A stretch of DNA of 51,370 bases from Armatimonadota bacterium (GTDB lineage Bacteria > Armatimonadota > UBA5829), in the NCBI GenBank assembly GCA_012522555.1, contig JAAYKG010000101.1, positions 1 through 51,370 on the forward strand. Direction: 5' to 3'. Positions within the stretch are counted from its first letter, which is position 1, and each line of letters opens with the position of its first letter. This document shows positions 1 through 51,370 of the stretch, piece after piece. The notes under the pieces were generated by a model. That model was given only the letters and a program-made list of their open reading frames with translations, did not search any database and had not been told where the DNA came from. A program made the position numbers and the translations under genes.

Positions 1-33
1 AGTAAATTGTGCCTGCGACAAAGCGGAAAGGGG

Positions 34-1170
34 TTAGGGGTTCGCATTTACTACCATCCTGCCGTCCTTAGTAAGATGCAGCTTCCGGCCCCTCCATTTC
101 ACCGTGCCGCCAAAATACCCTGCCACCCATACGCCGAACGAAATTGCATCCCTTAACAACAGCAGACAGGCCCGCTTTGGAAACTCTTTGTCGCCTAGCT
201 TTCGCGCACCGACCCAGGCGGTGAGGGTGCGGATTGCCAGAACAAAAAGCAGCAAACCAAAAGCTTCAACGGAACGAGTGAGCGCGGCCAGCATCAGCGC
301 ATATACAGTTCCGAACGTCAACACCAACCCGAAATGTCCCAACGGTCGGCAGGCGCGAGTGGTGCGGGACCAGCGCAATTCCCGAGAGAACACCGAAGAT
401 GCCGATTCGCCGGACATCACCTCGTCTAGGACGTAGTGTGAAACCTCCACTTTCCAATGGAGGTCGGCGGCGCGGCGTCCTATCTGATAATCGTCAGCCA
501 GATAATCGACGATAGCCTCGAATACACCAATAGATATGAGCGCATCGAGACTTATCGCCATAGCCGCTCCCAACCCAAAACGTGACCCGAGCAGACGCGC
601 ACACGCCACCCCAGGGGCGAAAACGCTGCTCATGTGCAAAGCCTCGAGCGCGTCCGTTGTGGTTGCGGCCAGGATTCCTTTATATAAGCAAGTAACGACG
701 CCAACCCCCGGATCTTCAAACGGCGCAACCATAGCCTCCACAAAATTCGGTTCAACTCTGGTGTCGGAATCAGTGATTATTATTATCTGTCCGCGAGCGC
801 GTTTGGCTAGCTGATGAAGCACACGCACTTTGTCGTTTGGTCCTCGAAGTGTGGCGCCAATATGCAAAGAAGCGCCCTTATGCCCCTGGATGGTATCGAG
901 GATTACCCCGATTGCCGGATCTGACGCCTCAAGTGTGCCGAACAGAACCTCATAGTCAGGGTAGTCCTGTCTCAGATATGACGCATAGTTGAGCGCGGCC
1001 TGTCGGTCGACACCGCGCACTGGCTTGAGGATGCTGACCAGTGGTCGAAAATCAGGTGAGCGGCTGATCGGTTTGCCGCCCAAGCATGCAACGAGAGCAG
1101 CCGTTGACGCTATGTAATACACCGTTCCAAACACGACCAGACTGACCAAAAATCCGTTAAGCCAGATCAC
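34..1170 (-). CDS. hpnI: HpnI-like glycosyltransferase (hopanoid biosynthesis)
   Basis: Family 2 glycosyltransferase of the ceramide-glucosyltransferase-like group, 378 aa. An N-terminal membrane helix (about residues 5-30) is followed by the GT-A domain. It shows the LKPVRG start motif (48-53), a DSD metal-binding motif (134-136), a DDYQIGRR acceptor motif (226-233) and an RELRWSRTTR motif near 263-272. Two or three hydrophobic helices close the protein (about 280-350). In hopanoid producers HpnI is known to transfer N-acetylglucosamine to bacteriohopanetetrol at the membrane. The start overlaps the end of the HpnK-like gene upstream by 14 bp, so the two are translationally coupled; the pairing is the main reason to choose HpnI over other GT2 enzymes. 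HpnJ would be expected just beyond the left edge but is not visible. Confidence 0.82.
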   Translation of the reverse strand: MIWLNGFLVSLVVFGTVYYIASTAALVACLGGKPISRSPDFRPLVSILKPVRGVDRQAALNYASYLRQDYPDYEVLFGTLEASDPAIGVILDTIQGHKGASLHIGATLRGPNDKVRVLHQLAKRARGQIIIITDSDTRVEPNFVEAMVAPFEDPGVGVVTCLYKGILAATTTDALEALHMSSVFAPGVACARLLGSRFGLGAAMAISLDALISIGVFEAIVDYLADDYQIGRRAADLHWKVEVSHYVLDEVMSGESASSVFSRELRWSRTTRACRPLGHFGLVLTFGTVYALMLAALTRSVEAFGLLLFVLAIRTLTAWVGARKLGDKEFPKRACLLLLRDAISFGVWVAGYFGGTVKWRGRKLHLTKDGRMVVNANP

Positions 1171-2020
1171 CGATCCCCTCCCGACTCAAGCCCGAATAGG
1201 TAGTCAGTTCATACCGCTGCGAGATAAAGGATCTCAAATCCGGGTCGGCCAACGTCTTGAGATCTTCTAAGTTAGGGCCATATTTCGCCGCGTTCTTCGA
1301 GGTTGACGGATGAAAATACAACTCCACTCTGCGGTGAGGCAGGCGCTGCAGGATACGCATTACGTAATCTGAACCCATTGACCCGCTCATCATACTGCCC
1401 ACTACAACCTCACAGGTCGCCAATCCGGACTGCGCGACCAGCCTGTGACCAACCGACGCCAAATACCCATGGGTTATCCCAATCAACAATTTGTATATGG
1501 GCCTGCGGGGATTGGCTGCTAAATTAGCCCACAATGGCTCGCACGGTATTCGGATCCCCTTTGCACCATTTTTTATCGCTTGACGCACCACAATAGGCAG
1601 CACGCAAGGATGCGCGTGGAGGTGCTGATGCCCATCAACGTGGCTTAACTCAAGCCCAGTCCCCAGAAACGCCTCAAACTGAGCCTCGATTTCCAGCCTC
1701 AGTTGCCGCTGAGTGTGCTTGCTCATAAAATACCGCAGACCCGCCGCCGCAGGGTTATTTGCAAACCTGCCGGCCTCGTCTACAACATTCGGGATTGTAT
1801 CGTGCGGCAGTATGCTGCGAGAGTCGCTAAGCGCCAGGTGCAGGCCGACTGCAAGGCCCGGCTCGTTTTTCGCCAACTCGACCGCACCCAATGCCGCTTT
1901 TCCCCCAACCATCAGCCCCGCGCTGGTCAGTATCCCCTCACGAAAACCCCTGGCGACGGCGGAATTGATTTGGGGTGATGCGCCGAAATCGTCCGCACTC
2001 ACGATAAGTTGCCTAGTCAT
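1157..2020 (-). CDS. hpnK: HpnK-like deacetylase, YdjC/ChbG family
   Basis: 287-aa YdjC/ChbG-type carbohydrate deacetylase. Metal-binding motifs are visible: ADDFG (9-13), GLHL (59-62) and HVDGHQHLHAH (127-137). In the hopanoid pathway HpnK removes the acetyl group from N-acetylglucosaminyl-bacteriohopanetetrol made by HpnI. The adjacent, overlapping HpnI-like gene supports that role; taken alone, the fold would only indicate a chitooligosaccharide-type deacetylase. The ATG at 2018-2020 has no clear Shine-Dalgarno. It faces the divergent glycosidase gene across 103 bp. Confidence 0.82.
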   Translation of the reverse strand: MTRQLIVSADDFGASPQINSAVARGFREGILTSAGLMVGGKAALGAVELAKNEPGLAVGLHLALSDSRSILPHDTIPNVVDEAGRFANNPAAAGLRYFMSKHTQRQLRLEIEAQFEAFLGTGLELSHVDGHQHLHAHPCVLPIVVRQAIKNGAKGIRIPCEPLWANLAANPRRPIYKLLIGITHGYLASVGHRLVAQSGLATCEVVVGSMMSGSMGSDYVMRILQRLPHRRVELYFHPSTSKNAAKYGPNLEDLKTLADPDLRSFISQRYELTTYSGLSREGIGDLA

Positions 2021-2065
2021 AATGTCTGTAGTTACCCAAACCCATCCGATTCAATCCCGCAGCCA

Positions 2066-2094
2066 TTGACAAGCGGCCTCACACACATCACAAT
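2066..2094 (+). promoter_or_regulatory. Sigma70-type promoter for the DUF4091 gene
   Basis: TTGACA at 2066-2071, a 17-bp spacer, and CACAAT at 2089-2094. Transcription would start near 2101, leaving a leader of about 23 nt that carries GGAGGAG ahead of the TTG start at 2124. Confidence 0.6.
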
Positions 2095-2123
2095 ATGGGT
2101 GATGATTTCTCTGGAGGAGATAA

Positions 2124-3776
2124 TTGGCTGAGATAAAAAGTTATCCGTGGCAGCCGCTGATTCGGCCGCCTGCCCCAGGTTCAGATATACCCGATGTTCC
2201 CGCCGGGCCTCTCAAGGCTCTGGCGTGCCGCAATAGTGTGGCGTCGCTGGTGATGCTTCTCACCACAGACGCGAACACTTTGGTGCAAATCAAATTCACT
2301 GAATTGACATCAAATCAATGCACGATTCCGGCGCATTCGCTTACAGCCAAATTGGTCGGAGCTGTCCCAACCCCTGAAGCGGGGGCGGTGATGGATGTGT
2401 TGGAGGATTTTGAGAAGATCAGCCTTGTCAGGTCGTGCGCGATCCATATAACCGCCTCTATCCCCAAGAACATCTCCGCAGGGGTGTACACAGGCAGGGT
2501 CGTGGTCGAAGCCGCCGGAGAGGAGCTTTGCTGCAATGAAATCGAGATCGAGGTCGCGGATGTTGAACTTCCCGATGTGAATAACTGGGACTTTTTTGTC
2601 AACGTGTGGATGAACCCGGGGACGGTCGCCCGGCTGCACAACGTTGAGGTGTGGTCGGACAAACATTTTGAGTTGTTGAAACCGTATGTCGAGGATTTAG
2701 CCTCGCACGGTCAAAAGACCGTCGTGGCGCCGATAATATTTCAGGCATGGGGAACCCAGACGAGAACCCCGTTCCCAAGCTCGGTGATTTGGAAGAAGCG
2801 CGGCAAGGACTATGAATTCGATTTTTCGGTCTTCGGCCGCTATGTCGAATTGCACAAAGAATGTGGCATTGATCAGGCTATTCATTGTTATTCAGTGGTG
2901 CAGGGGCCAGGGCATCGGCAGTCGTATTGCGCCGAATATCTTGACCTTGAGACCGGGCAAACCAGGCGTGAGGATCTGCCGATCGGCAGTGAGGAATATT
3001 CACTGGTCTGGAAGCAATTCTTCGATGCTTTTCGTGTGTATTTGACCTCAAAGGGCTGGCTGGAAAAGACCTATATCGCATTTGACGAACAGCCTGAAGA
3101 GGCCATGATTCCGCTTATGGATATGCTCGCACACCACGCCCCCGATTTCAAACTTTCCCTGGCTGCAAACACACGATCCGACAAATTCGGCAGTCTGGAC
3201 GATCTCAGCTTATCCGGTCAGTTCGATGACAACGGTATATACGAGCTTGCCCCCGCAGAGCGAAAAGCCTTGGGCGTAGCCGATATGCTAAATGCCGATG
3301 ACAGTTGCGCCGTAACACGAGCCTGCCTGCCGGAGATGATTACCACGTTTTATGTTTGCTGTGGGCCGGCGTATCCGAACACTTTTTGCTATAGTCCCTT
3401 GGTGGAATCCAGGATGATGGGCTGGTTTGCGATGCAGGGCGGCTATGATGGATTCTTGCGATGGAGCTACAACGATTGGTCCGATAACCCTTTTACCCAT
3501 CCCGAATACGCTCCGTTCCCGACCGGGGATGTGCATTTTGTCTATCCGGCAGCAAACGGCCCGGCATCGAGCCTGCGCTGGGAGCAGTTGCGCGAAGGGA
3601 TTCAGGATTACGAACTGGCGCTGCTTGCCGCTTCCAAACTGAATAGCGCCGAAGATACTGTTGACTTCGAGCAAGCGATTTCGCTGGCGTGCAGGAATCC
3701 TGATGGCCGCGAGAAAGCGGTCGGCGATATCGAGCTTGCGCGCCGACTGTTGATCCCAATCGCCGCTCGAAAATAA
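2124..3776 (+). CDS. DUF4091 / GH123-like glycoside hydrolase
   Basis: 550-aa protein of the DUF4091 family, related to GH123 beta-N-acetylgalactosaminidases. An N-terminal beta-sandwich (about 1-150) precedes a barrel. The FDEQPEE segment places an Asp-Glu pair at 321-322, which matches the catalytic pair of GH123. The C-terminal signature LREGIQDYEL lies near 489-498 and the RWSYNDWSDNP segment precedes it. The start is TTG at 2124, chosen because GGAGGAG sits 4-5 bases upstream and no better start exists. No signal peptide is seen, so the enzyme is probably cytoplasmic. The substrate cannot be read from the sequence. A well-formed promoter lies at 2066-2094. Confidence 0.8.
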   Translation: MAEIKSYPWQPLIRPPAPGSDIPDVPAGPLKALACRNSVASLVMLLTTDANTLVQIKFTELTSNQCTIPAHSLTAKLVGAVPTPEAGAVMDVLEDFEKISLVRSCAIHITASIPKNISAGVYTGRVVVEAAGEELCCNEIEIEVADVELPDVNNWDFFVNVWMNPGTVARLHNVEVWSDKHFELLKPYVEDLASHGQKTVVAPIIFQAWGTQTRTPFPSSVIWKKRGKDYEFDFSVFGRYVELHKECGIDQAIHCYSVVQGPGHRQSYCAEYLDLETGQTRREDLPIGSEEYSLVWKQFFDAFRVYLTSKGWLEKTYIAFDEQPEEAMIPLMDMLAHHAPDFKLSLAANTRSDKFGSLDDLSLSGQFDDNGIYELAPAERKALGVADMLNADDSCAVTRACLPEMITTFYVCCGPAYPNTFCYSPLVESRMMGWFAMQGGYDGFLRWSYNDWSDNPFTHPEYAPFPTGDVHFVYPAANGPASSLRWEQLREGIQDYELALLAASKLNSAEDTVDFEQAISLACRNPDGREKAVGDIELARRLLIPIAARK

Positions 3777-3863
3777 GTTCAAAGGCGGGATGTGGCCGAG
3801 CTTGGACTGCTATCCGCAACTTTGACCTCATCTGGACCGAAGTAGCGTATAGACAAAGCCCTA

Positions 3864-3955
3864 CGCGTCTGTAAAACGGCTCCTGCGGCCTCGTAGTTGT
3901 CTCGCTTTTACAGGCGCGAGGGCGTAAGGATAACCATCTCCCTCTAGGGCGATGG
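3864..3955. repeat. Two inverted repeats between convergent genes
   Basis: First inverted repeat: 13-bp arms at 3864-3876 and 3906-3918, pairing throughout with one G-U, around a 29-nt loop. Second: a compact hairpin at 3934-3955 (CCATC paired with GATGG, plus an inner CCC/GGG). They sit in the 190-bp gap between a plus-strand and a minus-strand gene. Neither is followed by a long U tract, so a terminator role is possible but unproven. Confidence 0.45.
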
Positions 3956-3966
3956 AGCGATTGTTG

Positions 3967-4989
3967 TTAAAACTTACCGTCGCGGGTTTCGAAGTGGGTA
4001 GGCTTGCCTATGCTTTCTCCGCCCGCAATAATCCATTCCGCGATCCACTCCATCATCTGTTGGGCGTCCACTTTAGGCTTGCCGAACAGCTCATAACCCA
4101 GCGTACCATTTGAAAGCAGAGCGTCCGGGGATTCTACGCCCTCGATGGTTGGTTTTTTGCCCATCAGCTCGCCGTACCGCTGTGCGACTTCGCGCACTTT
4201 GAGGAACTCCGGCCCTGACACATTGATAACAAACGGAGGAACGGCCGCCTTAACGAATGATTGCAGAGCCATCGCATTGGCATCCGCCCGCCAGATGACG
4301 TTGACGCAACCGTTGGAGACGTCGATAGGTTCGCCCCGCCATACCTTTTGGGCTATATCGACCAATACTCCGTAGCGCAGCTCAACAGCATAATTCAGCC
4401 TGATAAGGGAGACAGGGATGTTTCGAGCTGTGCTGAAATGCTGTAGGACGCGTTCTCGACCCAGCACACTCATGGCATATTCGCCGATCGGGCCGATGGC
4501 GTCGTTTTCGGAAGAGCCGCCGGAATCGACAGGCACAAATTTATAAATATTGCCGCTGGAGAACGCTGCGATTCGGCTGTTGGAGTATTTAGTGGACACC
4601 GCGCCGGGCAAAAATGTATTGATCGCCCAGGTTAAACCTTCCGCTCCGGACGAGCCGAACTTCATACCCACCATAAACATCACATTCTTTGCATCCGGCA
4701 ATGCGTGCAGTTGCCCCGGCTGCAAAAAATCGCATTCGATGGTCTCGATTCCGGCATCCTGAAGCCGCTGCTTTTCTTGTTCGGAAGGAAATATCGATGC
4801 CGCCATCACCCGACGGTCGACCCCCGCAGCGTCTGAGGCTCGTTTGGCCATCCTGGTCAATGTAGGACCCATTTTGCCACCTGCCCCGAGCACCATTATG
4901 TCTCCGTCAAGTTTGCCAAGGGCTTCAATAACACCCGGCGTAGGCTCGCTTAGAATCTCTTCCAGCTCGTCTATAGTTTTGATTGCCAT
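3967..4989 (-). CDS. NAD(P)-binding epimerase/dehydratase-like protein
   Basis: 340-aa extended short-chain dehydrogenase fold. The nucleotide-binding loop GAGGKMG is at 35-41 and the conserved FSSGNIY segment, with the catalytic-type serine, is at 143-149. The usual YxxxK motif reads YAMSV (171-175): the tyrosine is present but the lysine position is valine, so the enzyme may be non-classical or may bind nucleotide without normal catalysis. GGAGGT lies 4-5 bases upstream of the ATG at 4987-4989, which fixes the start. It is not in an obvious operon; its neighbour to the left is convergent. The substrate is not identifiable. Confidence 0.75.
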   Translation of the reverse strand: MAIKTIDELEEILSEPTPGVIEALGKLDGDIMVLGAGGKMGPTLTRMAKRASDAAGVDRRVMAASIFPSEQEKQRLQDAGIETIECDFLQPGQLHALPDAKNVMFMVGMKFGSSGAEGLTWAINTFLPGAVSTKYSNSRIAAFSSGNIYKFVPVDSGGSSENDAIGPIGEYAMSVLGRERVLQHFSTARNIPVSLIRLNYAVELRYGVLVDIAQKVWRGEPIDVSNGCVNVIWRADANAMALQSFVKAAVPPFVINVSGPEFLKVREVAQRYGELMGKKPTIEGVESPDALLSNGTLGYELFGKPKVDAQQMMEWIAEWIIAGGESIGKPTHFETRDGKF

Positions 4990-5084
4990 TCTAACCTCCG
5001 TGGTTGCTTATCGTCCCTGTGACTCGCAGCCACTTTATAGTATAGCAGAGGTTTTGGAGTAGTGGAATGTTTTGAGGTGCTATC

Positions 5085-5135
5085 AAAGAAAAACGGGAAT
5101 CCAAAGCCGGTATCAAACCTGCGGCCGGATTCCCG
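5085..5135 (-). terminator. Intrinsic terminator of the queA-HTH operon
   Basis: Perfect 9-bp stem, CGGGAATCC at 5094-5102 with GGATTCCCG at 5127-5135, with an inner GCCG/CGGC pairing. On the minus strand it is followed by TTTTTCTTT (5085-5093). It lies about 25 bp after the stop of the HTH gene. Confidence 0.8.
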
Positions 5136-5159
5136 AGCGCGTCTTCAGTCTAAATGCAA

Positions 5160-6098
5160 TTATTGTTTATCATCATCGGTTTTAGTCTTTGTCGTCTGCT
5201 TTCCGTATTCCATAAACAAAAGGACATCCGAGAGCTTGAACCTGCGCTGGTTGCCGGCCGTGCGATAGTGCTTAAGCGCTCCGCGGTTGGTGTATCTGCG
5301 CACTGTGGTCGGGCAGACGTTAAGCATCCTGGCGGCTTCTTCAAGGCTTATAGTCGGATCGAGCAGCCTTTGGATAAGCTCGTCACGAGTTTCCTTGAAC
5401 GCTTTGTAGGAATTCTGTGCGATCTCTTCTCCGGCTGCACCGAACAACATCTGCAAGTGGGCAGGGATTCGATCCCAGTTGGCCTGAGTAAGCTCCGGGC
5501 CTGCAGGTTTGGGCTTGATTACTATTACATCGCTGGGTTGTGATCTCTGCGGAGGGGTCGGAGAAAGCCCAGCGGAGTGCCCCGAAACGATGCGTTCACC
5601 CGGCGTAACCGGCTTTGGTGTTTCAGTTTTCGGAAGCGGCCTGGGCTGCCCGGTTCCTTCGGACATGTTCAGCGTTCCCTGATCGGCGGGGATTTCCGTC
5701 TCACTAGCAGGCTCTTCAGTTGCTGCCGGAGCCTCTTCTTCGATGACCGCGCCTCTTGATCGGTTCAAAAACGAGAAGAAATCTTCAACCGCAGGCGGCT
5801 CTTCCTCCATAAAGAGCTTGCCGGATTTTTCCGAGGGCTGGTGGTGGGAATCTGGCATCGACGAATCGGCTACGACCTCGGTAGAATCTACGGTCGCTAC
5901 CACCGCCATCGGAGCGTCAGCCGCAGGAGCTTCGATATCGATCTTCCGAATCTTAGGAGTCGGCGTACCGGGTTGGGCGACGGGGCCAGGATTCTTTTGA
6001 GCTTCAGTTACAGGTGGATTCTTCTTGGCCTTAACCTTCTGCTCGTGCTGTTCTACGTGTTTGAACCATTCTCCCAATTTGCTGTCGTAGTTAGCCAT
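5160..6098 (-). CDS. BldC/MerR-type HTH protein with long disordered N-terminus
   Basis: 312-aa protein whose last ~70 residues (about 240-300) form an excisionase/MerR-like winged HTH. The segment ISLEEAARMLNVCPTTVRRY is followed by an R-x-R-R-F-type wing (GNQRRFKLSDVLLFME). The first ~210 residues are rich in Pro, Ala, Glu and Thr with no recognisable fold and are probably disordered. The ATG at 6096-6098 is preferred over the TTG one codon earlier because GGGGG lies at the right distance. It follows queA with only 12 nt between, and both share the promoter at 7209-7237 and the terminator at 5085-5135. A DNA-binding role is well supported; the target is unknown. Confidence 0.78.
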   Translation of the reverse strand: MANYDSKLGEWFKHVEQHEQKVKAKKNPPVTEAQKNPGPVAQPGTPTPKIRKIDIEAPAADAPMAVVATVDSTEVVADSSMPDSHHQPSEKSGKLFMEEEPPAVEDFFSFLNRSRGAVIEEEAPAATEEPASETEIPADQGTLNMSEGTGQPRPLPKTETPKPVTPGERIVSGHSAGLSPTPPQRSQPSDVIVIKPKPAGPELTQANWDRIPAHLQMLFGAAGEEIAQNSYKAFKETRDELIQRLLDPTISLEEAARMLNVCPTTVRRYTNRGALKHYRTAGNQRRFKLSDVLLFMEYGKQTTKTKTDDDKQ

Positions 6099-6110
6099 CA
6101 ATTTTCCCCC

Positions 6111-7121
6111 TCAATATAGCAACATTGCGTCGCCGAAGCTAAAGAAGCGATATTTCATCTGCACAGCGTCAGCGTAAGCTCGTCGGACTAATTCTATTCC
6201 GCCAAACGCGCTCACAAGCATCAGTAAAGTCGATTTAGGTATATGAAAATTAGTAATCAGGCCGTCGATTACTTGAAATTCGTAACCCGGCCGTATAAAC
6301 AGTTTCGTATCAGCCTTGGTCGGGCTAACTTTTCGCTTACCGACGGCGGCGCTTTCTAAGGCTCTCACACTCGTAGTGCCGACGCAGATAATCCTGCCCG
6401 GCGCCGAGTTTATCATCTGTGCACACTGTGGGCTGATTTCAAAAGCCTCCAAGTGCATATCGTGTTCGTCGAGATTTTCGGTTCGCACCGGCCTGAACGT
6501 CGCAATACCGACGTGCAGGGTCACAAATGCGATTTGTATCCCTCTGGCTTTTATCCTATCCAGCAGGTCTTTGGTGAAATGCAAACCGGCTGTGGGCGCA
6601 GCGGCGGAGCCGTCGGCAGCAGCGTAGATGGTTTGGTAGCGATTCTTGTCGCCAAGCTCTTCGTGTATATACGGCGGCAGCGGAACCTCACCTATCCGAG
6701 CTATTACCTCGTCCGGGTCGCCTGTCGCCGAAAAGCGCAGCAGCCTTCCCCCATCCTCTGTTCTGTCGATCACCTCGGCGGCCAGTCCTTTTTCGAACTC
6801 CAATCTGGCCCCCACATGCACTCGCCTACCCGGCTTCACCATCGCATGCCACAACCCAGGCTCGATACGGCGCATCACCAACGCCTCGACAGACCCGCCT
6901 GTCGATTTGAAGCCGCGAAGCCTGACAGCACTGACCCGGGTATCGTTCATAACCAGCAGGTCATCATCCCGCAGATATTCGATTATCTCCCCGAAGCGCC
7001 GGTGCTGGACTTTTTGTCCTGCTCGGTCGACGACCAACAGCCGAGATTGATCTCTTTCCGGCAGCGGTCGCTGGGCGATTAGTTCCTCGGGCAGGTTATA
7101 ATCAAAGTCGCTAAGTTGCAT
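6111..7121 (-). CDS. queA: S-adenosylmethionine:tRNA ribosyltransferase-isomerase
   Basis: 336-aa QueA, which transfers and isomerises the ribosyl part of SAM onto preQ1 in tRNA to form epoxyqueuosine. Recognisable segments are the N-terminal MQLSDFDYNLPEELIAQ, VMNDTRVSAVRL, AAPTAGLHFT, HVGIATFRPV, and FHIPKSTLLMLVSAF near the C-terminus. The ATG at 7119-7121 gives the family's usual N-terminus; an in-frame GTG at 7151 adds ten unconserved residues and has no ribosome-binding site. It is the first gene of a two-gene transcript with the HTH protein. Confidence 0.95.
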   Translation of the reverse strand: MQLSDFDYNLPEELIAQRPLPERDQSRLLVVDRAGQKVQHRRFGEIIEYLRDDDLLVMNDTRVSAVRLRGFKSTGGSVEALVMRRIEPGLWHAMVKPGRRVHVGARLEFEKGLAAEVIDRTEDGGRLLRFSATGDPDEVIARIGEVPLPPYIHEELGDKNRYQTIYAAADGSAAAPTAGLHFTKDLLDRIKARGIQIAFVTLHVGIATFRPVRTENLDEHDMHLEAFEISPQCAQMINSAPGRIICVGTTSVRALESAAVGKRKVSPTKADTKLFIRPGYEFQVIDGLITNFHIPKSTLLMLVSAFGGIELVRRAYADAVQMKYRFFSFGDAMLLY

Positions 7122-7208
7122 CCGGTTCTCTGGGCCAAATGAATCAGGCACAGAGCAGTGTACAACTTCTCTCGCGCAAACCTATACGGCGGGCTGCCTG
7201 TGCATGTG

Positions 7209-7237
7209 ATTGTAGAGGCAAAACGAAGCAAAGTCAA
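7209..7237 (-). promoter_or_regulatory. Promoter of the queA-HTH operon
   Basis: Minus-strand TTGACT (7232-7237), 17-bp spacer, TACAAT (7209-7214). This is close to the sigma70 consensus. The start would fall near 7202, giving a leader of about 80 nt before the queA ATG. Confidence 0.75.
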
Positions 7238-7394
7238 GCAGAAATCTATGTAATTTAACGCCACGTTTCACTCACGGCTCAAGCAAGTAAACTATCATTT
7301 TGGCACAATTGTCGCGGCTTATCGCAGAGAAATGAAATACTGTTTCGCCGCCGACAAATTAGCCCCAAATATTAGGCGATTACGGCGCGGATTA

Positions 7395-8195
7395 CTACCG
7401 TTGGCTGTAGAGTTGAGCCGGAAAAAAAGTTTTTTTGTGTTGTTCAAAACTTTCTGGATTATCATAGATCAGCAGGCAGTTTGTTATCGCTCTGGTTGGG
7501 TTGGAGATAAGTTTGCCGTTAAAATACAAACCCGTCGAGGAACCGCCGTCCAGCCCAGCCGCATCAACACAGCCCAACGCCTGCATAGCTTTGGCCAACT
7601 GGCTGAGGTAGACCTTTCGAGTTGTGGTCACTAATACGAGCTTATTGGCGCGGGTGATACCGACCCCTGTTCGAATTCGGGGCGAAAAGTGGACGCCGCT
7701 GCGAAATCCCTGGTCGCGCGGATAAATAGCAAGCTTGCCGCCAATCAGCAAGCTCGGCCCAGCCGACAACACCGACTGGTAATCGCTCCAGCAATACTGC
7801 TTGGAGTTGATGAAACTGACGATATTTGGCTCGCTGAATGCCACCGCTGTGCCCAAATAGCCGCCATTTATTAACTGCCCATTTATCACGATGTCGCCAG
7901 TCGGTTTGAATGTTCTGGTGCAAAAGAAGGTGCCGTCGATTGCAGCCACCGGCCGAGTTCGTCGAATCATCGAGCGAAATGTCTCGGTAGTCCCGATGCC
8001 GTTTTTCGCCACGGCAGGGGTAACGCGAACAGAAGGGCTGTTCATATTTGCGGTGACTATGTGCATCCATACCCCCGCCACTTTAGCTGTTCGGTAAGAG
8101 ACGTTGGCCGAACAGGATTGTGCGGCAAGCAGCAAAAACGATAGGCTTATCAAGCATCCTGATACTAGACTGCGGTTCAACACTAAGGCCTCCAT
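7395..8195 (-). CDS. Phosphodiester glycosidase family protein (NAGPA-like)
   Basis: About 266 aa, exported, related to the lysosomal phosphodiester alpha-GlcNAcase catalytic domain (DUF2233). Motifs include AAIDGTFF and PTGDIVINGQLI in the first half and the family signature GLDGGSSTGLYFNGK near the C-terminus. The N-terminus has a signal peptide with a hydrophobic core and a likely cut after SCSA. An ATG nine codons upstream (8222) is also open, but the promoter at 8227-8256 would start transcription at about 8220, so the ATG at 8193-8195 is preferred. Members cleave sugar phosphodiesters in cell-envelope polymers; the substrate here is unknown. Confidence 0.82.
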   Translation of the reverse strand: MEALVLNRSLVSGCLISLSFLLLAAQSCSANVSYRTAKVAGVWMHIVTANMNSPSVRVTPAVAKNGIGTTETFRSMIRRTRPVAAIDGTFFCTRTFKPTGDIVINGQLINGGYLGTAVAFSEPNIVSFINSKQYCWSDYQSVLSAGPSLLIGGKLAIYPRDQGFRSGVHFSPRIRTGVGITRANKLVLVTTTRKVYLSQLAKAMQALGCVDAAGLDGGSSTGLYFNGKLISNPTRAITNCLLIYDNPESFEQHKKTFFPAQLYSQR

Positions 8196-8226
8196 GCTAA
8201 GATCATCGGCTAAAATACTCATCTTT

Positions 8227-8256
8227 ATTCTAGCACATCTGTACCGTAACGGTCAA
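8227..8256 (-). promoter_or_regulatory. Promoter of the phosphodiester glycosidase gene
   Basis: Minus-strand TTGACC (8251-8256), 18-bp spacer, TAGAAT (8227-8232). The expected start (about 8220) falls at or inside the first in-frame ATG, which argues for the second ATG as the true start. Confidence 0.6.
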
Positions 8257-8361
8257 TATCTATAGCGTGGTACCGCAGTCTAGTCAAGTTATATGGCAGG
8301 CAGACATATATTATTTTAGTTTTTGCTTAATATTGTATGCTGGCCCGCTGCAAAATCTGCT

Positions 8362-8916
8362 TTAGCTCAAATATTTCTCTTCCACCCGATCTAACAGCGC
8401 GTGATACGCCTCATGCACCCCCGGACCTATCCTTTGTTCTTCTATTTCTTCGAACCCTTCAGCCAGCTCCTCGTGCTGGTTAGGAGTCAAGTATTGTTCA
8501 GCCATTGGAAACAGCACGTTGTTTTCTTTGAAGATATGAGCAGTCAGCAGTTCGGCATAGCCACGCGCCCCATCTGCGAAGGCTGCGCTAGCCGCCGGGC
8601 TATCCGACCGCAGCCCCGGCAGCGCATCAGCCATAGCCGCGATATATTTTCGCCCCTGCACATGATCGTCAAGCATCACTCCGATAGGCCCTCCCTCCCT
8701 GGGAATGCCCGCTCGTTCGAGAGCAGGAAACAGCAGGTCTTCCTCTTTGCCGTGGTGGCATTTATCGGCGAAAGTGCGCAAAAAGTCTACGATCTGGTCT
8801 ACATCATCTATATCAAGCGACTGGCCTGCTTCGGCGTCGTCTGCCAAACGCCCGAGTACACCGAGAGCCACTTTTATCCCCTCGTGCTCATTCCGAAGGT
8901 CATCAGTTGCATACAT
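8362..8916 (-). CDS. Hemerythrin HHE domain protein
   Basis: 184-aa four-helix hemerythrin-like protein that would bind a di-iron centre. The HHE-type ligands appear in order: NEHEGIK near 9-15, CHHGKEEDLLFP near 53-64, DHVQGRKY near 84-91, and HIFKENNVLFP near 130-140. Family members sense or buffer oxygen, nitric oxide or iron; this fits an anaerobe that also carries superoxide dismutase. GGAGG lies 10 bases upstream of the ATG at 8914-8916. It is transcribed divergently from the methylase gene across 88 bp. Confidence 0.88.
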   Translation of the reverse strand: MYATDDLRNEHEGIKVALGVLGRLADDAEAGQSLDIDDVDQIVDFLRTFADKCHHGKEEDLLFPALERAGIPREGGPIGVMLDDHVQGRKYIAAMADALPGLRSDSPAASAAFADGARGYAELLTAHIFKENNVLFPMAEQYLTPNQHEELAEGFEEIEEQRIGPGVHEAYHALLDRVEEKYLS

Positions 8917-8992
8917 AACGCAGCCTCCATTAGCGTGATATTATGAGCTATTTATCCAAGAAAGACAGGCTATCAAACCCATCCATAGATGA

Positions 8993-8998
8993 TATAAT
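8993..8998 (+). promoter_or_regulatory. -10 box for a leaderless methylase transcript
   Basis: Perfect TATAAT with only 6 nt before the ATG at 9005, so transcription should begin at or next to the start codon. No good -35 is visible (CTATCA at 17-bp spacing). Confidence 0.55.
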
Positions 8999-9004
8999 CA
9001 GGAT

Positions 9005-9808
9005 ATGCGTAAAAACCCACACTATACAGATATCGAAATAGCTCGTTGGCGAGAATATGAAGATGTGCTCACGGATTCGCTGTGGTTGATGTCATCCAGG
9101 CATACCGGCAATGGGCATAAGCTGGACTATCACGGCAACTTTATCCCCCAAATCGCAAATCAGATGTTCAGGCGATACACCAAGGAGGGGGAGATAGTGG
9201 TCGATTGGTTTTTAGGCTCTGGGACATCGGCAATCGAAGCAGTGAATCTGAGCAGAAAACTGGTCGGCGTCGAGCTGAAGCCCGAACTCATCGAACACGT
9301 CGCGGCTAAGCTGCCCGAAGAAGCCCTCGAGCATTCAATCAGGCTGCTATGTGGAGACAGCACGAATGCCGAAACTGCGGACAATGTGCGGGGGCGACTA
9401 GCTGAATTGGGTTCAGAAAAAGCCCATCTAGCGATCCTGCATCCGCCTTATGCTGATATTATACGATTCAGCGAGCACAAATCCGACCTTTCCAACTGCA
9501 CCTCGATTGCAGATTTTCTGGATAGCTTCCAGCAAGTCGCCCAAAACGCCTACGACACGCTTGAGAACGGCAGATTCGCAGTGCTGGTGATCGGTGACAA
9601 ATACTCCGCCGGAGAGCTGGAGCCGCTTGGTTTTCAGTGTATGCAGCGAATGAACGACGTCGGCTTTAAGACTAAATCGATCATCGTGAAAAATATCGAA
9701 GGCAACGAAGTAGCCAAAGGAAAAAACACCAATCTCTGGCGCTATCGCGCACTGGCCGGCGGGTTTTATATATTCAAACACGAATATGTGATAGTCTTTT
9801 TCAAGTAA
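9005..9808 (+). CDS. Orphan DNA methyltransferase with permuted N4/N6 motif order
   Basis: 267-aa SAM-dependent DNA methylase of the N4/N6 type. The SAM-binding motif I is DWFLGSGTSAIEA (67-79), preceded by a GHKLDYHGNFIPQIANQ segment typical of the C-terminal half of beta-class enzymes. The catalytic motif IV follows it as HPPY (146-149), where most relatives have DPPY, NPPY or SPPY. Motif I before IV is the reverse of the usual beta-class order, so the protein resembles a circular permutation. There is no restriction gene nearby, so it is probably a solitary methylase. No Shine-Dalgarno is present; a TATAAT box 6 nt upstream suggests a leaderless message. Confidence 0.8.
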   Translation: MRKNPHYTDIEIARWREYEDVLTDSLWLMSSRHTGNGHKLDYHGNFIPQIANQMFRRYTKEGEIVVDWFLGSGTSAIEAVNLSRKLVGVELKPELIEHVAAKLPEEALEHSIRLLCGDSTNAETADNVRGRLAELGSEKAHLAILHPPYADIIRFSEHKSDLSNCTSIADFLDSFQQVAQNAYDTLENGRFAVLVIGDKYSAGELEPLGFQCMQRMNDVGFKTKSIIVKNIEGNEVAKGKNTNLWRYRALAGGFYIFKHEYVIVFFK

Positions 9809-9859
9809 ATATTCGTCGGGCTTGATTGCCTGTGTAGTTTTTTACGGGGGACTTGCAAC

Positions 9860-10228
9860 GTGTTACAAATTATTCTTTATTTGGCGCTTGGAGTAATTGC
9901 GGGCGCTGCGAGCGGGTTGACCGGAATCGGAGGGGCGACGATTCTTCTCCCGGCATTTCTTCTGATCAGCAAATTCAATCAACATACCGCCCAGGGAACG
10001 ACACTGGCGATGATGGTCCCGCCTATTGGTTTGCTCGCAGCCTTGACATACTACAGGGCAGGTTTCGTCGACCTTCGGGTCGCAGGGCTTACGGCGCTTG
10101 GCTTCCTCTTTGGCGGGTTGATCGGCGCAAAATATGCGATCACCATGCCCGGATACGTGCTTCAAAAGATATTCGGAGTCGCTCTGCTGATCATCGCCTT
10201 AAGAGTGATTATCGAAAAACGTCCTTAG
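9860..10228 (+). CDS. Half-size TauE/SafE-type exporter
   Basis: 122-aa membrane protein with four predicted helices, covering only one half of the usual TauE/SafE (DUF81) permease. The signature GAASGLTGIGGATILLPAFL (about 15-35) is intact. Half-size members are known and are expected to dimerise into a full exporter of sulfite or organosulfonates; the substrate here is inference. The start is GTG at 9860 with GGGGG 9-13 bases upstream. The stop codon overlaps the stop of the convergent NuoE-like gene in a shared TTAG. Confidence 0.85.
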   Translation: MLQIILYLALGVIAGAASGLTGIGGATILLPAFLLISKFNQHTAQGTTLAMMVPPIGLLAALTYYRAGFVDLRVAGLTALGFLFGGLIGAKYAITMPGYVLQKIFGVALLIIALRVIIEKRP

Positions 10229-10719
10229 CTCGATTCAGCGGATTTATATTCTTTGATTACCGCAAGCATCTGCTCCGGGTCGACTTTTGGATAGACCCTG
10301 TCGTCCACCGTAACCACAGGCGCGAGGCCGCAGGCGCCCACGCAGCGCGTCTCATCGAGGGTAAAGAGATTATCCTTGCTGGTCTCGCCCGGTTTGATGT
10401 CGAGTTCATCCTCGATCACTTCAAGCAACTTGCCGGCGCCTCGAATGTAGCAAGCCGTGCCCATACACACGCTCAAGCGGTGCTTGCCCTGCGGGACGAG
10501 TTTGAAGTAGCTATAGAACGTCGCCACACCATATATCTCGGCTGTGGGGACTAACGTGGTGTTTGAAACGTGATCCATAACATCTTTGCTAAGATAGCCA
10601 TACAGATTCTGTGCATGGTGAAGAATGGCAATCAGTGACGACTGCGGATGAATCGGGTCGTAAACGCTGTTGATATATTGGCTCAGTTCTTCGAATTTAT
10701 TTTCGCATGTGCAGGACAT
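10225..10719 (-). CDS. Stand-alone NuoE-like [2Fe-2S] protein
   Basis: 164-aa thioredoxin-fold [2Fe-2S] protein homologous to NuoE/HydC. An N-terminal helical part contains IAILHHAQNLYGYLSKDVM, and IYGVATFYSYF precedes the cluster domain. Cluster cysteines are in CMGTAC and in CVGACGLAP. ATG at 10717-10719 is preferred: GGGGAT lies at a good distance, whereas the ATG six codons earlier has none. No NuoF-like partner is adjacent. It lies 54 bp downstream of the lpd gene on the same strand, so they may be co-transcribed. It may pass electrons between NADH and ferredoxin together with a subunit encoded elsewhere, but this is inference. Confidence 0.88.
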   Translation of the reverse strand: MSCTCENKFEELSQYINSVYDPIHPQSSLIAILHHAQNLYGYLSKDVMDHVSNTTLVPTAEIYGVATFYSYFKLVPQGKHRLSVCMGTACYIRGAGKLLEVIEDELDIKPGETSKDNLFTLDETRCVGACGLAPVVTVDDRVYPKVDPEQMLAVIKEYKSAESS

Positions 10720-10773
10720 AAAAATCCCCATTTCCAATCACAAAATCGGCGCAGATGCGCCTCGTCGATCTGG

Positions 10774-12303
10774 CTATTTATGAATCGCGCGTCCAAGCGC
10801 GTCGTAACCGGCTTCCTGGGTGGCCTCTGAAAGGGTCGGGTGCGGGTGGATGCTGGCGACCAATTCGTCGACCGTAAGTTCGTTTCTCATCGCGACCACA
10901 GCTTCAGAAATCATATCTGTAACATGCGGGCCGACCATATGGACTCCAAGAATTTCACCATATTTTGGTTCGGTAATAATTTTCACGAAGCCATCAATTC
11001 CCCCGATCGCCATCGCTTTACTATTGTGCCGAAACGCGAATTTGCCGACACGGACTTCTTTGCAGCGTTCACGAGCCTGCTCTTCGGTCAAACCCACCGA
11101 AGCACATTCAGGGGTGGTATAGACACACGCCGGGATCGCACCGTAGTCCATACGCGAATCCATCCCCAAAGCATGTTCCACAGCGGCAATGCACTCAGTC
11201 CACCCAACGTGTGCAAGCATCGGCTCCCCCGTGCAATCGCCGGCCGCGTATATGCCGACGACATTCGTGCGCATGTGCTCGTCCACCAATATCCGCCCGC
11301 GGTCGTGCTTGACTCCGACTTCGTCGAGTCCGATATCCTCGGTCGCGGGCTTGCGGCCTATCGCAACGAGCACTTTCTCGAACTCTCGGGTCTGCTCTTT
11401 GTCCCCGGTTTTTATGCTAACGCGCTTTCCGGTCGGGATATCCTCGGCGCTGACCACGGTGGAATCCAGCATAAACTTGATACCGGCTTTTTTTAGGGAT
11501 TTCATGAGTTCATTCGCTGTCTCTGTGTCCGCGGCAGGGAGTATCTGAGATTTCATCTCGACAATCAGCACCTCGCTGCCCAGCCGAGAGAGGGTAAATC
11601 CCGCCTCCAGACCGATCGCCCCGGCTCCAATGACAAGCAACGACGATGGAATGGAATCAAACGATAGAGCCTCGGTGCTGGTCCAAACCTTTTCCCCGAT
11701 CTCGAAACCCGGCATCGGAAGCAGAGCCGTCTTCGAGCCTGTCGCTATTATGATTTTACCGCCGCGAATGACCTCGACACCGTTTTCCGTATCTACCGTC
11801 ACGGTATTCGGATCCACGATGCGGCCGAATCCTCGCACCAGCCTGATTTGGTTCTTCTTGAACAAACTTTCGACGCCGCCGACCAGGCGCTTTACGGTAG
11901 AGTCTTTGTGCGCCATTATGGTGGGGATGTCGATAGAGTAGCCCTGGGTATTGACTCCGAAATTCGCGCCGGATTTTACTGTATCCGCTACCGCGACGCA
12001 GGCGAGCAGCACCTTCGTTGGCACACATCCGATGTTCAGGCAGGTGCCGCCGACGGAGCCTTTCTCAACGATCACAACCCGAGCGCCCAACTGAGCAGCC
12101 CGTATCGCTCCAACATAGCCCGCAGGTCCGGATCCGAGCACGATGATATCCGCATCGCGCTCTGCTGATTCCTGAAGCTGCTCGGCAATTGCAGGATGCA
12201 CCTGGCCGGAGGTTTCCTCCGTATTTAAGAGAGAAAGAGGCTCCATAATTCCAGGCGTGGTCATCGTAGACGCATTGGCGTGCAAGTTAGCTTTGTCAGT
12301 CAC
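10774..12303 (-). CDS. lpdA: Dihydrolipoyl dehydrogenase (E3 / glycine cleavage L-protein)
   Basis: 509-aa FAD-dependent disulfide reductase that reoxidises the lipoyl arm of GcvH or 2-oxoacid dehydrogenases with NAD+. The FAD loop VLGSGPAGYVGA begins near 55, the redox pair sits in GGTCLNIGCVPTK (Cys88, Cys93), and the C-terminal HPHPTLSEA carries the catalytic His-Glu pair. About 50 residues precede the FAD loop, which is unusual; they do not look like a lipoyl domain. The GTG at 12301-12303 has AGGAG 7 bases upstream. The gene is separate from but same-strand as the gcv operon 3.3 kb away, the likely user. Confidence 0.93.
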   Translation of the reverse strand: MTDKANLHANASTMTTPGIMEPLSLLNTEETSGQVHPAIAEQLQESAERDADIIVLGSGPAGYVGAIRAAQLGARVVIVEKGSVGGTCLNIGCVPTKVLLACVAVADTVKSGANFGVNTQGYSIDIPTIMAHKDSTVKRLVGGVESLFKKNQIRLVRGFGRIVDPNTVTVDTENGVEVIRGGKIIIATGSKTALLPMPGFEIGEKVWTSTEALSFDSIPSSLLVIGAGAIGLEAGFTLSRLGSEVLIVEMKSQILPAADTETANELMKSLKKAGIKFMLDSTVVSAEDIPTGKRVSIKTGDKEQTREFEKVLVAIGRKPATEDIGLDEVGVKHDRGRILVDEHMRTNVVGIYAAGDCTGEPMLAHVGWTECIAAVEHALGMDSRMDYGAIPACVYTTPECASVGLTEEQARERCKEVRVGKFAFRHNSKAMAIGGIDGFVKIITEPKYGEILGVHMVGPHVTDMISEAVVAMRNELTVDELVASIHPHPTLSEATQEAGYDALGRAIHK

Positions 12304-12552
12304 GAGTATCTCCTCTCAAACAGGTGCAAATTCGCTCACATGCTAACACAAATAGACCAAACAGGGAATAGGAATTTCTCTTGAAATCAGGGCTTGCGCA
12401 CCAAAACAAAGCTTACCCCTCGTGAGAGAGATTAGTCAAAACCCACCCTCGTCGAATCAATTCAAGCAGGTAGAACTCAGCTTAGTGTAGAATGATACTG
12501 CCGACACATCAATTTCGGGCTATCTGAACTGGATGGCGGAAGCGGGCAGAAT

Positions 12553-13593
12553 ATGAATGAAACTCGAGTTGGGATATTGGGATTTGCCCACGGGCACGTG
12601 GGAATGTATTGTATGCAGTGGCGGGGTCGACCGGAGCTTGGAATTGAACTGGTCGCGGGATGGGATCACGACCCCGACCGCGCCTCCTCTAACTGCAACA
12701 CGTTTGAAATCTCGTGTGAGGCATCGATTGAATCTCTGTTAGGGCGGCACGATGTCGACGCAGTAGTCATCGCTGCCGAAACGTCGATGCACGCCGACCT
12801 CGTGGAAAAAGCGGCTGCGGCTGGTAAAGCAATTGTGTTGCAAAAGCCTATTTCTCTGACCATGCAAGAGGCGGATCGTATCGCAGAGGCAATAAACGGT
12901 AATAATGTGCCATTTACGATGGCCTGGCAGATGCGCGTGGATGCGCACAACATTCAAGCTAAACGACTGTTGGAGTCAGGGGAGTTCGGCAAACTGTTTA
13001 TGATTCGCCGCCGCCACTGCCTGGGGACACAATATATGAGCGGTTTCGACAAGCTTTGGCACGTCAAACCCGAGCTGAATCGTGATATATTCGCCGACGA
13101 CGCCGCCCATCCCATTGATTTTATTTACTGGATGCTGGGGATGCCTGTCAGCGTGATGGCGGAGATGGACACTCTGCTAAACCCTGCTGTTCCCAACGAC
13201 AACGCCATAGCAATCTATCGCTATGCTGATGGGACATTTGCTGAGGTTTCGTGCTCGTTTGTTGCGCCGGGCGGAGAGAACACGCTTGAGATTATCTGTG
13301 AAAAAGGGGTTATAATCGGCAACTACGGCGACGCCCCCAGCAACGCCCTCAAGCCTGCGGGCGCTCCTCAACTCAAATGGTATAAACACGGCGACCCCGG
13401 CTGGACCAACAGTGAGCTTCCGGAGATAACCAACCAGGGCGAGCGGATCGCGGGCCTTGCCGCGCCGATTGCCGAGTATCTGCAAGGCAAGCGGCCTGCC
13501 ATAGCGACTGCAGAGCAGGGCAGAGATGTGCTGAAACTCGTTCAGGCGTGCTATGATTCGGCCGAGCAGGGCCGCAGGATCACCATCGACTGA
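12553..13593 (+). CDS. Gfo/Idh/MocA family oxidoreductase
   Basis: 346-aa NAD(P)-dependent sugar or inositol oxidoreductase. The Rossmann loop GILGFAHGHVGM is at 7-18. The motif normally reading EKP is QKP (97-99), keeping the catalytic-type lysine. DDAAHPIDF supplies the downstream His and Asp of the active site. The C-terminal half is the expected alpha/beta domain. A possible -10 TAGAAT lies at 12488-12493. The membrane protein gene follows 101 bp later on the same strand, which suggests joint sugar uptake and oxidation, but the substrate is unknown. Confidence 0.88.
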   Translation: MNETRVGILGFAHGHVGMYCMQWRGRPELGIELVAGWDHDPDRASSNCNTFEISCEASIESLLGRHDVDAVVIAAETSMHADLVEKAAAAGKAIVLQKPISLTMQEADRIAEAINGNNVPFTMAWQMRVDAHNIQAKRLLESGEFGKLFMIRRRHCLGTQYMSGFDKLWHVKPELNRDIFADDAAHPIDFIYWMLGMPVSVMAEMDTLLNPAVPNDNAIAIYRYADGTFAEVSCSFVAPGGENTLEIICEKGVIIGNYGDAPSNALKPAGAPQLKWYKHGDPGWTNSELPEITNQGERIAGLAAPIAEYLQGKRPAIATAEQGRDVLKLVQACYDSAEQGRRITID

Positions 13594-13694
13594 CGTGAAT
13601 TAACGCAGGCATGTGCAGCGTATATATCGAATGCCAATATAGATCAAGCCAAGGCAGGCCTTAACACCGAAATGACAATTAGCACAATATTTGT

Positions 13695-15623
13695 TTGTGC
13701 GTCAGCCCTGAGACCGATGGTGAAACAGTGTCCGTTACGCCTACAATAAAACCCAAAAAAACCGATAATAAAATCCCACAAGGCCCGTCACGGCTCGGAT
13801 TAGCCACCCTTTTTGGGGTCATACTGGCGCCGCTGGCTTGTATTGTGGTGTTTCGAGCCGAGATACTGCTCAGGTCCGCTGATCTGGCTTCCATATCGCT
13901 GACGTTTCCTGGCGTATGGGTGCTGCTCGGTATGCTGATTGTGCGGATGTTTTATAAAAAGGTGTCCCGACGGGCGATGCTGCTCGTATACGCAACCGTC
14001 GCCGCCACCATCGGGATCTGCACAATGGGGATGGTGCAGTTTCTGATAACCACGATCCTGGCGCCCTGGCAATTCGCCACCGCAAATAATAGATTCGACC
14101 AATTTTGGAGCCATATCCCATCGTGGGTTGCACCTCGCGGGGATGAGGTGATGAAAGGCTTCTGGCTGGGGAATGCGAACTTGTATGACCCTGCCATCTG
14201 GCGCGCGTGGGTGGTGCCGATGCTCGCGTGGGGCGGTTTTTTGCTGGCGCTTCTGGCGGCACAGTATTGTCTGGCGCATTTGTTTTACCCTCGGTGGTCT
14301 CGCGAAGAGCGGCTAACATTCCCGATAGTCCAACTCCCGCTTATGTTGACCGAACCGGGAGGGGTCGGGAAAAAGGCGTTGCTGCTTGGCGCCGGAGTGG
14401 CGATCGTTTTGCAGGGGATGAGCGCGTTGAACTTCATCTATCCGTGGATTCCCGCTATCCGAACCCTGCCGACGGAGTTTGGCCAATATCTGCCGCAGTC
14501 TATGGCGAGTATGCGTCCGCTATATATCGCGTTTTATCCCTGCGTGATCGGCCTGTCCGCGCTGGTGCCGACAAACATCCTGTATTCGTGCGTGTTTTGT
14601 TTTTGGCTGGTGAAATTGGAGAATCTCGGCGGGAGCCTGGCGGGGCTGGAGGCCGGGGGGATGGGCTTCCCATATCCGGCTGAACAGGGTCAGGGAGCCG
14701 TTCTGGCTTTCGCGCTCATCGTGCTCTGGTCTGCTCGCAGATCGCTAAAAAGCTCGCTTATCAGCGATCAGGACAGGGGATATTGGATAACATTCACTCT
14801 GGCGATGGCTGTGCTTGTCACTTTCGGGGTCGCGCTGGGAATGAGGCCCCTCGTATCGATAATGCTGTTCGGGCTATTCATGTTGTTTATGATCGGTGGG
14901 GGATGGGTTCGCGCGGCAGTGGGAATGGTTTGGAACCCGGGCAACGACGTGGGCTGGTTTCCGAGGACTTTTCTCGGGGCCGGGAGCACGATACCGGAAG
15001 GTGTGGGAATGGCCTACACGCGCTGGTTTTCGTTCGGCGATTTCAGAGCACACGCCCTGCCGACTTATGCCGACACGATGCGCATATCGGAGTCGGGCGG
15101 AATAGACCGCAAGCAACTGGTGAGCGCAATCGCCATCGCTTCGGTGTTGAGTATAATCGCCAGCCTGTGGTGTGCGCTGGATGTATATTATCGCTACGGC
15201 GCAGCGACGGCAAAGAGCGACTGGTGGCGAGTATACCAGGGGCGCGAAGGCTTCAACGTACTACGCGCCACACTAGACGGCGTCGCGCCCAAGACAGGGC
15301 TGGTTCATTTTATAGCCATGATATGGGGCGCTGGGATGGTTGTGTTGTTCTATGTCGCCAATCTCAGAGTATCCTGGTGGCCGTTTCACCCTGTTGGATT
15401 CGTGCTCGCGCAGATTCGCATGTTCGATTGGTTATGGCTGCCGATGCTGATCGCGGCCACGGCCAAATCAGCTATGCTGCGAACCGGCGGGTTGAAGATG
15501 TATAAACGCGCAATGCCGTTTTTCCTCGGCCTAGTGCTCGGCGATTATGTGATAAGCGGCTTGCTTACACTGCTCAGGTGGTGGCTGTCCACGCCGATGT
15601 ATAAATCTTTCCCTATCGATTAG
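13695..15623 (+). CDS. DUF6785/DUF6784-type polytopic membrane protein
   Basis: 642-aa integral membrane protein with about 12-14 hydrophobic segments and a short charged cytoplasmic N-terminus. It resembles the DUF6785/DUF6784 proteins, distantly OPT-transporter-like, that I associate with Armatimonadota and Planctomycetota, often near carbohydrate genes. Conserved-looking loops include YPRWSREERLTFPIVQLPL near 197-215, PYPAEQGQGAV in the middle and NFIYPWIPAIRTLP near 249-262. A transport role is inference. The TTG start at 13695 is poorly supported; a GTG at 13728 is an alternative. The stop overlaps the stop of the convergent gcvPB in TTAG. Confidence 0.72.
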   Translation: MCVSPETDGETVSVTPTIKPKKTDNKIPQGPSRLGLATLFGVILAPLACIVVFRAEILLRSADLASISLTFPGVWVLLGMLIVRMFYKKVSRRAMLLVYATVAATIGICTMGMVQFLITTILAPWQFATANNRFDQFWSHIPSWVAPRGDEVMKGFWLGNANLYDPAIWRAWVVPMLAWGGFLLALLAAQYCLAHLFYPRWSREERLTFPIVQLPLMLTEPGGVGKKALLLGAGVAIVLQGMSALNFIYPWIPAIRTLPTEFGQYLPQSMASMRPLYIAFYPCVIGLSALVPTNILYSCVFCFWLVKLENLGGSLAGLEAGGMGFPYPAEQGQGAVLAFALIVLWSARRSLKSSLISDQDRGYWITFTLAMAVLVTFGVALGMRPLVSIMLFGLFMLFMIGGGWVRAAVGMVWNPGNDVGWFPRTFLGAGSTIPEGVGMAYTRWFSFGDFRAHALPTYADTMRISESGGIDRKQLVSAIAIASVLSIIASLWCALDVYYRYGAATAKSDWWRVYQGREGFNVLRATLDGVAPKTGLVHFIAMIWGAGMVVLFYVANLRVSWWPFHPVGFVLAQIRMFDWLWLPMLIAATAKSAMLRTGGLKMYKRAMPFFLGLVLGDYVISGLLTLLRWWLSTPMYKSFPID

Positions 15624-17074
15624 CCCTCGGGGTTATACTGCAGCACGGGTTTTCGTGCCGCAGTCGCCTCATCAAGCCGCCTGACCGGCGTGTTGTGTGG
15701 GGCCGAGTGCAGTATATCCGGGTCGGTCTCAGCTTCGCGCGCTATCGTCAACATCGCCTCTATGAAGCTGTCCAGGGTTTCGATGCTCTCGGTTTCCGTC
15801 GGTTCGATCATCAGCGCCTCCGGCACAATAAGCGGGAAGTAGATGGTAGGCGGATGATAGCCGAAGTCGATCAGCCGCTTGGCGATGTCCAGAGCCTTGA
15901 CCCCGAGTTCTTTTTGTTTGGATGCGGAAGCGACGAACTCGTGCATGCATCGAGTGTTGTGAGGCACTTCATAAGCATCGCTAAGTTTGCTCATCAGATA
16001 ATTGGCGTTCAGGACCGCATTCTCGCTCACGTTTTTAAGCCCATCTCCGCCCTGGCTCAAAATGTAGACACACGCTCGTAGCACAATGGCGATATTACCA
16101 TAATATCCGTGAACCCGCCCTATCGAGTCACGGGAACCATAGTCGAGAAAATATCGCTCACCCTGCTTGTTCACATTGGGAACAGGCAGATATGGCGCCA
16201 GAAAACCCTTCACCGCAACAGGACCGGAACCTGGCCCACCGCCGCCGTGTGGTGTCGAAAATGTCTTGTGAAGGTTCAGGTGCATTGCATCAAAGCCGCT
16301 GTCCCCCGGCCGATACCACCCCATCACCGCGTTCATATTCGCGCCGTCGCAGTAGATCAGCGCGCCCGCGTCGTGCACCATCGCGCATATCTCGGCGATC
16401 TGCGACTCGAACAGGCCAAGGGTATTTGGATTGGTCAACATCACCGCTGCGACCTCATCGTTGAGCGCTTCTTTGAGCGCGTCGAGGTCCACTCGGCCGT
16501 CAGGCCCGGACGGCGTCTTTTTTATCCCATAACCACATCTTGCAGCAGTTGCAGGGTTGGTTCCGTGCGACGAATCCGGCACGATGACTATATGCCTATG
16601 CCCCTGCCCGGTCTTTTCATGATGTTTCTTAAAGACCATCATAGCCGTAAACTCGCCCTGGGCCCCCGCCGCGGGCTGAAGCGTGACGGCATCAAACCCT
16701 GTGATGGCTTTGATATATTCCTGGGTGGCATACATCGCAGCGAGCGTGCCCTGGGCCTGCGACTCATCCTGATATGGATGCAATTCAGAAAATCCCGGCA
16801 GCGACGCCAGTTCTTCGTTGATTTTTGGATTATATTTCATCGTACACGAGCCGAGAGGATAAAACCCGCGGTCGACGCTGTAGTTCGCCAGCGACAGCTT
16901 TGTAAAATGGCGGATTACATCGACTTGATTGACCTCCGGCAGCGGCAGATCGTCGCGCAGATTGTCAGAGCCTAGCAACTCCCCCGCACCCGCGCTCGAA
17001 ACATCGGATTCCGGCAGAGCCACGCCGACCCTTCCTGGTGAACTGTATTCAAAAATCGTTTGATCCACGCTCAT
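15620..17074 (-). CDS. gcvPB: Glycine dehydrogenase (decarboxylating) subunit 2
   Basis: 484-aa C-terminal-half subunit of the two-gene P-protein, which decarboxylates glycine with PLP and passes the aminomethyl group to lipoyl-GcvH. The PLP lysine lies in LNLHKTFSTPHGGGGPGSGP and the conserved VDRGFYPLGSCTMKYNPKIN is near the N-terminus. The ATG overlaps the stop of gcvPA (ATGA), so the two subunits are translationally coupled. It is the last gene of gcvT-gcvH-gcvPA-gcvPB. Confidence 0.96.
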   Translation of the reverse strand: MSVDQTIFEYSSPGRVGVALPESDVSSAGAGELLGSDNLRDDLPLPEVNQVDVIRHFTKLSLANYSVDRGFYPLGSCTMKYNPKINEELASLPGFSELHPYQDESQAQGTLAAMYATQEYIKAITGFDAVTLQPAAGAQGEFTAMMVFKKHHEKTGQGHRHIVIVPDSSHGTNPATAARCGYGIKKTPSGPDGRVDLDALKEALNDEVAAVMLTNPNTLGLFESQIAEICAMVHDAGALIYCDGANMNAVMGWYRPGDSGFDAMHLNLHKTFSTPHGGGGPGSGPVAVKGFLAPYLPVPNVNKQGERYFLDYGSRDSIGRVHGYYGNIAIVLRACVYILSQGGDGLKNVSENAVLNANYLMSKLSDAYEVPHNTRCMHEFVASASKQKELGVKALDIAKRLIDFGYHPPTIYFPLIVPEALMIEPTETESIETLDSFIEAMLTIAREAETDPDILHSAPHNTPVRRLDEATAARKPVLQYNPEG

Positions 17075-18405
17075 CTTCTCAGCCCTTCCACCAGCGCATC
17101 CATCTCGTCACGGCTTCGTTTTTCGGTGACGCATAACAGCATACAATCTGCAAACTCGGGGTACTGCTTGCCCAAATCCAAACCGCCGATCAGGCCGTTT
17201 TCAATCAATCGGGCATTGATCTCGGCTATCGGAGCCGGGCATTTAATCACGAATTCTTTGAAAAACGGAGCGCCGGACAACACCTTATAGCCATCAAGGT
17301 CGGCGATCCTGTCGGCGAGATAATGCGATTTTTCCACGCACAGTTCCGCAACTCGCCGCAGGCCGGACCTGCCCAAAGTCGACAAATAAACCGTCGCCGC
17401 AAGGGCGCACAAGCCTTGGTTGGTGCATATATTGGATGTCGCTTTCTCGCGCCGGATATGCTGCTCACGTGTTTGCAGGGTCAACACATACGCGAGTTTG
17501 CCCTCCGCATCGCTCGTCGCACCTACGATTCTACCCGGCATCTGCCGCATATATTGCTGCTTGCAGGCGAACAAACCAAGCAGAGGTCCTCCGAAAGCCA
17601 TTGACAACCCCAACGATTGCCCTTCCCCCACCGCTATGTCAGCGCCAAGCTCCCCAGGAGTTTTCATCAGCCCGAGGGATATGGGATCGAAAGACACGAC
17701 CAGCAGCGCACCTTTCGCTTGGGCCGCCGCTTTTATCTTCGCTATATCCTCAATCGAGCCGAAAAAGTTCGGGTTTTGGATCAGCACGCACGCCGTATCA
17801 TCCCCAATGGACTTCTCCAGCTCGGCTATATCCGTGACGACTCCGCTTTGGCCAACCTCCACCAATTCATACTCAGACGCCCACGAATATGTGGCAAGAG
17901 TCTCGCGATACGCCGGATTCACGCAGTTCGAGACCAGCCACTGCGATCTTCGGGTGATGCTCGAAGCCATCAAAGCCGCCTCGGCGAGCGCCGTAGCGCC
18001 ATCATATAATGACGCATTCGCCACTTCCAGCCCGGTCAGCCGACAAATCAGAGATTGAAACTCGAATATCGACTGCAAAGTCCCCTGGCTGATCTCCGGT
18101 TGATAGGGAGTGTATGACGTATAAAACTCCGAGCGGCCGACCACCGCCGGAACCGTGGACGGAATGTAATGGTCATATATTCCCGCGCCGATAAAACACG
18201 CCGCTTGCTGGCCCGAGGTATTCGCGTTCGCAAGATTTGCGAAATGTCGGCGTAACTCGATCTCGCTCATAGCTTGCGGCAGGTCGAGTTCGCTGCTGAA
18301 GCGCACATCCGATGGAATCTGATCGAATAAATCGGCGACACCTGGCGCGCCGACAGATTGCAGCATCTTGCGCCGGTCGTCTGGGGTGTTGGCTATATAT
18401 GGCAA
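17071..18405 (-). CDS. gcvPA: Glycine dehydrogenase (decarboxylating) subunit 1
   Basis: 444-aa N-terminal-half subunit of the split P-protein. Family segments YIANTPDDRRKMLQSVG, ACFIGAGIYDHYIP and YTPYQPEISQGTLQSIFEFQ are clear. The start is taken as TTG at 18403-18405, which yields the usual family N-terminus. AAGGAG lies about 8 bases upstream, inside the last codons of gcvH, and one nucleotide separates the two genes. An upstream in-frame start at 18432 would add nine unconserved residues. It forms a heterotetramer with GcvPB. Confidence 0.95.
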   Translation of the reverse strand: MPYIANTPDDRRKMLQSVGAPGVADLFDQIPSDVRFSSELDLPQAMSEIELRRHFANLANANTSGQQAACFIGAGIYDHYIPSTVPAVVGRSEFYTSYTPYQPEISQGTLQSIFEFQSLICRLTGLEVANASLYDGATALAEAALMASSITRRSQWLVSNCVNPAYRETLATYSWASEYELVEVGQSGVVTDIAELEKSIGDDTACVLIQNPNFFGSIEDIAKIKAAAQAKGALLVVSFDPISLGLMKTPGELGADIAVGEGQSLGLSMAFGGPLLGLFACKQQYMRQMPGRIVGATSDAEGKLAYVLTLQTREQHIRREKATSNICTNQGLCALAATVYLSTLGRSGLRRVAELCVEKSHYLADRIADLDGYKVLSGAPFFKEFVIKCPAPIAEINARLIENGLIGGLDLGKQYPEFADCMLLCVTEKRSRDEMDALVEGLRR

Positions 18406-18406
18406 A

Positions 18407-18787
18407 TTAGTGCTCCTTGGGCGAGTCCTCATACTCCTTCTGCGTCATCAGCCGATCGAGTTCACCGGGATCGGTCATCTTGATCTTGATGATCCACCCG
18501 TCGTCGTAGGGGCTGTCGTTTACAGACTCCGGCGAATCGGTAAGCGCGGAGTTGATCTCGATGACTTCTCCGGACAGCGGAGTCACCAGGTCGGAGACGG
18601 TTTTGTATGACTCGATCGTCCCGAAGGTGTCCCCTTTGTCGAACGCGATGCCGACTTCGGGCAATTCGACGAACACGATCTCCCCTAGCTCTGATTGAGC
18701 ATAATCGGTGATTCCGATGATGGCCGTGTCGCCTTCGGCGAAGACCCATTCATGAGTGCTGGAGTATTTCAGTTTGCTGGTATCCAT
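18407..18787 (-). CDS. gcvH: Glycine cleavage system H protein
   Basis: 126-aa lipoyl carrier of the glycine cleavage system. The lipoylation site is the lysine in GTIESYKTVSDL, followed by PLSGEVIEIN. The N-terminus KYSSTHEWVFAEGDTAIIGI is typical. The ATG at 18785-18787 has GAGGG upstream and matches the family; a longer reading frame to 18892 overlaps gcvT and has no conserved content. The last codons (AAG GAG CAC) double as the ribosome-binding site of gcvPA. Confidence 0.96.
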   Translation of the reverse strand: MDTSKLKYSSTHEWVFAEGDTAIIGITDYAQSELGEIVFVELPEVGIAFDKGDTFGTIESYKTVSDLVTPLSGEVIEINSALTDSPESVNDSPYDDGWIIKIKMTDPGELDRLMTQKEYEDSPKEH

Positions 18788-18821
18788 CTCTACCCTCTTT
18801 CGTAAAAAATGTGGTTGGCGC

Positions 18822-19898
18822 TCATATGCGTTTATAAAAAGGCGTTGAAACGACCTGGCAAGCGCAGGTTCGTCCACTCGTATATACCCCAACCTGGTTT
18901 CCGACGGCGGCTTGATCCTTATCCAGATACGCCATCGCTATCCCCTTGCCGAGAGTTGGCGAAAATGTTCCACTAGTTACACTGCCCACGATTGCCTTGT
19001 CCTTTTTCACCTCGCAACTGTGCCTGGGTATGCATCGGTCAATTGCCTCAATCCCGACTAATATTTGCGGCTCCCCGGCTTCTTTGGCGCACATAATCGC
19101 CTGCCTGCCGATGAATTCTCCCTTGCCTGGTTTGACGACCCACATCAGTCGTGCGGCCACAGGAGTAATCTCGTCTGTGAGTTCATAGCCATATAATGGC
19201 AGCCCTGCCTCCAAGCGCAGCACGTCTCTCGCACCCAGCCCGATCGGCTCCACGCCGAATTTTTCACATTCTAAAAGCGCGGCCCAAATAGCAGGGCAGT
19301 CGCTCATCCTGGACAGTATCTCAAAGCCATCTTCGCCGGTATACCCAGTGCGAGCGATGCGGCAATTCAACCCGGCAAACAACCCCGACACGATCTGGAA
19401 TCTCCCAACTTTCGACAGATCGAAATCAGCGAGCGGCTGCATAAGATTTTCCGCCATCGGCCCCTGCACTGCAATAAGCCCTGTCGCTGCCGACTGGTTT
19501 TCCAAATCCGCGCCAAAAGTGTTGTGCGACGCTATCCACTCGAAGTCTTTTGTCTCGTTTGACGCGTTTACAATCAGCAGATAATCCTGCTCGGCCATGC
19601 GATATACGATAAGGTCGTCGATGACCCCACCCTTTTCGTTGCACAGCAGCGTATACTGAGCGCGCCCGATAGCCAATGCGGCGACATCGTTGGTTGTCAC
19701 GTGCTGCAGCAACTCCAAAGCCCGTGGGCCAGACACAGCGAACTCGCCCATGTGGCAAATATCGAACAGCCCCACTTTGGTGCGCACCACTCCGACCTCG
19801 TGGGCTATCCCTGTATATTGTAAAGGCATATCCCAGCCGGCGAATTCAGTCATCCTCGCATGGCGCTCGATGTGATCTTCATAAAGTGGAGTTCTCAT
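18822..19898 (-). CDS. gcvT: Aminomethyltransferase (glycine cleavage T protein)
   Basis: 358-aa tetrahydrofolate-dependent T-protein, which releases ammonia from the aminomethyl-lipoyl arm and makes 5,10-methylene-THF. The start RTPLYEDHIERHARMTEFAGWDMPL is partly visible as family-typical blocks, as are FDICHMGEF, YTLLCNEKGGVIDDLI and ARTGYTGEDGFEI. It is first in the operon; the promoter lies at 19945-19973. With lpd it allows either glycine breakdown or, in reverse with reduced NAD, glycine synthesis from one-carbon units. Confidence 0.95.
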   Translation of the reverse strand: MRTPLYEDHIERHARMTEFAGWDMPLQYTGIAHEVGVVRTKVGLFDICHMGEFAVSGPRALELLQHVTTNDVAALAIGRAQYTLLCNEKGGVIDDLIVYRMAEQDYLLIVNASNETKDFEWIASHNTFGADLENQSAATGLIAVQGPMAENLMQPLADFDLSKVGRFQIVSGLFAGLNCRIARTGYTGEDGFEILSRMSDCPAIWAALLECEKFGVEPIGLGARDVLRLEAGLPLYGYELTDEITPVAARLMWVVKPGKGEFIGRQAIMCAKEAGEPQILVGIEAIDRCIPRHSCEVKKDKAIVGSVTSGTFSPTLGKGIAMAYLDKDQAAVGNQVGVYTSGRTCACQVVSTPFYKRI

Positions 19899-19944
19899 TT
19901 GCCTGCTCTGTTAAAGGCCATAGCCTGCGTTCCTGACGTCATAT

Positions 19945-19973
19945 AAGTTACCTCTGAAACGCCTCTCTGTCAA
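19945..19973 (-). promoter_or_regulatory. Candidate promoter of the gcv operon
   Basis: Minus-strand TTGACA (19968-19973), 17-bp spacer, TAACTT (19945-19950). The -35 is perfect but the -10 is weak. The leader of about 40 nt to the gcvT ATG holds AGCAGG as a ribosome-binding site and shows no glycine-riboswitch core. Confidence 0.5.
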
Positions 19974-20104
19974 GAATGGGGGCAAGCGCATCAAGAGTGA
20001 TTTCCTCGCAACGCCTGGAGAGAGCGTCCCTTTTCCTCACTTTCCTTGTGGTGGTCTTTGGGGTATCATATATTCAAGTCACGCGTTGAGCAGAGGAGCA
20101 GTAA

Positions 20105-21202
20105 GTGCAGTACAGAGATTTCGGGAAAACTGGTGTCAAGATTTCGGCTTTGGGTTTCGGGGCGATGAGGCTTCCGCAATCCGAAGAAGAAGCCGTGCGC
20201 GTGATAAGGCGCGCGTTTGAGCTGGGTGTGAACTATCTTGATACCGCCCGAATATACCCCGACAGCGAAGTCAAGTGCGGCAAAGCGCTCAAGGGTTGGC
20301 GGGACAAAATCTACCTTTCGACCAAAAACAACCTCGAGGATAATACGGTTGAGGGTTGGTGGAGCCGCCTGAATACCTCCCTGGAACTCCTTGATACCGA
20401 CTACATCGACTTCTATCAAATCGTCCACGATATGAAATTCCAGCACTACGACGAATTTTTATGTAAAGGCGGGATGGATGCCGCCAGGAAAGCCCGCGAA
20501 CAAGGGCTGATCAAATACTGCTGCATCAGCACCCACGAAACACCGGAGAATATGATCAAACTGCTGGATACGGGCGAATTTGACGGGATGACGGTTCAGT
20601 ATAATCTGCTCGATCGAGTCAACACAGAGGTCATCGCACATGCCCATGAATTGGGCCTTGGGATCGTTGTGATGGGGCCGGTAGGCGGCGGAAGATTGGG
20701 TGCGCCATCGGACAAGATCAAGGAATTGATAAGCGCCCCCGTCGCCAGTTCCGCCGAAGTCGCTTTGCGGTTTGTGCTGGCAAACCCAGGAGTGACTTGC
20801 GCTATATCAGGGATGAGCACCATAGAGATGGTCGAGGAAAACTGCGCCACCGCGAGTCGAGAGGACCCGCTTTCGGATGAGGAAAGACTGGCGATTGAGG
20901 CTTCACTGGATGAAAATAAACGCCTGGCCGAGCTTTATTGCACGGGCTGCGAATATTGCATGCCCTGCCCCCACGAAGTCAATATAGCCGCCAACTTCAG
21001 CATTATGAACGCCCACCGAATATACGGGCTGACAGACCACGCGCAGCGGCGATACAATCGACTCAGCGATCCTGAACATCCGGCGCGAGGAAAGAAAGCC
21101 CAGGATTGTTTGGAATGCGGACAATGCGAGCCGAAATGTCCGCAGAAGATTCCAATTATCGCTCAACTCAGAGAAGTCGCCGAAACGTTCAAAAAGAAAT
21201 GA
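20105..21202 (+). CDS. Aldo/keto reductase with two C-terminal [4Fe-4S] motifs
   Basis: 365-aa protein. Residues 1-270 form an aldo/keto reductase barrel with the tetrad in view: DTARIYPDSE (Asp and Tyr), LSTKNN (Lys) and YQIVHDM (His). The C-terminal ~90 residues hold ferredoxin-like cysteine sets, CTGCEYCMPCPHEVNI and CLECGQCEPKCPQKIP. Such fused reductases are common in anaerobes and probably draw electrons from ferredoxin, but the substrate is unknown. The GTG start at 20105 has GAGGAG upstream. It is convergent with the hydrogenase operon across 25 bp. Confidence 0.9.
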   Translation: MQYRDFGKTGVKISALGFGAMRLPQSEEEAVRVIRRAFELGVNYLDTARIYPDSEVKCGKALKGWRDKIYLSTKNNLEDNTVEGWWSRLNTSLELLDTDYIDFYQIVHDMKFQHYDEFLCKGGMDAARKAREQGLIKYCCISTHETPENMIKLLDTGEFDGMTVQYNLLDRVNTEVIAHAHELGLGIVVMGPVGGGRLGAPSDKIKELISAPVASSAEVALRFVLANPGVTCAISGMSTIEMVEENCATASREDPLSDEERLAIEASLDENKRLAELYCTGCEYCMPCPHEVNIAANFSIMNAHRIYGLTDHAQRRYNRLSDPEHPARGKKAQDCLECGQCEPKCPQKIPIIAQLREVAETFKKK

Positions 21203-21227
21203 TTCAAATAGCGAGGGCCGGCGTCGG

Positions 21228-22373
21228 CTAATAGTATCGCAGCTCAGTCTCTTTGCCGAGGAGTTCGAATCGCTTGGCCAGCTTCTCCACCACCGTTCGC
21301 CGCAGGAATATCGAATCCGGCAGCCCGGTGTTTTGATGCGCGGGGTTTCGCGCCGTGCCGACCATAAAAGTTATGCCGTCCACCGATTCGAGATTGTCCA
21401 GCAGCGTGGTGGCTGCGTCAATCCTGTCCTTCGGTCGCCCCTTAGCTAGGTATTCGGATGCTCGGCTGAGAGTGAGTATGCCCTCCGTAACCAGATCCAC
21501 CCCATCCATTCGCGCAATCGGCGGCAGGTCGGTGTCTATGTATCGCTCATCAGGAACCAGCTTCGCGTCCAGATGGTCGGCAAGCAAATGGGAAGTCGTG
21601 CCGCCACAGACGATTTTTTTACCTTTAGTGGCCATGAAATCTTTGAGCATTTTACCCACTAATTCGCGGTTATGTGGAGGCCCGGTCAGGAGGGTGGCAT
21701 TCACGGCTTTGCGATATCGGGCACACAGCACTGTGCCATCATCGCCGGGGCGTTCGTGCCAGAACCCCAGAGCGGTCTCGGCGACGTTGTCAGCGATCTC
21801 GGTGCATTCGGACAATTCCGGCGCGGTCTGGGACACATATTCCAGTATCCCGTCCTCCTGCCATCCCATCGGCAGCCCTTCCCCGACCCCGGCATAGACA
21901 ATTCCATCCGAAAAAAGCAGAACAGCGTCGTTTGGACTGAGCCGGAAGTGCGATTCCCGGATAGTGCGCTCCATGATTGTTCGTTTTGTGCTCTTTATGG
22001 TCGACGGTCGATTGCCACTGCGAAGATGCAGCAGAATGGGAGAATCATACTGAGCGACGGTGACATGGCCGGTATCATAGATGCGCACAATGGAAAACGT
22101 GGAGTACGCGATGTTTCGCCATTTGCACACGGGCAGAGTGGCAATCAAGGTCTCGACGATCTCTTGAAGCGACAACTCCCCCGTAAACAGCCCGGTGGCC
22201 AGTTCCACCGTCATCGTGGCGAGCACGTTCGCTTTGACCCCGCTGCCCAACCCGTCGGACATTACTATGATCGTCGAATCAGGCGTGCGGGAGATCTTGA
22301 TCGCATCCCCGCATATATCCTCACCATTTTTCGAAAACTGGCGAGAGGTTACATCCACGGCGAATCTTTTCAT
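21228..22373 (-). CDS. SpoIIE/PP2C-type serine phosphatase of the hydrogenase operon
   Basis: 381-aa protein with an N-terminal PP2C-like (SpoIIE) phosphatase of about 210 residues. Metal-binding aspartates are in IVMSDGLGSGVKA, LLFSDGIVYAG and RPGDDGTVL. The last ~160 residues are a separate domain without a fold I recognise; it contains a VCGGTTSHLLADHL segment and a predicted helix bundle. The ATG overlaps the stop of hydS (ATGA), so the two are made together. PP2C genes beside sensory [FeFe] hydrogenases are known in Clostridia-type anaerobes. The likely role is output of the hydrogen sensor by dephosphorylating a partner protein not encoded in this window. Confidence 0.87.
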   Translation of the reverse strand: MKRFAVDVTSRQFSKNGEDICGDAIKISRTPDSTIIVMSDGLGSGVKANVLATMTVELATGLFTGELSLQEIVETLIATLPVCKWRNIAYSTFSIVRIYDTGHVTVAQYDSPILLHLRSGNRPSTIKSTKRTIMERTIRESHFRLSPNDAVLLFSDGIVYAGVGEGLPMGWQEDGILEYVSQTAPELSECTEIADNVAETALGFWHERPGDDGTVLCARYRKAVNATLLTGPPHNRELVGKMLKDFMATKGKKIVCGGTTSHLLADHLDAKLVPDERYIDTDLPPIARMDGVDLVTEGILTLSRASEYLAKGRPKDRIDAATTLLDNLESVDGITFMVGTARNPAHQNTGLPDSIFLRRTVVEKLAKRFELLGKETELRYY

Positions 22374-24115
22374 TCGGAGACCTTCTCGCCTCCATTTCCA
22401 TTGCCGTCGGACTCCTTCATCAGTTCCGTCAACTTACGCAGTAAAACCCGGGTCTCGCTGGTGGTTTCTCCAAGGATACCTGCGATTTCCTGGGCCATCA
22501 ACATCTGCTTTTGGATGACTTCCTCGGCGTGAGACAGCGTCTCTTCACGAATATGTTCCAGTCGGCTAAGCCCTTCGGTGCCTTTATTCACGTTCGCCAG
22601 AATCCCCACAACCAACTCTTCATGTTCGATTCTGTAGACGTTCATATTCGCGCTGATGTGATAGGCCGGGAAAGACACATCTTTGTTGACAATTCGATCC
22701 ACAGCCCCTGTCATAACTCTTTCAAAATCCCCGGTATCCATCAACGTTGACAGCGGTTTACCCACGATTCCGCGGCTGCATGAGAACAATTCAGCAAACG
22801 CCGCGTTGAAATCCACCACACGCAGCGTGGAATCGACGATCACGATCCCGTTGGGGCTATTGTCTATAATCTGGTCCGCTTTTCGCTCGGCCACTTTTCG
22901 CATCCAGGGAATACACATATTGTGCTCGGCCATCCCCGTCAAAACCGCGATAGCGTTCGCCCTGCAGCTCGGGTAGCCGCACGCGCCGCAGTTAAGCTCA
23001 TCGTCAGGCGTGAGCTTACCCGTCCGCGCCAGGACGCTCTTTATTTTGTCCTCGGTGATCTCTTTATGGTCGATGACATTCTCGCTGTAAGAGCACCGCA
23101 TTTCGATGTTTTCCATAATGGCGTTGAAATCCGCCGTGTCAGCGCCGTGGGCTGAGCGTTTCTGGTGCTGCAGAATCTGATTGCGTCTGCGAAAGATGTC
23201 TTTTCCATCGCCGAAACACGCGCCATTTATGCAGCCGCCCGAACAATACAACCCCTCAAAGAGCTTAACAGTGCTGCCGTTCTTGAGGTTTTCGAGCATC
23301 TCTTCGACTTGCTCACTGCCGGATAGCGCGACGAAATCCTGTTTGAGCAGGTCCGGCGCCATAGACGCCGCCTCCGCCAGCCCGCCTTCCAGAGGGAAAA
23401 GTCGAGCCAACGATGCCGGAATATCGTCCATATCGGCGGATCGGAGTTGATCTTTTCGAATATTTGCGGAATCGATCCACGCCCGCAGTTCCTCGAATGT
23501 CAGCACCGCATCAACATCTCCGGCCAATTCCGGCTGTTCGGCCTCCGCTTTTTTTGCCGAACACGGACCTATAAACACGATCTTGGCCTCATCGCCATAC
23601 TGTTTTCTAAGATGCCGGGCGTGTGCGATCATCGGCGACACGACCGGAGCGATGTTGCCGATCAAATCCGGATGATATTTGACGATCAAATCGACCAGCA
23701 CCGGGCAGGCCGACGCGATGTGGGATTGGGGCTCTTCAGCAACCACTTTTGCAGTCTCTCGAGCCACCATCTCCGCCCCAACCGCAGTCTCCGTCACAAA
23801 ATCGAACCCCAACTGTTTCAAAACAGCCGGAAAAAGCCCTCCGCCATAGTCCGGAAACGCAGCCACATAGGATGGGGCCACCGAAGCCAATACGCAGCCT
23901 GCGCCTATTAATACTTGAACCCGAAGAAGTTCGTTTCGTACCTGCTTGGCCTTTGGCGGGCATCCGCGAACGCACGTCCCGCAGGCCAGGCAGCGGGCGG
24001 GGTCGACCTGCGCCTGGCCTTCGGATATTCGGATCGCCTTAACGGGGCAGATCCTTACGCAGCGATAGCAATCTCTGCATCGCGCTTTGTTAGTGGATAT
24101 AATCCCTGTGTTCAA
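22370..24115 (-). CDS. hydS: PAS-containing sensory [FeFe] hydrogenase (HydS, group C-like)
   Basis: 581 aa. Two [4Fe-4S] motifs (Cys 13-52) are followed by an H-cluster domain (about 70-310). The L1 motif, TSCCP in catalytic enzymes, reads SACP (135-138): the cluster-binding cysteine stays and the proton-transfer cysteine is alanine. L2 keeps GPCSAKKAE (Cys185) and L3 keeps CSGGCINGAC (Cys291, Cys295). A [4Fe-4S] motif CGACGYPSC...C (376-401) and a PAS domain (about 413-515) follow, then a helical tail. This layout fits sensory rather than catalytic hydrogenases. Start TTG at 24113-24115 with GGCGGA upstream; it overlaps the preceding ferredoxin gene by 4 bp. Confidence 0.88.
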   Translation of the reverse strand: MNTGIISTNKARCRDCYRCVRICPVKAIRISEGQAQVDPARCLACGTCVRGCPPKAKQVRNELLRVQVLIGAGCVLASVAPSYVAAFPDYGGGLFPAVLKQLGFDFVTETAVGAEMVARETAKVVAEEPQSHIASACPVLVDLIVKYHPDLIGNIAPVVSPMIAHARHLRKQYGDEAKIVFIGPCSAKKAEAEQPELAGDVDAVLTFEELRAWIDSANIRKDQLRSADMDDIPASLARLFPLEGGLAEAASMAPDLLKQDFVALSGSEQVEEMLENLKNGSTVKLFEGLYCSGGCINGACFGDGKDIFRRRNQILQHQKRSAHGADTADFNAIMENIEMRCSYSENVIDHKEITEDKIKSVLARTGKLTPDDELNCGACGYPSCRANAIAVLTGMAEHNMCIPWMRKVAERKADQIIDNSPNGIVIVDSTLRVVDFNAAFAELFSCSRGIVGKPLSTLMDTGDFERVMTGAVDRIVNKDVSFPAYHISANMNVYRIEHEELVVGILANVNKGTEGLSRLEHIREETLSHAEEVIQKQMLMAQEIAGILGETTSETRVLLRKLTELMKESDGNGNGGEKVSE

Positions 24116-24360
24116 ATTTTCCGCCTAAGAATATGTTCGAAGAAGAACGATTCGGCTTTATCAGGGGTGATGCCGCCATATGTCACGCCATCAACCACCA
24201 CGTTCGGCGCCTGGATACAATTATCCAGGCACAGATCCGCAGCCAAATCGACCTCATCGGCCAACTTATGCTCATCAATGAGCGTCTTAAAGACCTTGAG
24301 AGTCTTTGCGCCACCTCTGATATGACACGAACTACCAACGCAGCATTTTACGCTTACCAC
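24112..24360 (-). CDS. Small thioredoxin-fold [2Fe-2S] ferredoxin
   Basis: 82-aa single-domain [2Fe-2S] protein. Cysteines are in CVGSSCHIRG and CLDNC, and the tail APNVVVDGVTYGGITPDK matches the C-terminal domain of HydA just upstream (APNVQVGETIYGGITPDK has SPNV in HydA), pointing to a common origin. The start is GTG at 24358-24360 with GGAGG upstream. Lying between hydA and hydS and overlapping hydS by 4 bp, it could carry electrons between the catalytic and sensory enzymes; that is inference. Confidence 0.88.
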   Translation of the reverse strand: MVSVKCCVGSSCHIRGGAKTLKVFKTLIDEHKLADEVDLAADLCLDNCIQAPNVVVDGVTYGGITPDKAESFFFEHILRRKI

Positions 24361-24363
24361 CGG

Positions 24364-26406
24364 CTAGACCTCCAGCGTTTCCGCTTTAACAGCGCCCTGT
24401 GCGGCAGGCTTGATCGTGTTTTCAAAGAACTCGTCGATCTTATCGGGGGTGATGCCGCCGTAGATTGTCTCTCCGACCTGCACGTTGGGGCTGGCCTTGC
24501 ATTTCTCAAAACAGAATGTCGCCCTGAAGTCGATCTTGCCGGCCAGACCTGATTCTCGAGCTTTGTCGATCAACCTGCGCAGGGTGTCATACGACCCGCG
24601 AAGATAACAGTTAGTGCCTATACACACCGAAACCGGAGTCTTAGGCCCTGTTTGTTCCTCGGTCAGTTCCAGATCTTCGCCTTGAATGCGCCTTCTGGAC
24701 CTGTAGCCGGTGTGCAGCAGCTTATGCGCGATAGCGCTGTTGGGTTTTTGCAGCAGTTTCTCATAACACTCCTTGATATAAGGATTGTCAGCCGCATTGT
24801 GCAAAGGCAGGATTGCATCGCAGTCATACAATGTGCGCTTGCGCTCTTCTCGGGCCTGCATGTCGTTGGGCAACGGCTGGCCGCCTCCGCCGATACACCC
24901 GCCTCGGCACGCCATCACTTCAACAATGTCATACTCGGCCTCGCCAGACTGTATTCGCTCAAGCACCTCTCTGGCATTAGCCAAGCCGCTTAGAACCGCC
25001 AGGCGGATAGTCTTGTCGCCGAGAGTTACTGAGGCTTCCTTCAACCCTTCAAGGCCGCGCACCTCGCGAAATTCTATGGGAGCGGTCTTTGAAGTTGGTT
25101 TCTCAGCAGCAGCAGCCAGCCTCAATACCGCCTCAGCGACACCGCCGCTGGTCCCAAATATGATACCCGCGCCAGTCTTGAAACCGAACGGAAGATCCAT
25201 CGATTCCGGCGGCAGGTCCGCTACCCGAATCCCAGCCTCGTCGATCATACTAATCAGCTCTTGGGTGGAGATTACCGCATTTACGTCCGGATCGCCCTCG
25301 ACGGCAAACTCCGGTCGGTCGGCCTCGAATTTTTTGGCTGTGCACGGCATCACCGAGACCACATACAGGCTCTCGCGTTCAACAGATTCGTTGTCGGCAA
25401 AATACTGTTTCGCCAGCGAGCCGAACATCTGCTGGGGGCTTTTGCACGATGACAGGTTGGACAGATAGCCAGGATAGAACTGCTCAACGAACTTCACCCA
25501 CGCCGGGCAGCAGCTTGTGAACTGCGGCAGCTTCTCACCTTTGGCCACTCGGCCCAGAAACTCAGTGGCTTCCTCAACGGTCGTCAGATCAGCCGTGAAC
25601 GACGTATCATATACCTTCTCGAAGCCGATTCGCCGCAGAGCGGTTACGGTTTTGCCCATCGCGTGCTCCCCGCCTGTGATCCCATACGCCTGAGCAATGG
25701 CAGCCCGGACCGCAGGTGCAACCTGCACGATGACCGTTTTGGTCGGGTCGTTGATGGCTTTCCAGACTTGATCGGTCTGGCTCTTGATGGTAAGCGCGCC
25801 GGTCGGGCACACAGAGGCGCACTGACCACAGTAGACGCACTCGACATCTTTCAGGTTCTTGCCGAACGCCGGACTGACGCGAACGTCGCTTCCTCGGCCG
25901 ACAAAGTCCAGCACGCCGATCCCCTGCACTTCTTTACACATTCTCACACAGTCACCGCACAGGATGCACTTATTCGGGTCGCGCATCAGGGACTGGTTTG
26001 TGTCGTCGATCGGCAAAACGTCATTAAGCTCATCAAATCGCACGTTTTTGACGCCGAGCTTCTGCGCGAGATCCTGCAGCTTACAGCGAGTGTTTTTACC
26101 GCAGGTCTGGCAGTTGCCGTGGTGATTAGCCAGCAGCAGCTCGAGCGCCATCCTGCGGATTCGCATCACTTGCTCCGTGTGCGTGCGGACTACCATACCA
26201 TCTTCGGGAGGGGTCGAGCACGAAGCCTGGATCCCTCGCCCGTCTATATCCACTATGCACATCCGACAAGCGCCATATACGGACAACTCGGAGTGGTAGC
26301 AAAAAGTCGGTAGTTCTATGCCCGAAGCTCGAATCACCTCGAGCAGGTTTTTACATCCGTTAATCGGGGTCTGAACCCCATCAATAGTTATATAGCCTTC
26401 CATCAT
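24364..26406 (-). CDS. hydA: [FeFe] hydrogenase catalytic subunit, NADH-dependent group A
   Basis: 680 aa, the hydrogen-producing or -consuming subunit of a HydABC complex. In order: [2Fe-2S] ferredoxin domain (Cys36, 47, 50, 63); a His-Cys3 [4Fe-4S] motif in HHGNCQTCGKNTRC (95-108); two [4Fe-4S] motifs (147-200); the H-cluster domain with L1 TSCCPAW (298-303), L2 MPCTAKKFE (Cys355) and L3 EVMACRGGCIGGGGQ (Cys500, Cys504); then a C-terminal thioredoxin-like [2Fe-2S] domain (about 590-665, Cys595, 600, 632, 636). All catalytic residues are present. Two adjacent ATG codons (26406, 26403) follow AAGGAG. This architecture is typical of electron-bifurcating enzymes that use NADH and ferredoxin together. 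Confidence 0.95.
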   Translation of the reverse strand: MMEGYITIDGVQTPINGCKNLLEVIRASGIELPTFCYHSELSVYGACRMCIVDIDGRGIQASCSTPPEDGMVVRTHTEQVMRIRRMALELLLANHHGNCQTCGKNTRCKLQDLAQKLGVKNVRFDELNDVLPIDDTNQSLMRDPNKCILCGDCVRMCKEVQGIGVLDFVGRGSDVRVSPAFGKNLKDVECVYCGQCASVCPTGALTIKSQTDQVWKAINDPTKTVIVQVAPAVRAAIAQAYGITGGEHAMGKTVTALRRIGFEKVYDTSFTADLTTVEEATEFLGRVAKGEKLPQFTSCCPAWVKFVEQFYPGYLSNLSSCKSPQQMFGSLAKQYFADNESVERESLYVVSVMPCTAKKFEADRPEFAVEGDPDVNAVISTQELISMIDEAGIRVADLPPESMDLPFGFKTGAGIIFGTSGGVAEAVLRLAAAAEKPTSKTAPIEFREVRGLEGLKEASVTLGDKTIRLAVLSGLANAREVLERIQSGEAEYDIVEVMACRGGCIGGGGQPLPNDMQAREERKRTLYDCDAILPLHNAADNPYIKECYEKLLQKPNSAIAHKLLHTGYRSRRRIQGEDLELTEEQTGPKTPVSVCIGTNCYLRGSYDTLRRLIDKARESGLAGKIDFRATFCFEKCKASPNVQVGETIYGGITPDKIDEFFENTIKPAAQGAVKAETLEV

Positions 26407-26413
26407 ATACTCC

Positions 26414-28303
26414 TTAACTCAGCACCACTGCATCGAACTTGCACACTTCAGCGCACACGCCGCATCTGGTGCAAAGAGTCGCATCGATGACGTAAGGGCT
26501 TTTCAACTCGCCGGAGATCGCATTCACCGGGCACTTTTTAGCGCATAGACCACAGCCCTTGCACTTCTCTGAGACAATCGAATAGGCCTTGAACGATTCG
26601 CACTCGCCAGCCGGACAAACCCCGTCCACTATATGAGCGAGATACTCATCTCTAAAGTGCTTCAGGGTGGAGATGACCGGGTTGGGAGCGGATTTGCCCA
26701 GCCCGCACAACGAGCCGTCGCGCACCGTCAGCGCCAATTCCTCCAGTAGGCTGATGTCCTCCACCTTGCCTTTTCCAGAGACGATCCTGGTCAAAATATC
26801 GAGCATGCGCTTGGTTCCCTCGCGACACAAAACACATTTGCCGCAAGATTCCTTTTGGGTGAAGCTCATAAAGAATCTGGCGATCTCGACCATACAAGTC
26901 GAGTCATCCATAACCACCAGCCCGCCACTGCCCACCATCGCGCCGACGGATTTCAGCGAGTCATAGTCCAGCGGAAGATCAAGGTGCTCCTCGGTGAGGC
27001 ATGCGCCGGAGGGGCCGCCTATTTGAACAGCCTTAAACGGTCTGCCTGTGCGGATGCCGCCGCCGATCTTGAACACGACATCTCCCAGAGTTGTCCCCAT
27101 CGGGACCTCGATCAAACCGGTGTTCACGACATCGCCGGTAAGAGCGAAGACTTTGGTGCCGGGGGAGCGTTCGATCCCGAAACTGCGGAACCATTCCGCC
27201 CCGTTCAGAATGATTTTAGATACGTTGGCGAAGGTCTCGACGTTATTGACTACAGTCGGTTTGCCCCACAAACCCGAGTTAGCCGGAAACGGCGGCTTGG
27301 GCCTCGGCATACCTCTCTGACCTTCTATCGAACTGATTAGCGCCGTCTCCTCGCCACACACAAATGCCCCGGCGCCTTCTTTGATGTGGATATGAAACGA
27401 GAAAGGCCCGCCCAGGATTCGATCGCCGAGCAACCCAGCCTGTTCGGCTTGAGATATTGCAGTGCGCAAACGACTGATTGCGAGTGGATATTCTGCGCGC
27501 ACATATATATAACCCTCGTCAGCGCCGATCGCGTAGCCCGCTATCGCCATCCCTTCGAGCAGCGCGTGCGGGTTGCCTTCCATAATACTTTCGTCCATAA
27601 ACGCGCCAGGATCACCTTCGTCGGCGTTGCAGACCACATATTTTTTCGCGCTCTGCACAACCTGGGTGAATCCCCATTTGCGGCCTGTCGAGAACCCCGC
27701 TCCTCCGCGGCCGCGCAGCCCGGACTCAGTCACTTCGGCGACCACAGCTTCCGGAGTCAATCCGAACAAAGCCTCAGCCAAAGCTCGGTAGCCATCGCGG
27801 GCGATATAATCGCGAATATCTCCAGGCTCGATAACCCCGCAATCCGCCAGAACCACATTGACTTGATCCTTATAAAACGGCAAGTCGTCGCGCTTGGCGT
27901 AGCTGTTGTTTTCATCTTTGAACAAAAGCCTGTCAACCGGCTTGCCGTTCATAACGGTCTGTGTGACGATATCATCTGCATCTTCGGGCTTAACCTGCAC
28001 ATAGAAATAATCCGCGGGCAGAATCCTCACGATCGGGCCAACCTGACAGTAACCCGGGCAGCCGCTGTAGCCGATGGTGATGGCATCTTCATCTTCTTCG
28101 CGCATAATATCAGCGCGCACCGGCACTTCGTGCTTTTCGAGCGCTTTTTGGAGAGCATCGAGCACCGCCGGGCCACCGTTAGCCATGCATCCTGTGCCGC
28201 CGCACACCAACACTCGTGTGGCGCATCCTTGAATTGCAGAGATCGCCTTGCGCTTGAGCGCGTCTAATTCCGTTGGTGAATTGAGTTTGGCAAATGGTGT
28301 CAT
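26414..28303 (-). CDS. hydB: HydB: NuoF-like NADH/FMN subunit of the hydrogenase
   Basis: 629 aa. An N-terminal thioredoxin-like [2Fe-2S] domain (Cys34, 39, 82, 86) is followed by the NuoF core with the NADH/FMN loop GLRGRGGAGFSTGRKW (195-210), a [4Fe-4S] site CGKCVLCREGT, and two ferredoxin motifs at the end (CKGCGLCAKKC and CTRCGVCAEVC). This is the flavin subunit that connects NAD to HydA and, in bifurcating enzymes, to ferredoxin. The ATG at 28301-28303 overlaps the stop of hydC (ATGA) and has GGAGG 7 bases upstream. Confidence 0.94.
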   Translation of the reverse strand: MTPFAKLNSPTELDALKRKAISAIQGCATRVLVCGGTGCMANGGPAVLDALQKALEKHEVPVRADIMREEDEDAITIGYSGCPGYCQVGPIVRILPADYFYVQVKPEDADDIVTQTVMNGKPVDRLLFKDENNSYAKRDDLPFYKDQVNVVLADCGVIEPGDIRDYIARDGYRALAEALFGLTPEAVVAEVTESGLRGRGGAGFSTGRKWGFTQVVQSAKKYVVCNADEGDPGAFMDESIMEGNPHALLEGMAIAGYAIGADEGYIYVRAEYPLAISRLRTAISQAEQAGLLGDRILGGPFSFHIHIKEGAGAFVCGEETALISSIEGQRGMPRPKPPFPANSGLWGKPTVVNNVETFANVSKIILNGAEWFRSFGIERSPGTKVFALTGDVVNTGLIEVPMGTTLGDVVFKIGGGIRTGRPFKAVQIGGPSGACLTEEHLDLPLDYDSLKSVGAMVGSGGLVVMDDSTCMVEIARFFMSFTQKESCGKCVLCREGTKRMLDILTRIVSGKGKVEDISLLEELALTVRDGSLCGLGKSAPNPVISTLKHFRDEYLAHIVDGVCPAGECESFKAYSIVSEKCKGCGLCAKKCPVNAISGELKSPYVIDATLCTRCGVCAEVCKFDAVVLS

Positions 28304-28827
28304 TGCGCGTCCTCCGCCTTATCCGCTTCTTCGATTTTATCAATAGCCTCGACCATAGCTTGGGCAGTCGTCTGTCCGTAGACGTGTCCATCGATGACGA
28401 CAGCGGGAGCCAGCGCACATGCCCCGATGCAGCTTACTATCTCGAATGTAAAGCGGTGGTCGTCGGTGGTTTTCTTGTCGGGCGCCAATCCTAGCCGCTG
28501 ATTGATTGCGTTGATTATCGTCTGGTTCTTGCGCACATGACAGGCTGTGCCGTCACAGCACTTTATAATATGCTTGCCCTTTGGCTCCAGCGAAAACTGA
28601 GCATAAAACGTCGCCACTCCATAGACGGTGGCCGGCGGAAGGTCGAGCGCTGTTGCTACAAACGTGAGAATTTCCTCCGGCAGATATCGATATTCATCCT
28701 GGACTTTCTGCAGAATCGGGATCAGAGCGCTCTCGGTCGCCCCATACTCCTCGATGATCTGCTGAATCCGACTGAAATGACGCCTGGCCTTGGAGCCTTT
28801 TTCGGGCAATACGGCAGACTGAGCCAA
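28300..28827 (-). CDS. hydC: HydC: NuoE-like [2Fe-2S] subunit of the hydrogenase
   Basis: About 175 aa, thioredoxin-fold [2Fe-2S] subunit homologous to NuoE. The helical N-terminal part ends in VYGVATFYAQF, and cluster cysteines are in CDGTACHV and CIGACALAP. The start is taken as TTG at 28825-28827, 8 bases after GGAGG; the reading frame extends five codons further to another TTG at 28842, but that lies upstream of the Shine-Dalgarno. It is followed by hydB with a 4-bp overlap and preceded by rex 16 bp away. Confidence 0.92.
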   Translation of the reverse strand: MAQSAVLPEKGSKARRHFSRIQQIIEEYGATESALIPILQKVQDEYRYLPEEILTFVATALDLPPATVYGVATFYAQFSLEPKGKHIIKCCDGTACHVRKNQTIINAINQRLGLAPDKKTTDDHRFTFEIVSCIGACALAPAVVIDGHVYGQTTAQAMVEAIDKIEEADKAEDAQ

Positions 28828-28843
28828 TTGAACTACCTCCAAA

Positions 28844-29503
28844 TCACTTAGCCCTCTCGGGGGCTTGGTCTTTGATATTGTTTTTCATTTCGTATGAAAG
28901 GGTGATGAGTCCCCAGGCCAGAGACTGGCTCTCGACGACCACATCTTCGGGCACATGCAGTTTCACCGGCGCGAAGTTCCATATAGCGCGGATACCCGCT
29001 CCGACCATCAGATCAGCCGTATCCTGCGCCGCCGATGCCGGCACCGCAGCCACCCCTGCAATAATGTTTTCGGCCTTAACCACCCCGTATATCTCGGTTA
29101 CATTGCGCACTCTTATCCCTGCGGTCGTTGTCCCGATCAAACTGGGGTCTGTGTCGAATATGGCGGCCAGTTCAAATCCCGCTCTGGACCAGATATTGCT
29201 GGCTGTGAGCGCTCTGCCGAGGTTTCCCAAACCCACAAGACAGGTTTTTTTTGCGGTTTTGAGGTCCAGCACCGATCGAATTAGTTCTGCGAGTTGGGCT
29301 ACTTCGTATCCGACCTTCGGTTTGCCCTCTGATCCCAGGTGGAAGAAATCCTGTCGCACTTTGTCGGCGGAGACGCCGGTCGCTTCGCCGATCTGCCTGC
29401 TGGTCACGTATACCGAACCATCTGCTTCGAGTTGTTCGAGCAGTTCGAGGCAGAGTTCCATTCTCAGAACGGACGCTCTCGGCATTTTTTTGTGCTCACC
29501 CAT
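28844..29503 (-). CDS. rex: Redox-sensing transcriptional repressor Rex
   Basis: 219-aa Rex. The N-terminal winged helix (about 8-80) contains VTSRQIGEATGVSADKVRQD. The NAD(H)-binding Rossmann loop GLGNLGRAL is at 91-99. A C-terminal helix swaps between subunits in the family. Rex binds DNA when NAD+ is high and lets go when NADH builds up. It is the first gene of the hydrogenase operon, with a matching operator at 29518-29535 placed over the transcription start, so it most likely regulates itself and hydCBA-hydS. The recognition region reads VRQDFFHLGSEGKPKVGYEV, slightly different from the common RKDL form. Confidence 0.95.
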   Translation of the reverse strand: MGEHKKMPRASVLRMELCLELLEQLEADGSVYVTSRQIGEATGVSADKVRQDFFHLGSEGKPKVGYEVAQLAELIRSVLDLKTAKKTCLVGLGNLGRALTASNIWSRAGFELAAIFDTDPSLIGTTTAGIRVRNVTEIYGVVKAENIIAGVAAVPASAAQDTADLMVGAGIRAIWNFAPVKLHVPEDVVVESQSLAWGLITLSYEMKNNIKDQAPERAK

Positions 29504-29517
29504 AGTATCCCCGGCAT

Positions 29518-29535
29518 TCGTTAAACAATTAACAA
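29518..29535. promoter_or_regulatory. Rex operator
   Basis: TCGTTAAACAATTAACAA. Compared with the Rex consensus TTGTTAA-N4-TTAACAA, the right half-site is perfect and the left differs at one base. It begins four bases downstream of the -10 box and ends 14 bases before the rex ATG, so bound Rex would cover the transcription start. Confidence 0.85.
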
Positions 29536-29539
29536 TTTA

Positions 29540-29568
29540 ATTCTACCCTGTCTCAGCAAGCTTGTCAA
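29540..29568 (-). promoter_or_regulatory. Promoter of the rex-hydCBA-hydS operon
   Basis: Minus-strand TTGACA (29563-29568), exactly 17 bp, TAGAAT (29540-29545). This is the best sigma70 match in the window. The start should lie near 29533, inside the Rex operator. No second strong promoter was seen before 21228, so this probably drives the seven genes as one unit. Confidence 0.82.
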
Positions 29569-29687
29569 TAGATATTTTGCAAATTAAATATTGATCCCGG
29601 ACGCCGAGACGACACCAGCAAAACAATACATTACAATGCAAAAACATTTATGTGATGCGCCAATATGCATTCGCACCGGGTTTTAGG

Positions 29688-29693
29688 TATACT
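29688..29693 (+). promoter_or_regulatory. -10 box for a leaderless transcript
   Basis: TATACT followed by 6 nt and then the ATG at 29700, the same spacing seen before the methylase gene. No clear -35 and no Shine-Dalgarno are present. Confidence 0.45.
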
Positions 29694-29699
29694 GTTTGT

Positions 29700-30341
29700 A
29701 TGCGATTAGCTGCTGCAATTCTGGTCATTATCTCCGCCCTCGGCGCACCTGCGCTTGCCCGCCAGCAGATACCCGAGGAAACGATGCTTAAGATGCGCCA
29801 GGTGTTCACCGACGTCAGGGATGATCTATGGCTGATAAACGACGACTTCTGGCACAGAGGCCAGCTTAATCGCTGCATCGGGACTATGCGCGTGCTCACC
29901 AGCATCGATCCTCACAGCACTGAGGCCTATGAGAATACGGCCTGGTTGATGTATAGCGATTTGCGCGAACATGACGCCGAGGCGTTCCTGCGCGAAGGGT
30001 TGGCCAATAATATCGATGTCTACGATCTCTACCTGGAGCTTGGCACTTTTTGCTACTTCAGAATGCGTTACCCCGAGGCCATAGACCTGTATACGGGCTG
30101 TGTCACATTCGAGGATGCACCGAAATATGCGCGCCGTCAGCTTGCCCACGCCCTTGAAAAAAACGGGGATATAGGCGAGGCGCTGGAGATGTGGCTCCAG
30201 ATAGAGGCTAGCGACCAGGACTACGCCGTCCCCGAAATACAAATAGACAGGATATTGCAGGGTGGTGAGCCTTCTATGGTCCCGGAGATGACCTCCCACT
30301 CCATCGAGACCCGCCACCGAGAGCGCCACCAGCAAAAATAA
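29700..30341 (+). CDS. Secreted or periplasmic TPR-like protein
   Basis: About 213 aa. A signal peptide (MRLAAAILVIISALGAPALA, cut near residue 20) precedes a helical body with at least three tetratricopeptide-like repeats: VLTSIDPHSTEAYENTAWLM, the stretch around LYLELGTFCYFRMRYPEAIDL, and the one with AHALEKNGDIGEALEMWLQI. The ATG at 29700 is chosen because it begins the signal peptide; the frame extends 16 codons upstream without support. TPR proteins usually hold other proteins together; no partner is evident. A strong terminator follows at 30546. Confidence 0.72.
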   Translation: MRLAAAILVIISALGAPALARQQIPEETMLKMRQVFTDVRDDLWLINDDFWHRGQLNRCIGTMRVLTSIDPHSTEAYENTAWLMYSDLREHDAEAFLREGLANNIDVYDLYLELGTFCYFRMRYPEAIDLYTGCVTFEDAPKYARRQLAHALEKNGDIGEALEMWLQIEASDQDYAVPEIQIDRILQGGEPSMVPEMTSHSIETRHRERHQQK

Positions 30342-30545
30342 CGACGCGATCGCAGCATACCAAATGTAAGGGTTTTATTCGTTTGCGATGGGGTATACAT
30401 ATTATGTGTAATGATAGCGGGTAGATCGATTTGGCCGATGTTGTGTCGAGAATGCAGTCAGCGAGAGAATAAAACGGAAAAGGATCTACAAGATGGCGTG
30501 AAATAACCGCCCCTCAGTAAGCACGGGCTTGCCCTGTCTGGTAGA

Positions 30546-30591
30546 ATGCCCCGGGATTGACCCCTTCCCGGGGCATCTTTCTACTTTTTTT
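30546..30591 (+). terminator. Intrinsic terminator
   Basis: Perfect 11-bp stem, ATGCCCCGGGA (30546-30556) with TCCCGGGGCAT (30566-30576), then CTTTCTACTTTTTTT. It ends plus-strand transcription from the TPR-like gene and overlaps the stop codon of the convergent TauE gene. Confidence 0.88.
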
Positions 30592-31465
30592 CTTCGTTCT
30601 TACGCGCGGCGAGCAGGCTGCGGACGAGGATAGCGGCCATCACCACACACAGTGCCACAAATACAAACACGGAATCCGTCTTGAACGGCAGATTCCAGCC
30701 CAACCTGGAAATCAAACCCGATGTCGCGTTTTTCAGATTCAACAAAATAAGCATTATACCGATCAACACCCCCAGGCTCTCCGGAGCTATACGTCGGCAC
30801 GTGTAGGCGGCAATCGGAGCGGCGATCAGTCCCCCGATTAACAAAGGCAGGGTTATGCTCCAGACGAAGCTGCCGACTCCGAGTTTGATTGCGAATGTCG
30901 CGGTGATTGCGACGGTCGTCAAAAACTCAGCCGTATCCACCGATCCCACCGCCAGCCTAGGCTCGTCTGTGTTCATTGCAAGAGCAGGGGTGCAGATTGG
31001 GCCCCAGCCGCCCCCGCCAATGGCGTCGACCGCTCCGCCCACCAGCCCCAGCGGGATCAGCAGCCCCTTGCGCAGTGGTCGGCGGGCTCTGACCGTGGCC
31101 TTACGCCTGGCGAATGTCCACACGATCTTCGCTCCCAAAAACAACAACAAAAGCGCTATGTATGGTTTGAATAATTTCCCATCGACGCTGGACAAGCAAT
31201 ACGCGCCGAATATTCCTCCCACCACCCCACTTAAAGATAACGGCAGGATAATTCGGCGTTCCACATTGCCAAGGGTGATATGCGACACTCCCGAAGCCAA
31301 GGTGGAGAATATTTCGGCAAGATGAATGGACGCCGACATAGCCGCCGGCGCCATTCCGGCCGCCAGCAAAAAAGATGCGCTGGATGCGCCGTAGCCCATC
31401 CCAAGCGACCCGTCCACATACTGCGCCAACAACCCGATAGGCAGCACAATCCAATGAATTTTCAA
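30581..31465 (-). CDS. TauE/SafE-type sulfite/anion exporter
   Basis: About 294 aa with eight predicted membrane helices in two repeats. The first repeat begins WIVLPIGLLAQYVDGSLGMG and the second GLLIPLGLVGGAVDAIGGGG, the paired glycine-rich signature of the TauE/SafE (DUF81) family. A TTG start at 31463-31465 is preferred because AGGAAGG lies upstream and the family N-terminus begins there; the open frame runs to 31678 but the extra ~70 residues are unconserved and overlap the divergent nth gene. Members export sulfite, sulfoacetate or similar anions; the substrate is not determined. Confidence 0.85.
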   Translation of the reverse strand: MKIHWIVLPIGLLAQYVDGSLGMGYGASSASFLLAAGMAPAAMSASIHLAEIFSTLASGVSHITLGNVERRIILPLSLSGVVGGIFGAYCLSSVDGKLFKPYIALLLLFLGAKIVWTFARRKATVRARRPLRKGLLIPLGLVGGAVDAIGGGGWGPICTPALAMNTDEPRLAVGSVDTAEFLTTVAITATFAIKLGVGSFVWSITLPLLIGGLIAAPIAAYTCRRIAPESLGVLIGIMLILLNLKNATSGLISRLGWNLPFKTDSVFVFVALCVVMAAILVRSLLAARKNEEKK

Positions 31466-31643
31466 CTCGATAATACCTTCCTGCGAAAAGACTATTACAC
31501 CCAGGGCCAACTCACAAACAAGCAAAGTGAGCGCCCTCTCCCCTGGGGAAGGACAGCTTCGATTCAGTGGGTAAGCTCTGCCATTACGGCGGTTCGACAT
31601 TGGCGCGACTCTTTCCTTGCGCCAGCTGAAAGATAGCAATGTA

Positions 31644-31652
31644 TGATATAAT
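31644..31652 (+). promoter_or_regulatory. Extended -10 promoter of nth
   Basis: TG-A-TATAAT (31644-31652), a perfect extended -10 with no clear -35. Transcription would start near 31659, only about six bases before the ATG at 31665; there is no Shine-Dalgarno. Confidence 0.6.
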
Positions 31653-31664
31653 TTAAGTGTAGAT

Positions 31665-32324
31665 ATGAGCGTAATCACGACTGTTTGCGATCTTTTAGAT
31701 GAATATCACGGCGAAAAGCAATGGTCAAACGGGCGGCCGATTCTTGACGAGCTGATCTATACCATCCTCTCGCAGAACACATCCGCAGCAAACAGCGACC
31801 GGGCGTATGAATCCCTGGTCAATCGGTTTGAAACTTGGCAGGCTGTGGCGGGATCGCCGGTTGAGGATATTGCGTCGGCGATCAAGAGCGGCGGATTAGC
31901 CAATATAAAGGCGCCGAGGATAAAGAATATCCTTCTACAAATCGGGGAACGCCAGCACGGCGATACCAATTTGGACTGGCTCGCCGAATTGACGGACAAA
32001 GAAGCAGTTGATTATTTGCTCGGTTTTGAAGGGGTCGGCAGAAAAACAGCCGCGTGCGTGCTGATGTTTTCTCTCGGCCGGCCGGCGCTGCCGGTGGATA
32101 CCCATGTGCACAGAGTTGCAATGAGGTTGGGGCTGATAGAAAAAGTGAGCGCTGACGCCGCGCATGACCTTCTGGCGCAGATAGTCCCGGCGGAGCGTAT
32201 TTATTCGTTTCATATCAATATGGTGGCGCATGGTCGGCAAGTATGCCACGCGCGCGGTCCGAAATGTTCTCAGTGTGTGCTCGATCGAATCTGCCGATGG
32301 GCCGGCAGTAACAAAGGAGGCTGA
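31665..32324 (+). CDS. nth: Endonuclease III-type DNA glycosylase/AP lyase
   Basis: 219-aa HhH-GPD DNA repair enzyme. The helix-hairpin-helix LLGFEGVGRKTAACVL carries the catalytic lysine, VDTHVHRVAMRLG holds the catalytic aspartate, and the C-terminal iron-sulfur motif is complete as C-x6-C-x2-C-x5-C (CHARGPKCSQCVLDRIC). It removes oxidised pyrimidines and cuts the abasic site. The thioesterase gene begins 2 bp after the stop, so these form an operon. The message is probably near-leaderless. Confidence 0.92.
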   Translation: MSVITTVCDLLDEYHGEKQWSNGRPILDELIYTILSQNTSAANSDRAYESLVNRFETWQAVAGSPVEDIASAIKSGGLANIKAPRIKNILLQIGERQHGDTNLDWLAELTDKEAVDYLLGFEGVGRKTAACVLMFSLGRPALPVDTHVHRVAMRLGLIEKVSADAAHDLLAQIVPAERIYSFHINMVAHGRQVCHARGPKCSQCVLDRICRWAGSNKGG

Positions 32325-32326
32325 TT

Positions 32327-32749
32327 GTGGCGAGGCATCTGGAGTTGGGGGATGATAATTGTTGTTTTGTATGTGGAAAAGAAAACCCTATCGGCCTGAA
32401 ACTGAAATTCGACACGATCGGCGGCGAATATGTCACCTATTTTACCCCGGAAAAACGACATCAGGGGTATGTTGGCATCACTCACGGCGGAATCGTCAGC
32501 ACGGTGCTTGACGAGGTGATGGCGAGGTTCGTACACTCATTGGGTCATAATGCGGTAACTGGCGAGATAACGGTGCGGTTCAAGCGTCCTGCGGCAGTAG
32601 GTCGGCGGCTCAAGTTCGTTGGGCGTATTGATGAAGAGAACTCGCGTATGCTGATGACCAGCGCGAATGCGACCGATGAACAGGGTGTCGTGATAGCTGA
32701 AGCATCTGCGAAAATGGTCAAAGTTGCAGGAAACGAGGCAGCAAGATGA
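32327..32749 (+). CDS. PaaI-type hotdog thioesterase
   Basis: 140-aa single-domain acyl-CoA thioesterase-like protein. The FVCGKENPIGLKLKF start and the THGGIVSTVLDEVM segment, with the hotdog helix and active-site residues, are typical of the PaaI/DUF4442-like group. GTG start at 32327 with AAAGGAGG just upstream at the end of nth. It overlaps the following DUF2007 gene by 4 bp (ATGA). The acyl substrate is unknown. Confidence 0.88.
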   Translation: MARHLELGDDNCCFVCGKENPIGLKLKFDTIGGEYVTYFTPEKRHQGYVGITHGGIVSTVLDEVMARFVHSLGHNAVTGEITVRFKRPAAVGRRLKFVGRIDEENSRMLMTSANATDEQGVVIAEASAKMVKVAGNEAAR

Positions 32750-33012
32750 GCGAAAACCAAGGACAAGGCGAGGATCTTGTCGTCATATTCCGCGCTCCTG
32801 ATGAGATTACAGCCAACATTGTTTATGGGCTGCTCGTCAGCGAGGATATACCTGCGCTTCTGCAATCCCGGCAGGTGCCGTGGATGGACGGCGTCTTCAG
32901 AACCGGCGAGGGCTACTGGGGAGATATCGTTGTTCCCGCAGAATGTGCGATTAAAAGCAGAGAACTAATCCAGGCCTATCAGGAAAAACAACCGATAGAG
33001 CCTCAGGATTGA
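32746..33012 (+). CDS. DUF2007 family small protein
   Basis: 88-aa DUF2007 (putative signal-transducing) protein. The family pattern VIFRAPDEITANIVYGLL, then IPALLQS, and GDIVVPAECAIKSRELI is clear. It has an alpha/beta fold with no known catalytic residues, and its role is not established. Translationally coupled to the thioesterase; nfnA follows after 37 bp. Confidence 0.82.
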   Translation: MSENQGQGEDLVVIFRAPDEITANIVYGLLVSEDIPALLQSRQVPWMDGVFRTGEGYWGDIVVPAECAIKSRELIQAYQEKQPIEPQD

Positions 33013-33049
33013 TCTAAATAACATATAACGTCCCCTTGAGGAGGAGACA

Positions 33050-33940
33050 ATGTGTAGCAAAAACCACGGTGAGATGTGCAATCTTGCCGAACTGACCCCT
33101 GATTCCCTGAAAAATACGATAGTTCACAAAGAGAAGCTGTCACCGGTGTTGACGCTTTTCGAGATCCGTGCGCCTTTGATAGCAAACTCCGCCAAGGCAG
33201 GCCAGTTTGTGATAGTCTGGACCGGCGAACACGGCGAAAGGCTGCCGCTGACGGTCTCCGATTGGGATGCGGCTAACGGAACCATAACCTTGATCTTCCA
33301 AGAAGTGGGGCGTGGGACCATCGAGCTTGGCAGGTTTGAAGTTGGCGACGAGATCCCCAGCCTGGCAGGGCCGCTCGGCCAGCCCACGGAGATCAAGGAC
33401 TTCGGCACTGCCGTTGCGATCGGTGGCGGAGTGGGAACTGCCATCGCCAGGCCGGTTGCGAAAGCTCTGAAAGATGCAGGCAACGAGCTTATCACGATTG
33501 TTGGGGCCAGAGAGAAATCTCTGATCATTTTAGAAGATGAACTGCGATCGTTCTCAGATGAGCTTATCGTGACTACCGATGATGGCTCGTACGGACGAAA
33601 AGGGCTTGTCACTGAACCCCTTAAAGAGCTGCTCGATTCTCGAAAGATAGATTTCGTGGTTGCGATTGGCCCGCTGCCGATGATGCGTGCGGTTGCCGAC
33701 ACAACTAAGCCCTACGGCGTGAAAACCATCGTCAGCCTGGATGCGATTATGATCGACGGCACGGGTATGTGCGGAGGATGCAGGGTGACGGTTGGCGGCA
33801 AAACGAAATTCACCTGCGTTGATGGCCCTGATTTTGACGCTCATGAGGTCGATTGGAACGAACTCCGCGCACGCAAAGCGTTTTATTTTGAAGAAGAAAG
33901 CAAGGATAGACAGGCCACATTGGCCGGAGGTGACGAATAA
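33050..33940 (+). CDS. nfnA: NfnA: ferredoxin-NADP oxidoreductase alpha subunit
   Basis: 296-aa FAD/[2Fe-2S] protein of the dihydroorotate-dehydrogenase-electron-transfer type. The FAD part has RLPLTVSDWD, the nucleotide part has VAIGGGVGTAIARPVAKAL, and the cluster cysteines are in GTGMCGGCRVTVGGKTKFTC. With NfnB it makes the bifurcating enzyme that couples NADH and reduced ferredoxin to NADPH formation. The ATG has GAGGAG upstream; the stop overlaps the nfnB start by one base. Confidence 0.92.
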   Translation: MCSKNHGEMCNLAELTPDSLKNTIVHKEKLSPVLTLFEIRAPLIANSAKAGQFVIVWTGEHGERLPLTVSDWDAANGTITLIFQEVGRGTIELGRFEVGDEIPSLAGPLGQPTEIKDFGTAVAIGGGVGTAIARPVAKALKDAGNELITIVGAREKSLIILEDELRSFSDELIVTTDDGSYGRKGLVTEPLKELLDSRKIDFVVAIGPLPMMRAVADTTKPYGVKTIVSLDAIMIDGTGMCGGCRVTVGGKTKFTCVDGPDFDAHEVDWNELRARKAFYFEEESKDRQATLAGGDE

Positions 33941-35355
33941 TGGCCAGAGGTGGACCGCGCAACAAAATGCCGCAGCAGGACGCGGCGAAGCGAGTGAAAA
34001 ATTTCGACGAGGTCGCCTTGGGATACACCGAGGAGCAGGCCATTGATGAAGCCGAACGCTGTTTGAATTGCAAACACAAGCCCTGTGTAGCGGGCTGCCC
34101 TGTCAACATCGATATACCCGCGTTTATCGAGTTGATAAAGAGCAATGACTTTACCGGAGCCGCGGCTGAGATCAAAAAAACCAATTCTCTGCCCGCTATC
34201 TGCGGTCGAGTCTGCCCGCAGGAAGAGCAGTGCGAAAAGCTGTGCATATTGGCGAAAAAGGGCGAGTCGGTGGGTATCGGCAGGCTGGAGCGATTTGCCG
34301 CCGATTATGAAGCCGCGCATTCCACCGCGGAGGCAGCGGTCGAGCCGGAAAACCCCGGACTTGGGCAATATAACGTGGCTGTGGTTGGCTGCGGCCCCGC
34401 CGGGCTGACTGTAGCTGGGGACCTCGCAAAGAAAGGTTATTCCGTTACGATATTTGAGGCGCTTCACAAAACAGGCGGGGTGCTGCGCTACGGCATTCCA
34501 GAGTTCAGACTCCCTCGAAACATCCTCGATCGGGAGGTCAAATATGTTGAGTCGCTGGGTGTGAAGATCATCACCGATATCATCGTCGGGCGCACATTCA
34601 GAGTGGAGGATCTGCTCAGAAACGGCTTTGAAGCTGTCTTTGTGGGCAGCGGGGCGGGCGCTCCCAAGCTGATGGGAATTGAGGGAGAAAACCTCAGCGG
34701 GATCTACTCCGGCAACGAATGGCTGACCAGGATCAACCTGATGCGTGCGCACCGAGAGGAATATGCGACGCCGATCAAAATTCCCCAGAAGGCCTGCGTT
34801 ATCGGGGCCGGCAACACAGCAATGGACTGCGCTCGAACTGCTATGCGCATCGGTTCCAAGGAAGTCACCATCGTCTACCGAAGAAGCCGCAGCGAGATGC
34901 CTGCGCGCGCCGAAGAGATCGAAAACGCCGAGGAAGAGGGCGTCAAGCTGATGCTGCTCACCAACCCCAAGCGATTTATCGGGGACGAAAAAGGCGCAGT
35001 CAAAGCGATAGAATGCCTTCGGATGGAACTTGGAGAGCCGGACGACTCGGGCAGAAGACGACCGGTGGCCGTCAAAGATTCCGAATTTATCATACAAGCG
35101 GATACTGTCATAGTTGCGCTCGGCCAGAACCCCAACCCACTCATTCGATCTACTACTGAGGGACTCGAAACCCAGAGCTGGGGCGGGATCATCATCAATG
35201 AAGAGACCGGAATGACCTCGATTGCCGGCGTATTTGCCGGTGGAGACGCCGTGACAGGTGAGGCGACAGTTATCAGCGCGATGGGCGCCGGCAAAATCGC
35301 GGCGGAGGGAATAGATCAATATATTCGGGAGAAACACGACATAACGACCGAGTAA
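33940..35355 (+). CDS. nfnB: NfnB: NADPH-binding beta subunit (GltA-like)
   Basis: 471 aa. N-terminal iron-sulfur motifs are CLNCKHKPCVAGCPVNIDIP and CGRVCPQEEQCEKLC. An FAD loop (VAVVGCGPAGLTVAGDLAKK) and YGIPEFRLP follow, then a second nucleotide loop ACVIGAGNTAMDCARTA for NADPH and a C-terminal GVFAGGDAVTGEATVISAMG. It is annotated in many genomes as homotetrameric glutamate synthase; the fused pair with NfnA and the absence of a glutamine amidotransferase partner argue for the Nfn role. A terminator follows at 35371. Confidence 0.92.
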   Translation: MARGGPRNKMPQQDAAKRVKNFDEVALGYTEEQAIDEAERCLNCKHKPCVAGCPVNIDIPAFIELIKSNDFTGAAAEIKKTNSLPAICGRVCPQEEQCEKLCILAKKGESVGIGRLERFAADYEAAHSTAEAAVEPENPGLGQYNVAVVGCGPAGLTVAGDLAKKGYSVTIFEALHKTGGVLRYGIPEFRLPRNILDREVKYVESLGVKIITDIIVGRTFRVEDLLRNGFEAVFVGSGAGAPKLMGIEGENLSGIYSGNEWLTRINLMRAHREEYATPIKIPQKACVIGAGNTAMDCARTAMRIGSKEVTIVYRRSRSEMPARAEEIENAEEEGVKLMLLTNPKRFIGDEKGAVKAIECLRMELGEPDDSGRRRPVAVKDSEFIIQADTVIVALGQNPNPLIRSTTEGLETQSWGGIIINEETGMTSIAGVFAGGDAVTGEATVISAMGAGKIAAEGIDQYIREKHDITTE

Positions 35356-35370
35356 TAGCTAAATATGAAG

Positions 35371-35407
35371 AAGCCCGCCGTGAATTGCTCGCGACGGGCT
35401 TTTTTTT
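35371..35407. terminator. Bidirectional intrinsic terminator
   Basis: Stem AAGCCCG (35371-35377) with CGGGCTT (35395-35401), extended inward by imperfect pairing, followed on the plus strand by eight T. On the minus strand a CTTCTTCATATTT tract follows. It ends nfnAB and probably also the convergent 35422-38928 gene. Confidence 0.85.
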
Positions 35408-35421
35408 AAGTGGAAAATTGT

Positions 35422-38400
35422 CTACGGGCCATTCAAAGTATAACCGAAGCCCTCAATCGGAACTGCGCCTCCCCATCCGATGCCGCCTGGCGCGTTTTTG
35501 TCCACAAACTGGATGTTCACACCGGGTGCAGTAGATGAGCCGTTTTCGACTTTGATGAGCACGCTGTTGAGTCCGGGATAGAAATAGCAGTTTAGTGCCG
35601 CATCTTCTCCCTCTTGCAAGGGCCTGGCCGCCACAGGGGAAGTTTTATATATCTCCGTATTGCTGACGAAAACCTTGGCTGAATCGCTGCTGCCGATGCG
35701 CATACCCACATCTCCCCAAATCGGCGAATACACCCACAAATGAACATAAAATGTGCAGTTTGTGTGGTTCGCCGGGAACAGTTCCGCAAAGTTTACGCTA
35801 TCGCCGATCGGTTGGCTTCTGATCCACACGTGCGATCCAACCGCCTGCCCGAGCTGCGGGGCCATATACTCAATAGATGTCTCGTCATAATAGCCGGTGG
35901 CTCCATATATAAAGTCGTGGTCCAGGCGATACGCCCGCGATACCGAGTTTGCGTCGGAAAACGGCCCCAGCACCAGAAAATCTCTGGGATATTTATAAGC
36001 GCCCGGTAACGGGATCGGCTGATATGATCCCTCGCCGTATTGCCAATCGACCCGCTCGTTTCTCATCAACAATACCGGCCCGGACGCGTCTTTGGAGACG
36101 ATTCCGCGCACCCTCACAACTCGACCTGTCTCTGGTTTTTCAACTGAGCCGCAATATACCTTCAGCGGGTCCCGCGATCCATCGCTTATGGTGAAGCTGT
36201 TCGCGTCGACTTCGCCGACTTTACCCCAGGTTTTTATGAACAATCCACCAGCCAGGTCGGAACGGGCGTCGGTATTGCCCATCCCGATTGCATCGATCGG
36301 CCTCGCGCTGGAGTCGACAGCTTTGCGCTCGAATCTATTTGCTTCCACAAACCGTTCGCCGTGTGCCGTCGTCGCCATGCGGCCCTGTATAATTACTCGA
36401 TCCCCTGCACCAATATTGTGAGTCATAATATCAGGCAGTTTCACGCGCAGCCCGGAGGATCGATCAGGCTGCTCTATAAATGCCGTGTGCGTTGGAATGC
36501 CGCCGCCTGCAATACCGGTAACCTGTGCGCCTTCAAACGCGACATCCGCCCCATCGGTTTTTGCCTTCGCCTCTGATATCTTATTCACCAAACCCTGCAG
36601 GCCGGCGTCCCCAGGCTCCCCCGGTTTCAGCTCGCGCAGTGTATTTGATGGCGCTATCTCATCGAGGATGCCATAAATGTCAATGGATTGGTTGACCGCC
36701 GGACATGTGACGCCAGTCGTCGCAATCGTATCCATACCGATTCTGAACTCAACAGGTGTGAAATCGGATGTGGTTTTTGGGACGTACACATAAAACTCTT
36801 CGTCGTTGCCTACCCTCGTGACGGTCATGTTTTTCATGACATAATAGCCGCCGATGAGGTTGCCATACAAAGATGATCGAGCTATGTTCGTGGCGTCGCG
36901 AGGCGCAGGAAGCTCACAGCCGGACGCTAATATTGTCGGTGTCGAGGTCGGGGTGACGATCCCCTGTCTGTAGTTGAGCGGCACATCATAATTTCCGACT
37001 ACAACCACCTTATCACCTTTCTTACATTCTGAGCCACTCGAAAACACATTGATCTTGACGCCCTGCTGTGTATTGTAATTAAGCGTCCCCAGCATATCGG
37101 TGATAAAATAGTAGCCGTCATAGCCATTTTGAGCCGGATTCACTGTATTGTCGGCCGCCTGCCGCAACACCGTGCCCATAACACAAACGGACCTGCCGCC
37201 GGATCGATATACCCGCACATCCCAATCATAAGTCACCTGGGTTACAGCCAGCGGCCACACTCGACCATTGGCAGTGGTCGAGCCGTCCGTTGCATCCACG
37301 ATCTTCGGCCAATCGCAGTTTCCCGAATTGGCTGGCCAATCCGAGCGAAGGTTATATTCGGTCGGCAGGGTGTTGTTATAGATATTGAGCTTCGGAGTGA
37401 CCGTATATCCCGTGTCCGGCATTACGTCGATAGCATACATCCCATTCGAGTTTGTAATTGCTTCTTTATAGTAACCGTTTTTGCTTGCTCGAATAGTGAC
37501 CCCGGCCGCCGGTTTGCCGGTAATTCCCTCTGTGACAACCCCACTGATTACCGGGTTATCGCCTTTTACAATGGTGTTGCGTCCTATCCGAATCTCGACG
37601 GTATTCTCCCCTGTAGGCTCCGCATATAGCCCGAAAACCGAGCCTTTCCCAGTTGCGCTGCCATCCGTACCTGCCACGGCCAGGTTCGATTCCCCATCCA
37701 CAACGATAAACCGCGGCGACTGAGTCTGCTGCAACACGGTATCCCATTTATACTTCTTCAGATCTTGCGAAGATGGCGTAATAGTCATGGCCTGCGACTT
37801 CGGAAACTTATAAAACGGCCACTTTTCGGATTCTCTTATGAATGCAGTCGGCCGACAAAGCCACATTGTATTGTCGTCGATGCTTATGCCGACCCCCATA
37901 GATTGCGTCAGGTTGGGGTTTATCGCCACGATGCTTTTTGTGGCGTAGTCCCATTTTTGCAGTTCGCCTTCAGGGGATGGCGGGGTTCGATACGCCGCCG
38001 CGTATGTCGCTCCTTGGCTGTCTATGGCCAATTGCATCGGCAGAGCCGCACCCGATTGCGTGGAACCAATAGTGAAGATCAGGGGAGGATCACCTTCGCC
38101 GGTTCCCAACTTCACCACTCCGCCCTCTTGATAGGTGAATGCCAGCTTCAGCGCCGCACCGGAAGCATAGCTGCAGGCGAGATACCGATGAAACATGGCG
38201 CCGCCCGGCAAGCTGGTGAGCTTACTGCCAGGGACCCACGCGCCGGCTTCAAATTCATATTGCCAGACCCCCGGATCCGACCTGTCGGAAACATACACAT
38301 GATCGTCGCCATCCACACTCAGCGCATAAGGAGCGCTGGCGCCGAAGCCTTCCACGGGTTCTTGTAATGGAGATATTTCCGTGCCGTCCGGATTGAATTC

Positions 38401-38928
38401 ATGAACCGCCTTGGAGTGACCGCCGGCGGTATAATTTCCAACATAAACCCTGCCATAAAAGGGGCTGTTCGGATTCACGTTCATCGCGATACCGTAGATA
38501 CGCCAGTCGGTGCTATCGGAGCCATCGGGTGAGCAGCTCTCCCACAGAGGCTTCAGTTTCGAGCCTGTAGTGGTCATATCGCTTACAACACTCGCTTTTA
38601 CTTTGTAACTGCCTGCAGGCGCGAGCAAGCCGCCATCGGTGCTGCCATCCCACACAACTACCTCTGAGTGAAATCCTTTGGATGCGTCATCGCCGGTCAA
38701 CGCGGGGAATGTATAGACAGTTTGTTTTGTCGCGGCGTCGATTATCTCGATGGTGACGCTTTCGGCGTCCCCGCTAAGCCAATAGCTGACAGGCGCCGGT
38801 ACAGTTGTGCCGCCATCGAGCTGATACGCGGCGACCCCCGCCCAGGCAGAATTATGGCAGGCAAGCATCGAGACACACAGCAAAAGAATGTATATGTGCA
38901 GAATATTCGATTGCGTGTGTTTCTTCAT
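35422..38928 (-). CDS. Large secreted protein: beta-propeller, carboxypeptidase-regulatory-like and OB-fold domains
   Basis: 1168 aa with a signal peptide (hydrophobic core about 11-28, likely cut after WAG). A FlgD/Ig-like domain follows (about 32-115; WDGSTDGGLLAPAGSYKVKA), then a propeller-like region (about 130-450; NHL-type blocks such as GDDHVYVSDRSDPGVWQYE), a carboxypeptidase-regulatory-like domain (about 463-515; ISGVVTEGITGKPAAGVTIR), and at least three OB-fold-like repeats (for example GDRVIIQGRMATTAHGERFVE, and GRVVRVRGIVSKDASGPVLL). No sorting signal is seen at the C-terminus. It is probably a surface or extracellular binding protein; function unknown. A structured leader lies upstream at 38953-39031. 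Confidence 0.78.
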   Translation of the reverse strand: MKKHTQSNILHIYILLLCVSMLACHNSAWAGVAAYQLDGGTTVPAPVSYWLSGDAESVTIEIIDAATKQTVYTFPALTGDDASKGFHSEVVVWDGSTDGGLLAPAGSYKVKASVVSDMTTTGSKLKPLWESCSPDGSDSTDWRIYGIAMNVNPNSPFYGRVYVGNYTAGGHSKAVHEFNPDGTEISPLQEPVEGFGASAPYALSVDGDDHVYVSDRSDPGVWQYEFEAGAWVPGSKLTSLPGGAMFHRYLACSYASGAALKLAFTYQEGGVVKLGTGEGDPPLIFTIGSTQSGAALPMQLAIDSQGATYAAAYRTPPSPEGELQKWDYATKSIVAINPNLTQSMGVGISIDDNTMWLCRPTAFIRESEKWPFYKFPKSQAMTITPSSQDLKKYKWDTVLQQTQSPRFIVVDGESNLAVAGTDGSATGKGSVFGLYAEPTGENTVEIRIGRNTIVKGDNPVISGVVTEGITGKPAAGVTIRASKNGYYKEAITNSNGMYAIDVMPDTGYTVTPKLNIYNNTLPTEYNLRSDWPANSGNCDWPKIVDATDGSTTANGRVWPLAVTQVTYDWDVRVYRSGGRSVCVMGTVLRQAADNTVNPAQNGYDGYYFITDMLGTLNYNTQQGVKINVFSSGSECKKGDKVVVVGNYDVPLNYRQGIVTPTSTPTILASGCELPAPRDATNIARSSLYGNLIGGYYVMKNMTVTRVGNDEEFYVYVPKTTSDFTPVEFRIGMDTIATTGVTCPAVNQSIDIYGILDEIAPSNTLRELKPGEPGDAGLQGLVNKISEAKAKTDGADVAFEGAQVTGIAGGGIPTHTAFIEQPDRSSGLRVKLPDIMTHNIGAGDRVIIQGRMATTAHGERFVEANRFERKAVDSSARPIDAIGMGNTDARSDLAGGLFIKTWGKVGEVDANSFTISDGSRDPLKVYCGSVEKPETGRVVRVRGIVSKDASGPVLLMRNERVDWQYGEGSYQPIPLPGAYKYPRDFLVLGPFSDANSVSRAYRLDHDFIYGATGYYDETSIEYMAPQLGQAVGSHVWIRSQPIGDSVNFAELFPANHTNCTFYVHLWVYSPIWGDVGMRIGSSDSAKVFVSNTEIYKTSPVAARPLQEGEDAALNCYFYPGLNSVLIKVENGSSTAPGVNIQFVDKNAPGGIGWGGAVPIEGFGYTLNGP

Positions 38929-38952
38929 TGCTGTGCGCTCACATACATCATT

Positions 38953-39031
38953 GGCCCGACGCGATTAATGCGACGGGCCACATTTCCGTTGTCGAGAGTT
39001 TTCGATCACGGCGACACCGGCCTTGTCGTCC
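38953..39031 (-). promoter_or_regulatory. Structured 5' leader with three consecutive hairpins
   Basis: Hairpin 1: GGCCCG-A-CGC with GCG-A-CGGGCC (38953-38979). Hairpin 2: CCGT..TCGA with TCGA..ACGG around a GAGTTT loop (about 38985-39010). Hairpin 3: GGCGACA (39010-39016) with TGTCGTCC (39024-39031) and one bulge. They are upstream of the 1168-aa gene on the minus strand, 24 bp from its ATG. No U tract marks them as a terminator. Purpose unknown. Confidence 0.45.
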
Positions 39032-39203
39032 GCTAGCCAAATAGCCGTTATTTAAGATGTAACATGCCACACGATGGCTGTCAACCCGTACAAATACCAG
39101 CGATACTATGCACCTTTTATATTATCGGCACAAGCGGTCGCATCTCGAGCATTTTTGGCTGCTATTGTGACAACGCATGAGTTCCTGGTGACCCGAAGGT
39201 TGT

Positions 39204-39911
39204 TCAAGCGTTCTCATATCTCTTTTGGACGTCTGGCCAGTTCGCCAGGTTCCACCAGGCTTCGATCCAATCCGCTCTGCGGTTCTGATATTTAAGATAA
39301 TACGCGTGCTCCCAAACGTCCAGCACCAGCAGCGGTTCGATGCCCGGGATCACCAGTTTCTGATGATTCTCGACCTGCAGGATATAGAGCTTTTTCGTAT
39401 CAGGCATCCAGCCCAGCATCACCCAACCACTGCCCTCGACTGCGGCTGCGGCTGCCGAAAACTGCTTTTTGAAGTTGTCGAAGCTGCCGAAGTCAGCATC
39501 AATCTGCGTTTTCAATGCGCCGCTCGGTTCTCCTCCAGCGCCAGGGGCCATGTTCTGCCAAAACAATGTGTGCATAAGATTACCGGCTCCGTGAAACGCA
39601 AGCTGCTTCTCCCAGTGTTGAATCTGTGCATAGTCGCCGCTGTTTCGAAGCTGCTCCAGCATCTCTTCCGCTTTGTTCTGGCCGGCGACATAAGCCGCAT
39701 GATGTTTGTCGTGATGGAGTCGGACTGTCTGCTCATCGTAGTGCGGTTCCAGAGCGTTGTAAGCGTACGGCAGTGGTGGTAATTCGTGTTTCATTATTTT
39801 TCCTCCGTTGTTTTTGTTTGCCGGGCTATCGGACTGCGCCCAGGCGTAAGGAATTGCACTGAGAACAATAGTCGTCCCAGCAGCATATTTCAAGAACTCT
39901 CTTCGGTCCAC
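39204..39911 (-). CDS. sodA: Fe/Mn superoxide dismutase with Tat signal and internal start
   Basis: 235-aa form. The N-terminus DRREFLKYAAGTTIVLSAIP is a Tat-type signal (twin arginine at 3-4), cut near AWAQ. The SOD domain begins at Met40 (KHELPPLPYAY). Metal ligands are seen in LEPHYDEQTVRLHHDKHH (His), NLMHTLFW (His) and VLDVWEHAYY (Asp and His). Two starts look real: GTG at 39909-39911 with AGGAGGT upstream, and ATG at 39792-39794 with GGAGGA six bases upstream. The long form would be exported folded, the short form would stay in the cytoplasm. A stable hairpin abuts the upstream ribosome-binding site. Confidence 0.88.
   Translation of the reverse strand: MDRREFLKYAAGTTIVLSAIPYAWAQSDSPANKNNGGKIMKHELPPLPYAYNALEPHYDEQTVRLHHDKHHAAYVAGQNKAEEMLEQLRNSGDYAQIQHWEKQLAFHGAGNLMHTLFWQNMAPGAGGEPSGALKTQIDADFGSFDNFKKQFSAAAAAVEGSGWVMLGWMPDTKKLYILQVENHQKLVIPGIEPLLVLDVWEHAYYLKYQNRRADWIEAWWNLANWPDVQKRYENA
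39792..39806 (-). promoter_or_regulatory. Internal ribosome-binding site and second start of sodA
   Basis: On the minus strand, GGAGGA (39801-39806) with 6 nt before ATG (39792-39794), in frame, exactly at the start of the conserved SOD domain. The codons forming it encode a Gly-Gly-Lys-Ile linker with no structural need. Confidence 0.65.
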
Positions 39912-39925
39912 GTGCAGACCTCCTG

Positions 39926-39950
39926 CGCGGGCAACTCACACCAGCCCGCG
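39926..39950 (-). promoter_or_regulatory. Hairpin beside the upstream sodA ribosome-binding site
   Basis: Perfect 7-bp GC stem, CGCGGGC (39926-39932) with GCCCGCG (39944-39950), one base from the Shine-Dalgarno AGGAGGTC complement at 39917-39924. In the message it could limit or tune access to the first start codon. Confidence 0.5.
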
Positions 39951-40135
39951 TGAAGTCATTCTTACCCCAAAACAACCAAGCTCAACCGCAAGAATATCAG
40001 CGATTGAATATTTCAAAAATATACATCAACCAGTTTAGCCATTCGTCATTTTTACCTGAATAGTAATCTATGCAGGACAAAACCGGCTGGTTCGAGAAAG
40101 AAAATTATACCCGAAATTGCAGCGCGGAGAGAAAC

Positions 40136-40510
40136 ATGGGCAACAAGATTCGTATCACAGCAGGCGATGTCAGCATGACAGCCGAATTAAATCAAAGTGC
40201 GTGCGCAAAGAAAATATGGGACGCGCTCCCTATTAGCGCGAGGGCCAGCACGTGGGGTGATGAGATATATTTCGGCATTCCAGTCTCTTGCGGGGCCGAA
40301 AATCCGCAGGAAACTGTGGAGATGGGGGATCTGGCGTATTGGCTTGAGGGCAGTTGTTTTTGTATTTTCTTCGGCCCGACGCCGATGAGTCGTGGCGACG
40401 AAATTCGTCCGGCAAGCGCCGTGGAGGTTTTCGGCAGAATAGAAGGGGACGCAAAGCAATTCAAAAAGGTCGCGAGCGGAACAAAGGTGCTCATAGAGCG
40501 AGCACAGTAG
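40136..40510 (+). CDS. Cyclophilin-like fold protein
   Basis: About 124 aa, a member of the cyclophilin-like (formerly DUF369) group. Typical blocks are IRITAGDVSMTAELNQSACA, YFGIPVSCGAENPQETVEMG and FFGPTPMSRGDEIRPAS. It lacks the usual active-site signature of peptidyl-prolyl isomerases, and the role is not established. The ATG at 40136 is chosen for the GGAGA upstream and the start of family similarity; a further ATG at 40070 is in frame but has neither. Confidence 0.8.
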   Translation: MGNKIRITAGDVSMTAELNQSACAKKIWDALPISARASTWGDEIYFGIPVSCGAENPQETVEMGDLAYWLEGSCFCIFFGPTPMSRGDEIRPASAVEVFGRIEGDAKQFKKVASGTKVLIERAQ

Positions 40511-40572
40511 GACCGAATCAGTCTACATAAACGGATGGATGCTAACGCAACAAGCGAGCAGGAAGGTCTATT

Positions 40573-41865
40573 ATGAAGGCAAGCATAGCAAAATGTGTAG
40601 TGACACCACCGGCTGGGGTCGATTTGACCGGTTACATTGGGCGACCGGGAGCATCTACAAAGGCTCATGATGATCTTTTCGTTACCGTGCTTGTTCTCGA
40701 TGACGGCATAGAGAGAGTCGGGATCATATCAATAGACATACTTGGCACGGATTTGAAACAGGATGCCGAACTGCGCAAGGGGATATCCAAGGCCACCGAC
40801 ATCAAACCCGAAAATTTGCTGATCGCGTCTTCTCACACCCACGCAGGCCCTGCGATTGGGATACTGCGTGGATGCGGGGAGCCGGATGACGCTTATGTGC
40901 GCAAACTCTGGTCGCTAATTATTGAAACGGCGAAATCGGCGTGCGAAAACCTCACCGATGCCCGCCTTTCTTATGTTCAGGCCGAATCGGAGCTTGCGTT
41001 GAATCGCAGGGGGTGGGTGATCGATTCGGGCAAGCAGCAAAGTGAGCCCTCCGGGGTCATCACTGACCCGCAAATCAGTGCGCTACTGATCGAAATAGAT
41101 GGTCGAGAGCCTGTGCTGCTATATAATTATGCCTGCCACGGTGTTGTTATGGGTGGGGAAAACGTCGAAATAAGCGCGGACTGGATCGGCGCCGCCAGGG
41201 ATACACTGGAATCGAGCGGGTCGGTCGGAGTGTCCATGTTCCTGCAGGGCTGCTGCGGCAACATCAATCCCAGATGGCGAGGGACGTTCGACGAAGTGCT
41301 TCGAGCCGGCAAATCCGTAGCGGATCCACTACTCGCAGCGCTGCCCGGCGCACGACCGCTGGAAGATCCAAAAATCAAAGTCCGGTGGAAATTCATAGAT
41401 CTGCCTTATATGCCGCTTCCCGACCAGGAGTCGCTGGAGCAGGAGATCAGCTTCCGTCGCAGTGAGTCCGCCAAAGCTCGCGCCGAAGGGCAAAGCGTGA
41501 TATGCAACGCTCATGAGCAGATGGCCAACTGGGCGCAGGATGCCATAAAAGTTTTGAACGAAGGCGGACCCAAATCCGTGCAGATAGGCTTGCAGGCGAT
41601 CGCAATTGATGGGGTTGTGTTGACGACTCTGCCGGGTGAGGCGTTCTGCGAATACGGCCTTTGGTTCCGCGAGATGACCAAGGCAAAAGTTATCCCCGTA
41701 GGATATGCCAACGGCAATATCGGTTATATTCCCACCGCAGAGGCATACAACGAGGGCGGTTACGAAGTCACCGATGCGGTCAAATATTATGGCGTGCAAA
41801 TGATCGGGCCGGAGTCCGAGAAAATTATCGTGGATGCCACACGAGACATGTTGCAAGGGCTATAG
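40573..41865 (+). CDS. Neutral/alkaline ceramidase-like N-terminal domain protein
   Basis: 430 aa. The N-terminal ceramidase-type domain shows VTPPAGVDLTGY near the start, SSHTHAGPAIG (zinc-binding histidines) near 91-101, NYACHGVVMGGENVEISADWIG, and CGNINPRWRG. It has no signal peptide and lacks the C-terminal Ig domain of true neutral ceramidases. In this group the substrate is often not ceramide. AGGAAGG lies 7-12 bases before the ATG. It is followed by the URO-D-like gene after 9 bp. Confidence 0.85.
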   Translation: MKASIAKCVVTPPAGVDLTGYIGRPGASTKAHDDLFVTVLVLDDGIERVGIISIDILGTDLKQDAELRKGISKATDIKPENLLIASSHTHAGPAIGILRGCGEPDDAYVRKLWSLIIETAKSACENLTDARLSYVQAESELALNRRGWVIDSGKQQSEPSGVITDPQISALLIEIDGREPVLLYNYACHGVVMGGENVEISADWIGAARDTLESSGSVGVSMFLQGCCGNINPRWRGTFDEVLRAGKSVADPLLAALPGARPLEDPKIKVRWKFIDLPYMPLPDQESLEQEISFRRSESAKARAEGQSVICNAHEQMANWAQDAIKVLNEGGPKSVQIGLQAIAIDGVVLTTLPGEAFCEYGLWFREMTKAKVIPVGYANGNIGYIPTAEAYNEGGYEVTDAVKYYGVQMIGPESEKIIVDATRDMLQGL

Positions 41866-41874
41866 ATTGGAATA

Positions 41875-42828
41875 ATGACACCCAGGCAAAGATTCATCGC
41901 TGCGCTTAATCGCGAGCCGCTGACCGGGCGCGTCCCGCACTTCGAACTCGTCTTTTTTTTGACGATGGAGGCGTTCGGCAGGCTGCATACGTCCCAGCGC
42001 AGCTACGGTCAGTGGCAGCAGATGGAGGAAAAAGAGCGCCAACTGCATCGCAACGACATGGCGGACATGTTTATAGCCACCGCCGAGCGTTTCGAGCACA
42101 GCGCTATTTTCCTGCACCCGAACACTGGAGGTCACGAGGAGTTGTTTCGGCTCATCGACCTTATCAGGGATAAAACCGGCGACAAATACTTCCTGATGAT
42201 TCACGGGGACGCCACCTATTCCATTCCCGACGGCAACCATATGGTCGATTTCAGCTATCGCCTGGTCGATGATCCGGAGGGAGTCAAAAAGCAAGCCGAT
42301 GCTATGGTGGACAACGCTCTAATTGGCGCGGAGGCGATTCAAAAGCACGGCGGGCTTGATGGCTTTGCCTTGTGCGCCGATTACTGCCTGAACTCCGGCC
42401 CTTTCCTCAGCCCGAACCAATTTTCTGAGTTCGTCACCCCTTATCTGGCGAAGTTGATCGAAGGATATCGGGATATGGGGTTTTATGCGATCAAGCATAC
42501 CGATGGCAATATTATGCCGATTCTGGATCAGCTTGTGCAGACGAATCCGCATGCCCTGCATTCGATTGACCCTCAAGCGGGGGTGGACATTGCTGAGGTC
42601 AAGCGTCTGTATGGGGATCAAATTTGCTTGATAGGCAACGTGAATTGCGGACTACTCGATACCGGAACCGACGAGGAGGTCATTGAGTCGGTCAGATATT
42701 GCCTCACACACGGCATGCCTGGCGGCGGGTATATTTTCTCCACCAGCAATTGCATCTATACGGGTATGCGGCTTGAACGTTACGAATTGATGCTGAACGT
42801 GTGGCGGCGTGAAGGCAGCTACGATTGA
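41875..42828 (+). CDS. Uroporphyrinogen decarboxylase-like (MtaA/CmuA-type) protein
   Basis: 317 aa. The TPRQRFIAALNREPLTGRVP start, KHTDGNIMPILDQLV and HSIDPQAGVDIAEVKRLYGD are typical of the URO-D superfamily, more like the methyltransferase branch than true HemE. It lacks the HemE N-terminal substrate loop. It lies between a ceramidase-like and an MFS gene and shares their strand, so it probably processes a small imported compound by C1 transfer; the substrate is unknown. Confidence 0.85.
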   Translation: MTPRQRFIAALNREPLTGRVPHFELVFFLTMEAFGRLHTSQRSYGQWQQMEEKERQLHRNDMADMFIATAERFEHSAIFLHPNTGGHEELFRLIDLIRDKTGDKYFLMIHGDATYSIPDGNHMVDFSYRLVDDPEGVKKQADAMVDNALIGAEAIQKHGGLDGFALCADYCLNSGPFLSPNQFSEFVTPYLAKLIEGYRDMGFYAIKHTDGNIMPILDQLVQTNPHALHSIDPQAGVDIAEVKRLYGDQICLIGNVNCGLLDTGTDEEVIESVRYCLTHGMPGGGYIFSTSNCIYTGMRLERYELMLNVWRREGSYD

Positions 42829-42928
42829 ATATAAAGCTCATCCATAATGAAGGATATCCGCCCAAAAACGGCTAATGTGGCTTTATCCGGCGAATCTTGA
42901 ATCGAAGAGACCGGATGCAGGAGGTGTT

Positions 42929-44350
42929 ATGGCTTTCTCACGATTCAAGAATCCGCTTGCGGCCGCGCCGCATATAAAACAACTTCCCGATAAAGAAGTA
43001 AAACGTCGTTATCCGTGGTTCCGATGGCGGGTGATGGAGGCGACGTTCCTCGGTTATGCAACATTCTATTTAATACGCAGCAACAACCTTTCCGTCGTCG
43101 CAAAAGATGTGCAGGATTCACTGAACTACAGCAAATCCGATATCGGGCTGCTGATGGCGATCACCGCCGCGACGTATGGGATCGGCAAGTTCTTTATGGG
43201 GGCGTGGTCGGATCGTTCGGATGCTCGAAAGTTCATGTCTTTGGGGTTGCTTTTAACAGCGCTGTGCAACTTCGCGTTTGGTGCGGCCGGCGACTTCAAG
43301 GTTCACCTTATGCTGTGGGCGCTAAACGGACTTGTGCAGGGTATGGGGTGGCCTCCATGCGGCAGGTCGATGGGACACTGGTTCAGTGAGCGTGAGCGCG
43401 GGCTGACTTTCAGTATATGGAACACCTCGCACAACGTCGGCGGGGGGGTCGCCGGCTATATCGCCGCCTGGGCGGTGATTTCGTTTGGCGGTTGGCAGTA
43501 TGCTTTCTACGTTCCGGGAGCGATAGCGCTTATCGGAGCTTTGTATCTATTCATACGGCTTATCGATACCCCTCAATCGGTTGGGTTGCCGCCGATCGAA
43601 GTCTATAATAACGACACCCCCGCTCAAGTGAAAGACGGGGACTCTCCGGAACGCGAGCTTAGTTTCAAAGAACTGTTTGTCGACTATGTGCTTCTGAATA
43701 AGTTTGTATGGTTGTTGGCGTTTGCCAACTTCTTTGCGTATGTATCTCGCTACAGCATGCTGGACTGGGGGCCAACGTATCTGAGAGAAATCAAAGGGGT
43801 AGGAATTACGAAAGGCAGCCTGGCTGTGGTCATCACGGAGTTGGCCGGGGTTCCGTCGACGATTCTTTTAGGCTGGTTGTCGGATCGACTTGGCGGGCGG
43901 AGAGGAATGGTGTCAACTCTTTGTATGATTCCGGTGTTTGGCGCGTTCGTCGCTATATTGGTGACACCTAAAGGCATGTTGTGGTTGGATTTTGTGATGC
44001 TCGGGGTGATCGGATTTTTCATCTATCCTGTGATCAATTTGATTGTGGTGCAAAGCCTCGATCTGACCTCCAAGAAAGCTATTGGAACAGTGGCGGGGTT
44101 TATTGGCCTGGTCGGTTATGCGGGCAAGGTGATTGAGTCGTGGGTCTTTGGCTGGATGCAAGACCATTTTACCAATCTGTATAACAAAGAGATCGCCTGG
44201 AACATCATAATAGGCGCGATATTGGGGTGTACTTTCCTGGCAGGGGTGCTGCTTGCGTTCACGTGGACGCTTCGGCCTCCTCGTAAAGAGGATTTTCAAG
44301 AACCTAAAGAGGGCGAAGAGATGGCTTTGGCGGGTAAACCCTCCAAGTAG
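42929..44350 (+). CDS. MFS transporter, GlpT/organophosphate antiporter type
   Basis: 473 aa with twelve predicted membrane helices. FYLIRSNNLSVVAKDVQDSL and IGKFFMGAWSDRSDARKFMS in the N-terminal half and LGWLSDRLGGRRGMVS in the C-terminal half fit the organophosphate:phosphate antiporter (GlpT/UhpT) family. The ATG at 42929 has CAGGAGG seven bases upstream; the frame runs 18 codons further without support. It is the last gene of the ceramidase-like/URO-D/MFS run and ends at a strong terminator. It may import the compound these enzymes act on. Confidence 0.88.
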   Translation: MAFSRFKNPLAAAPHIKQLPDKEVKRRYPWFRWRVMEATFLGYATFYLIRSNNLSVVAKDVQDSLNYSKSDIGLLMAITAATYGIGKFFMGAWSDRSDARKFMSLGLLLTALCNFAFGAAGDFKVHLMLWALNGLVQGMGWPPCGRSMGHWFSERERGLTFSIWNTSHNVGGGVAGYIAAWAVISFGGWQYAFYVPGAIALIGALYLFIRLIDTPQSVGLPPIEVYNNDTPAQVKDGDSPERELSFKELFVDYVLLNKFVWLLAFANFFAYVSRYSMLDWGPTYLREIKGVGITKGSLAVVITELAGVPSTILLGWLSDRLGGRRGMVSTLCMIPVFGAFVAILVTPKGMLWLDFVMLGVIGFFIYPVINLIVVQSLDLTSKKAIGTVAGFIGLVGYAGKVIESWVFGWMQDHFTNLYNKEIAWNIIIGAILGCTFLAGVLLAFTWTLRPPRKEDFQEPKEGEEMALAGKPSK

Positions 44351-44358
44351 TGAATTCC

Positions 44359-44395
44359 GCCCGGCTTTCTAAAAACGACAGCCGGGCTATTTTTT
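44359..44395 (+). terminator. Intrinsic terminator after the MFS gene
   Basis: Perfect 8-bp stem, GCCCGGCT (44359-44366) with AGCCGGGC (44380-44387), then TATTTTTT. It touches the stop codon of the convergent minus-strand gene. Confidence 0.88.
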
Positions 44396-45354
44396 CATCT
44401 CAGCGTAATCCCCAGATCGGCTTGCCAATAGTCGTCGGATTTGATCCCGCGAAGCCGCAGCGCCCCACGTTTTGTGCCGAATCGCAGTTCCCCCGTATAT
44501 CCCGGTGAAGTGCATACGCCGAACGTGCCATAATCGGTGCGATACTGCGGAATAAATCCGAATGACAACGCCAGTTTGTTTGTCGGCCGAAGGGTTAATC
44601 CATACTCCAGCCCCTGCAGTTTGACGGTCCCGTCATCATACTCCGACGGCGCCACGAACTGCCTGCCGGCCATATTGCCGGCTAACTGAGACCAATACCG
44701 ATCCGCGCCCCTTCCTTCGCTCCACCGATATGCGGTGTAGAACCCGGCGGCGTTGCTGAAATCGAACCGGGTGCGGGCGTTAAGGCTTTTTATGAGCTGG
44801 TCGGTGTCGATAACGTCGGCGTTTTGTCCGTTGATGTTACCGACGGCAGTGATGCCGCCATCAAGCTCCAGTCCCAGCCCTCGACTGACCCGCAGGGTCT
44901 TTTCGTAGCCGACGCCGAGAGTTCCATAGCCAACATTCTGCCCCGCCGCATAATAATAGAGTTTCAAGTCGTGGGTAGGCGGATTGGAGGACGCAGGCTC
45001 AGGTTTTGGCGCGGGGATTGTGCTGTCCGCAGGCAGCGTGCAAACCGAATCGACATAAACCTCTCTGCCCGCCACCAGATTTAACGTGTCACTTACAAAT
45101 AGAATACTGCCACAGACTTCATAAGGCCCGGCCCCGCAGCAGCGCGTCGATACGGCCGTTCCTGCCACGGACTCACCGCGGCCGGCGAGAACAATCATCA
45201 TCGCATTGGACTGCACAGGAACTGGAAAGCTGGCTGTTATTGCTTTTGAGGAGACGGCCGTGACCTTCCCCACCACGCGATTGGAGGCAATAGACCCCGA
45301 TACTGCGCAGGCCAGAGCAGCGCAGCAGACTACAAACCTGATAGACACACGCAT
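44395..45354 (-). CDS. Secreted protein with barrel-like C-terminal half
   Basis: About 319 aa with a signal peptide (MRVSIRFVVCCAALACAVSG and on, cut near IAS). The N-terminal ~100 residues look like a small beta domain (VVGKVTAVSSKAITASFPVP). The C-terminal half alternates polar and aromatic/hydrophobic residues in short strands separated by turns (GYGTLGVGYEKTLRVS, LEYGLTLRPTNKLALSFGFI), and ends in GITLR, as an outer-membrane barrel would. I do not recognise a named family. ATG at 45352-45354 has AGGAG upstream. It suggests a diderm envelope. Confidence 0.6.
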   Translation of the reverse strand: MRVSIRFVVCCAALACAVSGSIASNRVVGKVTAVSSKAITASFPVPVQSNAMMIVLAGRGESVAGTAVSTRCCGAGPYEVCGSILFVSDTLNLVAGREVYVDSVCTLPADSTIPAPKPEPASSNPPTHDLKLYYYAAGQNVGYGTLGVGYEKTLRVSRGLGLELDGGITAVGNINGQNADVIDTDQLIKSLNARTRFDFSNAAGFYTAYRWSEGRGADRYWSQLAGNMAGRQFVAPSEYDDGTVKLQGLEYGLTLRPTNKLALSFGFIPQYRTDYGTFGVCTSPGYTGELRFGTKRGALRLRGIKSDDYWQADLGITLR

Positions 45355-45505
45355 AGTGACCACTCCTTTGGCGGCAATTTAGTCCCGCCGCAGCCTGGCG
45401 AGGCGACTATCTTGTTCCCTTGGCTGATAGGCGCTAAACGTCGCAAGCAGGAACTACTTGCCCAAAAGAATAAGTAATATATGTGGCGACTTCCCCGAGG
45501 AAATT

Positions 45506-46162
45506 ATGAAATACAAAGCCATTATCTTCGATCTCGACGGCACTTTGCTCGACAGCGTAGCCACCATTGTTCTCGTAACTCGTCAAACCCTGCAATCTAT
45601 GGGCATCGACGCCGATGAGAAGGCGCTTCGACACGCCATTGGAGTCCCTTTAACTGTGCAGGCCGAGTGGTTTGCGCCGGGTCGGCAGCAAGAATTCGTC
45701 ACCAGCTATCGTAAAACATACATCAAACATGGGGGGCACGATAGCAAACCATTTCCGGGCACGCTGGAGATGTTGACGAATTTGCGCAAAAGAGGACACG
45801 CCACAGCCATAGTCACCTCGAAAAATGCGGTCGGAACGAAAAAAGCCATCGATATGAACGGCATGGATAGTTTATTCGATTGTGTCATAACCGCAGACGA
45901 TGTGATTTGTTACAAACCGCATCCTGAGCCTGTCATTAAAGCAATGGCCGAACTGGGGGTGACCCCTGATGAGTCGCTTTATGTCGGAGACAGCACGTTT
46001 GATTTCGATATGGCCAATACGGCGGGAATGTCGGTGGTCGGAATGAGTTGGGGGGCGCGAACACGAGACGAACTGGTGGATGGTTTCCCCAAAAGAGTTG
46101 TTGTGGACAACTGGGCGGAGTTTTTGCGGTGGCTGAACAAGCCGGGGTCAGAGCAGCTCTAA
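45506..46162 (+). CDS. HAD-type phosphatase (PpaX/Gph-like)
   Basis: 218-aa haloacid-dehalogenase hydrolase. Motif I FDLDGTLLD (residues 8-16), motif II in TAIVTSKN, motif III with the lysine CYKPHPEP and motif IV VGDSTFDFDMANTAG. Probably a phosphoglycolate- or pyrophosphatase-type enzyme; the substrate is not determined. ATG at 45506 has GAGGAA upstream; the frame reaches 45458 without support. It overlaps the convergent HAD gene by 15 bp. Confidence 0.88.
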   Translation: MKYKAIIFDLDGTLLDSVATIVLVTRQTLQSMGIDADEKALRHAIGVPLTVQAEWFAPGRQQEFVTSYRKTYIKHGGHDSKPFPGTLEMLTNLRKRGHATAIVTSKNAVGTKKAIDMNGMDSLFDCVITADDVICYKPHPEPVIKAMAELGVTPDESLYVGDSTFDFDMANTAGMSVVGMSWGARTRDELVDGFPKRVVVDNWAEFLRWLNKPGSEQL

Positions 46163-46834
46163 AATTTCGCTGATGTCGGCTATCGTATCCCCATCCCAAT
46201 TTTTCGCATCTGCTCGATGAATATCAAAAAAGCCCTCATAGCCGACACGGATTAACACGGGCCGCATTCCCACCGCCGAGGCTCCTGTAAGTTCCCTGCT
46301 TCCGCCATCCCCCACAAACAGGCATCGCTGCGCACGAACCCCCAATCGCTCACAAGCCAGATTATACAGGCCCGGGTTGGGTTTGGTTATTCCCTCACAG
46401 CAGGAAAACACTGTTTCATCAAGAAGGGACGCTAGCTCGAGGTCCGCCCAGATATCGGGGATCTCTGAGCCGCAGTCTGATATCAAGCCCGTTTTCAGTC
46501 CCATTTCTTTTAGCTTCATAAGGGTCGCCGGGACGGTTTGGCGGGGTCGGCAGTGCTCTCGGAACGCATCGAGGCTAAGGTCGCGCACGGTTTGCACCTG
46601 CTCATCCGATGCCCGCACTCCAACCAGATTGCACACGTGCTTTATTTCGTTAATCACCCCACCAAGCCGCCCGGTCGCGCGGTCGTTATAAATCCCAAGC
46701 CAAGTTGACATAAACTCATCGTGGTCGCAGTCCAGGCAGGCCGCAGGATCGCGAAACATTTTAATTAAACTCTCAGCCGAAGCGCTGTCGATGAGGGTGC
46801 CGAAAAGATCAAAAACAACCGCGTCGTAAGCCAA
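46148..46834 (-). CDS. HAD-type phosphatase
   Basis: 228-aa HAD hydrolase. Motif I FDLFGTLID (Asp at residue 8; the second Asp of the usual DxD is Phe-Gly, as in dehalogenase-like members), motif II TGLISDCG, motif III TKPNPGLY, motif IV VGDGGSRELTGA. Distinct from its convergent neighbour by the DLFGT variant and sequence. Its 3' end overlaps that gene by 15 bp. The substrate is unknown. Confidence 0.88.
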   Translation of the reverse strand: MAYDAVVFDLFGTLIDSASAESLIKMFRDPAACLDCDHDEFMSTWLGIYNDRATGRLGGVINEIKHVCNLVGVRASDEQVQTVRDLSLDAFREHCRPRQTVPATLMKLKEMGLKTGLISDCGSEIPDIWADLELASLLDETVFSCCEGITKPNPGLYNLACERLGVRAQRCLFVGDGGSRELTGASAVGMRPVLIRVGYEGFFDIHRADAKNWDGDTIADISEILELL

Positions 46835-46862
46835 AACCGTCCACCTTCATATTATTGATGCG

Positions 46863-46886
46863 TGCGGCGGCGCGATAAACGCCGCA
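46863..46886. repeat. Hairpin between the HAD and pil genes
   Basis: Perfect 7-bp stem, TGCGGCG (46863-46869) with CGCCGCA (46880-46886). It lies in the divergent gap 46835-47098. A possible pilM promoter, TTGATT-16-TACAGT, lies further right (about 46990-47020) and is weak. Confidence 0.3.
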
Positions 46887-47098
46887 TCGGCTCTATTATT
46901 TATTCTCCATCTCGCGCTGCCAAGCCTTCCGATTTACGAATTTACGCCCTCCGTTATTCCATATTCCCAGCAATCATTACTGTTCTGTTGATTGATATGC
47001 AAACAGAACTACAGTTGAGCCGATAAATGACGATAATCCTTTATGGAGAGCAATTGCGTTTTCCGTAGACTCGCCAATTGCGAGGAGGTCACAGGCTC

Positions 47099-48226
47099 GT
47101 GCTCAGCTCATTTTTCAGCAAAGATGTCACGATCGGCATAGATATCGGCAGCAACTGCATTAAGGCCATTGAAATTGCGCCAACTTCCAATGGCTGGACG
47201 CTTGTGAATGCCGCAGTCGCGCCGACTCCGATCGAGGCCATCAAAGACGGCTGCATCATCAATATAGTCGATGTCAGCCAGCAGATTCGCGATATGCTCC
47301 GCGATGCGGGGATGAAGCCCACCGGGGCTGTATGCGCTATATCCGGCTCACAAGTTATTGTGCGGCAGGTGCAGTTCCCCAAAATGACGGAAGCCCTGTT
47401 GCGTAAGTCGATAAAATACGAAGCCGGCAAGTTCATCTCATCTTCCATGGAAGACAGCGTCGTCGAATTCGAGATACTCGGGGACGCCGAAGATCCATCT
47501 CTGATGAACGTCATGTTGGTGGCTGCTCCAAAGGATATGATCGATAGCCGAATAGCAGCCTTGGAGTCGGCCGGCCTGGAGCCGCTGGTAATCGACATCG
47601 AGTCGTTCGCGATGATCCGCGCACTTGTCGAATTCAACTCGACCGATGAATATCTCCACTCCACAATTGCGCTTATCGACATCGGAGCAAGTCACACCAA
47701 CGTCGATATCGTAAGCCGCGGAGAGTTCGCGCTCACTCGAAACATTCCTATCGCAGGGGACAGCTTCACCAATTCGATCAGATCCCTGATGGGCGGCACT
47801 TTTGAGGATGCCGAGCAGGCGAAACTCGCCCTGACCGCCGAGCAGCCGATTGACGAGCTTAGCGCTTCGACGACAGAGAACAGGTGCTGGAGGGTCGTCC
47901 AGCCGCTGCTCGATGAGTTGATCCGCGAGATCAGACGTTCCATTCATTTTTATCTGTCTCAGTTCCCCGAGGACAGCGCGGACGCTCAAGTAGGCAAGAT
48001 CATCCTCACCGGAGGCACTGCGCGTATGCCGGGTCTGCCATCGTATGTGTCCGCCAAGCTCGGTATTCCTGCCCAGACGGCCCGCGTCTTCGAGCAGACC
48101 GCAATCGGGACAGGAAGTATACCTCAATCGTTTATCGACGAACACGGCCCGGTGCTCGCCGTATGCACAGGATTGGCACTTAAGGAACTGATCCCCGAAA
48201 CCGCTTCGACGACGGCAGTCGCCTGA
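47099..48226 (+). CDS. pilM: Type IV pilus inner-membrane assembly protein PilM
   Basis: 375-aa actin-like ATPase fold that docks on PilN at the inner membrane. The nucleotide loop IGIDIGSNCIKAIEI begins near residue 11; the second is LIDIGASHTNVDIV, and LTGGTARMPGLPSYV closes the site. GTG at 47099 is chosen because AGGAGGT lies 9 bases upstream; a TTG at 47078 is in frame but precedes that ribosome-binding site. It heads a pilMNOPQ operon on the plus strand. Confidence 0.93.
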   Translation: MLSSFFSKDVTIGIDIGSNCIKAIEIAPTSNGWTLVNAAVAPTPIEAIKDGCIINIVDVSQQIRDMLRDAGMKPTGAVCAISGSQVIVRQVQFPKMTEALLRKSIKYEAGKFISSSMEDSVVEFEILGDAEDPSLMNVMLVAAPKDMIDSRIAALESAGLEPLVIDIESFAMIRALVEFNSTDEYLHSTIALIDIGASHTNVDIVSRGEFALTRNIPIAGDSFTNSIRSLMGGTFEDAEQAKLALTAEQPIDELSASTTENRCWRVVQPLLDELIREIRRSIHFYLSQFPEDSADAQVGKIILTGGTARMPGLPSYVSAKLGIPAQTARVFEQTAIGTGSIPQSFIDEHGPVLAVCTGLALKELIPETASTTAVA

Positions 48227-48252
48227 GCGCCGAGACGAAAGGAGAATGGCTG

Positions 48253-48858
48253 ATGCCTTCTATAAACATGATCGCACCCCGGCGCGCTGAGAAACGGCGG
48301 CTGGAAAATGCTATGCGCAGTCTGGCGCTGTTGATTATGGCCGAGCTGGTATTCGTGGTGGCGCTGGGCGGATGGGTTTTCACCAAGACTCTAACTACCA
48401 GGGCTACAATCGCCGAGCTTAACGCCCAACAACAAATGCTCGCGCCCAAGATCAAAATTGTCCAGGAGTTGGACAAAAAAACGGCGCAGATCAAACCTAA
48501 GGTCGACTTGTTGAACCAGGCGATGGTGCGGACGATGTGCTGGTATAACGCGCTCGACAGGCTGACCCAAAGCGTGCCGGAATCGGCCTGGCTCACGCGG
48601 ATTTCCACCGCGACGTCGACCGGCGACAAAGATGTGGTCCTCACGATCGCCGGTATGGCAGATGAGCAGGCAAGAGTGGGCGAGACGATGCTGCGGTTGT
48701 ATTCCAATCCGGACTACAAAAACGTGGACCTGCGTTATACACAAAAAGGAACCCAAGGGCTTGCTGAGACAGTCGAGTTCGAGATCGGCGCGACGATGCT
48801 CGATGTCACCCAAGACCAGACGAAAGAGGTGAAGTCAAGTGGCGCCAATCAATCTTAA
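48253..48858 (+). CDS. pilN: PilN
   Basis: 201-aa fimbrial assembly protein. A short cytoplasmic tail that binds PilM (INMIAPRRAEKRR near the start) is followed by one membrane helix (about 24-43) and a periplasmic coiled-coil and ferredoxin-like domain. AAAGGAG precedes the ATG. It overlaps pilO by 20 bp in another frame. Confidence 0.9.
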   Translation: MPSINMIAPRRAEKRRLENAMRSLALLIMAELVFVVALGGWVFTKTLTTRATIAELNAQQQMLAPKIKIVQELDKKTAQIKPKVDLLNQAMVRTMCWYNALDRLTQSVPESAWLTRISTATSTGDKDVVLTIAGMADEQARVGETMLRLYSNPDYKNVDLRYTQKGTQGLAETVEFEIGATMLDVTQDQTKEVKSSGANQS

Positions 48859-49555
48859 ACCCAGCACGAAAGGTGTTGCGGCGCTTGCGGTTATCGCCGG
48901 ATTGGTTTTTGTGACGTGTGTGCTTTGCAGCCTCGGCGCACTCAGCAAGGTCAAAGCCGTCGATGGCGAGAAACGACGCATCGAGATGGAACTGCGCGAG
49001 AGCCAGGTGATCGCTCAAACCCAGGTGAGCGCACAAAACAAATATGAAGACACGCGGGCGCAAATACGCTGCCTTGAGTCCTCGGTCTCGACTCAAGCCT
49101 ATGTGCCAACACTGCTCAAGCAGATAGAGCACCTCGGACAATCGGTGAATCTCAAGGTCCTTGGGGTTAGGCCGCAGCCTGCCGATCCCAACGCCGCATT
49201 GGCGAAAAAGCAGGCGGCAGCGGCGGCAGCGGAAGCTTCCGGCGGGTCCGCCGCATCTGAGGAAAAACCGGAACCTCCCAAACCTTATGACGAACTAGGG
49301 GTAGACCTGGAACTCGAAGGCAACTATATGAATGCCCTCGATTTTCTCTATAAGCTTACCAGTTTCCCAAAGATCGTGGCAGTAAACTCAATCGAAATGA
49401 TCCCGGAATCGGGGGAGGCGGCAGCGCTTAACCCCAAGCTCAGCATAAAAATCAGCGCAACGGCATTCGTCTTTAAGGAGCCTTCCAATGCGAAGCCAAA
49501 GACGTCAGATAACAGCGCGCAGGTCGTAGGGGGTCGTGAAAATGAAGCCGGATAA
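48839..49555 (+). CDS. pilO: PilO
   Basis: 238-aa partner of PilN. One membrane helix (about 13-35), a coiled-coil (about 40-75), an alanine/glutamate-rich linker (about 120-145) and a C-terminal ferredoxin-like domain. GTG start with AGAGGTG upstream. It overlaps both neighbours, a sign of tight coupling. Confidence 0.88.
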   Translation: MAPINLKPSTKGVAALAVIAGLVFVTCVLCSLGALSKVKAVDGEKRRIEMELRESQVIAQTQVSAQNKYEDTRAQIRCLESSVSTQAYVPTLLKQIEHLGQSVNLKVLGVRPQPADPNAALAKKQAAAAAAEASGGSAASEEKPEPPKPYDELGVDLELEGNYMNALDFLYKLTSFPKIVAVNSIEMIPESGEAAALNPKLSIKISATAFVFKEPSNAKPKTSDNSAQVVGGRENEAG

Positions 49556-50180
49556 AAAACAGACCCCGCAGCTAATCGTGCTCGGCTTATTGGTGATCCT
49601 GTGTATCGGATATGTGACATTCACCGTAGCCAAACCGCCGGAAACCGAGATGACCCCGCCTGTGGTCAAAATCGACAAGCCGGTGAATGCCGCAACTGCT
49701 ATGCAAGTGCGATCTCGCCCGCTGGCGAACATAGAGTCCTATCCTAACTTGAGTTCTCCCATTGCACGCAGGGATCCGTTTACCGTGCAGAGGGTGAATG
49801 GCGCACAGGAGCCGCCTGCCGAGGCGCAAAGCCAGGTTGTTAACAGACCTGCTCAAGCGGCCTCGGCTCCACCGGCATCCGATCGTGTGCTGCCGGTGAT
49901 TCCATTCGGAGGGTTCCGTTCGTCGTCAGGCAGTGAGGTTGTTGCGGTTCCTTCGCTGCCGGCCGAGCCGGCTGAACCGGAAATCGTGCTCACCGGCGTG
50001 ATCTGCGGCGACGAAAACGTCGCGATCATTGTCGTCGATTCGAAACGATATGTAGTAAAGCAAGGCCAGTATGTCGGCGGGCGCTACAAGGTGCTATCCG
50101 TCTCTTCTGACGGTGTCGTGTTGGCCGATAAAGATCGTCGGATCCGTGTAAAATTAGGAGGAGTTCCAAATGCAAGCTAA
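49542..50180 (+). CDS. PilP-like protein, membrane-anchored
   Basis: About 212 aa. An N-terminal hydrophobic helix (about 10-28) is followed by a proline-rich stretch and a compact C-terminal beta domain (VLTGVICGDENVAIIVVDSK, VKQGQYVGGRYKVLSVSSDGVVL) typical of the PilP/GspC homology region that links PilNO to the secretin. Unlike proteobacterial PilP it has no lipobox, so it is held by a helix instead. The ATG at 49542 sits 8 bases from AGGGGG; a GTG two codons earlier is also open. Confidence 0.75.
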   Translation: MKPDKKQTPQLIVLGLLVILCIGYVTFTVAKPPETEMTPPVVKIDKPVNAATAMQVRSRPLANIESYPNLSSPIARRDPFTVQRVNGAQEPPAEAQSQVVNRPAQAASAPPASDRVLPVIPFGGFRSSSGSEVVAVPSLPAEPAEPEIVLTGVICGDENVAIIVVDSKRYVVKQGQYVGGRYKVLSVSSDGVVLADKDRRIRVKLGGVPNAS

Positions 50181-51370
50181 CGCGTTCGCCGCGAAATTCA
50201 GCGCTCGGCGAATCGGCGCCTCGATTCTGTCCAGAGGGATAATCGCCTTCGTATTAGCAGCGCTGTTTATCAGCCAGGCAGCCGCTGCCAATATCACAGG
50301 GGTGAATGTCGCCAACAAGCCCGATCGCGTGATCGTGTCGGTGCAGGGCGACGCGCCGTTGAAGATGGGCGTTATTCCATCGAGTGCCGGTCGGTTCATT
50401 GCCTTTCAATTTGCAGGCCAGTTAACCCCCCAAGGGCGGATGGTCTCGATCAAAAGCGGAAAGATTCATAACATACGCTATTCCAAATTTCAGGAGAGGC
50501 CTCCGGCTACCCGAATAGTATTCAATACTGCCACCCGTCTCGACTATTCCACCTCGTGGAACGAAAGCAAGACGCGGGTGGAAATATCCGTGTGGAAATT
50601 CGGCTCAAACCCACAGGTCAAAGCCGCACCGGCTGGTGATGCAGAGCTTCGTATTGCTGCATCCCCTACTCCGCCGGCCGCCAGGATTCAAAGCGATGAA
50701 CCCAGCAAACTCACCGAGAACCTGCCTGCATTAGAAGAGCCTGAGGCGTTGGTGAGGGTCACTCCAACCAGTGGCCAGGCCGCCGCTGCCGCGCTGCCGG
50801 TAGCTTCGGCTCCCTTTATCCCGCCGCCGGCCGTAGAGGCCCCTAAACCGGCTCCCGTTGCAGTTGTGCAAAAGCCCGCGCCTGTCGCGGTAAAGCCAGC
50901 TAAGGCCGCTGCAGGCCCTGCTTCAACCAAATCCGGCAAGCGTGTGTCGGTTAATTTCCTGGATGCGGACATAAACGATGTTCTGAAAGCGATCTCGACT
51001 CAAAGCGGAGAAAATATCGTTGTCGGAAGCGATGTCACCGGTAAGATCACTGTCACCCTCGACGCTGTGACGATCGACGAGGCCCTCGACTACGTCACCA
51101 AGCTCTGCGGATATACCTATTTGCGAGATCAAAACACATATCTCGTAGGATCGCTGCATTCACTGGGTGGTTTCGCAGGCTCTGAAATCGAGTTGGTCAC
51201 ATTGAAATATGCCAGCGCGGATGATGTGTTGGAAATGCTCAAAGTGCGCTGTCCGCACGTTCGCTCAAGCAAAATCAGTGTTCTCGGCGGCAAAGCCCGC
51301 AAGCACGAGCAGCGGATGGAGGTCGATCAAGGGTTCGATGCTACAAGGACGCAAGCGCAAGCTAATGAGG
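50170..51370 (+). CDS. pilQ: PilQ-type secretin, N-terminal part (runs off the window)
   Basis: Open from ATG at 50170 to the window edge (400 codons, no stop). Signal peptide-like start (ILSRGIIAFVLAALFISQAAAA), AMIN domain for peptidoglycan binding (about 35-155), a Pro/Ala/Val-rich linker (about 160-255), and the secretin N0/STN domain (about 257-320; VSVNFLDADINDVLKAIS, then VTGKITVTLDAVTIDEALDY). The following LVTLKYASADDVLEML starts an N1 domain. The outer-membrane pore domain is beyond the edge. GGAGGAG lies upstream of the ATG, inside the end of the pilP-like gene. Confidence 0.9.
   Translation, partial: MQANAFAAKFSARRIGASILSRGIIAFVLAALFISQAAAANITGVNVANKPDRVIVSVQGDAPLKMGVIPSSAGRFIAFQFAGQLTPQGRMVSIKSGKIHNIRYSKFQERPPATRIVFNTATRLDYSTSWNESKTRVEISVWKFGSNPQVKAAPAGDAELRIAASPTPPAARIQSDEPSKLTENLPALEEPEALVRVTPTSGQAAAAALPVASAPFIPPPAVEAPKPAPVAVVQKPAPVAVKPAKAAAGPASTKSGKRVSVNFLDADINDVLKAISTQSGENIVVGSDVTGKITVTLDAVTIDEALDYVTKLCGYTYLRDQNTYLVGSLHSLGGFAGSEIELVTLKYASADDVLEMLKVRCPHVRSSKISVLGGKARKHEQRMEVDQGFDATRTQAQANE

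Follow-up and report, generated by a model that had tools for sequence, protein, structure and literature searches.

A PAS-bearing sensory [FeFe] hydrogenase paired with a SpoIIE/PP2C phosphatase closes a probably Rex-controlled hydrogenase operon

How might the hydrogen state of a cell reach a protein phosphatase that carries no sensor of its own? The question is raised by the window analysed here (the whole stretch of 51,370 nucleotides from an Armatimonadota bacterium, contig JAAYKG010000101.1), in which an earlier note had placed three overlapping genes at 21228-24360. This arrangement was confirmed on the minus strand, where all genes and domains given below lie. The genes encode a thioredoxin-like [2Fe-2S] protein (24112..24360; 82 aa, GTG start; PF01257 E 6.9e-8), the sensory [FeFe] hydrogenase HydS (22370..24115; 581 aa, TTG start; identified by Pfam matches and alignment) and a SpoIIE/PP2C phosphatase (21228..22373; 381 aa, ATG start). 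The bases TTGA are common to the stop of the [2Fe-2S] gene and the TTG start of hydS, and ATGA is common to the hydS stop and the ATG start of the phosphatase gene.

The complete gene order on the minus strand is rex, hydC, hydB, hydA, the [2Fe-2S] protein gene, hydS and the phosphatase gene. The first of these encodes the NADH-responsive repressor Rex (28844..29503; 219 aa; NCBIfam Rex models E 4e-57, above the NF003995 cut-off), followed by the NuoE-like subunit HydC (28300..28842; PF01257 E 3e-50), the NuoF-like flavin subunit HydB (26414..28303; PF01512 E 1e-49) and the group A catalytic [FeFe]-hydrogenase subunit HydA (24364..26406; PF02906 E 1e-93, TIGR02512 above cut-off). HydA ends in a thioredoxin-like [2Fe-2S] domain, to which the 82-aa protein is 41% identical over 74 residues (BLASTP E 4e-18). 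At the head of the operon lies a probable Rex operator, TCGTTAAACAATTAACAA (29518..29535, assigned to neither strand), a palindrome of 18 bases that precedes rex by approximately 15 bases and departs at one position from the Rex operator consensus, TTGTTAANNNNTTAACAA. Matches to TTGTTAANNNNTTAACAA with at most one mismatch occurred in 0/100 shuffled versions of the window. Gene order and the near-consensus palindrome before rex therefore indicate that the stretch from rex to the phosphatase gene is probably a single Rex-controlled operon; the upstream HydABC genes appear to encode a bifurcating-type hydrogenase, and the sensing unit closes its probably Rex-controlled operon. The earlier note had passed over these upstream Rex-HydC-HydB-HydA genes, as well as the FeS [4Fe-4S] domain of HydS.

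The domain order of HydS is two [4Fe-4S] ferredoxin motifs (residues 6-57; 23945..24100; Fer4 matches, cysteines invariant in the alignment), the H-cluster domain (residues 75-299; 23219..23893; PF02906 E 6e-50), the FeS [4Fe-4S] domain (residues 374-403; 22907..22996; PF04060 E 1e-10), in which C376, C379, C384 and C401 are invariant in the alignment, a PAS domain (residues 414-505; 22601..22876; PF13188 E 1e-7 and PF00989, the C-terminal limit set by inspection) and a helical tail. Both the PAS domain and the four H-cluster cysteines had been predicted, and the latter (C137, C185, C291 and C295, motifs L1-L3) were all present and invariant in a 13-sequence alignment. HydS does not carry the group A hallmarks of a proton-transfer Cys and a Met before the L2 cysteine: Ala136 aligns with the first Cys of SCCP (the proton-transfer Cys) in HydA of the same operon, and Gly183 stands where that HydA has the conserved Met before the L2 cysteine. 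Leu289 is assigned to the second-Met position because only one residue separates it from the L3 cysteine that follows.

Sequence comparison extended these observations to the family. A total of 84,980 species genomes were scanned, at least 575 stretches were found to encode relatives of the phosphatase, and the best 80 were kept. Among 71 relatives plus the window, the proton-transfer position held Cys in 46, Ala in 13, Ser in 6 and other residues in 7, but the Met-to-Gly replacement seen at Gly183 was kept in 71/72. Thus Gly183, and not Ala136, is the mark of the HydS family. The substitution by Ala emphasised in the earlier note is real in this protein, as its alignment to the SCCP motif shows, but it is not diagnostic, and retention of the Cys in 46/72 sequences means that impaired catalysis is not a trait of every family member.

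PAS-HydS was encoded directly upstream of the phosphatase in 79/80 relatives (the best 80 of at least 575), the remaining one beginning 169 bases from a contig end. Recurrence at this level indicates that the gene pairing is not due to chance. Having been chosen as the top matches of the query phosphatase, the 80 form a sample biased towards the HydS-linked type. In a few relatives HydS had seemed to be missing, an artefact of longer antisense frames that was resolved by tblastn. The start-stop overlap of hydS and the phosphatase gene was found in 50/66 measurable relatives from the best 80 of at least 575, an upper estimate because the overlap was measured with the first possible start codon. 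Neighbouring genes varied among relatives and included monomeric hydrogenases, HydB, or adhE with a small APH-like kinase, as in Ruminococcus albus 7. With up to 8 kb considered on each side, 23/80 loci (the best 80 of at least 575) were found to include HydB. Given such variable neighbours around a near-constant pair, the pairing is firmer than any single hydrogenase context.

Judged by architecture and gene context, the three-gene unit belongs to the phosphatase-linked [FeFe] group C3: H-cluster cysteines, a C-terminal [4Fe-4S] domain followed by PAS, and an adjacent Ser/Thr phosphatase gene are all present. HydDB group C3 is likewise a PAS-bearing sensory hydrogenase encoded with a Ser/Thr phosphatase, without essential difference from the unit here, and its role is listed there as undetermined (PMC5037454). 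The suggestion of the earlier note that HydS and the PP2C phosphatase form a hydrogen-sensing module is thus supported by the extreme gene linkage and by this published class. In hfsB-hfsC of Thermoanaerobacterium, too, the gene for a PAS-[FeFe] hydrogenase precedes one for a serine phosphatase, and mutants are altered in adhE expression and fermentation (PMC5707799, PMC11837493); the partner there is the ferredoxin hydrogenase hfsD, cf. the Rex-HydC-HydB-HydA operon here. The HydS cluster of R. albus 7 on pRUMAL01 (PMC6776011) encodes a [2Fe-2S] protein, HydS and a phosphatase with the C-terminal domain in the same order, and is headed by a Rex gene, but it has adhE, a small kinase, a second [2Fe-2S] protein and a monomeric hydrogenase and is without HydABC. 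HydS of Thermotoga maritima, a slow but active enzyme, shares the Ala at the proton-transfer site, the Gly for Met before the L2 cysteine and the PAS domain; it differs in its third second-sphere residue (Ser267, cf. Leu289 here), and no phosphatase was studied there (PMC10055695). What is new relative to the known type appears to be the near-constant pairing across relatives, the tail signature of HydS, its co-occurrence with the C-terminal domain of the phosphatase, and the lack of a known family for that domain; no description of the tail signature or of this domain was found in the cited literature on the type.

The catalytic domain of the phosphatase (residues 1-222; 21708..22373; PF07228 and structure model) is a SpoIIE/PP2C domain, with PF07228 (SpoIIE) covering residues 31-220 and scoring 60 bits (cut-off 25). 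The metal-binding aspartates D23, D40, D156, D211 and D212 were invariant in the alignment of relatives. The structure model had a mean pLDDT of 91.7, and the PP2C structures nearest to the catalytic-domain model included 3pu9 and SpoIIE, and also RsbX and RsbU. Compared to SpoIIE/RsbU phosphatases, the domain and metal-binding aspartates are present and the in-chain N-terminal sensor with helical linker is absent: the protein has no N-terminal extension, sensor or linker, and its first strand begins at residue 4 in the model. Five measured SpoIIE paralogues of the genome all have sequence in front of the PP2C domain, which forms their C-terminal end. A family-specific LPVCxxR segment comes after alpha-1/alpha-2 and is absent from divergent second pairs. 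Nor is this an RsbP-like single protein of PAS, coiled coil and PP2C, as the parts are here divided over two genes, and the fused PAS-coiled coil-PP2C form was found in 0 of 73 measured phosphatase frames of relatives.

As had been anticipated, the phosphatase also carries a C-terminal domain of ~160 residues (residues 223-381; 21231..21707) for which no Pfam family was found. It is predicted to adopt an alpha/beta fold (mean pLDDT 91 in the model), with conserved loops GPP, GGTT, GIDLVTEG and NPAHQ. Resemblance to phosphoheptose isomerases (best E 0.05 in a PDB profile search) was unconvincing, the methylglyoxal synthase fold of 1vmd was only weakly matched (Foldseek best E 9e-3, TM 0.41; weakly Rossmann-like), and DRTGG was rejected at a profile-comparison probability of 0.9%. 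Among 28 same-class genomes, strong matches (E below 1e-37) were confined to this phosphatase family or to pieces at contig ends. The earlier proposal that this domain reads the hydrogen state was not borne out, as its sequence contains neither a cysteine motif nor a cofactor signature and the sensing centre lies in HydS.

The tail of HydS, which surpasses all its other parts in conservation, is a better candidate for the relay. Its signature, QMxxAQEIAxxLGETTxETxxxLxKL (residues 536-562; 22430..22510), sits within QMLMAQEIAGILGETTSETRVLLRKLT. Across 72 sequences, conservation was 3.73 bits per residue in the tail, 3.15 in the FeS domain, 2.78 in the N-terminal ferredoxin part, 2.31 in the H-cluster domain and 1.96 in PAS. 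A profile search with the tail in 44 genomes yielded 46 matches, all but a few of them in open frames as long as HydS and the rest in shorter or contig-cut frames; a search of the tail against the PDB gave no match. The number of tails equalled that of phosphatase C-terminal domains (1/1, 2/2, 3/3 or 0/0) in 12/13 same-class genomes, and in the exception, genome G023, a contig end falls at the phosphatase. Since its conservation exceeds that of the catalytic parts and it is tied to the phosphatase, the tail is best read as a putative contact surface for the phosphatase.

Helical linkers between sensor and PP2C domain control RsbU and RsbP (PMC12143880, PMC3183031), and the architecture of RsbP is PAS-coiled coil-PPM (PMC3183031). 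The Bacillus subtilis protein thus has PAS, helical linker and PP2C in the same order as the pair described here, but in one chain rather than over two overlapping genes; it senses energy stress via RsbQ and is without a hydrogenase (PMC3183031, PMC12143880). Since the order of PAS, helix and PP2C is here split over two overlapping genes, we propose the tail as a linker in trans and, with slightly better than even confidence, favour a split-RsbP model in which the H2 state in HydS would pass through PAS and the tail to the phosphatase in trans. Observed directly are the gene and domain structure, the retained catalytic residues, the linkage, and the conservation and co-occurrence of the tail and the C-terminal domain; H2 reading, tail docking, the sign and the target are our inferences. 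HydS would be a poor catalyst that reads H2 at the H-cluster, and binding of H2 or reduction would shift its conformation, with the change passing to the FeS domain, PAS and the C-terminal helical tail. Phosphatases of the RsbP and RsbU types have a helical linker within their own chain; this tail would play that part in trans, docking on the PP2C domain close to its regulatory helices, alpha-1/alpha-2 with the LPVCxxR segment after them, and so setting phosphatase activity. The thioredoxin-like [2Fe-2S] protein would probably trade electrons with HydS, the phosphatase may dephosphorylate a Ser/Thr protein that tunes hydrogenase and fermentation genes, and its C-terminal domain probably recognises the target protein or a metabolite. 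Against the model speak the absence of the LPVCxxR segment from divergent second pairs, the proton-transfer Cys kept by many relatives, and a published result, namely that the C-terminal cluster of a group D relative was not reduced by H2 (PMC13104023).

For the sign of the response, which rests on other organisms and on published single mutants, we propose that HydS would restrain the phosphatase without H2 and that this restraint would be lifted with H2 or without HydS. In R. albus, which has HydS and phosphatase with an H2 response, growth in co-culture, a low-H2 condition, brought the cluster down 111-fold (PMC6776011). Deletion of hfsB raised the adhE transcript and hydrogenase activity, and ethanol yield stayed at the wild-type level upon deletion of hfsC (PMC5707799). 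Both the fall in co-culture and the hfsB and hfsC mutants agree with restraint of the phosphatase by HydS for as long as H2 is absent. In a tentative variant, which we regard as possible but doubtful, the tail would be an activating linker in trans and the C-terminal domain a second ligand- or target-binding input, so that the phosphatase would integrate H2 with a metabolite or partner signal.

Other readings differ mainly in what the phosphatase would oppose. In a classical partner switch, it would act on an unlinked STAS anti-anti-sigma protein against an RsbW-like kinase, and H2 would control a sigma factor. The proximity of the catalytic domain to SpoIIE, RsbX and RsbU structures agrees with this, and a genome search for partner-switching proteins, as the earlier note had advised, recovered 7 STAS matches (two in STAS+HATPase fusions), 8 HATPase_c_2 matches and 8 SpoIIE domains, the latter two sets above cut-off. 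The STAS and RsbW-like copies are nevertheless unlinked to the pair and lie elsewhere in the genome, the scan of the genes next to it revealed neither a STAS nor a sigma gene, and STAS was present in 50/50 relatives' genomes tested, so that its presence does not discriminate and was uninformative as a test of partner switching; we consider this reading rather unlikely. The claim that no kinase or anti-sigma factor is encoded here held across a scanned set of eight proteins, with Rex at one end and the aldo/keto reductase at the other, but not for the family, as a small kinase gene lies in the operon at 5/80 relative loci (the best 80 of at least 575). This kinase (Pfam matches APH E 9e-14 and RIO1 E 6e-9), which in R. 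albus 7 is encoded in the same operon between adhE and the [2Fe-2S] genes, could be a dedicated APH/RIO-like phosphotransferase opposed by the phosphatase, and Zheng et al., as cited in PMC5707799, proposed signalling to an adjacent Ser/Thr kinase. We find such a partner improbable in general: the kinase was not found at the other 75/80 of these best-matching loci, and the R. albus type gave no match in the source genome at E up to 1 in a search run without a positive control.

It is more improbable still that the phosphatase opposes the RsbW-like kinase of a group D hydrogenase cluster (DRTGG, RsbW-like, group D HydS, PHP and HATPase), with two H2 sensors acting on one target. This cluster is present in the source genome (at C250) and adjoins the HydS-phosphatase cluster in 3/80 relatives (the best 80 of at least 575), but its HydS frame in the source genome is broken by a stop. 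The RsbW-like group D kinase was found in 30/50 relatives' genomes and was missing from 20/50, several of them of 4-7 Mb, and so cannot be the general, obligate partner. Least probable, in our judgement, is that HydS serves mainly as a slow hydrogenase or electron valve for HydABC via the [2Fe-2S] protein, the link to the phosphatase being incidental. Retention of every H-cluster ligand, the measurable activity of TmHydS (PMC10055695) and the 41% identity of the [2Fe-2S] protein to the C-terminal domain of HydA are in keeping with such a role, but it leaves the near-universal pairing with the phosphatase and the extreme conservation of the tail unexplained, and HydB accompanies the pair in only the 23/80 best-matching loci noted above.

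Group C sensory hydrogenases are thought to report the H2 level to fermenting and syntrophic bacteria, and H2 sensing is relevant to the yield of ethanol, to methane from the rumen and to gas in the gut. To this class the present analysis adds a small candidate contact region, HydS 536-562, and a previously undescribed phosphatase domain that accompanies it, together with a proposed sign of signalling that is consistent with the published data from R. albus and Thermoanaerobacterium.

Additional HydS-phosphatase pairs were present in three genomes of the same class (stretches L057, L058, L059 and L060). The second pair in these three genomes, which is divergent, with identities of about 42% and 33%, adjoins another Rex-HydABC operon, and one of the three carries a third pair (L060), which adjoins a further hydrogenase-like gene. 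The HydS-phosphatase cluster adjoins an RsbW-DRTGG-HydABC cluster in three related genomes (L124, L130 and L137).

The window's own genome (G000) encodes another sensory hydrogenase cluster, of group D type, on contig C250 (L163:2162-4408), comprising genes for DRTGG, an RsbW-like kinase, HydS without PAS, DRTGG, PHP and HATPase. An in-frame TAG interrupts the HydS reading frame of this cluster, reflecting either a pseudogene or an assembly error; the copy in G004, from the same genus, is intact.

Within the window, an aldo/keto reductase gene (20105-21202), whose product has a ferredoxin-like domain at its C-terminal end, is convergent with the phosphatase gene, and a homologue occurred within the locus in 2 of the 80 relatives that best matched the phosphatase. 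In Ruminococcus albus and relatives, the HydS-phosphatase operon includes a small kinase of an APH/RIO-like family (L099:5205-5954, L114, L128, L134, L141 and L194:4380-5129), which is a possible opponent of the phosphatase.
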